Source: Fistulifera solaris
Taxonomy: Eukaryota; Bacillariophyta; Bacillariophyceae; Naviculales; Stauroneidaceae
Length of the DNA stretch: 64,000 bases
Assembly (NCBI GenBank): GCA_030295235.1
Contig: AP026136.1
Coordinates: 1,054,001-1,118,000 of the forward strand
Reading direction: 5' to 3'
A program made the translations under genes and the position numbers. Below the pieces are notes generated by a model. It ran no database searches. It was not told the DNA's origin and worked only from the letters and a program-made list of their open reading frames with translations. Positions 1-64,000 of this stretch are shown piece by piece; the stretch's first letter is position 1; every line of letters starts with the position of its first letter.

Positions 1-121
1 GGACGCCGGTAAGGTCCTGAAGCTCCTGTTTCCAATGCTTTACGCCAGCGGCTGGGGCACCGCTGTACTCCAAAGTTTCCTTGCCCCATTTGATTTCCAG
101 CGTTACATTATCCGCAGGCAT
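1..121 (-). CDS. Ubiquitin-like domain protein, N-terminus only (USP14/UBP6- or UBLCP1-like)
   Basis: Forty codons run from an ATG at 121-119 to the window edge. The peptide begins MPADNVTLEIKWGKE and continues to HWKQELQDLTGV. An I-K-W-G-K-E strand followed by a K/Q-x-x-L-x-x-L-T-G-V helix is what the ubiquitin-like domain of the proteasome-bound deubiquitinase USP14/Ubp6 and of the proteasome phosphatase UBLCP1 looks like. Both bind the proteasome base through this domain. The catalytic part lies outside the window, so the two cannot be told apart. The family call is inference from one half of one domain. Confidence 0.6.
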   Translation of the reverse strand, partial: MPADNVTLEIKWGKETLEYSGAPAAGVKHWKQELQDLTGV

Positions 122-2002
122 TCTTCAAAACGATTACTCACGAATGAATAGTTGTGTAGTGTTTCTTTATATAATCCGTAATCCGTTCCAATTCGTAAGT
201 ACAAGTATAGGTCGATTGTCGTCGCAGTCGCAACAGTCGCAATAACGGCCTGCTCGGAAACTCATCGATGTGCTGAGAAAACGGGACTCATATTCATCAT
301 TTCAGTTAGACACGAGCAGCCCACTTTTTGTATCATTGTATTCATTCAAAATATCTGAAAGAGAAATCAGCTAGTCCACCCCCATCGCTAAAAAGTCAAA
401 AACACCGATACGATTGATTCAATTGAATGAAAGACGCTGTTTCTAGAGAGACTAGCATTCAATTCAGAATTTTACTTCTAACTGTGTTCCATGGCATGGA
501 AAATCAATACATCGACACCAAACAGGACTCGATTCGGACACGAGTAAACCATTACGGAGTATTTCGAAAGAAATTCTCATGCGTGTTCCTGGCAGTCCAA
601 CAAATACTTTGCGGCTCGAAGACGAATGATCAAGTGGATGTAAGTCGCCATCTTGCAAATCTTTTTCATGTTTGAATTTATCTCATGAAATCTCCGTTAT
701 TGTTTTCTACTGAAGTACAGAACCATGTTTTTGAAAAAAGAACTTCAAGTGCCAGACTTGTCAAATAACACTTACGTAGTAATTCATTTCCATATTTGCC
801 AGGCATATCGATGCGTCAATGTATAAAAACGCACCATGCTTTGAAGTATATGCCGACGACCGCACCGTTGAAAGCCGAATCCGCTCGATGCAAGTATCTT
901 TCTTAAAAAGATAATCTATTATGCTTCATCAAGTTTACTTTTTAATAAAATCCTCTAATCAAACCATCATTTGTCATGTAGAATTATACTGGGTCTGATC
1001 ATAACTACCCAAAAAATCAGAGGAAAGCTCTAGTGTCCTTTTCGTTCCGCAAGTTGGCACGTACTTGATTGGATTCAATCCATCGTCGCGGTAAATTTTG
1101 CAGCAGCGTGTGGTTAACGATGGGACGGCGTGATTTTTTGAAATGATGGTGGGTAGGGGGTTTTAACTGGGGTTTGTTTAGGGGCCTGTTCCAATTGCTG
1201 GGCTGGGTATCAAAGTGGAATACTCTTCGACACAGCTCTTCGCCATGGTTGACTAGGTCAACCAATCTTCTCGCGGAGTCCTGCCTAGCTTAGAAATGTC
1301 ATCACAGGTGATATTGATTTCTTATTTGAGTTAGTCAAATAAGGACAGTACATATATAGAGATTCTATAAAAGTACAGTCATGCCTTTATAATTAAAGTG
1401 TTGCCAACGTCGAAGGGACGAGTCTTCAACCAATCAAGCGCAGCACGTAAATTATGTAAAATTATGTCTATTATCCTACAAATTGGTGTGCACTTCAAAT
1501 GCTTGGTTGCGCGTCTACGTAACAAACAATTTTTTAACGGGCGATGCAAGACAACTGGATTTTGGCAACCTTAGTCCTAAGTCCTAAGCATGACTTAGTA
1601 GATGCAGCCCCATGGCTCAAATCTAGCATCTAGCGGCTACCAATAACCACTTATCCATTGACCGGCTGATCAGCTTCATTAGTTCGACATCGACTATCAG
1701 CACCTTTGAATTCCTCTCTTCTTATCCGTCAGGTTGATCTTGAATTCACGCTGCTGTTAAAGCAAATCATTTAAATCCTTCCTTCCGATGAGTGGCGGCG
1801 AGTGGCAAGTACAGGGTAGGTTCCATGAAATGCCCATAGCTCTAGCTTGAGAGATGATTGTGCAAATTATGAACATTGTGGTATGGTAATGGCAGTGAAG
1901 CTAGATAAATTTCTATAATCCAGATTTGCAATAATTTCCTAAAACATCTGACAATCTATGAACAAACCATTTCTCATGTTTATTATCTACGCTTCCAATT
2001 AA
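122..2002. other. Gene-poor stretch, nothing firmly recognised
   Basis: About 1.9 kb of AT-rich sequence between the 5' end of the ubiquitin-like gene and the 3' end of the next minus-strand gene. Only short open frames occur (82 codons at 427-675 and at 1017-1265, minus), without recognisable domains. A 9-bp element TACGGAGTA that recurs elsewhere in the window lies at 553-561. A G-rich patch lies near 1148-1182. The stretch probably holds the promoter of the first gene and the terminator of the next. Confidence 0.5.
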
Positions 2003-3511
2003 CTAGCATGAACAGCACAGAAGCCATTTCCAGGAATCATAGCTGTTACATATAATCCCTCTGTCATCAACCAGACGTTCCGCACTTTCTTTCTCTTGCT
2101 CTGCCTTACGTGTTCGAAGTTCCTCTTGTAGCCAAGCTAAGGCATCCGATATGAATATGGCTTCTAGGTATACGACGGAATCGTGTGTCAAAGCGAGAGG
2201 CATCCGCTTGTATTGGCGGGGCCCGCATGTATACTGAGGCTGTAAACCGTCCAAAGGAATCCTTCGTGTTTTCACTAGTCTTCGTTGCTGGCGACGACGC
2301 CTTTCATAGAGCTTGACTTCTAATGTTGTAGGCGCTTGAGTACCTCTCAAATTGCCCGTCAAGCGCAAACCACGTTCTGCCGGGACAAAAGCTTTCCCGG
2401 ACGGTCTTAAAACGAAGTTTTCAAGACAATCCTCGTAGGCCAGTTGAATGATCCAAGTAGAGCGCGGATTCAAGCCAGATGCCGAAGCCACTCTCACCTC
2501 TATCGCACTAGCCGCAAAGACTGCTGGAGTGTGTACCAGAAATGGAGGTTGAAGAAGACTAGCTCTGATGCGGTCGCTCTGTCGAGAACCGGTCGATGGT
2601 GCCGAGCTTGTCGGATAAGACTGCGGAGAAGAAAGGGCCACTGGCTTGCGAGGAACAAACGAATCGTGACACATCTTCCGCAATACAACCATTGTTATTG
2701 TTGCTGTATTGGCTACGTCCCATCTTAAGAGGACGCCATATTGCATCGACAAGAATCCCATGCGCAACTCGACTAGTGAACGCGTTTCAACGAAGGTAGC
2801 GTTTCGTTCTGAAACTACAGCATTTCTGCGTTTCACGGAAGCCTTGCTAGTTTCACTAAGTGCATGTTGAGCCAGTAAACGCATCTTGGCACGAAGCTTT
2901 TCAAGACATGCCTCCCTCCCGAGTGCGCAAATTTTTGAACCCACCGGTTCGCCCAGCCCTTTGTCTTTTTGCATTCGACACTGGGGGTGAAAATACATTG
3001 CAGGGTCATTTAGCTGTTTCGTATCCAGCTCGGCAAAAGACACAGTAAAAACCGAAGCTTCTGTGTTACAAGTCGATATCCGACTGACGCGTGGAGGAGT
3101 GCGCCGGCGTGAAAGTTTTATGGGTCTCCTCCGCTTGCGCGAATCATCCTGGCTTTGATCGAAGCTTTCAACAGATTCAAGACCTAGACTTCCACTCGCA
3201 TCATCTTGAGAATCTCGATCCTTTTGCTGCTGCTTCAGTAGTTGAGACTGTTCGTGAAGGAGCGACTCAATGCAAGCATCATGCAATGATGAAAAATCAA
3301 CCGAATTCAAATCACCGTTTTGAAAGTCACGAAGATGAAGAGCCGAGCCAAACGCATCCCGTGAGCCTGTTGCGCAACTGTCGTCACAGCCGAGCAGTTC
3401 CAAGCCACAGCTATTCTCGATCAGATCTGAAAATAACGAGTTGCAACTGGCAGCGCCTCCGCTGTCCCGTGTTGTTTTTGCCGGCCATATTCGCTTTGGC
3501 TTGATAGCCAT
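2003..3511 (-). CDS. Unknown protein with C2-like C-terminal region and Cys-rich tail
   Basis: A 502-residue protein if the ATG at 3511 (MAIKPKRIW) is used; an upstream in-frame ATG at 3577 would add 22 residues. The first 180 residues are Ser/Asp/Gln-rich and end in a basic patch (SRKRRRPIKLSRRR). After residue ~340 a region beginning AIEVRVASASGLNPRSTWI resembles the first strands of a C2 domain, and it is followed by a short basic segment (YERRRRQQRRLVKTRR). The protein ends in WLLCCSC, a hydrophobic stretch with three cysteines that could be lipidated. I do not recognise an orthologue; the C2 idea is weak inference. No intron is needed. Confidence 0.7.
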   Translation of the reverse strand: MAIKPKRIWPAKTTRDSGGAASCNSLFSDLIENSCGLELLGCDDSCATGSRDAFGSALHLRDFQNGDLNSVDFSSLHDACIESLLHEQSQLLKQQQKDRDSQDDASGSLGLESVESFDQSQDDSRKRRRPIKLSRRRTPPRVSRISTCNTEASVFTVSFAELDTKQLNDPAMYFHPQCRMQKDKGLGEPVGSKICALGREACLEKLRAKMRLLAQHALSETSKASVKRRNAVVSERNATFVETRSLVELRMGFLSMQYGVLLRWDVANTATITMVVLRKMCHDSFVPRKPVALSSPQSYPTSSAPSTGSRQSDRIRASLLQPPFLVHTPAVFAASAIEVRVASASGLNPRSTWIIQLAYEDCLENFVLRPSGKAFVPAERGLRLTGNLRGTQAPTTLEVKLYERRRRQQRRLVKTRRIPLDGLQPQYTCGPRQYKRMPLALTHDSVVYLEAIFISDALAWLQEELRTRKAEQEKESAERLVDDRGIICNSYDSWKWLLCCSC

Positions 3512-4127
3512 TTTTCGTAAAGCTTGTGCGCGGGAATTATTCACTGAAATATTCAACACAGATAAAAGAAGGTGCAATGATTAACTTCCAAATCACAATC
3601 ATATCAGTCTTTTCGATGCTGGCATCCATCCACCCCTGCGTTTAAAAGGCAAACAGCCAACACCGCAACAAGCAAACACGAACGACTGCTCCGTCAGAGT
3701 CTTGCTTTTAGTGTAGGGACCTTCCGGCGGCAAGAAAATGTACTTCTCCTGGTGCGGCGACTCTTGAAAATTTGATCCAACGCAAGCTAAATAGATTTGA
3801 ATCTTCACTAAGTGACAAACACGAAAATAGGTGTCATTATCCGTTGTAGAATTGTTCTTACGCCAAAGACTACTGCGTGACTTCGTTAGGAAATTAGGAA
3901 TAAATATTAGTATCAATTATTTGTTGAAAAAAAAGAATCACTGTACGATATACTGTAAAAGGGAGAAGGCCATAACCTTTAACCCTGATCATGTCCATGG
4001 ATATTGACTGTGCTAGAGGGCACGTTCATGCATCCAAAAATCACATCAATTATTTTGGCACGCACACTTTCGCCTCGGCTCGATTTCAGTTCTTTGAAAA
4101 CCATAGCGCAAAATCTTGAAAAGTTGC

Positions 4128-4967
4128 TCAAGACTCGGAAAGAATAGCGTCGTCAGCCTTCTGTAATCGCATGCTCGTTATGTACGATAATTCAGGGAAT
4201 TCTTGCAGTAGATAAGCGTTTCCTTTGTTTACAATCTGCCCTTGGTTTGGTCTCTCGCGATAATTCGAACTGATCTTATCAATATATTCCATTCCTTCTA
4301 TGACTTCTCCAATGGGAGCAAAGCCCTGTTGGTCGAGGGCTGCATTGTCGTTCAAATTGATAAACAGTTGTGTTGTTCGAGTGTTCTTCCCGGAAGTGGC
4401 AAAAGTGAGCGTCCCTCGTTTATTAGATTCTTTCACTGGATCATCTTGTAAAACTTTTGTTTTCCATTCCAACTGTATGCTTGGGTTGCCATTGATTCCA
4501 AATTGCACCACAAAATTCGGCAACACCCGAAAGAATCGACAATCGTCATAAAATTGTGCCTCGACGAGTTCCAACAAATGGGCTGCTCCGATCGGAGCCC
4601 AATCGGGACGAACTTCAATGATAACATTGTGCGGATCCGACTCACCGGTCAGACCTGCTAAAGTCATAACGAGACGCGGTGGGTGTTTTGTAACGACCGT
4701 GTCATCGGTTCCACCCGTGTCGTCTGTCTTTTCAGATGTGTGTCTCAAATGCTGTTCTTGTTGACGAAGTAATAATTTTTCCGGCGTACTGCCGCTTTTG
4801 ATACGGTACTGTCGTTTCGTACGAAAATGATCCATTTCAAAGAGTAATGCACAGAAAGCGAGCAGAGCCGTCATCCAAGCAATGACTTTTAACAATCGAA
4901 TGTACGAGCCACCCGTCGCTCGGGATCGCCGTATCCGTCGTTTCATTTGTTGAGGAGGCTTTTGCAT
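4128..4967 (-). CDS. Membrane-anchored cyclophilin-type peptidyl-prolyl isomerase
   Basis: This 279-residue single-exon protein catalyses cis-trans isomerisation of prolyl bonds if active. A basic N-terminus (KRRIRRSRATGG) precedes one transmembrane segment (about residues 25-44), the layout of a type II signal anchor, so the enzyme domain should face the lumen of the ER or Golgi. The cyclophilin fold starts near residue 98. FFRVLPNFVVQFG matches the canonical FHRVIPGFMVQGG block and keeps the catalytic Arg and the Gln; FATSGKNTRTTQLFINLN and FAPIGEVIEGMEYI match the later blocks. The canonical Trp/His of the cyclosporin pocket is not evident, so drug binding is doubtful. It is divergent from the DHX29-like gene, which starts 388 bp away. 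Confidence 0.85.
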   Translation of the reverse strand: MQKPPQQMKRRIRRSRATGGSYIRLLKVIAWMTALLAFCALLFEMDHFRTKRQYRIKSGSTPEKLLLRQQEQHLRHTSEKTDDTGGTDDTVVTKHPPRLVMTLAGLTGESDPHNVIIEVRPDWAPIGAAHLLELVEAQFYDDCRFFRVLPNFVVQFGINGNPSIQLEWKTKVLQDDPVKESNKRGTLTFATSGKNTRTTQLFINLNDNAALDQQGFAPIGEVIEGMEYIDKISSNYRERPNQGQIVNKGNAYLLQEFPELSYITSMRLQKADDAILSES

Positions 4968-5354
4968 TTTGATTATGAATTATTTTGCAAACGGATCTTG
5001 TGTATTATAGAGGCACAATGATCGACGAAAGAGGTCTTCTGCGAAAAAGACATGAAAGTGAAAAAAGGTCGGGACAGACACAAACAGCGGTGCGCGCGAT
5101 GCGGGGGGAACTAAATAAATAATTGCGACAGTCATGACGACGTATTACTCGTGACTGGTTAGTTCATTTTGCTCTTTTCGGTCCCCGTCCCCCTCGACTC
5201 AAATACTAAAAAGAGTAAGGTTTTGAAAATACGAAAGGAGATAGCTACAAAAAGAGAACAAGTAATCCTTACCAGTATGCTTGCATTTTGACTTGCTTTA
5301 AACCTACGTTCTTCATCCTTCTTAACCCCATGACAACCACACTCTGCTTTCGTC

Positions 5355-8300
5355 ATGGCGCGCAAAAAGGCCAAGGCTAAAGGCCCCGACACGCGGGGAT
5401 ACAATCAACAAAACAACCAGGATCAAGCTCCTCCCAAACGTAGCACACCGTCACATGAAGCCGAATTGTATGACGTCTCGAAACCCCGAATGTACACGCT
5501 TCATCTTACCAAAGCCATGGAAACTCAATTGCGAGAATTTCTGGGTGAATTTCCTTTGCCACAAACGGAGGCGCTTCCTTCGGATCGCTTTGGAAAACGG
5601 ATTACCAACATTTACGATCGACTGATCGATCTCGGTTTTGCCTTCCAAGATATCCAGCAAGCTGTGTTGCAGTTGCGTTATCACATCACTTTAGACCTAG
5701 CGCTAGACTGGTTGTGCTGGCATGTCGATGTTCTACCACCTCGATTCACGGACGAACGATTTGATGTATCAACAAACTCGTCCTCGGTCTGGGTGGAGCC
5801 GATGACTAAAGCAGTAAGGAGTGCAGAGAACAGTTCAACCGTGGAGACACGTTCTGTCGCTCCATTCGAGTTTGCTTCGCCTGGGACTCCTTACAAGAAA
5901 ATGCAAGGAGAGGATCGAAGTGATGAAAATGATACTTCCATGTCGGATGCACATAAGCAGTGGCTGCTCTCGCAGTATCAATACGAGGAGGAAGACGAAG
6001 AGACAGAAGCTGAAAATGACCTAAGCATGCCGCTAGACGATTCTTTATCGGGCACTATACTACGCGAAGATGATGAATTGCACCGGGATAGATTGAAACT
6101 GAAGCAACTCAAGGTGGAATTGGAGCCCCTTGAATCGCAATTGAATGACGAGGCGTCGTGTTATATGATGAGTAAGCACGAACTTAAGGCAATGCGCGGT
6201 CGTGTAAAGCCTCTCAAACGTCAAATTAAAGTGCTAGAAGAGAAAATTGCGGGTCGAGAAAGGAAGCTTGCACTCCAAAGTCCCGTTCATGAGCTGTCAG
6301 TAGACGAGGATTGCGAAGAGGACAGTCTGCTAGATATTTTTAGTATGAGCATCGAAGACATCAATCCTAGCATTGATAAGTCCATGTCCTCGCAAATGAA
6401 ACAAGGTGCCGGAGACGAAGACACGCAAACTATTCCTAGAGATTCCGTACCAAAATCGTGGACGGGGATGAAACCCAAAGCTCTTCTCGAAGATTTTTGT
6501 CGACGACAAAAGCTTCCTCAGCCATCATTTCAGCGTATGACGAAAACCTCGTGTATACTAAGAATGAAGGGTTCGACGGGTGAAGGAAAAGTGGCAGTGA
6601 TTCATCAGGATGGCCCAACTCTTGCTGACGCGCAACATTTCGCTGCAGCAAAAGCATTGTTTCAATTAGATTCTAAGGCAAATATTCAACACCTTCTGCC
6701 TCCTTTTCATCGCCAAGTTTGGTCAGAATGGAAGAGCTCGGCGAAATTGACGGAAAATAGAATTAAACTAGATGAGGGGGGCGAAACGTAGAAACGAAAT
6801 CGACCAGCTTTTGAACCAGTTAGCGAAAAATGACGAGATTGGTCGCCAAAAGTATGCCTTCAAGAAGGAAGAACATGGACTAGATGACTTAGTAGATATG
6901 AAGGAACAAAGAGAACATTCATGGGAGGAAGTGAAAGAATCGAGCTTGAGCAGTTCAGCTCGTTTATGTCAAGAGAACATTCAGCTTAAGAACGAATTCG
7001 AGACCATAGTTAAGTCCGAGAAGTATCAGAGGCATCTAGAACTGAGAGAGAAACTTCCCGTTTACGGTTTTCGAGAATCAATCCTAGAAGCAATCGAGAA
7101 TAATCCGGTCACGATCATATCCGCAGAGACGGGAGCGGGAAAGACTACTCAGGTTTGTTAATGTATTTTCTGTCCCAGTACGTGTTGTAATTGAGTCTAA
7201 GGTCTTTTGCAGGTACCACAGTTTCTCTTATCGACTGCTTTATTGCAAGGAAAAGGTGGTCACACATCAATAATATGCACACAGCCTCGAAGGGTTGCCG
7301 CTACATCTGTCGCTGAGCGTGTTGCGGAAGAGGTTGGAGAGCGGTCTGTTGGCGGGTTGGTCGGCTATCAGATTCGAATGGAAAGTTCCAAATCGAGTCG
7401 AACAAAGCTTCTCTTTTGTACAACAGGTGTTATCCTGCGTCGACTAATCGAAGACCCTTTGCTGAACGGTGTATCTCACCTGGTAGTTGATGAAGTTCAC
7501 GAACGCCAGTGGCAAATTGACGTTCTCCTCATGTCGCTTAAAACACTCATGCAAGGGAGACGACCGGATTTGAAAGTAATTTTGGTAAGTTGTTCCAGGC
7601 TTTGTCTTCATTGATTATCAACTTAATACTCACAACAACACTAAGATGTCAGCCACACTTGACTCCGGTCTTTTCTCGTCTTACTTTTGGTCTGCCCCTG
7701 TGTTGAGCGTCCCAGGGCGGACCTTTCCAGTGAAGAATTACTTCTTGGAAGATCTGCTCGAAAAGACAGGGCACATCATCGAAGAAGATTCTCGATACGC
7801 TCAGAGAAGCTTTGCACGAATGGATACGGTTGATTTACGGGTAACGGAACGTAGGGGGCGAAAGAGACGCGATGTCGCCTACGTGCAATCGCAGACAGAT
7901 ATAGAAGTTTCAAATGAGTTTATGGGTTACTCGGTGTCTACGCGAAGGTGAGTTCCTTGAATTTATATTGCGCAATACGTTATCGCTGTACTAACTCGTT
8001 TGTTGTCAAGATCGATGGATAGAGTCGATGAGACGATCCTCAACTATGACTTGATTGAAGATGTCTTGGAGCTTCTCTTCTTCCATTCAAACACATTCAC
8101 AACAACGGAAAATGCCGAAGTAAAAAATGGAGCTGTACTAATTTTTCTTCCTGGCTTGCGAGAAATTCGAACTTTAATGGATCGACTATTAGGAAGTACG
8201 ATCTGCGGCAAAAACGAGAAGTTAGAGGTGATACCATTGCATTCATCGTTGTCATCAAAAGATCAACGGCGAGCATTCAAGCCAACAAGCAAAGGGTACC

Positions 8301-9634
8301 GAAAAATCATCATTTCAACAAATATTGCGGAAACTAGCGTTACAATTCCGGACGTAACATGTATCATTGATAGCGGGCTGGTACGAGAAATTCAGCGCGA
8401 CCAACGGACTGGCACGCAAAAGCTCGTAACGACATGGTGTTCGAAGGCAAATACAAAGCAGAGGTGTGGACGAGCAGGTAGGGTACAACCAGGGATATCG
8501 TTAAGACTCTTTTCGTCAAAGACTGATGCTCTGATGAAAGGCGTCACTGAACCAGAATTGAAGCGAATACCCTTGGAAGAAGTTTGTTTAACAATTTTAG
8601 CATCAGGTCTGTCAACTTCGTGCAAGTCCTTTCTTGCAAATGCTCCTGAACCTCCTTTGGCATCCGCCATCGAGCTTTCATTAGAAGATTTAAGATGCAT
8701 TGGTGCTATATCGATTGAAAAACGTGACGGAATTAGCTCCGACGGCCCTCGCGAAGAGTTGACCGCGTTGGGTGAGCACCTTGCAAAGATACCGATCGAT
8801 GCAAGATTGGGGAAAATGCTTATATATGGAAGCATGTTTCAATGCCTCGATCCAGCGCTAACTCTAGCTGCGTGTCTCTCTGCATCCCAATCACCTTTCG
8901 TTTCGTCATTTTTGGAGGGTGATGAGGTTAAGGCTGCGCATTCTTCATTTCTTGATACTTCATCGGACTTCGTTACTTTGCTCAATGTGTGGGAAGCTTT
9001 TGTGTCTGCCGGGTCCGCAGCACGCCAATTTTGCCGTGAAAAGTATTTAAATTACGATGCTTTTCTTGAAATTGCAGATGCACGTGACCAATTCTTAGCT
9101 CATCTGTGCAAAATCGGGTTTGTCAATCGAAAAGGTTTTGATGACGGCCAAGGAAATTACAACTCTCAGAGCAAATCACCTGATGCGATTCATTTTGTCA
9201 TATGTGCCGGACTTTATCCAAACGTGGCCATGATAGAATCTGACTTGGGGCTTGTCCACAAGACGGAAAAGGTTGCTATACACAACAGTTCAGTTAACGC
9301 GAAATCACTGAAAGATCGTCCATCAGACTGGGTCGCATTCCATGAGAAACTAGGAACGGGGCGCCAGATCGCAATATCAACCACATGCTTTGTACATCCT
9401 TTCTCATTATTTCTACTTGGACCAATGGTTCACATTGATCATAATTTAGGAAAAGTCGAGATAGACCATTGGATCAAACTTACTTTGTCTGGAAAAACGG
9501 CGGTGCTGTTAAAAGGACTGAAACATCGGCTAGAATGGTCTTTGAAAAATTGCATTCAACAAGTGAACGCTGAAAGCAATGTTTCTGATTTAGACGTGAT
9601 TGACAAAATCATCTCTATTTTATGTCAAGTCTAG
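5355..9634 (+). CDS. DHX29: DHX29-like DEAH-box RNA helicase (translation initiation)
   Basis: A DExH helicase of about 1,350 residues. Exon 1 carries a UBA-like segment ([16 protein letters not shown], about residues 115-130), an acidic linker, a coiled coil and a dsRNA-binding-like region ending [13 protein letters not shown]; this order is that of DHX29, the 40S-bound helicase that helps scan structured 5' UTRs. Motifs seen: Walker A GAGKTTQ, QPRRVAA, DEVHER, SAT, and QRCGRAGR (motif VI), then the HA2 and OB regions. Introns by GT-AG and frame are 7153-7212, 7585-7645 and 7948-8010. The frame breaks once at the G6 run 6776-6781: one base fewer joins KLDEG directly to [12 protein letters not shown] treat that as a likely consensus error. 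The last intron has a CTAAC branch-like site. Confidence 0.88.
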
Positions 9635-9730
9635 AAAATCATTGCCAAATTGTTTTGCAAGATAGGAATATGAGTGAAGTGTTCAGACCATCAGAAAAGA
9701 TTCTGCGTTCCGTAGTATGATCGTCTGAAT

Positions 9731-12439
9731 TTACATCGCAGCATTCGGCAGTTTACTACCTCTTTGAGTTTCAATAAGGCTGACAATATTGTCGTAGCCC
9801 GCTTTGGACAGCGCCTTCTCTACTTCGTCAAAGAAGCTCGATTCTGGCTTCTCTTGAATTCGTCCCTCATTGTACATGGTCCAAAGATCAAGCAAGATGT
9901 GACCGGCTTGGGAAACGGCCCCAATCTTTATTTCTGCTCTCGCCCAAAATTCAAAAGAGGTGCAATTTGGAAACACATTCTTAATACCCCTTGCGTCCAG
10001 CGCTTTCATCTCTTCGACAAGTCCTTGTATCCTGGCTGTCGCGTCAACATTATCGGACGTTAAGCACGAATAGATAAGACTGTTGAAAGCATCGGCATCT
10101 GGCACCAGCCCAAAGCCTGACATATTTCGAAGTAACGCCTCAACTTTTTCTACTCGACAGTCATCTTCCGAATGAGCGATTTGCCTCATGACTGATTTAT
10201 ACCTTCCGATCCCGGGTACGACGGCTGAACGCTTTCTCAGAAAATCTTCGTGCATTATCAAGAGGAGGTCGTATGCGTAGTCAGCGCGATGCTGGCGTTG
10301 GAACAGGTTTAATACCCGATCACACAAAATACCGCTCAAATCAGGCGATTTGCATTGCCTTAGTCGATGTGTTCGCATGCTCGTCACCAAGGAATATGCT
10401 CGTTCTACTGCCGTAGGAAGGGACGATCTTGCCCAACAAGAAAGAACGGCGTCATAAATCTGAGCATCTGGAGGAGGAGCAAGACCTGCTCTGTACAAAT
10501 CTAGCAACATCTGCACGAGTTCGTCAGCTTTCAGCGCAGCGTCGCGTGCATAAGATCTATCCCAAGCGGAGAAGACGAGTCCAAAAAGGTCGATCCGAAC
10601 TCTTCCTAAATGTTTTTCCTTGGCTAACGTACATAATCTCATTAAGACATCATGCGCAACTTGCGGCTGGTCAGCTTTAGCAAATGCCAATAGAATTGCT
10701 TTCAGTTGCATATGCTCGGGCTGCTGCCCAAATGCATTCTCCCGACAAAACTCCATTGCTTCCCATACGAGCTCAGTGGCTCGATGTAATCCATCGTTTT
10801 GCAGCAAGAAAATCTGAATAAGCATTGTGTAAGAGTAGAAATCTGGTGGAGATTTCGTGCTCCTCTTCATTTCTTGAAACAAGGAATCGGCTTCCTCTCT
10901 AGCATTGACTGCCCTGTTGTTTGCGTAAAACAAAGATGCCAGCATAACGTTGTAGGTTGCCGTATCTGGACCCGAGTCCAGAAATCCGAAATGGTATAGA
11001 TCCTTTATCCGTTGAAATAACAGGCGTGTTCGGTCTACATTTCCTGCCCTCGACCATGCGTCCATTAAAGTGGTTAAAAGCGTAAGAGAAGGCTTCAAGT
11101 CTTTACGACCGTTTATAAACAACGAGTACACCTCGTCAACTAGGTCTTGAGCCTTCTCAGGCTGTGATGCTTTAGCAAAAGCGTTGGTGACAGTAGCATA
11201 AGAGAATAGATCAGGTGGAGACTCTAGCTGTCCTCCGCTGTGTAGTTCCTTCATCTCTTGCAGCAAAGTTAGACAACGATCTGCTTGACCAGCTCGAGCC
11301 CAGCAAGATAAAACGGTGTTAAATGTTTTAACATCAGCTTGAACAGGCGGAAAGGTCTTTGGGTCATACATGCGTGCTAGGAGAGATTGAACGCGTTCGG
11401 CGGCGTTACCGCCGTGTGACCTCGCCCAAGCCGAGATGACAGTGTTCCAACTAACGACGTCCGGCTTGGGTGCACTTCCCTTCCAATCCAGTAACGGATA
11501 TCCTTCCTGAAGTTGCCATTGCTCACACATGTCTTTCAGCAACTGTTCCGCAGCCTCCCCGTTTCCAACTTTGGCGTAAGCCGCCAACAAGCAATTATAA
11601 GACCGAATGTCCAATGGGATGACGTGTTGCGCTCGTTCCAACAGTGCCCGCGCCCGATCCGGTCGTGCACAAGCCGTCCAAGACGACAATACCTTATTTA
11701 ACGCTTTCGTTCGTGGATGAAACGACCCAAGAGACGATGCATTTGGCTGATTTAATTCGGTCATCCGATCCAGCACTGTCTCGGCAAATGCAGCCTCTGT
11801 GACAGATTTCAATCGCTTTGCCCTTCTTGAGGCTACACCCAAGATGACCTGCAAAGAGGAGCCCGAAAGTTCAAGTGTTGGACTTTCATTACACCACCGG
11901 TCGACTGTTGCGAGGAGCTGTGCCGGCAAGATGACACGCTCGCCATTGTTTTCTTTGATTGAATCATGCACACTTTCCCAGTTTTCCACAAGACGATCAA
12001 TGATTTGCCAATCCAGAAAATCTGAGGAAATAGTAGTGTTTCCTATCTTCTGTTCATCTACCAGTCTCGAAAGGAGAAGAATTGACATTTGCACAGATAA
12101 CGGTGTCTTTTGATAGGTCCACCATTCGAGTTGATCTTCAGCGCTATTCCAGATGCTAGAATCGTTCGTACCCGAAGGAGTCTCTAGCAAGAACCTCTTT
12201 GTCCTTTCTAAGATATCACGATCTTCCGTATAGGTTTGTGAAGCGTATGAACGATGTTTCTTCCAGGAAAGTGTAGAAGATCTGGGGGGTTGCAAAAATT
12301 GACACGTCCGAGCGGATGGGACTGCAATCGTATTGTAGTGCGCGCATGTCTTCTTTACAATATTCGACGCCGCCAGCCGTTGTCGAAGCATCTTCTTCTT
12401 GTATTCTTTACTTGCAACGGAGTTGATTATTGCCGTCAA
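9731..12439 (-). CDS. Pentatricopeptide repeat (PPR) protein, probably organellar
   Basis: A 902-residue single-exon protein made almost entirely of 35-residue helical repeats. Examples are DIRSYNCLLAAYAKVG, DVVSWNTVISAWAR, DVKTFNTVLSCWARAGQ, DLFSYATVTNAFAKAS and DTATYNVMLASL. PPR proteins bind single-stranded RNA one base per repeat and act in organelle RNA processing, stability or translation. The N-terminus is basic and rich in Ser/Ala (MLRQRLAASNIVKK from residue 17, a second possible start), consistent with mitochondrial import; no plastid Phe motif is seen. There is no C-terminal DYW or SMR domain. The RNA target cannot be read from the sequence. Confidence 0.9.
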   Translation of the reverse strand: MTAIINSVASKEYKKKMLRQRLAASNIVKKTCAHYNTIAVPSARTCQFLQPPRSSTLSWKKHRSYASQTYTEDRDILERTKRFLLETPSGTNDSSIWNSAEDQLEWWTYQKTPLSVQMSILLLSRLVDEQKIGNTTISSDFLDWQIIDRLVENWESVHDSIKENNGERVILPAQLLATVDRWCNESPTLELSGSSLQVILGVASRRAKRLKSVTEAAFAETVLDRMTELNQPNASSLGSFHPRTKALNKVLSSWTACARPDRARALLERAQHVIPLDIRSYNCLLAAYAKVGNGEAAEQLLKDMCEQWQLQEGYPLLDWKGSAPKPDVVSWNTVISAWARSHGGNAAERVQSLLARMYDPKTFPPVQADVKTFNTVLSCWARAGQADRCLTLLQEMKELHSGGQLESPPDLFSYATVTNAFAKASQPEKAQDLVDEVYSLFINGRKDLKPSLTLLTTLMDAWSRAGNVDRTRLLFQRIKDLYHFGFLDSGPDTATYNVMLASLFYANNRAVNAREEADSLFQEMKRSTKSPPDFYSYTMLIQIFLLQNDGLHRATELVWEAMEFCRENAFGQQPEHMQLKAILLAFAKADQPQVAHDVLMRLCTLAKEKHLGRVRIDLFGLVFSAWDRSYARDAALKADELVQMLLDLYRAGLAPPPDAQIYDAVLSCWARSSLPTAVERAYSLVTSMRTHRLRQCKSPDLSGILCDRVLNLFQRQHRADYAYDLLLIMHEDFLRKRSAVVPGIGRYKSVMRQIAHSEDDCRVEKVEALLRNMSGFGLVPDADAFNSLIYSCLTSDNVDATARIQGLVEEMKALDARGIKNVFPNCTSFEFWARAEIKIGAVSQAGHILLDLWTMYNEGRIQEKPESSFFDEVEKALSKAGYDNIVSLIETQRGSKLPNAAM

Positions 12440-12861
12440 AATTCATGATCATAATGCTTTCTCTGTCTTATTGCAAATGATGCCCATGGAACCTTTTGCT
12501 GGTTGTGGTGGGGCATTTCAGTTTTTTTAGGTCGGCGGAGCATCTGCATCCGGTTTCTGATGCTGTACTCTGCTTTAAATTTGTTCTTAATATGAAAACA
12601 AGTGGATGTCGTAGCGTATTGCGTAGAAGGATCGACGCCAGATGAGCCTGAGGTGCTCCAAGCAAGCAAAAAACATCATCGCGCAATCACTTTTTTTGAA
12701 AAAACGTTCGACCGTTGGGAAAGAAAAACAAAAGGAAAGTGTTTCTATTATGATCTCACTCTTTCTTATTCAGATTGCATAAGAAGTTGCTTTGCACTTC
12801 ACCGAAACACTTTTCAATCCTGTAACACACCATTCGTGACAGTTAATCGTTAACAGCAAAC

Positions 12862-13371
12862 ATGACCTATCGTGCCATATCGCCACGAAGGGGGTACTGC
12901 CCCGAAGTGATTGATGTCAGTGCCCGCGAGGAAAATGCTCGCCTGCATTATCAGGAACATAATCGGGGATACTCTCCTAGAAGAGATCGTCTTGTTGACA
13001 GCGCATCGTCGGTCTCTGTGGCTAATTTCGTCGCTAGAGTTCGAAATGATATTCACTCGGAGAAGGTCCGCGTTCGAAGCAAGATCCAAGACATTCGTTA
13101 CAATCGACTGATTCATGACAAAACCCAAAACGACATTCACAAAATTGTATTCGAACAGCACGATGAAATGCTAGCTAGACTCAGAACACTTGAGGACGAG
13201 TTGGAGTTTAACGTCAACGAATGCATTCGTCTTCAGACCGAACTGGATCGCATTCACCGAAAGGAAGAATGGAACAGCCTGCAGTCCGAGTCTCGAAGAT
13301 CTGTGTCCAAGAACAGGTCCAAACGCTCGCGTATGAAACGCGGCACTCGGAAACTTCCGATCAGTGTTTGA
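12862..13371 (+). CDS. Small basic coiled-coil protein, unknown function
   Basis: A 169-residue open frame starting MTYRAISPRRGYCPEV. Two R-G-Y-[CS]-P repeats occur in the first 50 residues (SPRRGYCP and NRGYSPRRD). Residues ~60-135 form a charged helix with heptad-like leucines (MLARLRTLEDELEFNVNEC), and the tail is very basic (SRRSVSKNRSKRSRMKRGTR). I do not recognise a family. Composition and an upstream AT-rich promoter-like stretch favour a real gene. It is divergent from the PPR gene. Confidence 0.5.
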   Translation: MTYRAISPRRGYCPEVIDVSAREENARLHYQEHNRGYSPRRDRLVDSASSVSVANFVARVRNDIHSEKVRVRSKIQDIRYNRLIHDKTQNDIHKIVFEQHDEMLARLRTLEDELEFNVNECIRLQTELDRIHRKEEWNSLQSESRRSVSKNRSKRSRMKRGTRKLPISV

Positions 13372-13486
13372 AGTGCAGGCGTCTGTCCGTTTCAACTAAT
13401 TTCAACAATACATGTTCTACACAAAGTCTTTTACAATAAGAATAACGTTACTAGTCAGATAGTCACATTCAGTTCAAATAGAGTCA

Positions 13487-14694
13487 TCAATGAGCTAATA
13501 ATTGGCGAATTTCACTCCAGCTGACATCGACGGTCTTCTCCTTTTTGTTTTCTTTCACCGTTTCTTCTAAATCGGTCATCGAACCCATGTTTCTGATCGT
13601 TTGTTCCAAAGCCTTTAGAATTTCCTCATCAGCTTTCGTACGTTTTCCCTTTCCTCGTTTCTTTTTTCGGCTTGTCAGTCTCCTCCTTTTCTTTCGTATC
13701 GACAACTGGTTGTTCCGATGCGTCGCTGTTATGGTTGTCCGTGTCAGTCTTTTCCGAAATCTCGTACACAACGTTTGTTTCGTTGGCACTAGACATCTTC
13801 TCTGAAGTAGAGCAACTGTTATCATCGACAATTGTCTTTTCGGAGGATTCTGTTACTTTTGTTTTGGTCACGCTGACGGGCTTTTCCGAAGTATTACTGC
13901 CTTCCATTGTTTCTTCCGTGTTTTCGGTCACCAGAGTGGCGCCATCTTGCTCGTATTCTTCCAAGATGTTGCACACCTCTTTATCATTCAAAAATGCCGA
14001 TGCATATTCGCGCAAGCAAGCCAGTTTTTCGCATCGCTCAATTTCCTTTGTTAACATTTGTACGTGGGCCGTCATGATGGCATGATCCATTCTGTAGGCG
14101 CGGAGTTCCTCAACATGTATCGGTTCGTCGTTTCCTTTGCGATGGGATAAGAAAAAACCTCTTTTGCTCGGACGAATTGCATTGTCAACGTCTTCATGGG
14201 AAGGCAAATCTTCATATTGATCGACCGTGTCGTTCAATTGCTCCAAAAAATGAAACCAAGGGAGAGTTTCTTTTTGAAGAGTTTGCACTTTGTCGGCGTA
14301 CTCTATCTGCTGGGAAAGCTCTACATGAGTAGCCCGCTGCACTCGCTTTTCTGTCCGGATATTTTTTTTGAAACGACTCTTCCGATTTCACCAACGACGT
14401 GCGAATAAACTCTCGTTGCTCTCTCAGCTCTCCTTCCAACTTTTCTTTGTACGCCACAATTTCCTTCGCTTCCGCTTGGAGGTTATCGATACAGCATTCT
14501 CTCTTTCCTTTCGGTAGCTTTTCAATTGATTGTTGAAATACGTACTCTTTCCATGCTTCTTCAAATTTCTTCAAGAAAGCAACGTTCTCTTCGTTGCCCT
14601 TGAATGGCTCATCCAAATCATCAGCGGTGACTGGAGCCGCGATCAGATCGTAAAGCATCGACGGATGCGCGGATTGGGCCTTCACCTGCTCCAT
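13487..14694 (-). CDS. Acidic/coiled-coil protein, unknown, with two apparent frame slips
   Basis: Three overlapping frames form one continuous coiled-coil protein of about 400 residues. The start chosen is the ATG at 14694 (MEQVKAQSAHPSMLY); an in-frame codon upstream is possible, or a 3' splice site just before it. The first part (FKGNEENVAFLKKFEEAWKE) passes at the A8 run (14362-14369 on the plus strand) into RTEKRVQRATHVELSQQIEY, and at the A6 run (13662-13667) into KKRGKGKRTKADEE. Removing one base at each site gives an uninterrupted protein. The middle is Ser/Thr/Glu-rich with repeated S-E-K-x-V/T motifs. The function is unknown; no catalytic motif is visible. Confidence 0.55.
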
Positions 14695-15158
14695 GCTGTC
14701 ACGAATGAATAACAATTTAAGGATTGAGCAAAACTTTGTTGATAAGCCTCCGTCAATGGTCAAGTTGGACTTTCTCGATTGTCTCGCATGAAATTCGTAT
14801 GCGTTCTTATTCGTGGTAGAATCGCGCCTCGCGTTACCGTCGCCAACAGAAAGTTATACTCCGGTACTATTCATTCTGAATTAGGACGAGGCTGTCATTT
14901 CGGTATTGAAACCAAAAGGCAAGTACTAATGTCTTGTGAATTATGGCCTATAGAAAGGCGAAAAAGATACGAAATCATGCACAGAAAGGGGCGCACTATG
15001 AATATTTGAGTACTTTCTAGCGAGACGTGCTTCACTTTTTGTCGCCAAACAAGGTCGAAGTTTCCAAATGAGAACAAATAATGCAATCCTTGCTCGATGG
15101 AGACCTGAAGGAGCACATCACGTACTTTGCCCCTTCTTTGCTTCCGAAAGACACAGAA

Positions 15159-17580
15159 ATGGGTAACTCACATTCATTTGACGATGACACAACGTACGGA
15201 AAGGATAGCCTTTTCGCTGAGACCGACGATAGTTCCTTGCTTGTGAACGAAAACGGTAGTAAAGCTCATCGCTTCCGGAAGAACAAGAACAGTCCGGCTG
15301 TTTCGAGAACACCGGTAGTCCCAGGAGTGTTCCGGGGGAGTCGTCATCAAAGCGACTTCGGTCGAGATTACGACTACGAGCGAAGAGAACAGCTAAATAG
15401 TGATCATGTTGAAGTGTATTCCCCTGATGAATTAACGGATCGCGACGAGCTAAGCGCGATGACGGATATGGCATGGAAGCACTTGTCAAAGCACATGCGA
15501 TCGCCATCCGATACTATTGAGTTGATTAACGCTGATGAAGAATTTTCGCTTCGGCAGAGCAGAGACGATGATGGTTGCGACAGAAAAAATGGATTCTCGT
15601 CTAGAGTGGGTCATCCGATGATTTCGTCGTCGTTAAGAGAAACGGAAGTCAATGAAATAGTTCTCGGGTCCGAGCAATCGCGCCTTTGGAGGAAAAGTCG
15701 ACAATCTGGTAGTGTTAGAAAGAATTCTGATCAGGACAAATACAACGTACGCACGAATAGCGCTGAAGAGACCTGTACGAGATCATACAGCAAAGATATC
15801 ATGATGGAACCCACACCATCACCTGAGAGTTTCTTCGGGCTTGGCGACATATGGAGGAATGATAGCCAGCAATCAACTAAATCTGATCAAAGCCCAGTTT
15901 ACTCTCCTCGATCCCCTGTTTCTCCCTCATCGCCTCGGAGAAACGGAAGCAAGCATGATGTTGCGATCAGAATGGAAAATATCACGTCGCGTCTTGACGC
16001 GATGACAGAAAAGTCAGCAGTCACCGTCAGTCCAGCATGAGAAAGTATGGGAGCACGACACTTTTCAAGAAAGTCTCAATACATTGTTGTTGCAATCTCC
16101 TCAGCAAGCCAACGAAGATTGGAATCTCAATGAAATTTACGCTCGTTTGGATGAGTTGAGTAAGAAGGAGTTGGCGGATCATGACGAGACCACCATTAGT
16201 CTCACAGAAGCAATTACTCAAGAAACTATTATCCACGACGACGAAATAAATATTGAAAGTGATAGTGTCATTGAGGTCCAGAAAGTCGATAGAAATGCGT
16301 TCCCATTCCAAAAGGAGGCGATTAAAAGCGAACCTACGCCAAGGTTGATACAAGCAATAAGTAAGAATGAGGTGCTGACAGTTGAGATCAATACCAACGA
16401 TCGGGAGAAGATTACCGACTCTCAAGAACAGAGCGACTCCCGTATTGAGACATCCGTTTCGCCGTACCATGTCGTACATAAGCAAGTAAATGATGACAAT
16501 GTAACAGCGGGTGATGATGCTAGCGCACCTCATGCCAACGTCAATATGGTACCTCAATTCCCCAAAACTGCAGTGGCCAACGATGCGGTTGGCCTTCTTA
16601 TTACGGAGGACTTCCTTGATCAATGCGGAAACTTTGTTACAAAGTTAGTTGAGACTCCATTGATTAGTCCTTGTAATCGGTGCGCCATTCAAGCTCATGA
16701 AACCAGTAGAATCGCGGAGCACAATTGTCATGACACATCGCAGCACATACAGAGTACAACAGCCGAGGACAGTCGTCAAAAGGAAACAGATGGGCTCAAC
16801 GTGAAGTCGAACAGTATCAAAGCTCGGGATGAGTCTCTTCAAGAGATGCCAACTTCACCTGTTGGCTCTTCTGGTTCACAGTCAGCCATTTCAGATGAAG
16901 TGGACGTTGAATTCGTACAAAAGTATGCTAGTTTGTTTGAAGCCTTCCTAACGGAGAACATGGACCTGATGGATCAGAATTCTGATATGATATCTTTCTT
17001 GTACGTTGCCAAACTCACCAAGATAATGGCGGCGTCAGAGAAACTGGAGTCCGCTTTCAAGAAACGTATCGTAACGCTTCGGAGCGATAAGGAATCGGTT
17101 TTATCCAAGTACAGAGAAGATTTGATCACAGCTGCAAAAGAGAAAGTTGTCAAGGGTATTCAGCACGAACAAGAGTTGAAGACTCTTCAAGAAACAGGTC
17201 AAATTATGGAGGGAAAATTGAAATGGAAGCTTCTGATGGAAAATGCACACCGAGCTCGGAGCGAATCAATGCTATTGCAGACTTTGTGGAAGACAACAAT
17301 GGACATGGATGCACCATTGGAGTCGCTTCCCGCTGGTCAGGAAATAGAAGTTATACGACAAGCAGCTATCGCTGCCTCGTCCACCACTTCACCAGCATCG
17401 GAGGACGTTTTGCTGAAAGATATACGACGATTCCAAATGGAAAACAACTTTTTAAACGCTGAGATATCTGTTTTGGAGGGCAAATTGAATCAGCGAAGGC
17501 AAACCGCCAACACTCATTTGTGGGTCGACTCAGTCTTTCGCCGTCTTGGAGCCAAACCGAAGAAGCCATTGAAAGATTAG
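15159..17580 (+). CDS. Possible N-myristoylated coiled-coil protein, unknown
   Basis: About 800 residues in two frames. I choose the ATG at 15159 because it gives MGNSHSF, which fits the N-myristoylation rule (Gly2, Ser6); an in-frame ATG at 15081 would hide it. The first third is Ser/Asp-rich and disordered, with an S-P cluster (SPVYSPRSPVSPSSP) near 15900. The frame changes by one base between 16006 and 16040, before EHDTFQESLNTLLLQSPQQ. The C-terminal third is helical: EFVQKYASLFEAFLTEN, then LESAFKKRIVTLRSDKES and a final coiled coil (QMENNFLNAEISVLEGKL). It may be a membrane-attached scaffold; no family is recognised. Confidence 0.6.
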
Positions 17581-17690
17581 AGGTCAACGTGAATTTTACT
17601 GTTTTATTATAATCAAAACTAAACAATTAAAGGGTTGTGTATCGAATTGATAAGAAAGTTAACACTTCAAGGCAGAAATGCAATTGTATT

Positions 17691-18791
17691 CTAGATAATA
17701 CTCTTCCCCATCAAAGATGTGATAATTTGAAGAGTTAATTCCGCTGTTTCATCCGCACCTGCGTCATTCGTAAGAGTCGGATTGAATTCTACAATATCCG
17801 CACTGGCTAAGTTTCCGGTTTGTGCGATTGCCTCCGCAACAAAGTGAGCTTCACGGAATGTCAAGCCGCCACGAACTGTTGTGCCGGTTGCCGGAGCCAA
17901 CACTGGATCTACAGCATCAATATCATAGCTCAAATGCAAAGGCCGATTCGGGTCTTTCTCTAGTAAGTGACCGATGGCCATCTCCATAACATTGCCGATG
18001 CCATACCGATCGATTTCGTGCATCGTAAAAGCCGAAATTCCTAAATCTCGAATGAGTTCTCGTTCAGCAGGGTCGACATCACGAAGACCAACATAAACGA
18101 TGGAATCCGGGGGAAGACGGTTACGAAAGGTCTGATACAGCCAATCAAAGCCCGGAACTGGTTCCGAGGGCGCGACCCCTTCCATGAGCAACCCAACCGG
18201 CATACCATGCATATTCCCTGACTCTGACATGGCGGGAGTATTCAAATCAGCGTGCGCATCAACCCATATAATACCGGTGTGTGGTCGAGCACTTAACACG
18301 CCTGCTAAACTGCCGATTCCGATGGAATGATCACCACCAAGAATCAAAGGGAACCGTCCTTTTTTGATGGTATCTGAAACGAGCTTGGCTAGTTTCTCCG
18401 TTCCTTTACCAACAAGCCACGGGTTTCGTACGTTACCGATTCCTGCGGTCGGCTTGTGAGTTGTTGCATCATCGAAATCGAGATCCGGCAAATCTTCGAC
18501 TCTCCATCCCAGAGCCGTCAACATGGATCGCAAACCACGTTGACGAAGAATCTCGGGTCCGTGATCGGTCCCTACAAATGGCTGACCGTACGTCATGGGA
18601 GCTCCAATAACTGTGCAAGTATGAGGATGAGCCACAGGACGATACAATTCCTCCCGCTTGACTGTAGGTAAGATGCGGTTTCGAACAATACCGGGCCCTG
18701 TTGTCTTGATGGCCTGGTCGGCGGAGTAGAAACGCACGGATCGGCAGCCGACGCGGCTTTGACGCCAATAGGAGATGGCGGAAGAAATCAT
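17691..18791 (-). CDS. Arginase, mitochondrial
   Basis: Arginase hydrolyses L-arginine to ornithine and urea, and in diatoms it feeds the mitochondrial urea-cycle network. The 366-residue protein shows the ureohydrolase signatures in order: GGDHSIGIGS (first Mn ligand His), DAHADLNTP (Asp-x-His-x-Asp ligands) and SYDIDAVDPVLAPATGT (two further Asp ligands). GLTFREAHFVAEAIA and SADIVEFNP complete the fold. The first ~35 residues (MISSAISYWRQSRVGCRSVRF) are basic, Ser-rich and lack acid residues, as in a mitochondrial presequence. Its length is a little above the ~310 residues of cytosolic arginases, as expected with the presequence. It is divergent from the GtrA-like gene across a promoter carrying the CAGTCATGAA element. 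Confidence 0.95.
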   Translation of the reverse strand: MISSAISYWRQSRVGCRSVRFYSADQAIKTTGPGIVRNRILPTVKREELYRPVAHPHTCTVIGAPMTYGQPFVGTDHGPEILRQRGLRSMLTALGWRVEDLPDLDFDDATTHKPTAGIGNVRNPWLVGKGTEKLAKLVSDTIKKGRFPLILGGDHSIGIGSLAGVLSARPHTGIIWVDAHADLNTPAMSESGNMHGMPVGLLMEGVAPSEPVPGFDWLYQTFRNRLPPDSIVYVGLRDVDPAERELIRDLGISAFTMHEIDRYGIGNVMEMAIGHLLEKDPNRPLHLSYDIDAVDPVLAPATGTTVRGGLTFREAHFVAEAIAQTGNLASADIVEFNPTLTNDAGADETAELTLQIITSLMGKSII

Positions 18792-19372
18792 TATTACTCT
18801 TCAAGCGAATGATAGCTCGGCACGTACTTTGGGAAAAGAAGAAACTGATAAAGACACTTGGCCTTGATTGCGTGTACTGGCGGTGATGGTGATGGAGGTT
18901 GGTTTCCAAAAATGGGCAGGTTGCGGCACCACGTACCCAGATTTTCTGGAAGTTTAAATTCTTCGATCTTTTTGACACATCACTCCAGAATTTCCGTCTG
19001 CCTAGAAAGAACGATAACTGTCTCGACTACTTGTACCGGTACCGGTACCGGTATACAAAGGACGGAGTAGTCGAAAGTGCATGGTCGACTTTTCCACGAC
19101 TGCACTTCAGTCATGAATCACTGTTCTTCCGAGCGACAAGGCTGCCTTAACTTTGTTTGTTCCGCTAAATATCTTGAGTTATATTTTTTATTGTTGCAAT
19201 GCACAAGGCTTTAGCAGCGCTTGCATTACACGTTATTTTATCTTACGTCGAAGAGTCTTGCGCAACGTTGTCTTCCGCATTTACTATGGACCCAAAGTGA
19301 TGGTTCTGGGAGACCACGACTGCAGTCTGTTCGTCGCCCCATGATAAACAACGGCATCGGAACCTCTACACA
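18792..19372. promoter_or_regulatory. Divergent intergenic region, arginase / GtrA-like gene
   Basis: 580 bp between two genes transcribed away from each other. It holds a palindromic run of TACCGG units at 19033-19056, a full copy of the recurrent CAGTCATGAA element at 19095-19120 and a half copy (CACGACTGCAGTC) at 19315-19329. Short open frames here have no recognisable features. Confidence 0.5.
19095..19120 (+). promoter_or_regulatory. Recurrent element, copy 1
   Basis: CACGACTGCACTTCAGTC followed by ATGAATCA. GACTG and CAGTC form a small inverted repeat, and the right half contains the CAGTCATGAA core shared with the copies near 26.5, 47.1, 47.4 and 58.4-59.0 kb. It is about 300 bp upstream of both divergent starts. 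Confidence 0.5.
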
Positions 19373-20386
19373 TTGGCAAATAGTCGGCAGAAAAGTCCCA
19401 GCAGCAAACGTTCGGGGGCTGGAGGGGGGTTGTCCTTCCGATCTTTATTATGCCAGCAAAACACAAGAATGAAATCCACCGAGAGAACTCCACAAACACA
19501 AAACGAATCATCAAATAATCAACCAATCACCAAAGCGCCGCTGATTCGACTCGAGAGGATGTCTGGTAATAGAGAACGCATCAACACGGGCGGAAGCATG
19601 ACTTCCCCACATCGGCGTACGCACCGAGAACGCCGACCGCGAACGTTTTCGAACAGCAGCGTCGACAGTGGCATATCCAAGCAACACGCACCCAGCACGA
19701 CGGACACGAACTTCTCTCTTAGAGAACGAACAAACACCTTAGAGGTTATTGCACTCACAGCGGATCATGAGGATGATCACGACTTGGATTCGCGCGGTGG
19801 ACAAAAACACAACCATCACCTCACGACTCGGCGGCGAAAAATCGTCAAGTGGATCGAACGTCAAACGGTGCCGATACCGCGACGTCTCAAGAAAAATGCA
19901 GAACCCGTTCATTTCATCTCTGGCCTTGAAATGGTTCTCTACGGCCCGTCCGCGGCGGCAGACACAGTTCTACTCATGGGGTTGAAGCCGCCGCGCTATC
20001 TGTGGTACATGTGGAGCGGATCGTTTTGCGATGTCATTCAGCTCGGTTTCGATTTTATGCTGCACAAAGTTATGAACGTGCAGGATCCGACGATCTGCTG
20101 GACTGTAAGCTTCATTATGAGTGTCGTCTTTCGCCACACATCGCATCGATACATGGTGTTTGGTGACTATGTGGGAGGATACTGGGTTAGTTTACTTCGA
20201 ATGTATGCTGGATATTCGTTCATTATTGTTTTGAGTACCTTGGTTAATCTGTGTCTTACTCGATTGACCGAACTGAGCCACTATTTGGCTTGGTTCATCA
20301 CGATCTTTTGGAGTGGCATTGCGAATTACTTTATTCTAAAGCGCCTTTGGGGACTAGGAGGTCCGTCGGTGAACACCACCTCATAA
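19373..20386 (+). CDS. GtrA-like multi-pass membrane protein
   Basis: A 337-residue protein whose first ~185 residues are basic, Ser/Thr-rich and disordered, with the membrane part at the C-terminus. Four hydrophobic segments can be seen, roughly residues 200-225, 240-262, 275-300 and 308-328. The spacing and the sequence WTVSFIMSVVFRHTSHRY, followed by Y..SLLRMYAGYSFIIVLST and WSGIANYFILKRLWGLGG, resemble the GtrA family (PF04138), polytopic proteins linked to moving lipid-linked sugars or to cell-surface polysaccharide synthesis. A later in-frame ATG at 19469 could be the true start. The family call is inference from segment spacing and end motif. Confidence 0.6.
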   Translation: MANSRQKSPSSKRSGAGGGLSFRSLLCQQNTRMKSTERTPQTQNESSNNQPITKAPLIRLERMSGNRERINTGGSMTSPHRRTHRERRPRTFSNSSVDSGISKQHAPSTTDTNFSLRERTNTLEVIALTADHEDDHDLDSRGGQKHNHHLTTRRRKIVKWIERQTVPIPRRLKKNAEPVHFISGLEMVLYGPSAAADTVLLMGLKPPRYLWYMWSGSFCDVIQLGFDFMLHKVMNVQDPTICWTVSFIMSVVFRHTSHRYMVFGDYVGGYWVSLLRMYAGYSFIIVLSTLVNLCLTRLTELSHYLAWFITIFWSGIANYFILKRLWGLGGPSVNTTS

Positions 20387-21002
20387 TGGGTTAACGTAAT
20401 CAAGGAAAATTGATTATTATATTCATAAATTTGCTTGATGGCGAAGTGATGCTCTTTCATGATGCCTATTTTGTTCGTTTCGTAGAATACAAGACGCAGA
20501 GCGGCTTGTGCATTGCGAGACCAGAGAAAAAGTCGCTTAGTTTGAATAAGTTGAATCACAGAATGCACAGTTCTATGGAATCATTCTATGTTAACCATGG
20601 ACCGTGGCCTCCTTCGTTCTCCTTAGTTTTCCTAGGAAACGCACATGGAGAAGTCTTGTGTGAATTTCGTTTTGCCGTCATTGAAAAAGGAACTTGGGTC
20701 ACATTCACATAGGGCGAAAAATTTAACTATTTTAAGTACACAAAATCCTCCAATCAATTAGCGTGACATAAAAAAGTTTCGGCGCGAAGTGGTTTCGTCA
20801 CCTAAGTAATCTTATTTGATGGTTTGTTACTTAAGCCACTCAATGGCGCGAAGAAAAATATTGTATAAAATGATGATTATACATATGAAGTTTCAAGCGC
20901 GCCGCGCCATTCGCCAATATTTGCTCACAAGACATGAGTTCACCACCAAAGACGATTATTTATCATCATCGACGGAAAAAACACACTACATTCGAATTAA
21001 AG
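20387..21002. other. Intergenic, nothing recognised
   Basis: About 600 bp of AT-rich sequence holding the 3' end of the GtrA-like gene and the promoter of the small basic-region gene. Open frames are short and uncharacteristic. Confidence 0.4.
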
Positions 21003-21774
21003 ATGAGCCGAGGAAGACCCCGTCAACCCGTATCTGAGGACAAGCTGATTCGCAAACGCTTGGCTGCTAAGCTGCGCCAACGACGATGCCGTGAACGCAA
21101 AAAGGAATTGTAAAGATGGAGACCAACCAAAAGAATGTTTCTCATACAACGACAGATGGTTTGGTTACAAAGGACAACCATTCAGTTCCTCCTTCACCTC
21201 CATGTAAATTGAAGATAGTCCATGTTCCTGTGCCAACATATTTCGGTCTTCCCCGTACCAACGTCACCCCATGTACATGCCTCATCCCATCAGCATCCCA
21301 GGGAGTCATCATCCCCATCATCACCCCTTGCACCCACGAGCTCATCCTGGATACGCCGTTCATGCTCCTTATTACCATCCGGTCTATCCGATGATGCCAT
21401 ACCCTCACCACTCGACAGTTCGCAGTGGTCCCTATACTGCAGCGTCTACTTCTGCGCAGTCCGACACAATTCCGCGAACAGTTTCAAGATCTTCATCTGA
21501 CGCTTCAACCGACGATTCTGTCATTACTTCTGATATTCGTCTGAGTAAGCATGAGTTAAAGAAGCAAAAGAAATCTCTTGCATCTGAGGAGAAAACAGCC
21601 GTTGATGCCATCTTATCGCTCAAGTCGAATAGCTCCGACGAGGATTCATCCGACGAGACGATATCTACCACCGATGAGGGCCTTTCTCTCTCATCCAATA
21701 GTATGGATGAGCATTCAACTATCATTCAAGGCGTTGATAATGCACGGTCAGTATTTCGAGCGGTCTCCGTTTGA
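21003..21774 (+). CDS. Basic-region protein with His/Pro-rich segment, possible DNA-binding factor
   Basis: The gene starts MSRGRPRQPVSEDKLIRK and runs into RLAAKLRQRRCRERKK, a strongly basic helix like the DNA-contacting half of bZIP-type factors. One base fewer in the A5 run 21099-21103 continues it as NCKDGDQPKECFSYNDRWFG. A likely GT-AG intron of 90 nt (21204-21293) then joins it to a His/Pro/Tyr-rich part (SHHPHHHPLHPRAHPGY) and to a Ser/Asp-rich tail. I see no leucine zipper directly after the basic helix. The 3' end is uncertain: another frame just beyond the stop (EMTHLKQNEESGYDWRRW) also looks coding. The gene model and role are inference. Confidence 0.45.
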
Positions 21775-22491
21775 GATGACCCACTTGAAACAGAACGAGG
21801 AGTCTGGTTATGACTGGCGGCGCTGGGCGAATTCTTCAATAATTTGGCATGTATCTAAACTACTTAAACTGGTTTATGTGCAAAATACAATGATGGACTC
21901 TGCTTCGTGTCATGTCATCTTTCGTATAACACGTACAGCGAGGCATAGTGTTTGTTTCTTTAGGAAGTTCGCACTTGACCTTTGACTGACCATTCGAATC
22001 CATGAAGCTTTGATTGCTTTTCTCGGAAAATCAATTCCTGACACGCTCCTTCGTTAAAGTATTAAGACTAGGTAGTGGTGTTGGTGTCCGCACTCATCGC
22101 CCTAGTTTTCCAATCCTGCCAACGGGCACGCTAGGCGAATTCAACGGAAAAATGAGCGCTACAAATTTTGTATCTGTCGGCTCGAGATTCTCCACTCCGG
22201 GTGACACTGAACGTTCGACTTGTCGAAGCGATGTCGTCATCATTCATCATTCGCGGGCTGCGCGGCGCGATAAAAGAAGTTCGAACGAACGACGATTGAT
22301 TGGTAGGTTCAAGCAAAGACATCTCGAACTTCTAGCTGTGAATGAGAGCGTTCTGAAGCATTCATTACTCGCACTAGAGCTCCAAAAACCAATTTACAAG
22401 TCAAGGGACGAGTGTGCGGCAAGTGATAGTTTGTTTATATTACTCGCGTTTGCCATCATCGTCATCGCTTCTGTATCTCAAATTATTCAGC
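21775..22491. other. Intergenic with an ambiguous open frame
   Basis: About 700 bp upstream of the plastid DUF1995 gene. An open frame of 198 codons (22014-22610) overlaps the start of that gene in another frame. It has one hydrophobic stretch but no recognised domain, so I do not call it a gene. Confidence 0.3.
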
Positions 22492-23983
22492 ATGCGGAAA
22501 GCTTTCTTGGCAGCTGCCTTGCTTCTACGATGGTCTTCCGCTTTTTATCCTTGCCAAATTATTTACCGGGACATAACTTCGACAATCAGATTATCTTCTG
22601 CCGCGTCTGATGAGGGAACCGGAGATCTGGAAAAGGAAAACGAATCGTCATCGCGACGAAGCAACAGCAAAAAAGCCATCAAAGCGAAATCGAAATGTGT
22701 TATCGCCCGTCAACAATACTGATTTAAAAGAATCGACGGACTCGGTGAACGCTGAGATGCTCAGGAGAATAACACAGCTGGAAGAATTAGTCGCACGACA
22801 ATCCGTTCTCATAAAGAAATTAGAGAAAGAATGCATCGATCTGACTCATGCTGCCGAGTCGTTCGCAAAGGTGATTGAATTGCTCCGAGAAGCTGGCTTG
22901 CAGACCGCTACTGGCAACGAGATCAGACTCATGGGGAAGAATACTTCAAAGGAGGAGGCTTACGAAGTTGTCGAATCGTCCGATGTAGCAGAAATTTTTG
23001 GTTCGGCTCCGGCAAATGTAATCGAAGCAGCCGACGCCGCTGGTGCCAGCATTCTAGCCGGACTGCTAGGCGGAAAACAGCGAATGCTAGTTGACGTTCG
23101 TGATGCTGATTTGGCGAACGATATCAATACGCTGGTTCAGTTTCTTGAATTAGCTGTTTTACCGGTGGCAGCCGGTCTGGAAGGATTGAAGAGCAAGCGA
23201 AATCGTCTGAAGCTAGTCTTTCCAACAGTAGGGCAATTACTCCATTACCGAAAGACTATGGCCCTGGCAGCGCCTGAAGTTGTTGCTCTTTCAACGCTCG
23301 GTTTAGACCCGGTCGAAGACCGAGACAACCTGATCGTCATTATTGCGCCGAGTCCTGACGATATTGAAGGGTTAGAAGCCATGAATAACCTTTTGGAGGG
23401 AAAAAATTCCCCTCCCATCCCGAAGCCGGTGGTAGTAATAAATCATCACATGATACCCATTTCTGGACCCGCTGCTAAATTTGAAGTGGCGTACCACCTG
23501 CGGCTGCTTTCCGTTCAGTACATATCGGGTGACGTACCCAAGGAATTTCTGCCCTCACTAAATAGTACGGCTAGTGCTCAGGATAACACATCCGACGATG
23601 ATCTACTCGAAGCCGCAGTAAAACACGCACTCGGCAGGGCAACGCATAGCGGAATGACTCGGGCTATGGTGGTTAGAGCATATCCTAGACCGTGGCATGT
23701 CTTCGTTGATACATCACCTGATACGGACGCTGATTTTGAGGTGGCCGCCACGTTCGACATAGAACCCGCAATGGATGAAATCAATAAAGCTATAATAGAA
23801 TGTCTGGAAGGTAGTGAACAAGAAGATGAGCTTGTGGCAAAGCAGATGCAGGAAGCTCTCGAAGCAGGTCAACTGGATAGGGTGAATGACATGCTAGCAA
23901 GAATGGGGATCGATATAACGGACGATGATGACGATGAAGACGAAGACGACGAGTGGAAAATTTTCCGAACGGATAGTGTTTAA
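22492..23983 (+). CDS. Plastid-targeted DUF1995 protein
   Basis: About 495 residues. MRKAFLAAALLLRWSSAFYP is a signal peptide ending in a Ser-Ala/Phe site, the diatom bipartite plastid presequence, followed by a Ser/Thr-rich transit part. A short coiled coil follows (RRITQLEELVARQSVLIKKL). From ~residue 190 the block MLVDVRDADLANDINTLVQF, then RLKLVFPTVGQLLHYRK and NLIVIIAPSPDDIEGLEAM, resembles DUF1995, found in plant and algal plastid proteins including the photosystem II assembly factor LPA3. The C-terminus is very acidic (DITDDDDDEDEDDEW). The frame shifts once at the A6 run 22669-22674; one base fewer gives NSKKPSKRNRNVLSP. Function beyond the plastid location is inference. Confidence 0.75.
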
Positions 23984-24171
23984 TTGTGCCTTGAGAGGCA
24001 GCAAATGGCAAATCCAGCCCCCCAAAACAATGGTCGGCAGTAGCGAGCATCGTTCGGGGTCAACTTTTCCACCTATGTTGACCATTAATCGCCGAAGGTC
24101 AACCCAATTAATAATGCGCAGCTTGACTGGCATCCTAGAGGATGTAATGCGTTATCTATGGTAGCTAAACG

Positions 24172-26223
24172 TTATTTAACGCTAAGTTTTTGGATTTTTT
24201 GTTCAAGCTCAGCAACTTGTCGCTTTGCTTGATCGCGTTCATCCTCGAGCGTTTTCTGACGCTCAAGTGCTTTCTGTAGGGCGATCATCATCTGGGCTTC
24301 GAGCATAGCGATTCCTTCGGTTATCTCTTTATTCTGCGACTGTAAAATATTGTTTTCAGCTTTTAACAGAAGCAGCTGTTTGTTTTCTTTTTTTAACTTT
24401 GCATGCTGCTCGAACACGTCCCGAAAAGGAGTGATGCGCTCCTCGTAATCATGTCGGAACTTTTGCAATCTTGATTTCAACGAAGTGTTTTCAACGGATA
24501 GCTGTTCCACTTGATCCCTCAGACGGTTGACTTCATCAAGATGATTCTGAGGTTCTTCGTCGATCGAGTGTAGGACCGTTCTGCCATTCAACTTCACTGG
24601 TTCACGATAGGCTTCAGCCAATTGTCGATTTAGTGAATGGTCCTTAAGTTCATCGCTTTCTGACGTATACGACTCATTGTACGAATCTCGGAGCGCGCTG
24701 TGGTCAGGTTTAGTTCCATGTTCGGCATCGACTTCTCTATGGTCAATAGCAATAGAACCGGACGGCCAGCCATCTGTAATATGAAGCGTGAAGTGCTCCA
24801 CAAGCACAGTTTCCTGTTCGGCAACTAGCGAAGTTTGCCACTTTGGAGAAGGATGAACAACTGAATCACATGGTTGACCATCTATTGGTTTTCTCACGTA
24901 AAAGGCGGAAGATTCAAGTGGAGTTGATTGTTCAGTCTCTAAATCCTCGTAGGCAGGCGCCAGCTGATTGTTGATGGCTGAACCTTCCTGGCTGAAAGTG
25001 AATTCCTCACGGAGCGACGGAATAGGTAAAAGAAGGGTAGGAGAATCATTTCTTCTGCCGCTGTTCATATCTCCTGTCGATCGTCTGGATTTATCCCGCC
25101 GCCTTCGCCGACTGTTACATTCGTCAAGGAAGTATGATGGCGTCGCCGTTGGCGCCAAGTCAGTCGAACTTGCACTTTCATTAGTTGACCCCAACGTGTC
25201 ACACGCTGGGGAAGCGTCATGGTCGGGTGGCGTTAGTGTATTGCGGAGTGACGGAATTGGAAGAAGCAAGCTAAGGGAATCCGTTCTTCGTCGTGCGCGA
25301 GGGATAGGAGGTGAAATGTCGCGGATCGTCCACTCTGTGATACAATTTTCCTCGTCAATGTCCATGAGTCGATCAGTTTTGGATTCCGTTGCGCTGTTAT
25401 GAGAAATGGCGTTATCGCTTTCTGGAGTTCTCAGAGTAGTGAGTCCGTCTGTTCTGGGATCCGTTGCGCTGTTCTCAAAGACAGTGCTATCGCTTTCGGG
25501 AGTAGTCAGCGTATTGAGTCGCTCTATTTCAAGATCCGTCGCTTTATTTGTATCAAGATTGCAGTTGCTTTCTGGAGTCGTCAGTGGTTGGAGTTTGCGG
25601 TCTAGCGACGTTTCGTGACAAGTCTTTCCAGTAGCCACCACTTTTTGTGCCGAAATGGGGTTCGCAGGCGATACATTTTCCTGATCGTGTCCGATAGCGG
25701 GGGAAGTGGTGGATTGGGCCATGTGCTCTCGTAACGATGGGATGGGCAGTAAGAGAGTAGACGAATCGGTCCGTCGACGACGCATGAATTTCGAATTGTC
25801 GCGAGATTCGGCGCCGCGAAAACTCGTCGATTGCCCTACGGACCCTTCACCGTAAGGTGACTTTTGGAAAATAGAGGTAAGTGGAGAAACCATGTCACTG
25901 TCAAAGGAGAATCAGCGTTTGTCGCTGTTGGGGCTTCAATATCTTGGACCGACAATGTCCGAGTGTGCACTCTTTGGTGTAATTTGGAGGGTTTCGAGTC
26001 AAGAGTCCGCGGAGCATTCAAGTTTTGTGTCATAAAAGGGCTTTTTTGTGCATTTTGTGACCGCGTTGCAGGGCCGGCGCCTATCAAAGATTTTCCAGAG
26101 GAGGAAGAAAAACAAGGAGACTTTTTTTGGGAGTCCATTTTGGCTTTTCTTCTCCTCCAATTTCTTTTCCTTCCACAACTTAAGCTGCTCTTCGCGCGAT
26201 AGATTAGACACGTTGCGAGACAT
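24172..26223 (-). CDS. Coiled-coil protein with repeated RRxDS..LLLPIPSLR motifs
   Basis: About 680 residues if two one-base slips (T7 run 26122-26128, and near 25900) are consensus errors. The start MSRNVSNLSREEQLKLWKEK is at 26223. Three copies of the motif RR-x-D-S-x-x-L-L-L-P-I-P-S-L-R lie at about 25727-25788, 25237-25300 and 25007-25066. Between the first two, three ~27-residue repeats beginning L-[TR]-T-P-E-S-[ND] occur (25365-25600). RRxDS fits basophilic kinase sites and TPES proline-directed ones. The last ~150 residues are a long coiled coil (VEQLSVENTSLKSRLQKF and onward). I do not recognise a family; a cytoskeletal or cell-cycle scaffold would fit, as inference. Confidence 0.65.
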
Positions 26224-26456
26224 CTTAGATAGCTTTTCATGGAAGGATAATGAAGAAGTGAAACACAATGAAATGGATCTCATCGCCTCATTCATTATTT
26301 TGCGTGATGGTGCGCGCTCATCGCTAAAAACCACACGTTTCTCACATAAGCAAGTTTGTCCTGCTAAAGCTTGGATTTGGACAAAATAATTGACATAAAG
26401 CTATTAAGCGGCATTCATATAAAGTACTATACGAAAAAGTGTTGTTCGTTTTTCCC

Positions 26457-26488
26457 CACGACTAGCTTTTCAGTCACGAGTGAGTCAC
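26457..26488 (+). promoter_or_regulatory. Recurrent element, diverged copy
   Basis: CACGACTAGC followed by TTTTCAGTCACGAG and TGAGTCA. It keeps the CACGACT left part and the TTCAGTCA right part of the element and adds a TGAGTCA palindrome, a classical bZIP (AP-1/GCN4) site. It lies between two divergent genes. Confidence 0.4.
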
Positions 26489-26651
26489 AACCAGAAGAAA
26501 AAAGCTCATTATTGCGATTGATTGCATGCGTTCATTACAAAGTATCTCGCTTGCTTATCATTGCAAACGCAAAAATAAGCTAAAAGTAGGACTGAAAAGC
26601 AGTTTTATTGCTAGCTGAGAGAAAGATATTCATAAAGCCGTATTTTTTGAA

Positions 26652-27567
26652 ATGGCCGCATCCGCACAACAAATTCGACGTCATGTTCTACAAACAATGG
26701 CCGGCGGTGCCGCCGTCATGTCCCTTCCCATCGGCGGATGGTGGTACTGGGCCAACAAGGAACGAAGTCGCGTTGCTGAAGCAAACCGGACGAAGATTCG
26801 GTTGCCCAATACACAAGATACGTATGATTATCTGATTGCTGAGAAGTGTCAACCAGGGGATGTTTTGCTATTCGATCGACGATGTGAGCATTGTGCGTCG
26901 GGACCTTGGGCAGCTTTGGCTTGCCTGGCCAGTAAACTCTTTCTTACAGGAAGCGAAAGTAGTTTCGATCATGCTGGATTGATCGTTCCGGGCTATGTCA
27001 AATCCAAAGCTGATTTATACGAAGCGACGAATTTATTACTTCTCGAAGCGACACCTCAAGGAATTGTCGCGCGACCTCTGAAAGATCGTTTGGAGCAATC
27101 TTTCTCGAAAACTATAGTCTTACTCCAGCTCAATTGTCCAGGTGAACGACGGAACGAAGAGAGTGATCCGGATGGCGCGCAGCGAGCGAGTGTCGAGCGA
27201 ACGCGCAAACACGTGGAACGAGCTACGTCTCTTCCGAGACCAATGGGTGGCACTCGGAAGTGGAGACGGTCAAAAGAAGTCCTATTATCCTTGGATACAT
27301 TCTACTATCAGTTTAGGAGGCGCTTTGCTATACGGAATGGGATTGCAAGATTATTCGTCGGGACCTGTGTCGCCTTCGGCATATCTTGTACTGATGGGAC
27401 TTATCAAGGCATCTGCCGCACAGAGTATTGACGATAAAGAGAACCGTAGCATCAAGCCCGAAGATCTGATGCGCAACTATCAGCTTTTAAACAAAGATGC
27501 TGTTCGATTGAGGCCGGGGTGGAGGTTCCTATCACCCATTACCATCAAAGAGGGACCACGATTGTAG
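26652..27567 (+). CDS. Membrane-anchored NlpC/P60-like (papain-fold) protein
   Basis: About 305 residues. A hydrophobic segment near residues 17-34 (AGGAAVMSLPIGGWWYW) suggests a signal anchor. CQPGDVLLFDRR, then SSFDHAGLIV, LLLEATPQGIVARPL and TIVLLQLN match the order of the YiiX/NlpC-like permuted papain family: a G-D-V strand, the catalytic His in D-H-A-G, and the E-A-T-P-Q-G-I strand. The place expected for the later Cys-Ser reads SPSAYLVLMGLIKA, so the nucleophilic Cys may be missing. The frame slips by one base near 27120-27142, between LLQLN and TKRVIRMARSERVSSERA. The substrate is unknown. Confidence 0.65.
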
Positions 27568-27903
27568 AATTTATTCATTAGTTAGTCGTAGATGCGCCTT
27601 TGTAAAGAAAAAGTAATCATGAATCATGACTTACAGGAGACTTCTTCGTTTTTCCCGCACTACGTACCTAGAGGTAAACGATGACTTCCATTGATTACCG
27701 TTACGACAAGGATCTTGCTCTACGGCGTCCGTTCGAAAACAATAAAACGGACGCGATAAACGGCACATAGCTCCATTGCTTCCATTGCGTCTTATAAAAA
27801 TTACTCCGTACAATTTCTTCGTCTTTTTGCAATACATATTTCCAAAAAACGCCGAAAAGGAACTAAGTAGTGATATCATCTGTATTTTTGAGAGCAAACG
27901 AGC

Positions 27904-28666
27904 ATGGATATCAAGAAACTGAAAGGTATGCGGAGACGGAGAACGTCGCAAAGTTTTGTCCCTCAATAAAGCGCGAGAAATCTCTTCACTGACCACCTCC
28001 TTTTGATGATCGAAAACATTAGTCGCTGAGCTACAGAATGAATTAAAACGAAGAGGATTAGCCACAGATGGTCTAAAGGCGGATTTAGTTAATCGATTAC
28101 AGACGCGCCTAGATGAGGAAGAGTTCGGGATGGTAGATCCTCCGCCGGACGAGCCTCCTGTGGAGATAGCTCCAACAGCAGCTATAACTACTACTGCTAC
28201 CGCTCCTTCACCTCCTAAATCTGCCGCTAAAAGCAGCCAGCAAAAAGCTGAGCCGAAAGTGGAAGAGAAGAACGAAAAACCAGCTCCGGCAGCCAAAGTG
28301 GAAGGTCCTGTGGTTGAGGTGAAGTCTGTGCCCGCGAAACCCATGCCTTCCGGCCTTTCTTTCGAAGAGCAAAAGAAGCTACGAGCTGCTAGATTCAACA
28401 TTCCAGTTCTAGAAGTAAAAGAAGAAAAGTCAAAGGAAAAAGGGGGTAAACGAGAGCCAAAAGACAAACGGGGCAAGCGTGACAAGAAGAATGATCCACC
28501 GAAGCATAGCAAACGCGCCAAGACAGAGCCAAAAAGGAGCGAAAAAGAGATTTTACCTAAGGAAGAGATCGAAAAGTTACTCGCGCGAGCCGAAAAGTAT
28601 GGCGGCGACCCCAAGCGGACGGAGGAACTCAGGGTTATGCTTCGTCACTACCGATTTAACCCCTAA
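27904..28666 (+). CDS. SAP-domain protein, SARNP/THO1-like (mRNA export)
   Basis: Two exons, 221 residues. Exon 1 is only 22 nt (27904-27925, MDIKKLK plus one base), the intron is 27926-28022 and exon 2 runs from 28023 to the stop. Together they read MDIKKLKVAELQNELKRRGL followed by TDGLKADLVNRL, a clean SAP DNA/RNA-binding helix pair. A Pro/Ala/Lys-rich linker follows, then two R-A-x-[RK]-[FY] motifs (LRAARFNIP and LARAEKYGG) like those at the C-terminus of yeast Tho1 and human SARNP, factors that join the TREX complex in mRNP packaging and export. The length is close to SARNP (~210). The tiny first exon is supported by the completed SAP domain. Confidence 0.85.
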
Positions 28667-28805
28667 TGCAACGTAGGACCCAAGATGCAGCCCACTTATA
28701 TTTTGCATTCTAAAGAGCAGTAGAAATCGAATTGAAACGGCACTAGGACAACAAAGATACAAGCAGATCTCTCTCGTTTCTTCAAAATGTATCTTTCTAT
28801 CTATC

Positions 28806-31251
28806 TTATTTCCAACATGGTCGAATTAAACTACAAGGGCCCGTCAACGATAGCAGAATATTTTTCAAAAGGGTATCCAAATCATCTCCGCTGGGTCCGA
28901 AATCAAAACCGCGTAAGCTTGTCGCTTTTCGTAGGGCAGCGGAACGACGATTAGAATCTGTTACTCGGGAGACTCCTGGGAGTGGCTCGATCACAGGAAG
29001 TGCCACCCTGCCCAGGAAATCTCTTTTGAAAATTTTCGTTCCGACGTAAATGCCTTCCTAGCAAAGTGCAATGACTGCGTCCTTTGTGGAGAGCTTCTGG
29101 GTTTCCGTTTGGTGAGCACTGGAGAACGATCGACTCGGGGACTGACTTTGCTTGGGCTTTTGTGGGTTACGTGTACGTCATCGCGGGGAGCCACAGGCCG
29201 AGCAGCTTCTCCATTCTGGTCTTTATAACCACCTTGAGTGGAAATGGAGCCTTCTTCAGAATTGGCGATCGAAGTTGTGGGTACAGCTGAGCTCTGAACA
29301 AGAGGAAGCGGTCTCATTAGTGCGAGGCTAGAGTTTCTCCGAGTTGGAGAAATCTTCTTCCAAGAAGACAGGAGAGAGCTGGTTCGACTTGGAGATGTGA
29401 TGTTATCAGTCGTTCGTCGCTCAGTAGTATTTCCAAATTTCTTGCTAGTGGTCTTTTTGAAAGGCGAATGAAATTTGTCTGAAAGAAAAGATCTGGAACG
29501 GTTCGGCGAAGCAAAACAATCTGCCTGGTTGGAGCTTCGCTCCTTTGCCTCGCCACTGACCCTCCATCTTCGGCAGACATGGTGTATCGTGCACTTCGAG
29601 CTTTCTGTAAGCCTAAGCCTGGACGGGAGGAAGACGTAAGGGTTCTCGTCGAAGCATCTGTCAAAACTTGCGGCCTTGCTTCTCCTCCAGTATCTTCCGC
29701 TCCGATGATTTTCTCATAAACAGCTAGGAGGTCCTCGTGCTTTGTATACATTTCACGTGCACTTTCAGCCTTGAGCATGGAAGGACGTGAAGCTGAAGAG
29801 TGATCCGATCTCGATAGAGCGCCCATACTACTCTGTCGTTTCTGATAAATATGCTCCGAGCGTGACAAAGAATCATGACATCCGGCAGCAGTCCGATTCG
29901 TATTCTGACCCATTAAACATCTTTCCGAACTTGTACCTCGATTCTTCGTTTTCTCCTGATGCACAAAGAAGCCACTGTTGCCTCTCACCACGCGTCTAGG
30001 ACTCCTTGGACTTAAATCATTGCTAGGACACTTTTCCAGGCCGAGTAACATCATAGCTTCTGCAAGTCTACTCGCCATATCTGCTTCTTGTTGTTTTCCT
30101 AGATCTCCGCTTCGTGTCCGTACTACACGCCTTGGATTTGTTGCGCTATTACAGGGACTGGACGAGGGCTTCGAGTCGGGATGCTCGTCCGCCTTATCAG
30201 CCTGCCGACCCAAGACCAGAGCTTGACTGTAGGAGCGTTCAGATACGTCTGTTGACCATACACCTCGCTCTCCTGCTTCTATAGATTTATCATCGTCGTC
30301 GCTAACATCGTTTGAGTCGGCAAAAGAAATGCACCCAAAGCTGTTCGTACTATTCGAACCCAGCAAGATTGCACCGCTGGATGCTACCTTTTCAACAAGC
30401 GACTGGCGCTCTAAAGAATTACGTGCTTGCGAAATATCACCGCTTTCTTCGTTGGGATCAAGATGAATGGGTGCAACAAACTCGTGCGCCGGGTGTTTCT
30501 CAATTACTCGCGCTAGAGGCTTGGTTACATGTTTCGGAGACAGCTGTCGTCGCGGAGAGCTAGTACCGTTAAAAAGAGAGTTGATGGGCGGCTGACGAGT
30601 ACAGTTCGACATGGACAACGCACGTGGTCCACGCATACCAGGTGCACCGAAAGTTCCTTTTCCAGCGAGATTATTCAAGGATTTTTGTTTGTGCGATAAG
30701 GAAGTCGCACGACCAGGTTTAATTTCCTGAGTCAAAACGCTATGCGAATCAGAGCTCGTCATTTTGTCGAAAGGCATAGAAGAAGATCGTGTGCGTGCTC
30801 TCGTTCCATTCTCTGCCTCGGGCATTGCATCGCCGTATCCATACACGGCACGGTCGCTGGGAGACGCTTCGTCTACGACTTTCAGATTGCTGATGGACAT
30901 GTCGCTCTCGGATACGTCGATTGCCTTTTCCACTGTAGTCTGCTTGATCGTTACGATCGAATGCGAACTCAACTGCGGGCTTTGATTGAGCGATATAGCG
31001 ATAGCAACGGGATCTCGTAGCTTGGTCCACCCGGAGGGGCGCCCGTCGATCTCGCCTTTTCCCTTCTTCATTACTGTAGAGGAACTTATGTCAGCAAGTA
31101 GTACAACATCTTGCTCGTCAGTCCTCGAGGAACATGTTTGATGATCCGTTTCACTGTTCCCATCCTCCATTTCGGTGTATGTCGGTTTCGCTGTTTCGCC
31201 TCGCTTCGTCGATCTCTTATTCTTCGAAATGAGAGCATTCAAGAACGTCAT
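28806..31251 (-). CDS. Ser/Arg-rich unknown protein, member 1 of a tandem family
   Basis: About 810 residues. The main frame (29317-31251) starts MTFLNALISKNKRSTK. Coding texture passes to another frame near 29535 (DCFASPNRSRSFLSDKF) and again near 29005 (LPVIEPLPGVSRVTDS), each needing one extra base. The protein is low-complexity with many RxxS sites. Two copies of a [SN]-P-R-R-V-V motif (NPRRVVRTRSGDLG and SPRRVVRGNSGFF) and a segment EDLLAVYEKIIGAED recur in the next two genes. No catalytic domain is seen. Location and role are unknown; the RRxS sites suggest regulation by phosphorylation, as inference. Confidence 0.6.
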
Positions 31252-32146
31252 TTTGATCGCAAATCGATATCCAAAAGCGTGTCGAGCTGATTTCCAAATG
31301 AATGTAGCACGACTTTGTTTTGTTTGACCTGCTAAGCCACAGGCTCCTTCATTGGATTCCTCTCGAAGTTTGCAGACACTTCACAGTTGCCTTCATCTGT
31401 TTGGTGTTTTGTTTTCGGTTCATGCAAGAGGGAGGCGAAATTGATCCTTACGGATCGAGGTTCCCTTCCCAACGGGTCACTAATAATAAGTAATAACCGG
31501 ATGTATTGTGGAAAGTGTAAATAGGCGTCCGTCTTTCAGCAAAAAAAATCAGTCATTTCGGCTTCCTCGTTCACGATGCCCAGAGAACTACTACTGGAAA
31601 TGACCGCGTGTGTTCCGCTCTATCCGTTATCCTTCTTCAACGAGAACAGCGACGACTACTGAGGTGAAAGAAATCGCCGATGTCAATGAGTTTTTCGTCA
31701 GTATGCCTTGGTCACGGATCGTATTTTTGGCCTCAATTGCGCTTGAAAAGCTCCGTATGACGTCAGCCTTGTAGTACCTTTTTCTCGCTCTATTTCTCAC
31801 TCTCTCGTTGGAAGTAGGGTGTCGTACTGGTTGATACTTAGCCTGAACAGACTACATAACCCAAATACTCCGTAGTTATCACGTTCAGCTAATTTCAATT
31901 TGCTTGGTTATAGAGAGAAACTGTTTGTTTCTAGAGCAATAAAAATCCATTTTGATTGCGTTTTGGCTTAAATAAATGCATCCTGTGCTGAATACAGCTT
32001 TTGGTGAGCAAAGAAATCGAAACAATGTGAAATTGTCAGCAACATTTAGCTCGACCAGTTGTAGGTGTTATGAACAACGTAGGTCAAACATCGTAATGAA
32101 GTTATCAAGCTGAGTTGCAAAACCGTTGTGGACGTACTGCTGAGGT
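31252..32146. other. Intergenic, no gene seen
   Basis: About 900 bp between two minus-strand genes. It holds a copy of the 9-bp TACTCCGTA element at 31866-31874. No long open frame is present. Confidence 0.4.
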
Positions 32147-33364
32147 CTATTCGTTTGTATCAAACATGAGCCTCTCGTACTCTTGCAAAAGTTGGTTGAG
32201 CGTATCGTGACATGTGTAGCTTCTTGCAACAGGATTGCAAACATCCAATTCGTGTACCTTTTTTCGTACTGCAGGTTGTTTTTTAACGGATGATCCAGGT
32301 CCCAAAGCGGAGGTATGGCGAGTGCTTCTTTGTCCGACGGATGTCGAAATAGGTTGAAATAACGAAGTGGCCCCCGCCTCCGAAATCGCACGCCGGGGTG
32401 AACGACGATTACAGCCGACCCCCATCACGGCTTGTTGCGACGTTGGTCTTGTGATTACAGGTCCACGCAAAACGGTACTTTCTTTAAAGAAGGATTCTCT
32501 TGGGGATTGCCGACTCTGATCACTAACTAGTAAGGGCGATTTTACGTAGCCTTGTGGTTGAAATGGACAACTCTGGACTGCATGGTCACTTTTTGATAAA
32601 AAGAGTGCCCTATCACTCTGTTGCTGACGAGATGACGTTGCATGAGTTGGGAGCCTTTGTTCGGAGGTGTATCGCCTTGCGCCTCGAGTATTTGGCATTG
32701 ATCGGCAATCCGGTGGAAGATAGCCCATATTTGCCCTTGCAATACCTCTTCGTGATTGAGGTTGAAATATAGAAAAGGCCGTAGGATTGTTTGCGGCAAC
32801 AAGGGCTATATCTTGCTCAACATTAGTTTCGATCCCCGTAACGCTCGTAGGGGATCCTAATTTGCTCTCAGTATTTTTGTCGTTCACAATTGACTTTCTC
32901 AACGCCACATTGCCTTCGTTTTGGCAGATTTGCGAGTTGTAAATGTTGATTGTTTTCCGAATGGACTTAAAGTGTCTGCCAGTGGATTTAATGCCTATTC
33001 TTGCAGATTTAGAAGGGCTATCTACAGCAAACATCGATCGACATTCCGATGCCAGTGCCCTTCCATTGAGAGAATTCCATGACTCGTCACATTTCGTGGT
33101 AGACTCAGTGATGTCATCGTCGATATGAACTTTGTTTACTTTGCCAATTAGACCGGTAGACACACGAAGCGGGGGCGGCTTCAATATAGGTGTTGGTGAC
33201 GTCTTCATTGATGTGGATGTCGACTTAGCTCTATGCCGGCTGCCTAAAACTTTATTCAACAAGTTGTAAATGATTTTCTTTCGTTGTAATGAAAGATAGC
33301 ACCAAGCGCAAACAGCAAGCAGAATAAAAGGAACTAAATACTCCGTAATATTATTAACAAGCAA
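32147..33364 (-). CDS. Unknown single-pass membrane protein, member 2 of a tandem family
   Basis: A 405-residue single-exon protein. Residues ~5-25 are a hydrophobic segment (EYLVPFILLAVCAWCYLSL) followed by QRKK, so the long Ser/Arg-rich remainder should be cytosolic. The C-terminal half contains RRSPRRAISEAGATSLF, and the protein ends in TLNQLLQEYERLMFDTNE. Both resemble motifs in the flanking minus-strand genes (PRRVV and L-x-x-Y-E-[KR]-[IL]). No known domain is seen. Unlike its neighbours it has a membrane anchor. Confidence 0.65.
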   Translation of the reverse strand: MLVNNITEYLVPFILLAVCAWCYLSLQRKKIIYNLLNKVLGSRHRAKSTSTSMKTSPTPILKPPPLRVSTGLIGKVNKVHIDDDITESTTKCDESWNSLNGRALASECRSMFAVDSPSKSARIGIKSTGRHFKSIRKTINIYNSQICQNEGNVALRKSIVNDKNTESKLGSPTSVTGIETNVEQDIALVAANNPTAFSIFQPQSRRGIARANMGYLPPDCRSMPNTRGARRYTSEQRLPTHATSSRQQQSDRALFLSKSDHAVQSCPFQPQGYVKSPLLVSDQSRQSPRESFFKESTVLRGPVITRPTSQQAVMGVGCNRRSPRRAISEAGATSLFQPISTSVGQRSTRHTSALGPGSSVKKQPAVRKKVHELDVCNPVARSYTCHDTLNQLLQEYERLMFDTNE

Positions 33365-33986
33365 GGCGCCAAAGCGACAAACGCGACAAATGAGAAGAGC
33401 CGAGCGAGATCATTATAGATTTTCGTGTACTTTCGCTCGCATCACATTCGTCGAATGTTCACAGGAACAATTAAGCCAGACATCATATGCCCTACACTTT
33501 CTCATTGTTGAAGGGGATGGCTTAAATGAGAAAGGTACATACCATCCTACAAGACACAAGACACCGCCAAAATTCAAGGAGGCATCGGGCATCGATGCTC
33601 GGGATCGAATCGATGTGGATAAAGGATTGAGAATTGAGTTCAGTCGTCAGTCAATCGTCAGTCGTCACCTGTCTCGAATTCCGCTAGGGTTTTCAACCGA
33701 GAAAATGTTTGTTCCAAGCTCTTTTGCAGATCTACGAATGAAGATATCTACAAATATTCCAGCCAATAGTTCAACACAGAATAAGGAACAGAATGATTCG
33801 TTGCATGAGCGAACAAACGACTGGTCTAACTCGTGAAATAAAGCACACTTTTGACTCAGTACCAGGTAGGATAAAGACATATCAACCTGTTTTATAAAAT
33901 TACAGCACCTAAAGATATCTTTAATCACGGGAACGTCATATTTGTGAGCAAGCCATAGGACGTGGAGATGCATTTCCTGCGTTTCT

Positions 33987-34741
33987 TCAGTTAACTTCGA
34001 GTCCCTCGCCCGATATTTTATTGTATTCATCAATTATTTCCTGCACAGAAAGATCTCTGTGGCTATTTTGCATGAAGTTAGGAGCAACACGAGAAACTAC
34101 TCGTCGCGGCTGTGCAACGCCGGGAAGATTTATTTCTAACTGGAGCGACCGGCCGCTGCTATGGAGTAGACAAATTTTTCTTGACGGAGTCTGGTTGCAG
34201 GCTTTGCCTTGTAAAGATATGCAAGAGCTGGACTTTCTAACTGGTGTAAATGGAGGTTTGTTACTTCCGCTCTCTCCATTCCTTCTAGATCTGCTCGGTG
34301 TCGCAGCTCTTTGCTTCAGAGTTTGATTTGTTTCATCATCCGGCAATGTAGTAGAGGAGTCAACGCCCCCAGTCATCCCAAAAAGGAATTCCTACGAACT
34401 ACCATTCTGCGGCTTCCCTTCGACGGGGTCAGCGGTTGAGTTCGCCCTCCTGAATTGTTCTTGATTACCAACCGGGCACGGACAGTTTTGGATTCATTCT
34501 TGTCACGCCCCTCGTGCTTGTCTTGCAATGAGCAAGCTTGGATGGCGTCCTCAATTTGTCCAACCGGAACTCTGAGTGAGCGCGATTTTTGCAGGCGAAC
34601 GGCCTGTTGCTGCTGCTGCTGCTGCTCCTGTTGATTTGAATCGAGGGTCGAACAACTGCCTTGGAGGCAAAGGCTTTTCTTCGAAGAGTCGTCGACCTTC
34701 GCCGTCGACGAAGAATTGTTTGGCATTTGGATCAGTCGCAT
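33987..34741 (-). CDS. Small Ser/Arg-rich unknown protein, member 3 of a tandem family
   Basis: About 250 residues starting MRLIQMPNNSSSTAKVD. A Gln run (QQEQQQQQQQ) is coded by a CAG-type repeat near 34606-34637. GSRRMVVRRNSF passes at an A5 run (34380-34384) into GMTGGVDSSTTLPDDE; one more base would keep the frame. Later come VAQPRRVVSRVAPNFM and the end segment VQEIIDEYNKISGEGL. These correspond to the PRRVV and L-x-x-Y-E-K motifs of the two downstream genes. The function is unknown. Confidence 0.55.
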
Positions 34742-35700
34742 GGCAATGAAGCAATCAAAGTAACAGAGATCACAGCATAAACAGTTGCTTGATAAGAGAA
34801 AGTGAGAGCTGAAAAGATGTCTTCTGTCGTCTTTTCACTGGTTCAATGAGCTGAATCTACTCGTATTTCTTTATTTTAGGAGTGAATAGCCGGGGTAATT
34901 ATTTTGTCGTAGACATGTTCTTTCGAATTATTTTGTCGCGTCATACGCCGAGCCCTCAACGAGAGACTATATGCTAATGTGTAGTATTCTACGGATAGCG
35001 GAGTATCTTTCATCTTTTACTATTGACCATTGACTAAGTAACGGTTTTATACCTTATGTTGTTCGAAAGAGTCTTTGTGTCTTTGTCCAAAAGCCAAAAG
35101 CGCCTTAAACCTTAAACCATAAACGTCCGGATGATGTTCTGTGTTCTCCAGTTCTCCACTTCAATGTGATGTGTATTGCTGTATTGCTCATTGCTCGGTT
35201 GTCGGTTGTGTCTTCTTCGCATCAAATAGGGTACCTGGTAGGGTAGGGGTAGGGGGTAGGCATACTTCACGCTTCTGCTCTTTACTCTTTACTTCTCTTC
35301 CAAGAACGAAGAATATAAAATACGTACACCTTACACAGTGCTGAAGTTCCCGTGACTATACTTCTCTTCCAAGAACGAAGAATATAAAATACGTACACCT
35401 TACACAGTGCTGAAGTTCCCGTGACTATAACGTGAGCAAAGATGACTAACCTGTAACCTTGATTAGAGTTGACGATGATTAGTTTGGCGATTGGCGATTG
35501 GTGACTGACTGTAAGGCGCACGTTATACCTGGGAGCTTGGCGGAAACTGCTCACTCCGAGCGGTTTCAGAATTTCGACCTTGTATGTCGTACCGTTATAC
35601 ACCCAATTAAAAAGGAACTTCTTTTCGGCGATAATTGTTTACTCTCAGCGCGCGGAACGGTTATATTACTTAGCAGTTGAAACGTGTTAAAAGTTTATTA
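34742..35700. other. Intergenic, repeat-rich, no gene seen
   Basis: About 960 bp between the tandem-family genes and the transposon-like unit. It contains a G-rich stretch at 35238-35260 (GTAGGGTAGGGGTAGGGGG) that could form a G-quadruplex, and an exact 2 x 69 bp tandem duplication listed separately. Open frames are short and arise from the duplication. Confidence 0.45.
35292..35429 (+). repeat. Exact tandem duplication, 2 x 69 bp
   Basis: Units 35292-35360 and 35361-35429 are identical over 69 bp, each starting CTTCTCTTCCAAGAACG and ending CCCGTGACTATA. Identity suggests a recent slippage or unequal-exchange event, or an assembly artefact. There is no coding potential. Confidence 0.95.
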
Positions 35701-35827
35701 GCTAGAGAGAGAAATCTCTCTATAGAGAGAGAAATCTCGCTTTAGAGAGATTTTTCTCACTATAGCGAGAGAAATCTCTCTATAGAGAGATTTTTCTCTC
35801 TATAGCGAGAAAAAATCTCTCTTCTCG
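35701..35827. repeat. Left palindromic repeat array
   Basis: Six or so imperfect units of about 18-20 bp of the form AGAGAGAAATCTCTCTATAG. Each is nearly self-complementary, and spacers vary (CTATAG, GCTTTAG, CACTATAGCG). Transcripts or single strands of this array would fold into stacked hairpins. Confidence 0.85.
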
Positions 35828-35998
35828 AAATGCACGTGTGTCCAAATAAATATTTCAATTAAGGTTAAACTTGATCCGTCAATTCATTTTTCTCCAATCA
35901 AGAATCATCCAATGAACAAACACAAAAACAAAAAGACTTCGGAGTTGTACACACTCTTCTATTTAATGAACTACAATTCGTCCTCGAATATCTACTCA

Positions 35999-37263
35999 TC
36001 AATCAACCTCTTCAACAGGCTCATCGGGGCTGAGCTTTGGAAAGACGAATAGCACGTTTGCAGGCCGAGTGCCATTCTTGGCTCTGTGTGCTGGTTTACG
36101 ACGATCCAATTTCAACTTCACTTTTGTTTTTACTGTTACAGGCCCGCTTTTGATCCGTGGCTCATCTTGGACAAAGTTTGTCGTCTCCATGCTGACTGAA
36201 GAGTCTGGCGAGTTTCCGCGGTCTGGGGCTGCTTCGTTTTCCATCAGCAATAATGTGCCGCTATTCTCAACAAGCCCGTCATCGTCTACTGGGGCCATTT
36301 CAAGCTGAAGCATCCGATTGCTTGCCCGTTCAAACTGTTGCATGTCATGATCCACTGCGCTCTCGAGCCGCAAGATGGCCTGTTGTTCGTCAGCGAGCTG
36401 TGACTGCAGAAGCCGTAATCGTTCACTAATCCAGCCTTGTTTAATCTCCAGTGCATCTCGGTTGCATCTCAGTTCATTGAAAGCGTGCTAGAAACATTCC
36501 ACTCATACTCGTCCAACATGGCTTTCTCTTCAAGCTTCAGGACCGCATGCTGTTGTCCAGCCGCATGTGCATGAAGCTGCTGCAGTTTTTCCCGGCCTTG
36601 TTTCAGCTGCATCTCTAATCCTTTCAGTCGCTCATTCTGCTCAAGAACTCGATTCTTTTGATTGTGAAGCTCGCGTTCATTGTAGTTGACGCTGTCTTGA
36701 GGGAGCAACACTGCACCTTGCTTGTCAGTCAGCTGTGCATTGAGAAGCTGCAATTCGCCTTGTTTGTTTGCTTTCTTGATTTCAAGAGCATTGACATCTT
36801 CAGTCAACACACGAAGGTGCTCGGCTTTTTCTCGCTTCTTCTGGTTGCTGAGAGTAACAAGTCGCTCGAGCAACATTTTCTCTTGCTCTTTCACTCGAAT
36901 CTGTTCTTCGACGGCTTGAAGATGCGCTTGATCTAGACGGAGGCTTTCCGTGGATTCAACGGAATATTGCTCGAGCTTGATACGGTCGTGCTCAACCTGC
37001 TGAAGGCTTTTCAGAATCTGATCGCGTTTGAGATGGACATCTTTGTCTTGGCACTGAACTTCTTCCAGTTTTGTGAACAAGCCCGACTTTGCCTGCTCCT
37101 GTTGTTTGAGGAGATGCCGTGGGTGGTCATCTTCTTCCTTAAGGTCCTGTGTGTTGCTTGCCATGCTTGCCGCGAACGTCAAGAGTAGAAGGCGGATCAA
37201 TTCGCTTGTATGATCGAATTGATGCTCGATGATAGTATGATAAATCTGTAGTAACATAGACAA
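35999..37263 (-). CDS. Long coiled-coil accessory protein of the transposon unit
   Basis: An almost uninterrupted coiled coil of about 400 residues. It starts at 37263 or at MASNTQDLKEEDDHPRH. Segments such as LDQAHLQAVEEQIRVKEQEK and LELQLKQ-type heptads run to about 36485, where one frame change leads into ALEIKQGWISERLRLLQ and a disordered acidic tail ending SPDEPVEEVD. No enzymatic motif is visible. It lies head to tail behind the interrupted minus-strand gene at 37284-38678, so the two may be cotranscribed. Its role in transposition, perhaps assembly of a protein-DNA complex, is inference. Confidence 0.5.
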
Positions 37264-37283
37264 GTCAAAATTGAAGAATTAGC

Positions 37284-38678
37284 TTAGTTGGTAGACATAG
37301 TATCATCGCTGCTGTCGTCGTCTGAGTTACCTTCTTCGTCACTCAATTCCAAGTCTAATTCTTGCTCACGTTCCGCGTTCGACTTCAAAGTTTCTTCCGG
37401 CAAAGAGCTTCTTGTTCACCCAACAACTGGCCAGTAGTTTCTTCTCCGCCCGACTTGCGTGGCCGAGCGCTTCTTTTGCTTCGGGTCTTTGCTAGTGTTA
37501 TGGATTTTCATCATACGCTTCATCCGCTCTGCCAATTCATCTAGCTTATCCTTTTTAGCAGGAGTTGAAGTTTTCTCAAAAGAGTCATCAATCTGCACTC
37601 GCCACATCACGTAGATAACGGTCCACTTCATCTTCTTGAACTTGGTAGGCAACACGTGCTGAATCGCCGTCAGCTCGCTTCCATGGATCTTACTCTGCCC
37701 ATCTGAGGAACCGGCGATCATCAAACACACAGCACTTGTGATTCAAATTGAGCTGGACGGTGCGAGTTTGAAGTACGGGGGTTTCACGGCTTTGTGGCAA
37801 AGGTCTGTGTCATCGCCATAGCCTCGCCGAAGTACATGTCGGTCGCTTGCCCATACTTGTCCTCGTCCCGTTCAACGTCGGCCATGATATCAGGATTCAT
37901 GTAGAAATATGCCGGTGCCGTCGGAATGGTAAGGCTAATGCTCATACCATCCGGTGCCAGCCGTGCAGAATACTTCCCAATGTCGTTTGGATCGAGAACA
38001 GGCAAGCGCCAAATCAAACGCTTTCGCAACCCCCTTCTTCCGAGTCATGTGCACAAACGGAGTAGCTATCCCGAGGATGCTTTCCGGATACAAGCGGTTT
38101 TGGAACACATCGACCTCAATCTCAACTACGTCGTCAAAAAGCAATGACGCCATGTTCTCAGTCGCCTTTGCAAATGATCGAGGCAACGAGCTTGTTTTTC
38201 TGCGCTGCAGGTGAAGACTCCAATGCAATCAAAGTGTCTTGATCACTGGAGGAGGATGAAGACTGGCTTGAGGGACTGTCTGGACTGGTGTCTGAATTGT
38301 CTCGATCTGTAGAAGGGCGGATACCAGCTTTCTCTAGCACTGACTGGTAATCTTCAATCGAAAGTAATCTCCACTTGGCTGTAATGTGTTAGAAGGAGCT
38401 TTGAAAACAAGAAGAATAGTAGGAAACCATACCTTTTGAATTTTGTTTTCCACTTGGCGTTTTCCTCTTTCGCCTCACGCCGTAAAGTCGACTCTTGGAC
38501 TTGATGAGATTTCCCAACTTGAAGCGGGGCTCTCGGCTCAAATCTTTCGTAAAGCCTCCGGCTTGTTCGATGTCGCGAAGAAGCTCGTTGAGTATTGGCT
38601 CTGGAAGTCCGAACGAAGAGAGAGAGCGCTGGCTTGTTTTGTTGATGCAGATCTAGTTGCAGAGGATGATTTCTTCAT
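37284..38678 (-). pseudogene. Interrupted accessory gene of the transposon unit (diatom-specific family)
   Basis: Protein-like pieces in several frames, all minus strand and in a consistent order. Exon 1 starts MKKSSSATRSASTK and includes LPEPILNELLRDIEQAGGF and LIKSKSRLYGVRRKRK. A GT-AG intron lies at about 38381-38432. Next come WRLLSIEDYQSVLEKAGI, a Ser-rich linker, LLFDDVVEIEVDVFQNRL, IWRLPVLDPNDIGKYSARL and KKMKWTVIYVMWRVQIDD, with an acidic tail ending DDSSDDTMSTN. I recall a multicopy family of this layout in diatom genomes, function unknown. About six frame changes are needed over 1.4 kb, several times the rate in nearby host genes, so I read it as decaying. Confidence 0.55.
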
Positions 38679-39240
38679 CTCCGCAAAAATAATGCGTTCT
38701 GAGTTCTGAATCTGGTTGATCTGGGCCTCTTTTGGACAACGATGTACGATGTATCATGTATCCTTGATGTTCAGGGTTTTCTGTTCTCTCAAACTTCGCA
38801 AGTCGCAAGAATCCTAAAAACGTCCGCTTTATTTTAATTTTGTATTGCCCTAATGCCTAGTTGCGTAAGAACAGAAGCCGCTATCGTATGAAGTGTAGCA
38901 AATTCGTTTTCTAGATATGCCAGGTTCCTAATATATCGAGTTACTGTTTCATCCTAAATCACGAATTCCTAAATGAGTGTCTTGGGGCAATAATAATTGC
39001 TCGGTAAAAAGTGACAAACGACAACGACAAAACACAAAACACACGTTGATCAAAAACCAAAAACATTATCATTGTTTAAGTTTCCTTCAAGCAACTTTCA
39101 CTTTTCAGCTTTTGTTGCATTGATTCTGATGATTCTGATCGAAGAAACTTTGAAGGCTGACAATCTGTGTGACTAAATCAACAAAACCTACCCGGGGCCC
39201 GCTTTGCTTCTTGTTCTTTCAACGCTCTTTTCTGGCTACA

Positions 39241-40261
39241 ATGGCCTTTCTCTTTACACCCAAGGAGATGATGGTGAAAGGCCTTCTCTTGATACCCAGC
39301 TATGATGTCAGTCGCATTAAAAAGCTCTGTCAAAACACCAAGCTGAAAGACTTTAAGCATTGGTATGGAGCAACGCCGGAAGTTAGCAGCGCAATTTGGA
39401 AAGATCTCCAAACGTGTGACAATGTCTCGAATCGAATCAATCCACGAAAGGTAAGTTCCTTGCACTCGATCACAATAAAAACACCATACCTCTAAACCTT
39501 TACATGGATAGGCTCGTGTGGAATACTTTTTCATGTCTTTACATTTCTTGAGAAAGTATCCCACAGGTGAAGAACAAGCGAAGTTGTTCAACATCAATCG
39601 AGAGACGGTGTCGACTTGGACATGGTTCTTTCTCGAAAAGATCGCAGTCTTGGAGAGCCAGAAGATTGTTTGGCCGAAAGAGTGGGAAAAAGAGCGGTAC
39701 GCTGCTGCAAGGAAGAAAGGGAAAGACCAGCAAGATGTCTATGCTGTTAGCTTCGGATGTTCGGTCGATGGAACTCATGGTCGTATCCACGAACCGTCAG
39801 TGGGAGAGCCGCAGTCAAAGAACCCAATCTACTTCTCGCACAAATCTCATGGACCTGCCTTTGCTTACGAATTTGCAATAGATATTTTCCAAGATCGTCT
39901 TGTTTGGATGAATGGGCCTTTTCCTGCGTCTACCCCCGATAGAGAAATCTTCAAAAATGGTTTGATGAAAATGATACCCGATGGTATGCGTGTTGTGGCA
40001 GATAGCGGATACTCGGGAGAGAAATTGAAGCATATTATTAGTGGCCCAAATCCCCGTGACAGCAAAAAGTTGCGTAAATTCAAGTCGCGAGCAAGGTCGC
40101 GTCAGGAAGATTTCAATGCGCGTCTCAAGAACTACAAGATTTGTGCCGAAACGTTTCGCCATGATCGATACCGTAAAAAGAGACACAAGGCATCGTGGAC
40201 AGCTGTAGCTATTATATGCCAGTATCGAATTGAGCATGAAAAAACGTTTTGGAGTGTTTAA
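39241..40261 (+). CDS. DDE transposase, PHIS superfamily (Harbinger/IS5-like)
   Basis: Two exons, 39241-39450 and 39512-40261, with a 61-nt GT-AG intron; the joined frame is open for 319 residues. A helix-turn-helix-like segment (EEQAKLFNINRETVSTW) precedes the RNase H-like core. Catalytic residues: Asp in GCSVDGTHGRIHEP, Asp in RVVADSGYSGEKL, and Glu in SRQEDFNARLKNYK, followed by FRHDRYRKKRHK. The D-G-T-H and N-A-R-L-K blocks are those of DDE_Tnp_4-type enzymes. The triad and the reading frame look complete, so it could be functional. It lies between divergent and convergent minus-strand accessory genes inside the repeat-bounded unit. The ATG at 39241 is chosen because the upstream in-frame codon is GTG. 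Confidence 0.85.
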
Positions 40262-40327
40262 AGAAAGATAGAAGAACTAAAGTTTTCAATGCTGAACATT
40301 GAGCAAACCACTATTTATACATTGTAT

Positions 40328-40867
40328 CTACTTCTTAGATTTCTTACTCTTCTTCAACTTCTTTGATTTAAGATAAGCTATGAAGAGCTCGCGACGTTTC
40401 TCTTGCCCGATATGCTGGCGAAACGTACTGCGATCGAAAACTTGGTACGCCAAATTGCTCAGGTAAAGCTTCTTAAAACCCAACGATTCGTCAAGCTTGG
40501 CTCTCACATCACAACGAAGCAATCGTTGAGCTTCAGATCCATCCCAAACAGGCTTTCCACGCCTATCAATTACTTGCTTGGGGAACACGGTACGATCCCG
40601 ACGAAGAGCATCTTCGTCCGCGGCCGCAGAGGCATACAGTTCGAGATGCTCCTTCCGAAGTCTTTTGAGGTTGGGAGAGAAGTTCTTGAAAGCAAACTGC
40701 TGAAAAAGTTCCCGCCGATCAGAAAGATTGTAGACCTCTTCCGCTGACATTTTGGTTGAGTCAATAGGCACGTGGCCGCTCACAAGATCATTGACAAGCT
40801 GCTTCTTCGCTTTGGACTTTATCCAGAGGTTTCCTTCCTTATCCTTTGGTCCCTCCCTTTTGGCCAT
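40328..40867 (-). CDS. Small basic accessory protein of the transposon unit (diatom multicopy family)
   Basis: A complete 179-residue frame ending convergently 66 bp from the transposase stop. Recognisable blocks are KAKKQLVNDLVSGHVP, then EEVYNLSDRRELFQQFAFKN, RGKPVWDGSEAQRLLRCDV, FKKLYLSNLAYQVFDRSTF and RQHIGQEKRRELFIAYL. The tail is Lys-rich. I recall many copies of this W-x-G-S-x-A-Q-x-L-L family in diatom genomes, without known function. Its position beside an intact transposase inside the repeat-bounded unit suggests that it travels with the element, perhaps as a DNA-binding partner; that is inference. Confidence 0.75.
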   Translation of the reverse strand: MAKREGPKDKEGNLWIKSKAKKQLVNDLVSGHVPIDSTKMSAEEVYNLSDRRELFQQFAFKNFSPNLKRLRKEHLELYASAAADEDALRRDRTVFPKQVIDRRGKPVWDGSEAQRLLRCDVRAKLDESLGFKKLYLSNLAYQVFDRSTFRQHIGQEKRRELFIAYLKSKKLKKSKKSKK

Positions 40868-41090
40868 TTTTCGATGCAGACCTTTTAAAAGAAATTCCGG
40901 CTGATATCAAATTACTCTTTGTTGAATGGAAACAATCTTCTTATTTCAATGGACTTGTCAAGAAGAACAAATACGGAGTATAATGTGTTTTGAGTGCGAC
41001 GAGTTTTCGTCGAGTTCGTTAAACATTGAAAAGCCTTAATTAAAAAGCGTCATATTTTCTGTTGAGGTTCGTGGCGTACTCATTTGCGCT

Positions 41091-41146
41091 AGAGAGAGAA
41101 ATCTCACTTTAGAGAGAGAAATCTCACTATAGAGAGAAATCTCTCT
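41091..41146. repeat. Right palindromic repeat array
   Basis: Three units of AGAGAGAAATCTC(AC or TC)T joined by TATAG or TTTAG, opening with the same GCTAGAGAGAGAAATCTC as the left array. Shorter than the left array (about 56 against 127 bp). Confidence 0.8.
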
Positions 41147-41417
41147 ATGGCAACAAGCAAAATTACATAGGGAATAAGGTGATTTACTATTATTGTATAA
41201 AACGTGAACTAGAACCGGATGCTGGTTGATACAGTTGTGTACTAAATTGATTCTTTTGTGTGATGACATGTCATATAGACTAAAAGTGTAAAGATCTTGT
41301 CACGGAGAGACTTCCGACAAGCACCCTGGTACATTTTCATCATTCGATCTTGCTAAAAAACGCTTGTAATTACATTGTATGTTGGAAGGTAATAATTGTT
41401 GATTCATAAATAAAAAA

Positions 41418-43145
41418 ATGCAACAAGTTCGATCAAGGCACCGATTTCAATTTGAACAACTGCCTCAGACAGTGTCACCCGCGTCATCGAAACAGCCAAC
41501 CAGAAGGAGGAAACAGGCATTTTCGTACCAACCATGGCTTTTGGGTGCGACGCGACGGCACAGTGCCGTACTTGCAATGCTTGGGGCCTTCTTTTCCTGC
41601 TAGCTATGCTTTCGATGACCAGGGTATTATCAATAAGAAGACAATTGGGCGACGCTAACTACCAATCACGAACGACTATTGTGTTTCCTCTTCTGCAAAA
41701 TACAAGGGATTTTCACAAGCCCAGTTCAACCATGGATACCCATCGCTCGCCTAATTTCGGCGACGTGAAGGTTAATTTATATACAAGCGACGGTATGGAA
41801 AAGATTCGTCGAATTTACAGGGATATTAAAGCAGAAAGAGGAGAATCGCTCGACAGTAAGCACCCAGAAAGCGAGCGCTCGTTCTTTGATTATATTTACA
41901 ACTTCGATGACGACTATCTCCGAAATCCATTGTGGACATGGGAGGATGATAAGATTCAGGATGAAAAGACATGTCGTCGAAATGCTTGGCATCGAAAAAG
42001 TCCCATGGATTGCAACTCCATGCACGAGCTGGACTTGCAAGGTCTATTGACCGAAGGAAAAGTGAAGGCATTGGGGTAAGCAACTATTCTTCGACGTGTT
42101 CACAACGCTTTTCGATTTATCACTGATGCCTCGTACGTCCAGCAAAGGAGGTTTCCGGGACGTCTTCTTAGTTCGCCACGGTGATGGCAGAAAGTTCGAA
42201 GAAGTTGTTTTCAAACAATACCATTTTGACTCAAATTACGATCATGAAGACTTTGAATACATGCGAATCGACTCTCTAGTGACCGAACTCTTCACGAGCA
42301 GCTCCCTCTTTCTAAACATTTATAGGTACGTAATAAAGTTTGTCAGAAGGACTTCCTATCCCGACTTCGACTTACTTTTGTGCGCAGCAATTGCGGTTTA
42401 TCCACCATGGTAGAGGCTATGGGCGACGGTTGCGTCGAAGATTACGCAGTACCATTACAGAAAGAACGAGGCTATATTGAACTAGACGACAAAGATGATG
42501 TGGACCCGAAAAACAATCTGACCATCACGCAAAAGGTCAACTTTGCTCTGGACATGGCCGAGTCGCTCGCTATGATGCACAATTATCCGGGTGGGGTGAT
42601 CGTTCATGATGACGTGCATCTGGAACAGTTCCTCCTCACAAAAGATCATATGCATGTCAGAATTCAAGATTTTAATCGAGCCGAAATCATGTTGTGGAAC
42701 AGTGAAGATGAGGAATATTGTCGCTATCGAAATGGACCTGGACACGGCACCGTAAGTACAACAGACGAACCTCCTGACTTATTCATACTAAAGCGTTCTC
42801 ATACATTTCACAATTTAGTGGAGATCACCCGAGGAGTATAGAGACTTGCCATTGGACGAGAAAATTGACGTATGGAGTTTAGGATCCAATTTATATGCTA
42901 TGCTAACGGGTCTGAATCCATTTTACGAGATCGAGTCCGGAAAAGCCGTTAAGCAGAAAATAAAGGAAGGAAAGATACCTCCAATCGACCCCCGTTATCG
43001 CAAGCGAAGCTTTGGAGAACAAAAGTTGGTGGAAGCTATAGAACACTGCTGGGTAGCTGACCGCAATAAAAGGAGCAACATTTACGACGTGGTAAAAATT
43101 CTCCGCGAAGCCGCTACGAATCCAACTGGCAAAGCGACATTATAA
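41418..43145 (+). CDS. Membrane-anchored atypical protein kinase-like protein
   Basis: Four exons; introns 42076-42142, 42326-42387 and 42752-42818. The N-terminus is basic, then a transmembrane segment (SAVLAMLGAFF and LLAMLSMTRVL, joined if the T4 run 41592-41595 is one base longer). The kinase fold follows: glycine loop GKGGFRDVFLV (rebuilt by splicing, which supports that junction), VVFKQYHF with the ATP-site Lys, HDDVHLEQFLL in place of HRDLKxxN, DFNRAE in place of DFG, WRSPEEYRD (APE region) and DVWSLGSNLYAMLTG. Catalytic Asp and metal Asp are kept, but Arg, Lys and Asn of the catalytic loop are changed. This H-x-D...DFN pattern recurs in stramenopile kinase-like proteins. Activity is uncertain. 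Confidence 0.82.
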
Positions 43146-43453
43146 CAGTTTTAGTAAATGGACATTCATTGAAATACCCGAACGAAGCAGTCGATGCACG
43201 CATTAGAATCCGTGAGGCACAACACGAAACACTTAAAAGTTAGAAAAGGCCTCTCCGACATCTTGCATGACATAACTGTAACCTTAATGCTAGAGCACCT
43301 CATCATTGCGCTTTCAAAAAGCGCATCATTTTTGCGCAGATTTTGCCTCTGGAGTTCCATGCATCATGTTTATATAGTAACTTTGAATCCGAAACTACAA
43401 AACAGGCAGATTGAATCATTTTGTATGCACTTCGTTACCGTACCTTGCAGAAA

Positions 43454-45331
43454 ATGAGTTCTGACGACGATAGCAGCGATGATCGACACCTCTGTTCCGG
43501 CGGACTGTCGAAGCTTTCGAGAGATAAGCAAAACGGAACAGTAATCCAACGACCACCTATACGAGCAAAATTAGCGTATGATTCCAGTGACAGCAATAAT
43601 GAAATTGTGGTGATGCCACCGATGAAGAGTGCGATATCATCAGTTTTAACTTCGGGCCCCAGACTCACTGCTACCGGCTCTAATACCCGCGATCCTGTCA
43701 ACATGGCAGATGATGAATCGTCGTCATCGTCATCGTCATCGTCTGATGACAGCACTTCTCCGTTTAAATCCACTTTAGCTCAGCGTCTAGCCCGTCGCAA
43801 CGAGGCAGAAAAACTTACATCGAATGCTGCGCAAAGTAATGTGAAGCTCAAGGATTCGGAAAAGTCAAACCCATCAAACAGAAGCAGCAACCCAGTGCGA
43901 AAAGAAAACGCACATTCGTCGCAAGAAACCACCTACTCTATCGAAAACAAAGTAGGTCGCCTTAATATGGCTAACAGTCGACCCGAAAATTTGCCATCGC
44001 CCGCAAGTTCTAGCGATGAAAGCATTCGTTTGATGACGATAAGTAATGGTCAGCGAGCCATTGAAAACACTACAAAGTACACCTCACTCAATAGTGATAG
44101 TGACAGCGACGACTCATTGCTTGCGTCCTCGCAACTGAGGAATAACAAACCAGCTTCACGAACAGCACCAAGAAAAAATCCCATCCTTGCCAAGAAACCA
44201 TCTGTGAAAGCCCAACAAAAGGAGTTAGCGAAAGAGATGAGAGAACAAGTCCGTCGGGACAAACAGTTGGCGAAAGAAATGGAAAAAGATCTACGACATC
44301 AACAGCGAATAGCCAAACAAGCTGCGGCTCAGGCAGAGAAAGATGATCGGAAGCGTCGACGCATCGAATCGGAACAGACACGTGGAAAACGCGCGATTGA
44401 CGAACTGGCTATTCTAATGGAGCATTCGCTCTGTCATCACCAAGAGCTTACGCTTCGAAACGATCTGCAGGAAACAGGCTTTCTTGTTGATAGTTATCCC
44501 AGCGGCTTGGGGGGTGATGTAGTTCAATTCATTCGATGTGATTACGTCTTTGGTGGAGGAGCACGAGCGGTCGAAATGCTCAAGCAAAGCAAACGAGAAG
44601 AGTACCAGCATCTCCCTATTGTTGGCGTTGTATTTCACGATCCGATGAATTTCATTTCGAAGATAGAACGGGATGCACACGACGAAGACGATGATTATCC
44701 AAAGCTGGAATCATTTCTGAAAGGTCTTGAAGTCGGATGGCGAGCAGCATGGCGAGTTGGTGCAGAGCAACGTCCACGATTCATTTTCTACCTGAACAAC
44801 GTACATGCGACGCTGGATCAACTTTGGGTGAAATCTCGGAGAAAGGACCAGTCCATGAAAGCTCCTCCAACTGGCGAAGAGCTTCAAGATGCCTTGATCT
44901 GGCTGTCCATTCAGTTCTGTGTCGACTGTATTCACTATCTTTGCCCCGAAGATCTGTCGACACAAATCACCAAAATGGCTGTGTGGTTGGCACGTGAACC
45001 GTACCAACGACAAATGACGGACCTGGAATGCGCCAAGAAGACAAAAATGCTGTGTTCTGACATGGATCCGCCTCTGGTTCGGTCGCAAGACTGCTGGAGA
45101 CGCCAGCTTTGTCAAGTTCCTGGAATTAGCGAAACCATGGCATCATCAGTTGTTAGCTATTTCCCTACCATGCGTTCCTTATATCTCCGTTACCAAGACA
45201 CTAGTCTGACGGAAGATCAAAAGATTCTTCTTCTTGCCGACTGTTTTGGACGTGAAGGACGGCGAGATGTAAAATGTTCAGATGCTGTCTATCGAATACT
45301 GACGAGCAAGAACCCGAACGAGCTGATCTGA
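43454..45331 (+). CDS. EME1-like subunit of the MUS81 structure-specific endonuclease
   Basis: A 625-residue single-exon protein. The first ~260 residues are Ser/Asp-rich and disordered, followed by a Lys/Arg/Glu helix (KEMREQVRRDKQLAKEM). A degenerate ERCC4-nuclease-like domain spans about 320-480 (VQFIRCDYVFGGGARAVEML, LNNVHATLDQLW). The end is most telling: WRRQLCQVPGISETMASSVV, then SLYLRYQDTSLTEDQKILLL and AVYRILTSKNP, which parallels the helix-hairpin-helix C-terminus of human EME1 ([20 protein letters not shown]). MUS81-EME1 cuts replication and recombination intermediates. No ERKxxxD motif is seen, as expected of the non-catalytic partner. The start at 43454 is chosen over an upstream in-frame ATG at 43421. 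Confidence 0.75.
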   Translation: MSSDDDSSDDRHLCSGGLSKLSRDKQNGTVIQRPPIRAKLAYDSSDSNNEIVVMPPMKSAISSVLTSGPRLTATGSNTRDPVNMADDESSSSSSSSSDDSTSPFKSTLAQRLARRNEAEKLTSNAAQSNVKLKDSEKSNPSNRSSNPVRKENAHSSQETTYSIENKVGRLNMANSRPENLPSPASSSDESIRLMTISNGQRAIENTTKYTSLNSDSDSDDSLLASSQLRNNKPASRTAPRKNPILAKKPSVKAQQKELAKEMREQVRRDKQLAKEMEKDLRHQQRIAKQAAAQAEKDDRKRRRIESEQTRGKRAIDELAILMEHSLCHHQELTLRNDLQETGFLVDSYPSGLGGDVVQFIRCDYVFGGGARAVEMLKQSKREEYQHLPIVGVVFHDPMNFISKIERDAHDEDDDYPKLESFLKGLEVGWRAAWRVGAEQRPRFIFYLNNVHATLDQLWVKSRRKDQSMKAPPTGEELQDALIWLSIQFCVDCIHYLCPEDLSTQITKMAVWLAREPYQRQMTDLECAKKTKMLCSDMDPPLVRSQDCWRRQLCQVPGISETMASSVVSYFPTMRSLYLRYQDTSLTEDQKILLLADCFGREGRRDVKCSDAVYRILTSKNPNELI

Positions 45332-45469
45332 TTCGACCAAAATGATTAATTTTTTTTCATGCTCAAAAATGCGCGAGGATTCAACCGATGATTTACCTGG
45401 TACCGTACGCGATCACATTCTGTTCCCCATACCCTAGTAATAGTAAAAGCGATATTGACATGCTGCGCT

Positions 45470-46834
45470 TTATCTATTACTTATGTCACTAGAAACTTCT
45501 ACGTCGTCGTCTTCCCGATCTTGATGAGAAGATGCCTCAACATCCTCCTGCGTTTGTGGTGGCTCTTCGTCATCACTTTCGTGAATTCCTAATCGCTCCT
45601 GCTCCCTTTCCACAAACTTGGCCAATCTTGGAGATAGGGCAGTCCCTATGAGGAGCTGCGTCGGATGCCATATGAGCAACGGCAGGGTATACAAGCCGAC
45701 CGAGGGATTATCTCCGTATATCGAGTTGATCAATGGTATTCCGATCGCTACAGTTTTGTGCGTGCATCCAAACAGTCCGAAGACGCGCAGTTTTGGCTGA
45801 TTTGGAAAAGCGAACGAGAGAAGAATCCAGGCGCTCGTCATGAGTGTAACGAGCGAAATGAACTGGAAAGTAACTGAAAAAATGGAATAAGATGTCAATA
45901 CGGCGGAGCTTGAAGCTGAGAACAGGAAGCCCAGACACTTACTCATAAGGAAGATATCGCCGATCGAGCTTTGGGATTCTTTATCAAAGGTTTTGCAGAA
46001 GACAGTGTACACAATAAAGACGAGACAGAACTGCTGTAATTTCGCAAAAAACTTTTTTTGTTTCTTGTAGAACTCCACAACGGGTGGTGCCGTCTTTTGC
46101 AACAATTGGCCGAAGAGAACGGGCACAACAACTCTCAGCGTCAGTTCATAAAAGACCTTGACCAAATCCACATCACCCGACACTCCCAAGTATCCCAATA
46201 TCAATAGAGGAGACAAAAGACTCCAATTAAATTGCCGAACGCTGAATTGAATACAGCAGAGGCTTCATCGCCGTTCGATGCCTTTGTTAAAATCTGACAC
46301 CTGAATAAGGAAAGAAGTTCGTCAGCGACGCTAAAGTGACCAACGAAAGTCAACACAATCCACCAAATGAACGTACATGTTGATTGTCATGGGTAAACTG
46401 GCACAAATGACCATCCCATTCGCTAAGTCCTCAGACAGAATCGAAGCAGCCTCTAAACCTCGAGATAGACCATACACCAAGGCAGAACAGACGCCAAAGC
46501 TATACAACTGAACCAGCACGTTAAATCGAATTTGTTTGAACGCATTCGAAAATTCACTCGTTTTGAGACCCAATCCTGCCATGACAAAAATGAAAATGAC
46601 GACGAGCCACGTCGCTGTAATATCGGGGGCCAAGTACGTTGCCCCGATGGGCGGATATGCCCGCGCCAAAAGAATCGCGACAAGAATATGTATCAGAAAT
46701 TCATTTTCCCAGTAAAAAGCCACAATACGGTCCCACAAAGTGGGTTTGGCTTGGTTTTGTTCTTCTTCTTTCGAGGCATTCTTATTCGAATCGTCGGAAA
46801 CATCCAGCGAAGAAGGTGTCTCTTGTGGACTCAT
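45470..46834 (-). CDS. SLC10A7/SBF-like (bile-acid:Na+ symporter family) membrane protein
   Basis: Three exons; introns 46301-46376 and 45874-45942, both GT-AG. About 420 residues with some ten membrane segments. The start MSPQETPSS at 46834 precedes a cytosolic Glu/Lys segment. [15 protein letters not shown]-like sequence ([18 protein letters not shown]), [30 protein letters not shown] and [20 protein letters not shown] match the SBF-like family with its two crossover helices; the N-x-D-E-A-x-A-x-F-N-S block is typical of SLC10A7. The C-terminus is acidic. SLC10A7 proteins affect Golgi/ER calcium and secretion in animals; the substrate here is unknown. One missing base is suspected in the A4 run 46215-46218 (GVF to [11 protein letters not shown]). 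Confidence 0.85.
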
Positions 46835-47121
46835 TCTTATTAGAAAGCGGTTTATTAAGTGCGCAAACAGAGTTAACGAGGACTCCTCCGTAAAGTGACG
46901 AGATGCTACTTCTCTCAAGAGCTGGGCTCTTGGTTTGAATGCTTTCCTCGTAAAGACAAGGAGAAAATGAAACGATAGAAAACGAAAATAATACTGCAAA
47001 AGCTGACCACAGAATGAAAAGCACGTCATTCACTACAGGTACGGTACGGTACACCGTCTACTGTTTACCAGACTGCTCAAAAAAGAATTTTCAGTCCCAC
47101 GTCAGACGTGAGGCAATTATT

Positions 47122-47147
47122 CAAGACTGCATTTCAGTCATGAATCG
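47122..47147 (+). promoter_or_regulatory. Recurrent element, copy 2
   Basis: CAAGACTGCATTTCAGTC then ATGAATCG. It matches the 19.1-kb copy at 22 of 26 positions by eye, including the GACTG/CAGTC inverted repeat. Confidence 0.5.
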
Positions 47148-47349
47148 AAACTGTTCCAAACCGGAATATGATTCCGTACTGTATTTTTCCCTTCTTCGAC
47201 TAGTTTTGTTCGCTTCAATTACACAATTCGAGATTTCATTGTCATTGAGAACATCTGCAATCCAAGTATGGATTGTTTACGCCGAAACTTACTTGCGAAT
47301 CGTTCTCTTCCACATTGAGTATAGTTCCAAAGTGTATGCGGATCACCAC

Positions 47350-47380
47350 CACGACTGCTTCTGCATTTCAGTCATGAATA
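47350..47380 (+). promoter_or_regulatory. Recurrent element, copy 3 (with longer spacer)
   Basis: CACGACTGCTTCTGCATT then TCAGTCATGAATA. The left and right halves are conserved while the spacer is five bases longer than in the 19.1-kb copy. Confidence 0.5.
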
Positions 47381-47580
47381 GCACCGCCGGCCTTTCAATG
47401 ATGAACTTATTCCCCGACGATGATGATGCCGACCGACAATGATGATTGTATAATTCAGCGCAATGGCACTTGTTGTGCTTCAGTTTAGAAGCGGTATTAT
47501 TTTTACCAATCAAAGTGAATACAATCCACTGCGCACTGCATTGCTATAACTGTTTTGAAAAATCATACCTGCGACACACA

Positions 47581-48904
47581 ATGGCAAAAACATTTCTCCA
47601 AAAGTCGGCTTTTGCGATGGTAGTGTTCTGTTTGCCTTCGGCACATGCGTTTCTCCCTCCCATCGGAAATCATCTTAAACACGTCTCTGCGGTTGCACAG
47701 TCGAAACAGTTACAACAACTATATTCTACCAGTGAGTGGCAGGAAAAGAGTTCCTCTCCGATGATGTCTCCGAAACTATCAGCTGCCGCACGATCATCGC
47801 TCACCAATAAGACGTCCACGGATCGACGAGGATCTCAAATGAAGACATTGCTTCGGGTCGGTGCTCCTAGTCTCATTATCGGTGCCGTCGCCTGTCTGAC
47901 GTTTCCCGCGCTTTCTATGATGATTGCTTCGCTAATACACGACGCTGGTGCATTTACCGTCCTTTCGCAAGATTCCAGTCAGTTTGTACAAAACTTTCTC
48001 AATGTAGCGGGTTTGCTCTTTAGCATTTTAGTGGGACAAACATGTAAGTACTGTTCCGTTCATTCATTCGTCTCAGCACAAAACTCTCATTTTTTGCCTT
48101 GCTTTTTTAGACTACTTTCTCTACCCACAGCAGGAAAGCATATTTTACGCTTTGTTTGAAGAAGTGACCGAAGCAAAGTCGTTGCTCGAACAAGTAGCAC
48201 TGGTATGCCAAGGGCGTTCCATGTACAATCGCTGTCTAGAAGCTATTTCTCGCTATGTTCAACAGGACTTGAAAAAGATTCAATCGGATCCAGCGGTGTT
48301 GTTGTCGGCTCGACCGGTGGATGACCCGCTCGAAGCCATCATGTACATGACCTCAGTAGGAGTTCCCGGTTCAGTCTACGATACCGTCAAGTCTCTCCGC
48401 GAGGCGCGTGCGAGGCGTTTGGGTGCCCTGCAACGAAAACTCCCTCCCATTCATATGCTCTTGCTGTGGGTATTGGCGGGTGTGCTTTTGGTGAGCTTCC
48501 CTCTGCTTGGAGCTGGGACGCAAACCATTGGGGGATTTAAGCTATTGACGGTGGAAGGCACCCTGTTTGGTGTAATGACATCTGGGATTATTTTGACCTT
48601 GCGAATTATTGGAGAGCTCTGGAGACCCGCTGGTGGAGCGTACAATGTGGATTCGGTCTTGTCTGTCATGGTCAGTGGCTTAGAGCAAGAACTCAAGGCG
48701 CGTCGGGATGGGCAGAAACTGTTCAAATCAAATCGTTTAGCACCATCAGGGCCGAACGAAGACTGGAGACAAGCTAGTCCTAGCAAGAAATCGGACGACA
48801 TGGAAGGTGAAGACTCGAACAAACCTTCCGTGCAGCAACAAGGGGCAGACATTGCGGTGGCGTTCAAACGAGTGAAAAGATGGGTTAAACGATGGACGCG
48901 TTGA
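47581..48904 (+). CDS. Plastid-targeted DUF4239 (bestrophin-like) membrane protein
   Basis: Two exons (47581-48043 and 48111-48904; 67-nt intron), 418 residues. MAKTFLQKSAFAMVVFCLPS then AHA/FLPP is a signal peptide with a Phe right after the cleavage site, the diatom plastid-import signature, followed by a Ser-rich transit part. Membrane segments lie near residues 90-115, 138-155, 292-310 and 325-345. NVAGLLFSILVGQTYYFLYP and QQESIFYALFEEVTEAKSL are the core of DUF4239, a family related to bestrophin-like anion channels. A thylakoid or envelope ion-channel role is inference. The splice junction is supported because it completes the QTYYFLYPQQE block. Confidence 0.82.
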
Positions 48905-49042
48905 TTATAAATTGCTAGATTTACTGCTTCAAACGCATGCATCGCGGCATCGACAAGTATTTTCACCATAACGTATTGACATGACTACTCAATGTCCTGA
49001 GAAAAACAAAACAAAACTAGCGTTGGTTAAGATCCGCTTCTT

Positions 49043-50599
49043 TTAGTTTCGCATTATCTTCCGTACCAGTTCGTCTGGTAAGCGGTTGTCTTGCATGAAT
49101 GATCTCATGTAAAGAATAGACTCGGTTCCCCAATCAATGGCTGGCCGCCCTTGTATAGACTTGCCCTGTAATCTGACAGGTGGCAAATGTTGCTGTAGTT
49201 GTGATTGCACCGACGACGATGCAGGAGCTTGCAATACCATTTCTGCAACTTGCATCAAAGAATCTAGACTGTTCATCTTCATGAAAGGACAAGTCGCACA
49301 CCCTCCAGATGTGCTGCACCCCTCGCCTCCTGAAACACCAGGAACGAGCGGCATGTCCATATCACCCGTGCCAGTCATAGCCGCGGACGCTACCGGGAAA
49401 ATGATTTCCGCTTCAATGTTTGGATTAGGGGCATCGGCCAGAATGTTCTGTACGGATTGTACGATGGATGTGATCATGCCGGCTTCTGTTCCCAATATGA
49501 ATTTTAACCTTTTCGGGTCGAGTTTCCTTGAAGCGTCCTTCACCTTGCGCGAAACAAATTTCAGTATATCAGAAGTAGAACCAACCACACCTTCATCGGA
49601 TAGTGACTTTTCCATAGCCATCTGGAACATTTCTCCAGGAACTTCGAGGTGTGCTGTAATGAAGCAGTCATCGTAATACTTCGATCGAACTGTCTCGACA
49701 ACTGCATCGCCAAACATGTGGTGAACAATACAGTTACCGGAGGGAAATACTGCGATAGAATCTCGTAAGCCCCGTAACGTTTCTCGATTGTGATTTGGAT
49801 GTAAATCTTTGGCAATCTTCTGATCGTTCCACGCCGGATCTTGCAGCAGTGCCGTCAGCAAAGTGACAAGATTCTCTCCCATGTAAGTGTCCGGTCCGTA
49901 CAAAATTTTGATATCCGGAACTTGCGCATATGCTTGCAAAATGGTAGCGAGAACATTGGATGATGTGCATGTAATAGTAGGTACCAGACTACTGCTGATC
50001 GCCTTTGTTTCCAAGCTTGTGTTAATGTAGACAACATGCAGTGAATTGGCGGCTGCCGACTCTTTTTCCAACCAAGCTCGATAGACGGCACGTTCCGCCG
50101 ATTCGGCAAGCGAACATCCGATTTTATTAGCAGTAGCTCGATAGACAGGCACATGTTCAAATCCGTTCTTGTGCAATATCGATTGCACCGATTCTGACAT
50201 GAAATCAACGCCGAGACAAGCAATTTGTTCTACTCTTCCACTTTGCATCATTTCCACTGCCATATCACCCATTTTGAGCGAATCAGCAATCCCGATAGCT
50301 GGATGACTCTTTTGAACGGCTTGCAACACACCTTGTAATTCCACATCCATGTAATAATGTGCAACGACTCCCAATTTAGCTTTTTCTAAAAGTTCCGCCA
50401 ATTCCTTGACGGCCACCGGATCCGGATCAAGATAGAGAGCTTGCGCCTCTGCGAAAGATCCTACTGGCTGTATCGATCGACCAATAATAAGCGACGGAAA
50501 CTGATCGACGGACTGCTCAAAGGCTGTCGTAACGGAAGCAAAACATCGAAAGGGAAGAGTCGGCGTTCTGGATAGCTTGGAAAGCAGTGTTCGGTGCAT
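49043..50599 (-). CDS. nadA: Quinolinate synthase (NadA), organellar
   Basis: NadA condenses iminoaspartate with dihydroxyacetone phosphate to quinolinate in de novo NAD synthesis, using a 4Fe-4S cluster. The 518-residue single-exon protein shows the diagnostic blocks: VVAHYYMDVELQGV, IACLGVDFMSESV (first cluster Cys), CTSSNVLAT, LYGPDTYMGENLV, NCIVHHMFGDAV (second Cys), AHLEVPGEMF, GSTSDILKFV, FILGTEAGMI and GCATCPFMKMNSLD (third Cys). The N-terminus (MHRTLLSKLSRTPTLPFRCF) is basic and Ser-rich, fitting import into an organelle, more like mitochondria than plastid. The SufE domain fused to plant plastid NadA is absent. About 170 residues longer than bacterial NadA. Confidence 0.95.
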   Translation of the reverse strand: MHRTLLSKLSRTPTLPFRCFASVTTAFEQSVDQFPSLIIGRSIQPVGSFAEAQALYLDPDPVAVKELAELLEKAKLGVVAHYYMDVELQGVLQAVQKSHPAIGIADSLKMGDMAVEMMQSGRVEQIACLGVDFMSESVQSILHKNGFEHVPVYRATANKIGCSLAESAERAVYRAWLEKESAAANSLHVVYINTSLETKAISSSLVPTITCTSSNVLATILQAYAQVPDIKILYGPDTYMGENLVTLLTALLQDPAWNDQKIAKDLHPNHNRETLRGLRDSIAVFPSGNCIVHHMFGDAVVETVRSKYYDDCFITAHLEVPGEMFQMAMEKSLSDEGVVGSTSDILKFVSRKVKDASRKLDPKRLKFILGTEAGMITSIVQSVQNILADAPNPNIEAEIIFPVASAAMTGTGDMDMPLVPGVSGGEGCSTSGGCATCPFMKMNSLDSLMQVAEMVLQAPASSSVQSQLQQHLPPVRLQGKSIQGRPAIDWGTESILYMRSFMQDNRLPDELVRKIMRN

Positions 50600-50725
50600 T
50601 TTAACGGAGAAATTTCAAGCAAGTTCTTTAATGTTGCAATCCAGTGTTTCTAGTTGTTGAATAACTATCGACTCTGGTTTGTTCGGTCGGTAAAGGCAAA
50701 AGCGTTTGCACTTGTTTCTGGATCC

Positions 50726-50788
<63 letters not shown>

Positions 50789-50800
50789 AACGATGATGAT
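50726..50800 (+). repeat. (GAT)n trinucleotide microsatellite
   Basis: About 21 pure GAT/ATG units to 50788 followed by a short imperfect tail, in the promoter region upstream of the quinolinate synthase gene (minus strand). Long open frames of poly-His, poly-Ser, poly-Ile or poly-Met here are by-products of the repeat. Length is likely polymorphic. Confidence 0.97.
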
Positions 50801-51333
50801 GGAGCAACGGCATTCGTGCGGCGAAAATGGTGAGTGGTGTGAACGTTGTTGTGCAAGCCCTTCGTCCGCTCTTGGTTGCTTGCCAGACGGCCAGACAGAC
50901 AACCCATGTCACATGTTGTGGGTCATCCGGTCATCTCAATAAACATCCTAAGACTTCACTTTCATTCTTGAAGTGCAGAATGCGGCATATTTCTTTTGTC
51001 AAGAGTCTTTAGATAGTATTCTTGTAGGCCAATGATTTGAGCAATGACTCCTACTACTGCGTTCCGTACGAGAAGCTGACACTAGAAAAGAAAGAAGGAA
51101 GATGGCTGACTTTTCGTTTTCTGGAGGATCTGTATAGCCCCTTTCTGTAGAAGGTAAGACTGCTTGCCCGAACGAGTTACGCGAAAACGGCCCATTCCGG
51201 CACCGTATTCGGCACCCGCACACGCGGATGAATTTTTTAGGTGAGGTCGATTTGGTGTTGCTCTGTTGTGCTTGGCCTCCATTTTGTTCAAAGCACGACC
51301 ATCCGTGTCGGCACAAAGATATCGATAGACATC

Positions 51334-52173
51334 ATGACGGTAGCAATCTGCATTCAACAGGAGCCGGAACTGGAAACCATCAAGAGTTCTTCCTCTGTAG
51401 GCGGAAGCGAGGGTAGCAAAAGCCTCAGCCTTGGAGGGCGAAAATCGGTCCGGTTTTCTTTGAAACGAAACGAAATATTCATTCTAAGTGATGACTATGA
51501 GGGAGTAGAAATCAGCGAGATTTGGTTTGGAGGTGACGAATTTATTCGCATCAAAGCTAAATCGCGGGAAGAATCGAGGCAATGGAGGCGTCTGGGTTAT
51601 AGCGTCCTCCTCAAGGAGTGCTTTCACCGAAGAGATCTGGATGTGCAGCATCAGCTGAATGCCTTCTGTCAGCTAGAAGATGAATTATGCCGTCGAGGAC
51701 TCGAGCGGCATCTATCGAAACAGCATGCCGAAGAGCGATCTGACTGCAAAGATATTTCGAGACAGGCTGTACTTTCTACTCAAAAGCGAATGAGAAATAA
51801 AGATGCTAACAGCGATGAAACAATCAGAATGGTTTCAGAAGCCTATGAACAGCAAACACGAAGCTCCAAGATGTTCGCACATCGTATGGGACTTGCTGAT
51901 GAATATACAGTGAAGAAAGGGTGCAATTCGAGCGCGGCAAGTAAATATCTTGAAGAGGAAGAATACGAATGTGGAGGCAGGCGAAGAATGCAACGACGTC
52001 TGAGTAATTACTCGGTGGTGTCAACAAATTCAATGGATTCACGCCGCAGATGGCTTGCGACAACAGAACGGCAAAACGCCGACCCACACCCGCTTCACCG
52101 GCTTCCGTATCAGATGATTTCTACGCAGCGATTGCGTAGCTTGAACGACTTTTATGTTTCATATTCAGACTAA
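51334..52173 (+). CDS. Unknown diatom protein (RGLE-type family)
   Basis: A 279-residue protein from the ATG at 51334 (MTVAICIQQEPELETI); an earlier in-frame ATG at 51241 would add 31 residues. The segment SVRFSLKRNEIFILSDDYEG, then ISEIWFGGDEFIRIKAKSRE, and 50 residues later LEDELCRRGLERHLSK follows a pattern I recall in a large diatom family (V-x-F.. E-x-x-x-x-W-[YF].. R-G-L-E). The C-terminal half is charged and helical (SEAYEQQTRSSKMFAHRM) and ends in a basic, Ser-rich tail. No function is known to me. Confidence 0.65.
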   Translation: MTVAICIQQEPELETIKSSSSVGGSEGSKSLSLGGRKSVRFSLKRNEIFILSDDYEGVEISEIWFGGDEFIRIKAKSREESRQWRRLGYSVLLKECFHRRDLDVQHQLNAFCQLEDELCRRGLERHLSKQHAEERSDCKDISRQAVLSTQKRMRNKDANSDETIRMVSEAYEQQTRSSKMFAHRMGLADEYTVKKGCNSSAASKYLEEEEYECGGRRRMQRRLSNYSVVSTNSMDSRRRWLATTERQNADPHPLHRLPYQMISTQRLRSLNDFYVSYSD

Positions 52174-52424
52174 TGGTGCTATGTTTTAGAGGGGACATAT
52201 TTAAAGAATCATGATAATGATCATTTACGCTAGACTAATACTAAATTCATGCTCGCATGATTATAGTGAGGTGGCTAAATATTACCAGGTAGAAATCATC
52301 TAGACTGCTGTCTCTAGTAACTTAAACAAATCTATACAATCACACGAGATCATGGACGAACGATCTACAAGTACAGGCGCCGTATTCTTGGCCAGGCTAT
52401 TTGCAGTGCACGAATCTCGAAGCT

Positions 52425-53542
52425 CTACCGTCTTTTGCGTCGACTTCGGAAAGCACAACATGCAATAAATATCCCAAGGATACCGAATGAAAGGAGCACC
52501 CACGCCCATGGCTCCACTTTCTTCCCTTCCGATACACCCTTCACTTCAACGACAGGAGGCTTTGTTTCTGTTAGATTGGTATCAGGGCCTTCGCCATCTG
52601 CAAAGTCTACGACGTATGACACGTCTACGACGTCGGGGTGAACCGCGTTGAGCAGTCCTTTTTCCATCATTTCTTTTGCCGAGACCACTACAAAAGGTTC
52701 AGTCCAGCTCAAAGATAGCGAGTCGTCTTGAGACAATATCGTCAAGGCACCAGATACTACAAAACAGCGTCTTGCGTTTCCCAGTAGTGACGTTCTGCAT
52801 CTCACTTGAGAAAGAAAGAGCAAATGTGAGCTATAAAGACCTCCATATTGTCTAACTTTAACATTGCAAACAGTACGCCAATCTCACCTCCGTCTACTCC
52901 CGGAAGGACTGTATCCTTTGGATCAGATAGGAAACCTGATACAGTCGCCCCATCTATTGGTTGATCCACAGAAATGCGTGTCTCTACGACTGTGATATTC
53001 CCGGGCGAGCAGAGTGAGTCCACAAAGACGTTTGTTAGCAATTGCTGAGCGAGAGCTTTCTCCAACAAGAACAAAACCTCTTCTTCCATTCTCACGACGG
53101 TTTGATGTAGCGTGGTCTGAACCTGATAAAGAAAGGAAATCTGATGTGACTGCGTCCCTGTTCCGAAGGCACCGTCGTCATCGACATCGCACGACGAAGA
53201 TGATAACGTAGTGGGTGGTTTAGTTGCTTCGTCTTCCGGGGCAGGATCTTTTGTTGCAGAGGTTTCGTTACCAGTTATCGACGTTGTGGGTGGACTCGTT
53301 GCTTCATTTATTGGAGCAGGCATGTTGGTTGCGGAGGTTTCACTACCAGTTGGCGACGTGGTGGGTGCATTGGATGCTTCCACTTCCGTAGCAGGTTCAC
53401 TGGTTGTAGAGGTTTCGTTTCCAAGCACATCTTGCTCTACCGGTGTGGAACAATATCGAGAATCTAAACACAAGGCGTCCAAATTGAGTTGACGTGAGGG
53501 TTTCCGACGAAGCGACCGTCGCCCATTTTTTGTGTCGTCCAT
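52425..53542 (-). CDS. Unknown single-pass membrane protein with 25-residue Thr/Pro repeats
   Basis: Two frames joined near 52810-52860, either by a GTTAGA...ATGCAG intron of 62 nt or by a one-base slip. Residues ~40-115 hold three imperfect 25-residue repeats of the form G-[NS]-E-T-S-[AT]-T-x-x-P-A...A-[ST]-x-x-P-T-T, the kind of spacer that is O-glycosylated on secreted proteins. A folded part follows (FLYQVQTTLHQTVVRMEEEV, ETRISVDQPIDGATVSGF). Near the C-terminus VEPWAWVLLSFGILGIFIAC is a transmembrane helix followed by FRSRRKRR, so it should be type I with a short cytosolic tail. No clear signal peptide follows the ATG at 53542; the true start may lie upstream. Confidence 0.6.
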
Positions 53543-54134
53543 GATGATTGCTACAGCGATTCCTTGTGTTTCAATTTACTCTCCCTTGATTGCCGTGCTG
53601 TTCTTATTGACAGAAAAGTGAGAATACCGAGTCGTTAAAAGGGATCGGGCGAGCATTCATTATTATTTGGTTTTATTTATGTTGTTTATTGTTGTCATGT
53701 TTTGCCAAGCAAGTCCAAGTGCCAATAGAGGCGAGCAGAAAAGAGAAAACGGAAAAAGAGGTGAGAAGAAAAAAGAACCCGCGTTGTGCCATACGATTCA
53801 TTCTGGAGAGGCCCTTTGCGGTACATCCTTTCTCCAAAAAAGTCATCAGCTACTATGAATTACGAAGTGGCCATATGCTGTTAATTTCAAAATGACCCAA
53901 GCGTCTCTCCGCTCTCCGCCTTGCGCCTCCGCCTTGCGCCTCCGACGCCGCGCGTCCACCTCTCTATCTCTGACGCTAATGGAGTTTAGTATGTAAACAG
54001 GGCTCATTCTTTCATCATCAATCCCTTGTTCCCTTATTTCATTATTTCTCATAGCAAAAACCAACAGCTCGAGTTCGGCTTAAAGGCTCTCTTGACATCA
54101 AAGCCAACGACATCTTGCTCTGTTCAATAATTGG
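53543..54134. other. Divergent intergenic region
   Basis: About 590 bp between the Thr/Pro-repeat gene and the plastid Nudix gene. It contains a small duplication of CCTTGCGCCTCCG near 53920-53943. No gene is seen. Confidence 0.4.
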
Positions 54135-55255
54135 ATGAAGGCTATGTCCATATTCTTCGCGACCGCCTTCGTGGCCGCCTCTAAGGCTTTTTTCTTTTCG
54201 TTCGTCGCGAACATCATCCTCTCGGTTGTATTTTTCTGTCAGCAAGGTCAGCGCTCCTCCAAGATATAGTGAAAAGGATGTTCAATTGATGAAAAACATC
54301 TTATACCGCGTCCGAGCAGTGAATCAAATGCCCGAAGAAGTGCGATCCAGATTAATTGAATTTCACATTGACGGCGTTTGTGTCGGAAAGGTAGATCCAT
54401 TTATTGCACAACTAGTTTGTTCGGCGGATACTGTTTTTACCAAAAATCAAGACAACATTTTGACGTTGACAGCAGATGCGGGAACAACATTTGCCTCTCG
54501 TACACAAGCTGTGGCTAGGGTCATGGAGAAATTACGAGACGATGGAATTGTGCAAGGATGGCGAAATGAGGATTATCCAGTGAGCACCGGCTTCTACGAT
54601 GAAACCTATTTCGTAATTGAACGGGCTGCTGCTGCCTTTCTTGGGATACTGGAATATGTACGTAGACACCGAACGGGCTAGTGTTGTTAATTGCAATGCG
54701 GTCCCACTCATCATTTGTCTTACTACAGGGAGTGCATATTAATGGCTTAGTTAGAAGCGATGACGGATCACAACCTCGTATGTGGATAGGTCGACGATCA
54801 CCTACCAAATCGAAGTATCCTGGCATGCTAGATCACATTGTAGCTGGTGGACAACCCGCAGGGCTTTCGTTGATGGAAAATGTGGTCAAAGAGTGCGTGG
54901 AGGAAGCAGGCATTCCGGAGCATTTGACTTTAGCGGGGTTCGACCCGCCGGAGCTATCAGCTACGAGACCTATTCAACAAAGCATAAAGCAGTCTCTCGT
55001 GTCGTTCTCTTCAATTATGATCTCTATCTACCAGCTGATTTTGTTCCAAAGCCGGTCGATGGTGAAGTGGACGAGTTCTTTCTCTGGACTATAGATCAAG
55101 TTCTTGAATCGATGGACCCCAATTACCCAGATCCAATCAAGCCGAATTGCTACAGCGTGATCATTGACTATTTGTTACGTGAAGGTCATATCTCTCCAGA
55201 AGTTCCCGGCTATCTCGATGTTTTAAAAGAACTCAGGAGCGGAGATTGTAGATAG
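54135..55255 (+). CDS. Plastid-targeted Nudix hydrolase with DUF4743 (thiamine-damage type)
   Basis: About 345 residues; intron 54658-54728. The start at 54135 gives [19 protein letters not shown], and with one base fewer in the T6 run 54188-54193 it continues [15 protein letters not shown], a textbook plastid bipartite presequence (Ala/Phe site, then Ser/Arg-rich transit peptide). The part from [20 protein letters not shown] to [20 protein letters not shown] matches DUF4743, which precedes the Nudix domain in plant NUDT20/24 and yeast Tnr3. Nudix box: [20 protein letters not shown] then AGI. Relatives remove diphosphate from damaged thiamine diphosphate such as oxothiamine forms. A base seems missing near 54950 (DPP to GAISYETYS). 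Confidence 0.85.
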
Positions 55256-55541
55256 GTAAGGACAGTTAGAGGGGTATGTTAGAGATTCTTACTCTAGCAA
55301 AGACTTCTAGTATTCGCGAGCTCCGCAAGGCTAGATTCTAGAAACCAATGTGAAATAGTAAACAAAGAATTTACTGTTATTAATGGCCAGAAAGGAAGAT
55401 TTGACTTTATCCACCCCATTTATTAAGATATCATTTTACCATACAACAGTAAATGACAACAACCAGATGAAAAAGAGACTTGATGAGATAATAGAACGCC
55501 GACTACTTCATAGAGATGTAGTGGCCAATGAGAGCAGGAAT

Positions 55542-56022
55542 TTATTCTCCCTTCTCATCCGCTGGCTCGGCGTCATCACCCTCGGCTTGATCGCTGGTCC
55601 ACAGCGTCAAGTTGTCTCGAAGAAGCTGCATGATCAGTGTTGAATCCTTGTATGACTCCTCGTTGAGGGTATCGAGCTCAGCGATGGCATCGTCGAACGC
55701 TTGCTTGGCAATCTGGCAAGCCTTATCTGGGGAATTTAGAATCTCGTAGTAGAATACGGAGAAGTTGAGGGCAAGACCCAATCGAATGGGGTGTGTCGGC
55801 GGGAGATCGGAGCTCGCGATGCCACTGGCGGCTTGGTAGGCGTCAAGAGCCGCGCTGGCGCTCTCCTTTCGGGTGTCTCCGACCTGGAATTCGGAAAGGT
55901 AGCGGTGGTAGTCTCCCTTCATCTTGTAGTAGAAAACCTTGGCCTCCTCAGAAGTAGAGTTGGGGATCAAAGAGTCTTCGATGATGCTGAGAATGTCGTT
56001 GCAGATCTCAACCAGCTCGGTT

Positions 56023-56053
<31 letters not shown>

Positions 56054-56276
56054 TCATCTTGTCCGGGTCTCCCTTTTGCTCAATGCTGGTGACAACACGC
56101 CACGACGCACGACGAGATCCAATCACGTTCTTGTAGGCAACCGACAGCAAGTTGCGCTCTTCGACGGTGAGTTCTTGCGGTTGACGAGCAACGTCCTTCA
56201 TGTCCGAGACCATCTCGTCGAAACGCTCGGCTTGCTCAGCGAGCTTGGCCTTGTAAACTAGAGCTTCACGATCCAT
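55542..56276 (-). CDS. 14-3-3 protein
   Basis: A 244-residue single-exon member of the 14-3-3 family, dimeric adaptors that bind phosphoserine/threonine motifs. Family blocks are all present: [85 protein letters not shown], and [20 protein letters not shown] then LTLW. The basic pocket residues (Lys in YKN, Arg in SRRAS, Arg and Tyr in HRYLSEF) are conserved. The acidic tail ([14 protein letters not shown]) is short. GC-rich, codon-biased sequence relative to neighbours suggests high expression. Confidence 0.98.
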
Positions 56277-57273
56277 TGTTATCCTATTTTATTATTGCCG
56301 AAGTTAGTTGATTCGAACGCAACTTTTTATGATCTAAATGGTTCTGCACGGTATGGCACTGCGAGAGACCGCATATACCGCTGCCTCACAGCGAATTAAT
56401 ACTTCGGTTCCGACAGCGTTTCGGAATTCCTACATCCTTATTGATAGTTACATGTCCGATGACTGCGACACTTGCAAGGTGACCCTCTTCAAAACGCTAT
56501 AGTCATCATAGTGCACCACTTTCTGGAAGATACAAGTCGCAGGCCGCTCCGCGCGCCTCCGCGATCGTACGTCGTCGAATTTTGGAAGGCGGAAGACGAA
56601 ACCCTCGGCAAAAAGAGAAAGAGAAGGATCTGGAGCAACAATCGTATTGACAGACAGACACCTTTCGTCAGGTCGTCGACCGTCGCTACGATTTACGTCC
56701 ACAAGCCGCACTTCCTTCAAAACTGCGAGGTCGAAGTGCATCCAAGACTGGTCATTGTTCTTGTATAGCTATGTGTGTACTATTTATTCTTGATCTGGGT
56801 TGCTGGTTGGCGTGAAAAGTCCGTCCGCTCCGAATTCTGAAGTTGGAGTGGAAGGAGAGGCGCAAAGATCGGACGGTTCAAGTAATCGCGGAAGTGTTCT
56901 TGCTTCTTGTTTCACTGTACATAGTCCGACTAAAAAACGGGATAAAAGAGCAAGTGATCTTGTTGGCAATTAAACATCTTATCACGGAATCCAGCTTGAA
57001 AATGGATGCCAGATGCCAAATCTCCACCCACCTATTACACGCCCATTTACTTTTCTACAATTTGCGAAGCGGGAAGAACATACATTTTAAAACGTTTTGT
57101 CGAGGTCGAATCAAACAAATTGACATATATCATCTAATATTACATCAAAGAATCATAGGAATGTCATCGACAATAATGAATTTCACGGCCGATACCTTCA
57201 CAGTCGAACAACTATCCTCGACAAAGCCATCAAAAGTCTTGACGATCACAGCTCAGCGACAAGTGTAACAGAA
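56277..57273. other. Intergenic, nothing firm
   Basis: About 1 kb beyond the 5' end of the 14-3-3 gene. Open frames of under 100 codons occur on both strands at 56448-56768 with no recognised domain. It likely contains the 14-3-3 promoter. Confidence 0.4.
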
Positions 57274-57597
57274 ATGGAAAACTCCACCAGCCAAAGTGAA
57301 GAATTGGGGTCATCATTGGATCTAGGGAGCGACGCTCGACATTGTAGAGGCTTAGCGGATTCTAGTGACTGGGATGACTCGTTTGCCGGGGAAGATTCTT
57401 TTGCTGTACATGAAGGAACTGGGCCGTACCGACCTGTGGCATTTCGCGAGCTAGTGACCGTTGGTGAACATGGAGAAGGAGAAGACGAGGAAGAAGAAGA
57501 CGACTACAAAAGCAACGGCGACAACAACTCCAGTCCATTACATTCAGAAAGAAAAACGGAAACGAAAATTATTACAACTAACGAACGGCTGTGCTAG
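57274..57597 (+). CDS. Possible small acidic protein
   Basis: A 107-codon frame starting MENSTSQSEELGSSLDLG with an Asp/Glu/Ser-rich composition and the acidic run GEGEDEEEEDDYKSNG. It ends convergently on the MOSC gene with a 4-bp overlap of stop regions. Composition looks protein-like, but nothing else supports it. Confidence 0.25.
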   Translation: MENSTSQSEELGSSLDLGSDARHCRGLADSSDWDDSFAGEDSFAVHEGTGPYRPVAFRELVTVGEHGEGEDEEEEDDYKSNGDNNSSPLHSERKTETKIITTNERLC

Positions 57598-58322
57598 CCG
57601 AAATCTGACAAAACTGGCGTCAAAACTGACTCTGGAACAATTGCACCTTCTTTAATAACTTTTGCATACCATCCGCGAAGCCCGGGTTTTGAAGCTAATA
57701 TACTTATAAATCCTTGGCATTCTTTGATACGCTCTTTGGGTGTCTTCGAATCATCATTGATGTATGGTAATTTGCACAGATTAGCGCAAGGAATTACGGG
57801 TTCGGTAATCTCCAGAACAACCTCGTTCTCCCTGCATTTCAAACGATACTGCTTACCAGGCTCAAAGAAAGAATAGCTGACTTTATCCAGCAAAATGTTT
57901 TCTCCTAGATCACCGTCCATCGCCTGATACCCATACGATCTCAAAAGGTCCATCGTATCGGTTGTCAGCAAAGAAACCGCTCGATCGGGTATTCCCTTCA
58001 AGGTAATGGTTCTGTAATGGTTGTAGTCCCCTCGAATGCCCGCTTTGCTAAGCCAGATTCCCTCTTTCTGTTCATCCTTTCGTGTCGTGTAGAATCGACT
58101 CGACGGTCGAGAATTCTCGTCATCGAATTTCCGCGCAGCTAGTCGACTAACGTAACCAGTAGGCAATGAATTATCACTGTCCTTTATAGAAGATTTGGAC
58201 GCCAGCAATTTACTATTGTCCCTTACTCCCATTGAAGCGCAACTGACCCACTCCCCAACGAGCATTACGAGAGGAAGAAAGGTACGCACAGTAAACATGC
58301 TGATTGAGAGACTATCCGCCAT
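57594..58322 (-). CDS. Secreted or organellar MOSC-domain protein
   Basis: A 242-residue single-exon protein. After MADSLSIS a second Met at 58298 begins MFTVRTFLPLVMLVGEWVSC, a signal-peptide-like stretch, so that start may be the true one. MOSC features are the G-D-L-G-E-N-I-L block (MDGDLGENILLDKVSYSF), LEITEPVIPCANLCKLPYI with the conserved Cys in P-C-A-N-L, and RGWYAKVIKEGAIVPESV near the end. MOSC domains bind the molybdenum cofactor in Moco sulfurases and mARC-type reductases; here the domain stands alone, like bacterial YiiM-type proteins. The substrate is unknown. Confidence 0.78.
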   Translation of the reverse strand: MADSLSISMFTVRTFLPLVMLVGEWVSCASMGVRDNSKLLASKSSIKDSDNSLPTGYVSRLAARKFDDENSRPSSRFYTTRKDEQKEGIWLSKAGIRGDYNHYRTITLKGIPDRAVSLLTTDTMDLLRSYGYQAMDGDLGENILLDKVSYSFFEPGKQYRLKCRENEVVLEITEPVIPCANLCKLPYINDDSKTPKERIKECQGFISILASKPGLRGWYAKVIKEGAIVPESVLTPVLSDFG

Positions 58323-58434
58323 ATATTGATGTAACTTCCATTAATCCACGCGCTTGAGAATTAAAGCGCTCCGAATTTTATGAGAGGGACGTGCGAGACA
58401 AAGGAGTATGTGCGAGAATTCAATGAATAATTAA

Positions 58435-58454
58435 CATGACTGATTTCAGTCATG
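58435..58454. promoter_or_regulatory. Recurrent element, perfect palindrome form
   Basis: CATGACTGATTTCAGTCATG: two 9-bp arms, perfectly complementary, separated by TT. This copy is the most symmetrical and suggests a site for a dimeric DNA-binding protein. Confidence 0.55.
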
Positions 58455-58659
58455 AGCGAAAGAGTAAGTTTTGACTTTTTATTGCAAGCCATAAAAACCG
58501 ATTTTGCGGATCATAAACTGCTGTTCGTTTTACCAAGTAAAAGATGTTCGTTTGTTCTTAAGACAATACATTGAACATAAGAGCATTCGCGCTATTGATT
58601 TTCATTTCGAGAAGAATACATCATGTTTGTGGAACGTTGTCGTCGTAATGGGCCAATCC

Positions 58660-58686
58660 CACGACTGCAAATCAGTGATGAATGAT
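58660..58686 (+). promoter_or_regulatory. Recurrent element, diverged copy
   Basis: CACGACTGCAAATCAGTG then ATGAATGAT. The left half is identical to the 19.1-kb copy; the right half differs by CAGTG for CAGTC. Confidence 0.45.
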
Positions 58687-58989
58687 GATTTTTCCGAGCG
58701 TAACTGATAATTCATCTCTGCGTGCTAATGCAAGAATGGTAAGCTTGTATTGACGTTAGCCTTACGTAATATATTTCAGCAGCATTTGGAGTGCAAGTCT
58801 TGGGTTTTTCCGTGTCGAAAATAGTCAGGAATATTCGGAAGCCTTAGTATTGAGTATTGAACAAACAAATAGGGATGGTTACAACGAGCTTGGGGCCAAA
58901 TCCGAGCGCTGCCGGCGTCAATACCGATCAGACGCGAGGGAATATTGACTAAAATCTTATCGGCCAAAGTGTGCCTGAACGATGTCATA

Positions 58990-59014
58990 ACGACTGCACT
59001 CCAGTCATGAATCA
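58990..59014 (+). promoter_or_regulatory. Recurrent element, copy 4
   Basis: ACGACTGCACTCCAGTC then ATGAATCA. It differs from the 19.1-kb copy at one internal position and is followed by a further TCATGAAT. Confidence 0.5.
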
Positions 59015-59282
59015 TCATGAATTGTGCCGACGACGATGATTTTATTTATTTTATGAAAAGTTAATTGCTACGCAGTATAACACATTTTATTCGCTTTCTT
59101 GGGGCGATACTTTAATCCGTTCTCTCTCCTTGAGTTTGAAGAGACTATAGGAAGATTGGGATCTGGGTTTTATCGTATTTGTCCCACAGCGAAGAAAATT
59201 TGTGTTTTTGGGTCCGCGCATTATTGCTGGGTTGCGGGGAACGTAATAATTTCATGTTTCTTAGCTTTCTCAATTAAAGCCG

Positions 59283-59843
59283 ATGGTTTGGAGTATATTA
59301 TTGATTTGGTTGATAAATAGAGCGGTGAGTTGGAGCATTCCATTTCCGGGAGGAGGAAAAGTGTCCTATCAAGATGGTATACTTCGAATTCAGACTCGAG
59401 CAGTTCCGAACGCGACAATACCTCCGCCAGGTTCTTGCGCCTCGTCACAGACGCTGAAATCAATTGAAATTCGAGATACAGGGACGGTGAAAGGGTTCGG
59501 TGCGTACTGCCTAATCGATTTACCGCAATTCACATTTTTAGGATTTTATCCGGATGATTGTGTCATCACGGATCTAAAAAACTGTGCAAGCAGTGATTAC
59601 GTCTTGTCTCTGGACGGGGGAGCCACTTTCTTGGATGGGTATACCAGAGCGCAAAATCGCACCATCTTTTCGCCCGTCCATATGAATCATGCTGATTCAG
59701 ATACTCTCGAATGCAACTGTTTCCGATTACTTGACAATAGAACGGTAGCCTTCTTTACGTCTCGTGGGATAAGACAAGGTGAAGAGCTGTGTTTTGATTA
59801 CGGTCCAAACTATTGGCGAGGACGTGAGAATGAGAAAATATAA
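59283..59843 (+). CDS. SET-domain protein with N-terminal signal sequence
   Basis: A 186-residue single-exon protein. MVWSILLIWLINRAVSW is signal-peptide-like. The SET fold follows: GTVKGFGAYCLIDLPQFTFLG (the G-x-G-x-x-A strand), HMNHADSDTLECNC in place of the N-H-S-C block, and FFTSRGIRQGEELCFDYGPN with the E-E-L-x-x-D-Y end that closes the active site. SET enzymes methylate lysines, not only on histones. The signal sequence points to secretion or a plastid route, which would exclude chromatin; this is inference. No pre-SET or post-SET zinc cluster is present. Confidence 0.8.
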   Translation: MVWSILLIWLINRAVSWSIPFPGGGKVSYQDGILRIQTRAVPNATIPPPGSCASSQTLKSIEIRDTGTVKGFGAYCLIDLPQFTFLGFYPDDCVITDLKNCASSDYVLSLDGGATFLDGYTRAQNRTIFSPVHMNHADSDTLECNCFRLLDNRTVAFFTSRGIRQGEELCFDYGPNYWRGRENEKI

Positions 59844-60155
59844 GTAAAAGTTTGCTCCGTGGGTTGCTCAACCGTGCTTGCTCCACCAGTACTTTCAATT
59901 TTTCCCAATCAACCTACGATATTGTGACAAGTAAAGAATATGTATCAATTCGCTGCTTTCTTTTGTGCTATGAGTCGCCTTCCGTATTTACCGTGTCGGA
60001 GACATTTCGAATGAGAAAAAAGTCTATCGGCGCACTTTAGAGGGTAATAATATGAGTCAAACTCGCTCACCCGATCCTCGAAAAACCAATCTAGCTGAGA
60101 AGTCTACTAAAGTCGGCCGAGGGACGTTGACCATTCGCAATCATAGGATTACGTA

Positions 60156-61223
60156 TTAAGATTCTTTGTCGTTTAACATCTCGTCTATTTCAGCAAAGAC
60201 AGCTGATGCTCGTGTCATCATGTTCTTTTGCTTGTTTTCTGGTAATTTTGCAAGTATATCCTGTTTCATCAACCAGATATCTCGTAAGATCAAAGTCTCA
60301 TATTGACCCGTCAACGGGACAAGCACGCGACGAAAAATGACTTCCGCTCCATCAAACATGGGCAGCGCTAAGTACAGCGTAGCAAAGACGCAAAGACTGT
60401 AAAACCCGCGAATATGACCGACAAAGTTTTCCAAATAGTCCATCGCAACAAAGAGTAACATGTAGGTTGCCCAATACGTCAACCATTTTGTAACCATCAA
60501 GCTCTCGGTAGTAACAGTCGCCAGCTTTCGAGTTTTACCAGCGATATTGTCCGCTTGCATGCCCAAGGCAACAATCGAGGCAGCCAAAGGATATGCTGTT
60601 CCGACGGCAATCACAATGAATCTTCGCTGCTCTTCGGGTAACCACGTAAACAAATACCAAACGGTCCAAAGATATGACGTATTGACTAAAGAAAGAAGTA
60701 GCTGAATCCAACCCTGCATTTTGATCGCCAGTTTTTGGGCAATTGGTGTCAGATACGGCTTGGTAATCGAGTCGTACACGACAGCTGCTCCATTGGTGAA
60801 GGGCAAAACAAGCCACAGAACCGTAAATAGTTCAAATTCATACCAGTGCTCTCCGGCTTGAGGGAGATACACCGTGATATTGTCCATGAACTCGGTCAAG
60901 AAGGAAAGACTACCCCAAGTGATCCAATATTGCAACCACACCTCGTCGTCTCTAAAACTGACTGTGCAGAGAGCCACAATACTATTGTATACGGGAAGAA
61001 TAGTACCAACAAGTAGAACCCCACCAGGAGAGAATAATTCATCTTGAATCCAGTCGGGAATCAGTAAACGACAAATGGCGGCAGTGATAGCTGCGTACAC
61101 GGGATGAACCCAAAGAGGTGGCTTCCTCCAACGAGGGATGCGTTGTAGAACGACGCTCAATAGCACAATCGTCACAAGCGCCGCGCCATAGAGAGCCCAT
61201 TTTTCCACAGAGAGTTCCTTCAT
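60156..61223 (-). CDS. TB2/DP1/HVA22 (REEP)-family membrane protein with duplicated domain
   Basis: 355 residues from the ATG at 61223 (MKELSVEKWALYG); an upstream in-frame ATG at 61259 is possible. Two TB2/DP1-like units are seen. The first has LPVYNSIVALCTVSFRDDEV, WLQYWITWGSLSFLTEF and WLVLPFTNGAAVVYDSITKP. The second has AYPLAASIVALGMQ, WLTYWATYMLLFVAMDY and LYLALPMFDGAEVIFRRVL. REEP/Yop1/HVA22 proteins form hairpins that shape tubular ER. A normal family member has one unit and ~200 residues, so this looks like an internal duplication and fusion. Role in ER shape is inference. Confidence 0.82.
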   Translation of the reverse strand: MKELSVEKWALYGAALVTIVLLSVVLQRIPRWRKPPLWVHPVYAAITAAICRLLIPDWIQDELFSPGGVLLVGTILPVYNSIVALCTVSFRDDEVWLQYWITWGSLSFLTEFMDNITVYLPQAGEHWYEFELFTVLWLVLPFTNGAAVVYDSITKPYLTPIAQKLAIKMQGWIQLLLSLVNTSYLWTVWYLFTWLPEEQRRFIVIAVGTAYPLAASIVALGMQADNIAGKTRKLATVTTESLMVTKWLTYWATYMLLFVAMDYLENFVGHIRGFYSLCVFATLYLALPMFDGAEVIFRRVLVPLTGQYETLILRDIWLMKQDILAKLPENKQKNMMTRASAVFAEIDEMLNDKES

Positions 61224-61641
61224 TGTACACACAATTAATTGAATGGATGGAATAAACACTAAATGAAATATTGCCCAAATAAACTGTTTTCTGTACGGGT
61301 GTGAAAGAAAAAAAGAAAAAGATTTGCGTTCACCAAAAGTTCATCTTTGCAAGAACACGTTTCGGGCGGCAGTTCACACCGGTACCAATCACGAACTTTT
61401 ACAATCAAAGTACGACACGAGACACGATCGTTGAGTTTCCTTCCAAATTTCCGGCTGCAACGCTCATCGGTTTCCGAAGACTATCTCGTAAACTGTAGAC
61501 GGGACGTTCCGCACCATTTTTTGAAAACAGAAACTGCACCGACTCGCATTTCTTGGCAATCCTTCGGTCAAAGCAGCCCCCTGTAAACCACTAACGGTGA
61601 ACCAAAGAAACAAACCTATCACTTTGTAAACGAAAGACACC

Positions 61642-63213
61642 ATGAGACAGTCTTGGCCAGAGCAACAGTCTTATTACGACGACCGGGATGGTCTCCACCG
61701 AACCGATGGAGGACTAGGACATCCTCCGTCGGCTTTTTCGGACATTCCCTCCCACATGAGCCAAGAGTTTGATCCATCGCCCTACCACGATGATCCCTAT
61801 ATGATGACTTCAACGAGTAGTCGACCTTTGCGCAGTAGACGAAGCATGTTATTGGTAGTCGGTGGAATCCTTCTTGTGGTGATTGTGATTATTATCGGCG
61901 TCAGCGCAGCTGGGCACGGACCAGGGGCACTCGCTCCTTTGAAGAGACACCACGAGAAGTCTGGTATGGAAGATCCAGACCAACCGGTGTATGGAACAAC
62001 AAAGAATGGCCCCAAACCCCCCAAAGTTGAAGTTTCGACAGAGGTGGTAAATGATAACCGTGACGAATTTGGAACGACGCTTGTTTCCCTCTACGACAAG
62101 TACGACTTGGATTGGGCTACTCTTTCCGACGCTGAATCCCCTCAAAGCAAATCGCTACTTTCTGTGACTGGTGCAGCGACATACGAAGGTATGGCGACTG
62201 CCAAGAAGGTTCAGCGTTACGCTCTGGGTGTTTTCTACTATTCGACATTCATGCGCGCACATGCCGAGTGGACCGACCCTACCGATTGGGTGTCTTCTCA
62301 TGGGTGGTTGACTTCCGCAGATGAGTGCGAATGGGAGGGTATTGTTTGCGATAGTGCAACTGGAAAAGTCACCGGTATTCTACTGTCCAAACATGCGCTC
62401 TCTGGTTATCTTCCTCTCGAGCTTGCTCTTTTGGACCAATTGCAGGAGCTCGATCTCGCAAGTAACTTTATTCATATGACTGAAAGTGAGCACCATGGAC
62501 TCCGTGTCTTTGGCATGCTCCCGAAGCTTGTCAAACTTCAAATGGACGACAACTACGTAATGACGGAAGGAACTGGTCTCCCCTCTAGCTTTTCGAAATT
62601 GACCAATCTGGAGCGCCTGTCTATGTCTTACAATCTTTTACAGGGAAACATCGATGGTGCTGTCGTGTCACAGATGCAAAAGTTGACTCATTTGGAGATT
62701 GAATCAAACTATCTTTCGGGAGAAATCCCTGTCGAGCTTGGTCAGCTTCCGAATCTCTTCTACCTTTACTTGCGCCGCAACGCACTCACTATCGACCTGA
62801 CTGAACTTTTTGTAAACCAGGTCGGTTCGTACAAGGAGATCTTCTCTCTCTGGCTTGATGACAACATCATTTCTGGCACTATTCCACCGGCCATCGGCCG
62901 CTTGACCGGACTAGCGAGTTTGAGCATTACGAACACGACACTTGGCGGTTCTATCCCTTCCGAGATCGGGAACCTCTTTGACTTGCAAAGGCTCTGGCTT
63001 TATTCGAATGATCTCACAGGCAAGCTTCCGGATACACTTTCAAGCTTGGTGAACCTTCAAGTCCTCGAGATCTATAACAATGAAATAACGGGAAAAGTAC
63101 CAGAAGCAGTCTGTAATGCCGTTCAAACCGCCGATTACGATTTCCGTTCGATGATGGTGGATTGCAGTATGATCGAGTGCCCCGTGGGTACTTGCTGTAC
63201 AGAGTGTTACTAA
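61642..63213 (+). CDS. Single-pass membrane leucine-rich-repeat protein
   Basis: A 523-residue single-exon protein. An Asp/Tyr-rich N-terminus precedes SRRSMLLVVGGILLVVIVII (about residues 65-90), a signal anchor, so the C-terminal part is outside the cell or in the lumen. A cap like that of plant LRR receptors follows (WTDPTDWVSSHGWLTSADEC, WEGIVCDSATGKVTGILL). About nine LRRs come next, e.g. LQELDLASNFIHM, LTHLEIESNYLSGEIPVEL and LQRLWLYSNDLTGKLPDTL, and the protein ends in a Cys cluster (CPVGTCCTECY). No kinase domain is present. Such proteins are greatly expanded in pennate diatoms and are thought to act in recognition or adhesion. Confidence 0.92.
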   Translation: MRQSWPEQQSYYDDRDGLHRTDGGLGHPPSAFSDIPSHMSQEFDPSPYHDDPYMMTSTSSRPLRSRRSMLLVVGGILLVVIVIIIGVSAAGHGPGALAPLKRHHEKSGMEDPDQPVYGTTKNGPKPPKVEVSTEVVNDNRDEFGTTLVSLYDKYDLDWATLSDAESPQSKSLLSVTGAATYEGMATAKKVQRYALGVFYYSTFMRAHAEWTDPTDWVSSHGWLTSADECEWEGIVCDSATGKVTGILLSKHALSGYLPLELALLDQLQELDLASNFIHMTESEHHGLRVFGMLPKLVKLQMDDNYVMTEGTGLPSSFSKLTNLERLSMSYNLLQGNIDGAVVSQMQKLTHLEIESNYLSGEIPVELGQLPNLFYLYLRRNALTIDLTELFVNQVGSYKEIFSLWLDDNIISGTIPPAIGRLTGLASLSITNTTLGGSIPSEIGNLFDLQRLWLYSNDLTGKLPDTLSSLVNLQVLEIYNNEITGKVPEAVCNAVQTADYDFRSMMVDCSMIECPVGTCCTECY

Positions 63214-63334
63214 ATCGGCTCTGTTTGAAAAGCATATCAAATTTTAGTTTTTCTTTATAAACAATAAACTAATTATCAGGAAACAGCTGCTTGCTTTTGT
63301 TAGCTAGCGTGGACAGCTATCTCTTTGTTGCGAG

Positions 63335-64000
63335 CTAGAAAATGTTGTGTGTTGGTGTATGCAAGAAACGTCTACAACCATGACGCATCTGGTACCGGTA
63401 CTTCCTCTGGTGGAATCTCTCCGCGCCGCTGACTCTGTCCTCCTTTTGACGCCGAACAATGGGATACAAAATGTCTTTTGCAAATCGCTGTAAAATATAC
63501 CCGGAAAGACCCCAAACGACATCCGGACCACCCGTAAATATAGGGGCAAATCCATCTCGGTGGATCCACAAAGATCGATCTAATAAATTTGAAAGAGGCA
63601 CTGTGAATACTTGCGCTACTTCCTCTGCATTTGGCAGTAAATGCTCGGGCAGCTCACCCCAATAGCATACCACCGGAGTGACCTGGAGGTACCATTAAAG
63701 TGTGAGAATCGCCTTTTCACACGTTGTTATCTTGTATGACGCACGATTAATACAGCAGTGAATACTCACCGCAATGTTCACAAGATGTTGTATATCGCCC
63801 CAGTTACACCGTAAAACACCCAATACATCGACAGGTTCATCCGGTAATCCATTGATTTCTTCTTTCATCTCACGTAGGCACGTACTCACAATACTCGGAT
63901 CTTGAACATCACACACCATTCCACCCGGCAGAGCAACTTCATCGGGATATGATCGTAAATGCGACGCCCGCTTCTCCAATAAAATACAAGGGACTCCATC
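63335..64000 (-). CDS. CoA-pyrophosphatase-type Nudix hydrolase (NUDT7/8, PCD1-like), 5' end outside window
   Basis: Two visible exons, 63770-64000 and 63335-63682, with an 87-nt GT-AG intron; the start lies beyond the window. GVPCILLEKRASHLRSYPDE then VALPGGMVCDVQDPSIVSTC and LREMKEEINGLP carry the family pattern L-L-x-K-R...L-R-S...E-V...P-G-G and the Nudix box R-E-x-x-E-E. VTPVVCYWGELPEHLLPNAEEV with VFTVPLSNLL and DVVWGLSGYIL match NUDT7/8/PCD1, which hydrolyse CoA and derivatives in peroxisomes or mitochondria. The splice junction is supported because it joins NIA to VTPVVCYWG. The last ~35 residues beyond the WGLSGYIL block are unlike the family, so the 3' end is less sure. Confidence 0.8.

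Follow-up and report, generated by a model that had tools for sequence, protein, structure and literature searches.

The window, i.e. the whole 64,000-nucleotide stretch of Fistulifera solaris DNA analysed here, harbors a DNA transposon with defined ends that has recently moved. The mobile unit is 5794 bp long (35532-41325) and has inverted-repeat ends and CTG target-site duplications; terminal inverted repeats, CWG duplications, copies at unrelated sites, an empty related locus and an intact transposase gene accompanied by an intact accessory gene were all observed (Table 1). The element belongs to the PHIS superfamily (PIF/Harbinger-related) and has duplications of the NuwaI type. In our opinion it is probably a cut-and-paste PHIS transposon of 5.8 kb with a CWG target (NuwaI-like), which is, or was until recently, autonomous and in which an accessory protein replaces the Myb/SANT ORF1 as the partner of the transposase. 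Genome-wide counts refer to one 51.7 Mb F. solaris assembly.

Table 1. Features of the transposon and its insertion site (positions in the window)
Feature	Position	Strand	Basis or comment
Target-site duplication CTG, left	35529..35531		CTG flanks both ends
Left terminal inverted repeat GGAGCTTGGCGGAA	35532..35545	+	C12/C18 homology begins here; short copies with the same terminus
Left subterminal array, ~6 palindromic 20-bp units	35703..35822		AGAGAGAAATCTC matches
Coiled-coil gene, interrupted near position 36483 in the window copy; start codon provisional	35999..37263	-	ORFs and comparison with C18
Gene 2, probably two exons (inferred)	37284..38678	-	Frame breaks in both copies
Transposase exon 1	39241..39450	+	Splicing yields the P0046 sequence
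Transposase intron, 61 nt, GT..AG	39451..39511	+	Splicing consistent with P0046
Transposase exon 2, PF13359 domain; D156, D234, E269	39512..40261	+	PF13359 match
Gene for the basic 179-aa W-x-G-S-x-A-Q accessory protein; predicted model with two helical repeats	40328..40867	-	ORF
Right subterminal array, ~3 palindromic 20-bp units	41090..41148		C18 has one unit more
Right terminal inverted repeat GGTGCTTGTCGGAA, read inward	41312..41325	-	C12/C18 homology limit
Target-site duplication CTG, right	41326..41328		CTG flanks both ends

Transposase, element ends and copies

The first-pass annotation had proposed a DNA transposon that carries accessory genes and encodes an intact, intron-bearing PHIS-type DDE transposase. 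The latter was confirmed, as the spliced product of 319 aa is identical at 319/319 positions to the F. solaris protein P0046 and matches PF13359 with an E value of 6.4e-10, which passes the cut-off. The D, D and E columns of the transposase are invariant across three element families. The transposon itself is borne out by defined ends, target-site duplications and a related locus on C11, in which the flanking sequence of the window copy (the C12 copy) is present and the element absent.

Only two full copies were found in the genome, i.e. the window copy and a second one on C18. Aligned end to end, as had been suggested, they are 98.8% identical over 5842 columns and reveal inverted-repeat termini together with CTG (C12) and CAG (C18) duplications, the latter on both sides of the C18 copy, whose flanks are unrelated to those of C12. 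In the window copy, the left and right terminal inverted repeats match at 12 of 14 positions. Ends of the same kind were present in the 14 copies examined, which include short derivatives retaining both ends and both arrays. Identical 3-bp CWG duplications flank 11/14 copies with both ends read, the exceptions being C23 and C1 (CAG/CTG) and C19:268k (GAG/CAG); a TWA duplication was found in 0/14. For a C7 relative, a TAA duplication is possible, if weak.

Subterminal palindromic arrays

Palindromic repeat arrays do lie near both sides of the gene set, as previously noted. They had also been taken for the element boundaries, a view that had to be abandoned because each array sits about 170 bp inside the corresponding end and the C12/C18 homology continues over this distance, out to the terminal inverted repeats. 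With up to one mismatch, AGAGAGAAATCTC gave 7 matches versus 0.22 expected from shuffles. The shorter palindrome GAGA-TCTC has 13 overlapping matches near the left end and none in the interior, and in all 14 copies both terminal 450-bp stretches contain such palindromes, while the rest of the element contains none. Genome-wide, 11 of the 13 exact AGAGAGAAATCTC matches fall inside the two full copies, while the AGAGAGAAATCTC total does not exceed that of the reversed control (12 forward, 7 reverse); what is special is therefore the clustering of the motif, not its abundance. The C7 and C15 families possess their own, different repeat arrays beside the transposase and accessory genes.

Accessory protein and the co-occurrence of gene families

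The W-x-G-S-x-A-Q gene was correctly described as intact. The predicted structure of its product (pLDDT 93.4) consists of two helical repeats, and the family is basic, with a pI above 8 in 36 of 40 members. No Myb/SANT match was present among the Pfam families listed for 27 accessory members, nor was one obtained for the N-terminus of gene 2 or for the window proteins. A fold comparison gave a weak result. We suggest that the accessory protein is probably a DNA-binding partner of the transposase.

The possibility had been raised that the gene families always travel together, which does not hold in this genome: at 4/8 genomic loci the accessory gene has a transposase no more than 350 bp away, and the count is the same at 1 kb. 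Across three element families that diverge from one another, the W-x-G-S-x-A-Q family does accompany this transposase clade, adjoining the transposase in C12, C18, C15 and C7, and the accessory proteins of different families are 32-50% identical. Gene 2 occurs solely in the two copies of one element family, and the coiled-coil gene in the two full copies and a relic on C17, whereas the C7 and C15 families share a different, KOW-like gene instead of these two. The wider idea of one transposon uniting several ‘hypothetical’ diatom families is thus partly supported.

The long coiled-coil gene exists as an ORF (36469-37263, minus strand), but this ORF is cut short, and comparison with C18 identifies ORF 35999-36373 as its continuation. 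The C18 gene is intact at the break site of the window copy and broken elsewhere. In Pfam, the window ORF had no match with E <= 1 and the C18 piece no significant one. Gene 2 had been regarded as a decayed gene of a multicopy family; it is indeed broken, but it is not multicopy here, since 11/11 genome matches fall in the two full copies. Its relatives P0041-P0043 (227-282 aa) share 54-59% identity with the query across 52-59% of its length.

Proposed mechanism and alternative explanations

The basic accessory protein with its two helical repeats would take the place of the Myb/SANT ORF1 of related elements. Its binding sites would be the palindromic units on the inner side of each end, and it would recruit the transposase to the ends and aid its nuclear entry, whereupon the transposase would cut at the terminal repeats and insert the element at CWG. 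The two remaining genes, gene 2 and the coiled-coil gene, may encode cargo or auxiliary proteins of one element family; as a guess, they could serve in end-complex assembly or in regulation.

That no transposon is involved, and that the locus arose by segmental duplication or is a repeat-bearing host locus, might be argued from the presence of only two full copies. The fact that the copies share their ends but not their flanks refutes this explanation, and the sharpness of these ends, the inverted repeats, the CWG duplications, the short derivatives and the empty related locus leave it hardly any probability. A more serious alternative, although still an unlikely one, is that the accessory gene is passenger cargo, the transposase acting alone and the arrays binding the transposase or a host factor. 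Accessory genes without a nearby transposase of the same clade (C11, C13 and C35:483k) fit this explanation, as do the Spy elements of the superfamily, described with a single ORF in the available text of PMC4482050, and a 2156-bp element (C10:798465-800620) whose termini match at 14/14 positions and which has CAG duplications but lacks a clear accessory gene. However, apart from this C10 element, all four transposases reaching the N-terminal half have an accessory gene within 350 bp, and the pairing spans families as divergent as described above. Moreover, the C10 element does contain very weak accessory-like matches (E 0.015, 0.15 and 0.35), which could be due to chance or represent a decayed second gene.

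Both gene 2 and the coiled-coil gene contain frame breaks in both copies, some of those in gene 2 being common to the two, and gene 2 occurs at no other locus of the genome. One could conclude that the genes were captured once, in recent times, and are now being lost as true pseudogenes, which we consider conceivable but the less probable alternative. Against it, 18 of the 23 difference events between C12 and C18 are found no more than 2 bp from a CpG present in one or the other copy, versus 7.1 expected (0/5000 placements), a count inflated by events that themselves create a CpG; when only window CpGs are considered, the values are 14 and 7.0 (p 0.0028). The differences are mostly length changes (16/23), with four 3-base blocks and only three single substitutions, and the relatives of gene 2 have open frames in the part that they cover. 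Because of the concentration of copy differences at CpG, the breaks may be assembly or consensus errors rather than decay, and on balance we favor this explanation. More generally, when an assembly contains an element in two copies, frame breaks in it may be artificial and should be treated with caution.

Returning to the accessory protein as transposase partner, we tentatively put forward a broader view, which we hold to be possible rather than probable. A distinct diatom branch of PHIS elements might have exchanged the Myb/SANT partner for a modular repeat protein (two to three W-x-N-S-x-A-R units per protein) of a fold not yet described, recognising family-specific arrays of short repeats. 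Its elements would have collected further genes (KOW-like, gene 2, coiled-coil), resulting in three- to four-gene transposons. Even without this broader view, a class of ‘hypothetical’ diatom proteins gains a probable role as transposition partners, and the pairing of a repeat-unit protein with a repeat-unit DNA array is amenable to testing and could reveal by what means a PHIS transposase locates its ends when Myb/SANT is missing.

Relationship to known transposons

The assignment to PHIS is based on the DDE_Tnp_4-type transposase and the terminal inverted repeats, and the NuwaI-like character on the 5'-CWG-3' target-site duplication. ISL2EU and Spy have related transposases (available text of PMC4482050). 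ISL2EU has an AT duplication and a YqaJ ORF, neither of which fits, as the duplications here are CWG and no YqaJ match was found in the five window pieces scanned. Spy, to judge from the title of a 2014 paper, makes no duplication and has one ORF (PMC4482050, same portion), in contrast to the CWG duplications and several ORFs of the window element.

Harbinger-like DNA transposons have been reported in the diatom Thalassiosira pseudonana (PMC2806351); accessory genes, arrays and target duplications are not described in the available part of that source. The two separate proteins, short derivatives and 3-bp duplication resemble PIF/Harbinger elements such as Ping/Pong and Harbinger3_DR (PMC2836001, in part), where the ORF1 protein of Harbinger3 is DNA-binding and acts as partner of the transposase, and Ping/Pong need both proteins (same part of the source). 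PIF/Harbinger sensu stricto was rejected, as its TWA target (PMC4482050, in part) was absent from all 14 copies examined. In addition, its ORF1 is Myb-like, and virtually all its characterised coding elements have two genes versus four here.

The NuwaI group of Han et al. 2015 is characterized, in the available part of that paper (PMC4482050), by a 5'-CWG-3' duplication and a second ORF that is mostly Myb/SANT, and occurs mainly in animals. The window element shares with it the DDE transposase of the superfamily, the CWG duplication, short terminal inverted repeats and the presence of a second ORF. It differs in its accessory family, with no Myb/SANT match in Pfam for any of 27 members, in two more genes and in its host, and thus extends the CWG-target PHIS elements to diatoms.

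Ends, copies and an empty locus

The window spans C12:1054001-1118000, and the element in it is a real, recently mobile NuwaI-type transposon of the PHIS superfamily. It forms with a second full copy on contig C18 a single alignment of 5842 columns at 98.8%, and homology between the two begins and ends at identical points, with unrelated flanks. The termini are GGAGCTTGGCGGAA at one side and GGTGCTTGTCGGAA at the other, read inward, and match at 12 of 14 positions. When the outer G of each end is counted as target, the duplication is CTG/CTG in the window and CAG/CAG at C18. Identical CWG duplications were found in 11 of the 14 copies having both ends read, the remaining three being non-identical (C23 and C1, CAG/CTG; C19:268k, GAG/CAG). 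This count omits three further short copies (C3:1867k, C3:890k and C40:419k), and the C17 and C41 copies stand outside it because a single end was found in each. A 69-bp unit is duplicated in tandem, with 99% identity, some 100 bp to the left of the window element (window 35287-35424).

The palindromic units, with 7 matches in the window against 0.22 expected, had been taken in the first-pass annotation as the bounds of the element. They proved to be subterminal instead, with about 170 bp of the element outside the left array and 177 bp outside the right one. In all 14 copies GAGA-TCTC palindromes are present near each end and confined to the outermost 450 bp; 12 of those copies measure just 1.0-1.8 kb, and the interior of the two full copies spans 4.9 kb. 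Of the 13 genome-wide occurrences of the exact 13-mer, 11 fall inside the two full copies; as the reversed control pattern gives 12 and 7 occurrences, there is nothing unusual in this total, and the clustering is the telling feature.

A search with both flanks joined matched C11:1156246-1156665 to the right flank (88%, from 52 bases right of the junction) and gave no match to the left flank at C11. In the 611 upstream bases read, pieces of the left flank are collinear with C11, the nearest coming to about 96 bases from the junction on its left side, and no match to the element was obtained. By eye, the sequence shared by C12 and C11 approaches the junction to about 25 bases on both sides, and the target triplet is not conserved at C11. 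Since F. solaris has been described as allopolyploid, its chromosomes forming 42 homoeologous pairs (PMC5935921), we read this empty site as homoeologous, not strain-level. A kinase-like gene (by eye; window 41534-43145), which begins some 200 bp to the right of the insertion, has a counterpart on C11.

Genes of the element

All four genes lie between the same two ends in both full copies and thus belong to the mobile unit. The spliced transposase is identical across 319 aa to the F. solaris protein FisN_UnNu085; with the matches of the C15 and C7 proteins given below, we take the host to be F. solaris itself or something very closely related. The accessory protein, of the W-x-G-S-x-A-Q family, has no Pfam match; its predicted model (pLDDT 93.4, pTM 0.63) consists of two helical repeats, and fold comparison returned no convincingly similar solved structure. 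The C7 and C15 accessory proteins have one extra unit at the N-terminus.

Features of the window element and of the related elements on C7 and C15
Feature	Position	Size or structure	Remarks
Window mobile unit	35532-41325	5794 bp	limits from C18 comparison and end reading
Transposase	exons 39241-39450 and 39512-40261	61-nt GT-AG intron	PF13359; D156/D234/E269
Accessory		179 aa	basic, pI 10.1, lysine-rich tail
KOW-like gene	L062:533-1006 minus; L031:2629-3066 plus		found nowhere else in genome by search

The coiled-coil gene and gene 2, of which the first-pass annotation called only the latter decayed, are each broken in both the window and C18, mostly at different positions. Leaving out the target-duplication base and two right-array events, 23 of the 26 difference events between the copies remain: 12 plain indels of 1-2 bases, one 10-base indel, 3 mixed events, 4 blocks of 3 changed bases and 3 single substitutions. 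Eighteen of the 23 have a CpG of one copy or the other no more than 2 bp away, where 7.1 would be expected (0 of 5000 placements); with window CpGs alone the figure is 14 against 7.0 (p 0.0028). Twenty fall inside 35935-38612 of the window, although CpG density there, 54 per kb, is close to the 56 per kb of the accessory gene, which contains no difference at all. Their clustering at CpG and mostly length-changing nature (35935-38612 against the C18 copy, L010) suggest methylation-linked errors, and from the sequence we infer that the differences are probably consensus errors that arose where CpG is modified, the sequence being present in two copies. Some frame breaks are common to both copies; one of them, near 38015 by comparison with three relatives of gene 2 (P0041-P0043), also stands beside a CpG.

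Distribution of the gene families

The broader proposal that three diatom gene families are parts of one transposon held in part for one family of the three, within this genome (51.7 Mb assembly, 61 contigs, searched). The accessory family occupies at least eight loci (C12, C18, C15, C7, C11, C13, C35:45.6k and C35:483k), a lower bound because genome searches score only the best candidates. A same-clade transposase lies within 350 bp at C12, C18, C15 and C7, and a degenerate one 5.3 kb away at C35:45.6k; none was seen in the 10 kb read at C11 and C35:483k, and none of the transposases found by genome searches is near C13:206k. The transposase search gave 15 matches at 13 loci, namely the four accessory-bearing ones and nine more, most of them reduced to the C-terminal part. 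In eight of these nine (10 kb each; C8:897k left out) there is no accessory match better than E 0.01; at one, L046 (C10:799k), accessory-like matches are very weak (E 0.015, 0.15 and 0.35) and sit downstream of the transposase. The same locus holds a 2156-bp element (L046:3966-6121) with a broken transposase, a 14/14 end match and CAG duplications. Three different sites (C10:14059, C6:1904449 and C8:940850; L039-L041) carry C-terminal transposase ORFs, each about 172 aa long and with near-equal scores; these may be a short family of their own or a host gene that was duplicated.

All 11 own-genome matches of gene 2 lie in the two full copies, with three relatives outside the genome; within this genome, the coiled-coil gene is present in the full copies and as one C17 relic near a telomere. 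At C17:1153248-1161692 (L014, L022, L024 and L038, with a gap between) two partial relatives of the element stand in tandem beside an AGGGTT telomere, sharing 97% identity over a stretch of about 1.6 kb.

Beyond this genome, a profile search (7997 candidates scored) gave 40 accessory relatives at E <= 0.001, the window's own among them; those named are from Fistulifera and Epithemia clementina, the others lack a name and are mostly from short contigs. The transposase has 285 relatives at E <= 1e-10, and among the best 120 of them those with an organism name belong to Fistulifera and Mayamaea.

Diverged elements on C7 and C15

Identity to the window's accessory protein is 35% for that of C15 and 32% for that of C7, and these two share 50% with each other; the C15 transposase shares 36% with the window's and 60% with that of C7. 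FisN_30Hu064 matches this C15 transposase at 100% identity, and by eye the C7 accessory protein looks similar to FisN_3Hu596. A KOW-like gene (by eye), 26% identical between the two, is common to these elements only. A truncated C15-type copy with 82% DNA identity and a repeated end region lies at L045:4687-5683.

Directly upstream of the C7 accessory gene is a 20-bp array, AAAAATCTGCCTCCAGGCAG, which holds all five TCTGC-GCAGA palindromes; relaxing the pattern adds two single matches at other places. At C15, GGTCGC/GCGACC repeats flank the two genes on both sides, a few more lying scattered, and none passes the GCGA-TCGC gapped-palindrome test. The best hint of a joint change in array and partner protein is that each element has its own array. 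Against such co-change count the lack of a second array at C7, inverted repeats there whose significance is doubtful (4 of 60 shuffles), and a search for inverted repeats at C15 that found none.

Comparison with known systems

Harbinger-like elements have already been published for T. pseudonana (PMC2806351). Among the open-licence papers listed on Harbinger, PHIS or NuwaI in diatoms and on subterminal palindromes in Harbinger, titles and abstract openings mention no comparable multi-gene diatom element, which is weak evidence of novelty. The Harbinger transposase is described as having no obvious binding domain, and Harbinger3 ORF1 as binding the ends, interacting with the transposase and carrying it into the nucleus; Ping and Pong need both proteins (PMC2836001). 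By analogy, the accessory protein is a candidate for the ORF1 role, given its position, basic charge and conservation, and would here provide end binding, transposase interaction and nuclear entry.

Within PHIS, NuwaI is defined by CWG duplication and reported mainly from animals, with second ORFs that are mostly Myb/SANT (PMC4482050). The window element resembles NuwaI in its CWG duplication, but differs in a partner without a Myb/SANT match and in carrying two extra genes.
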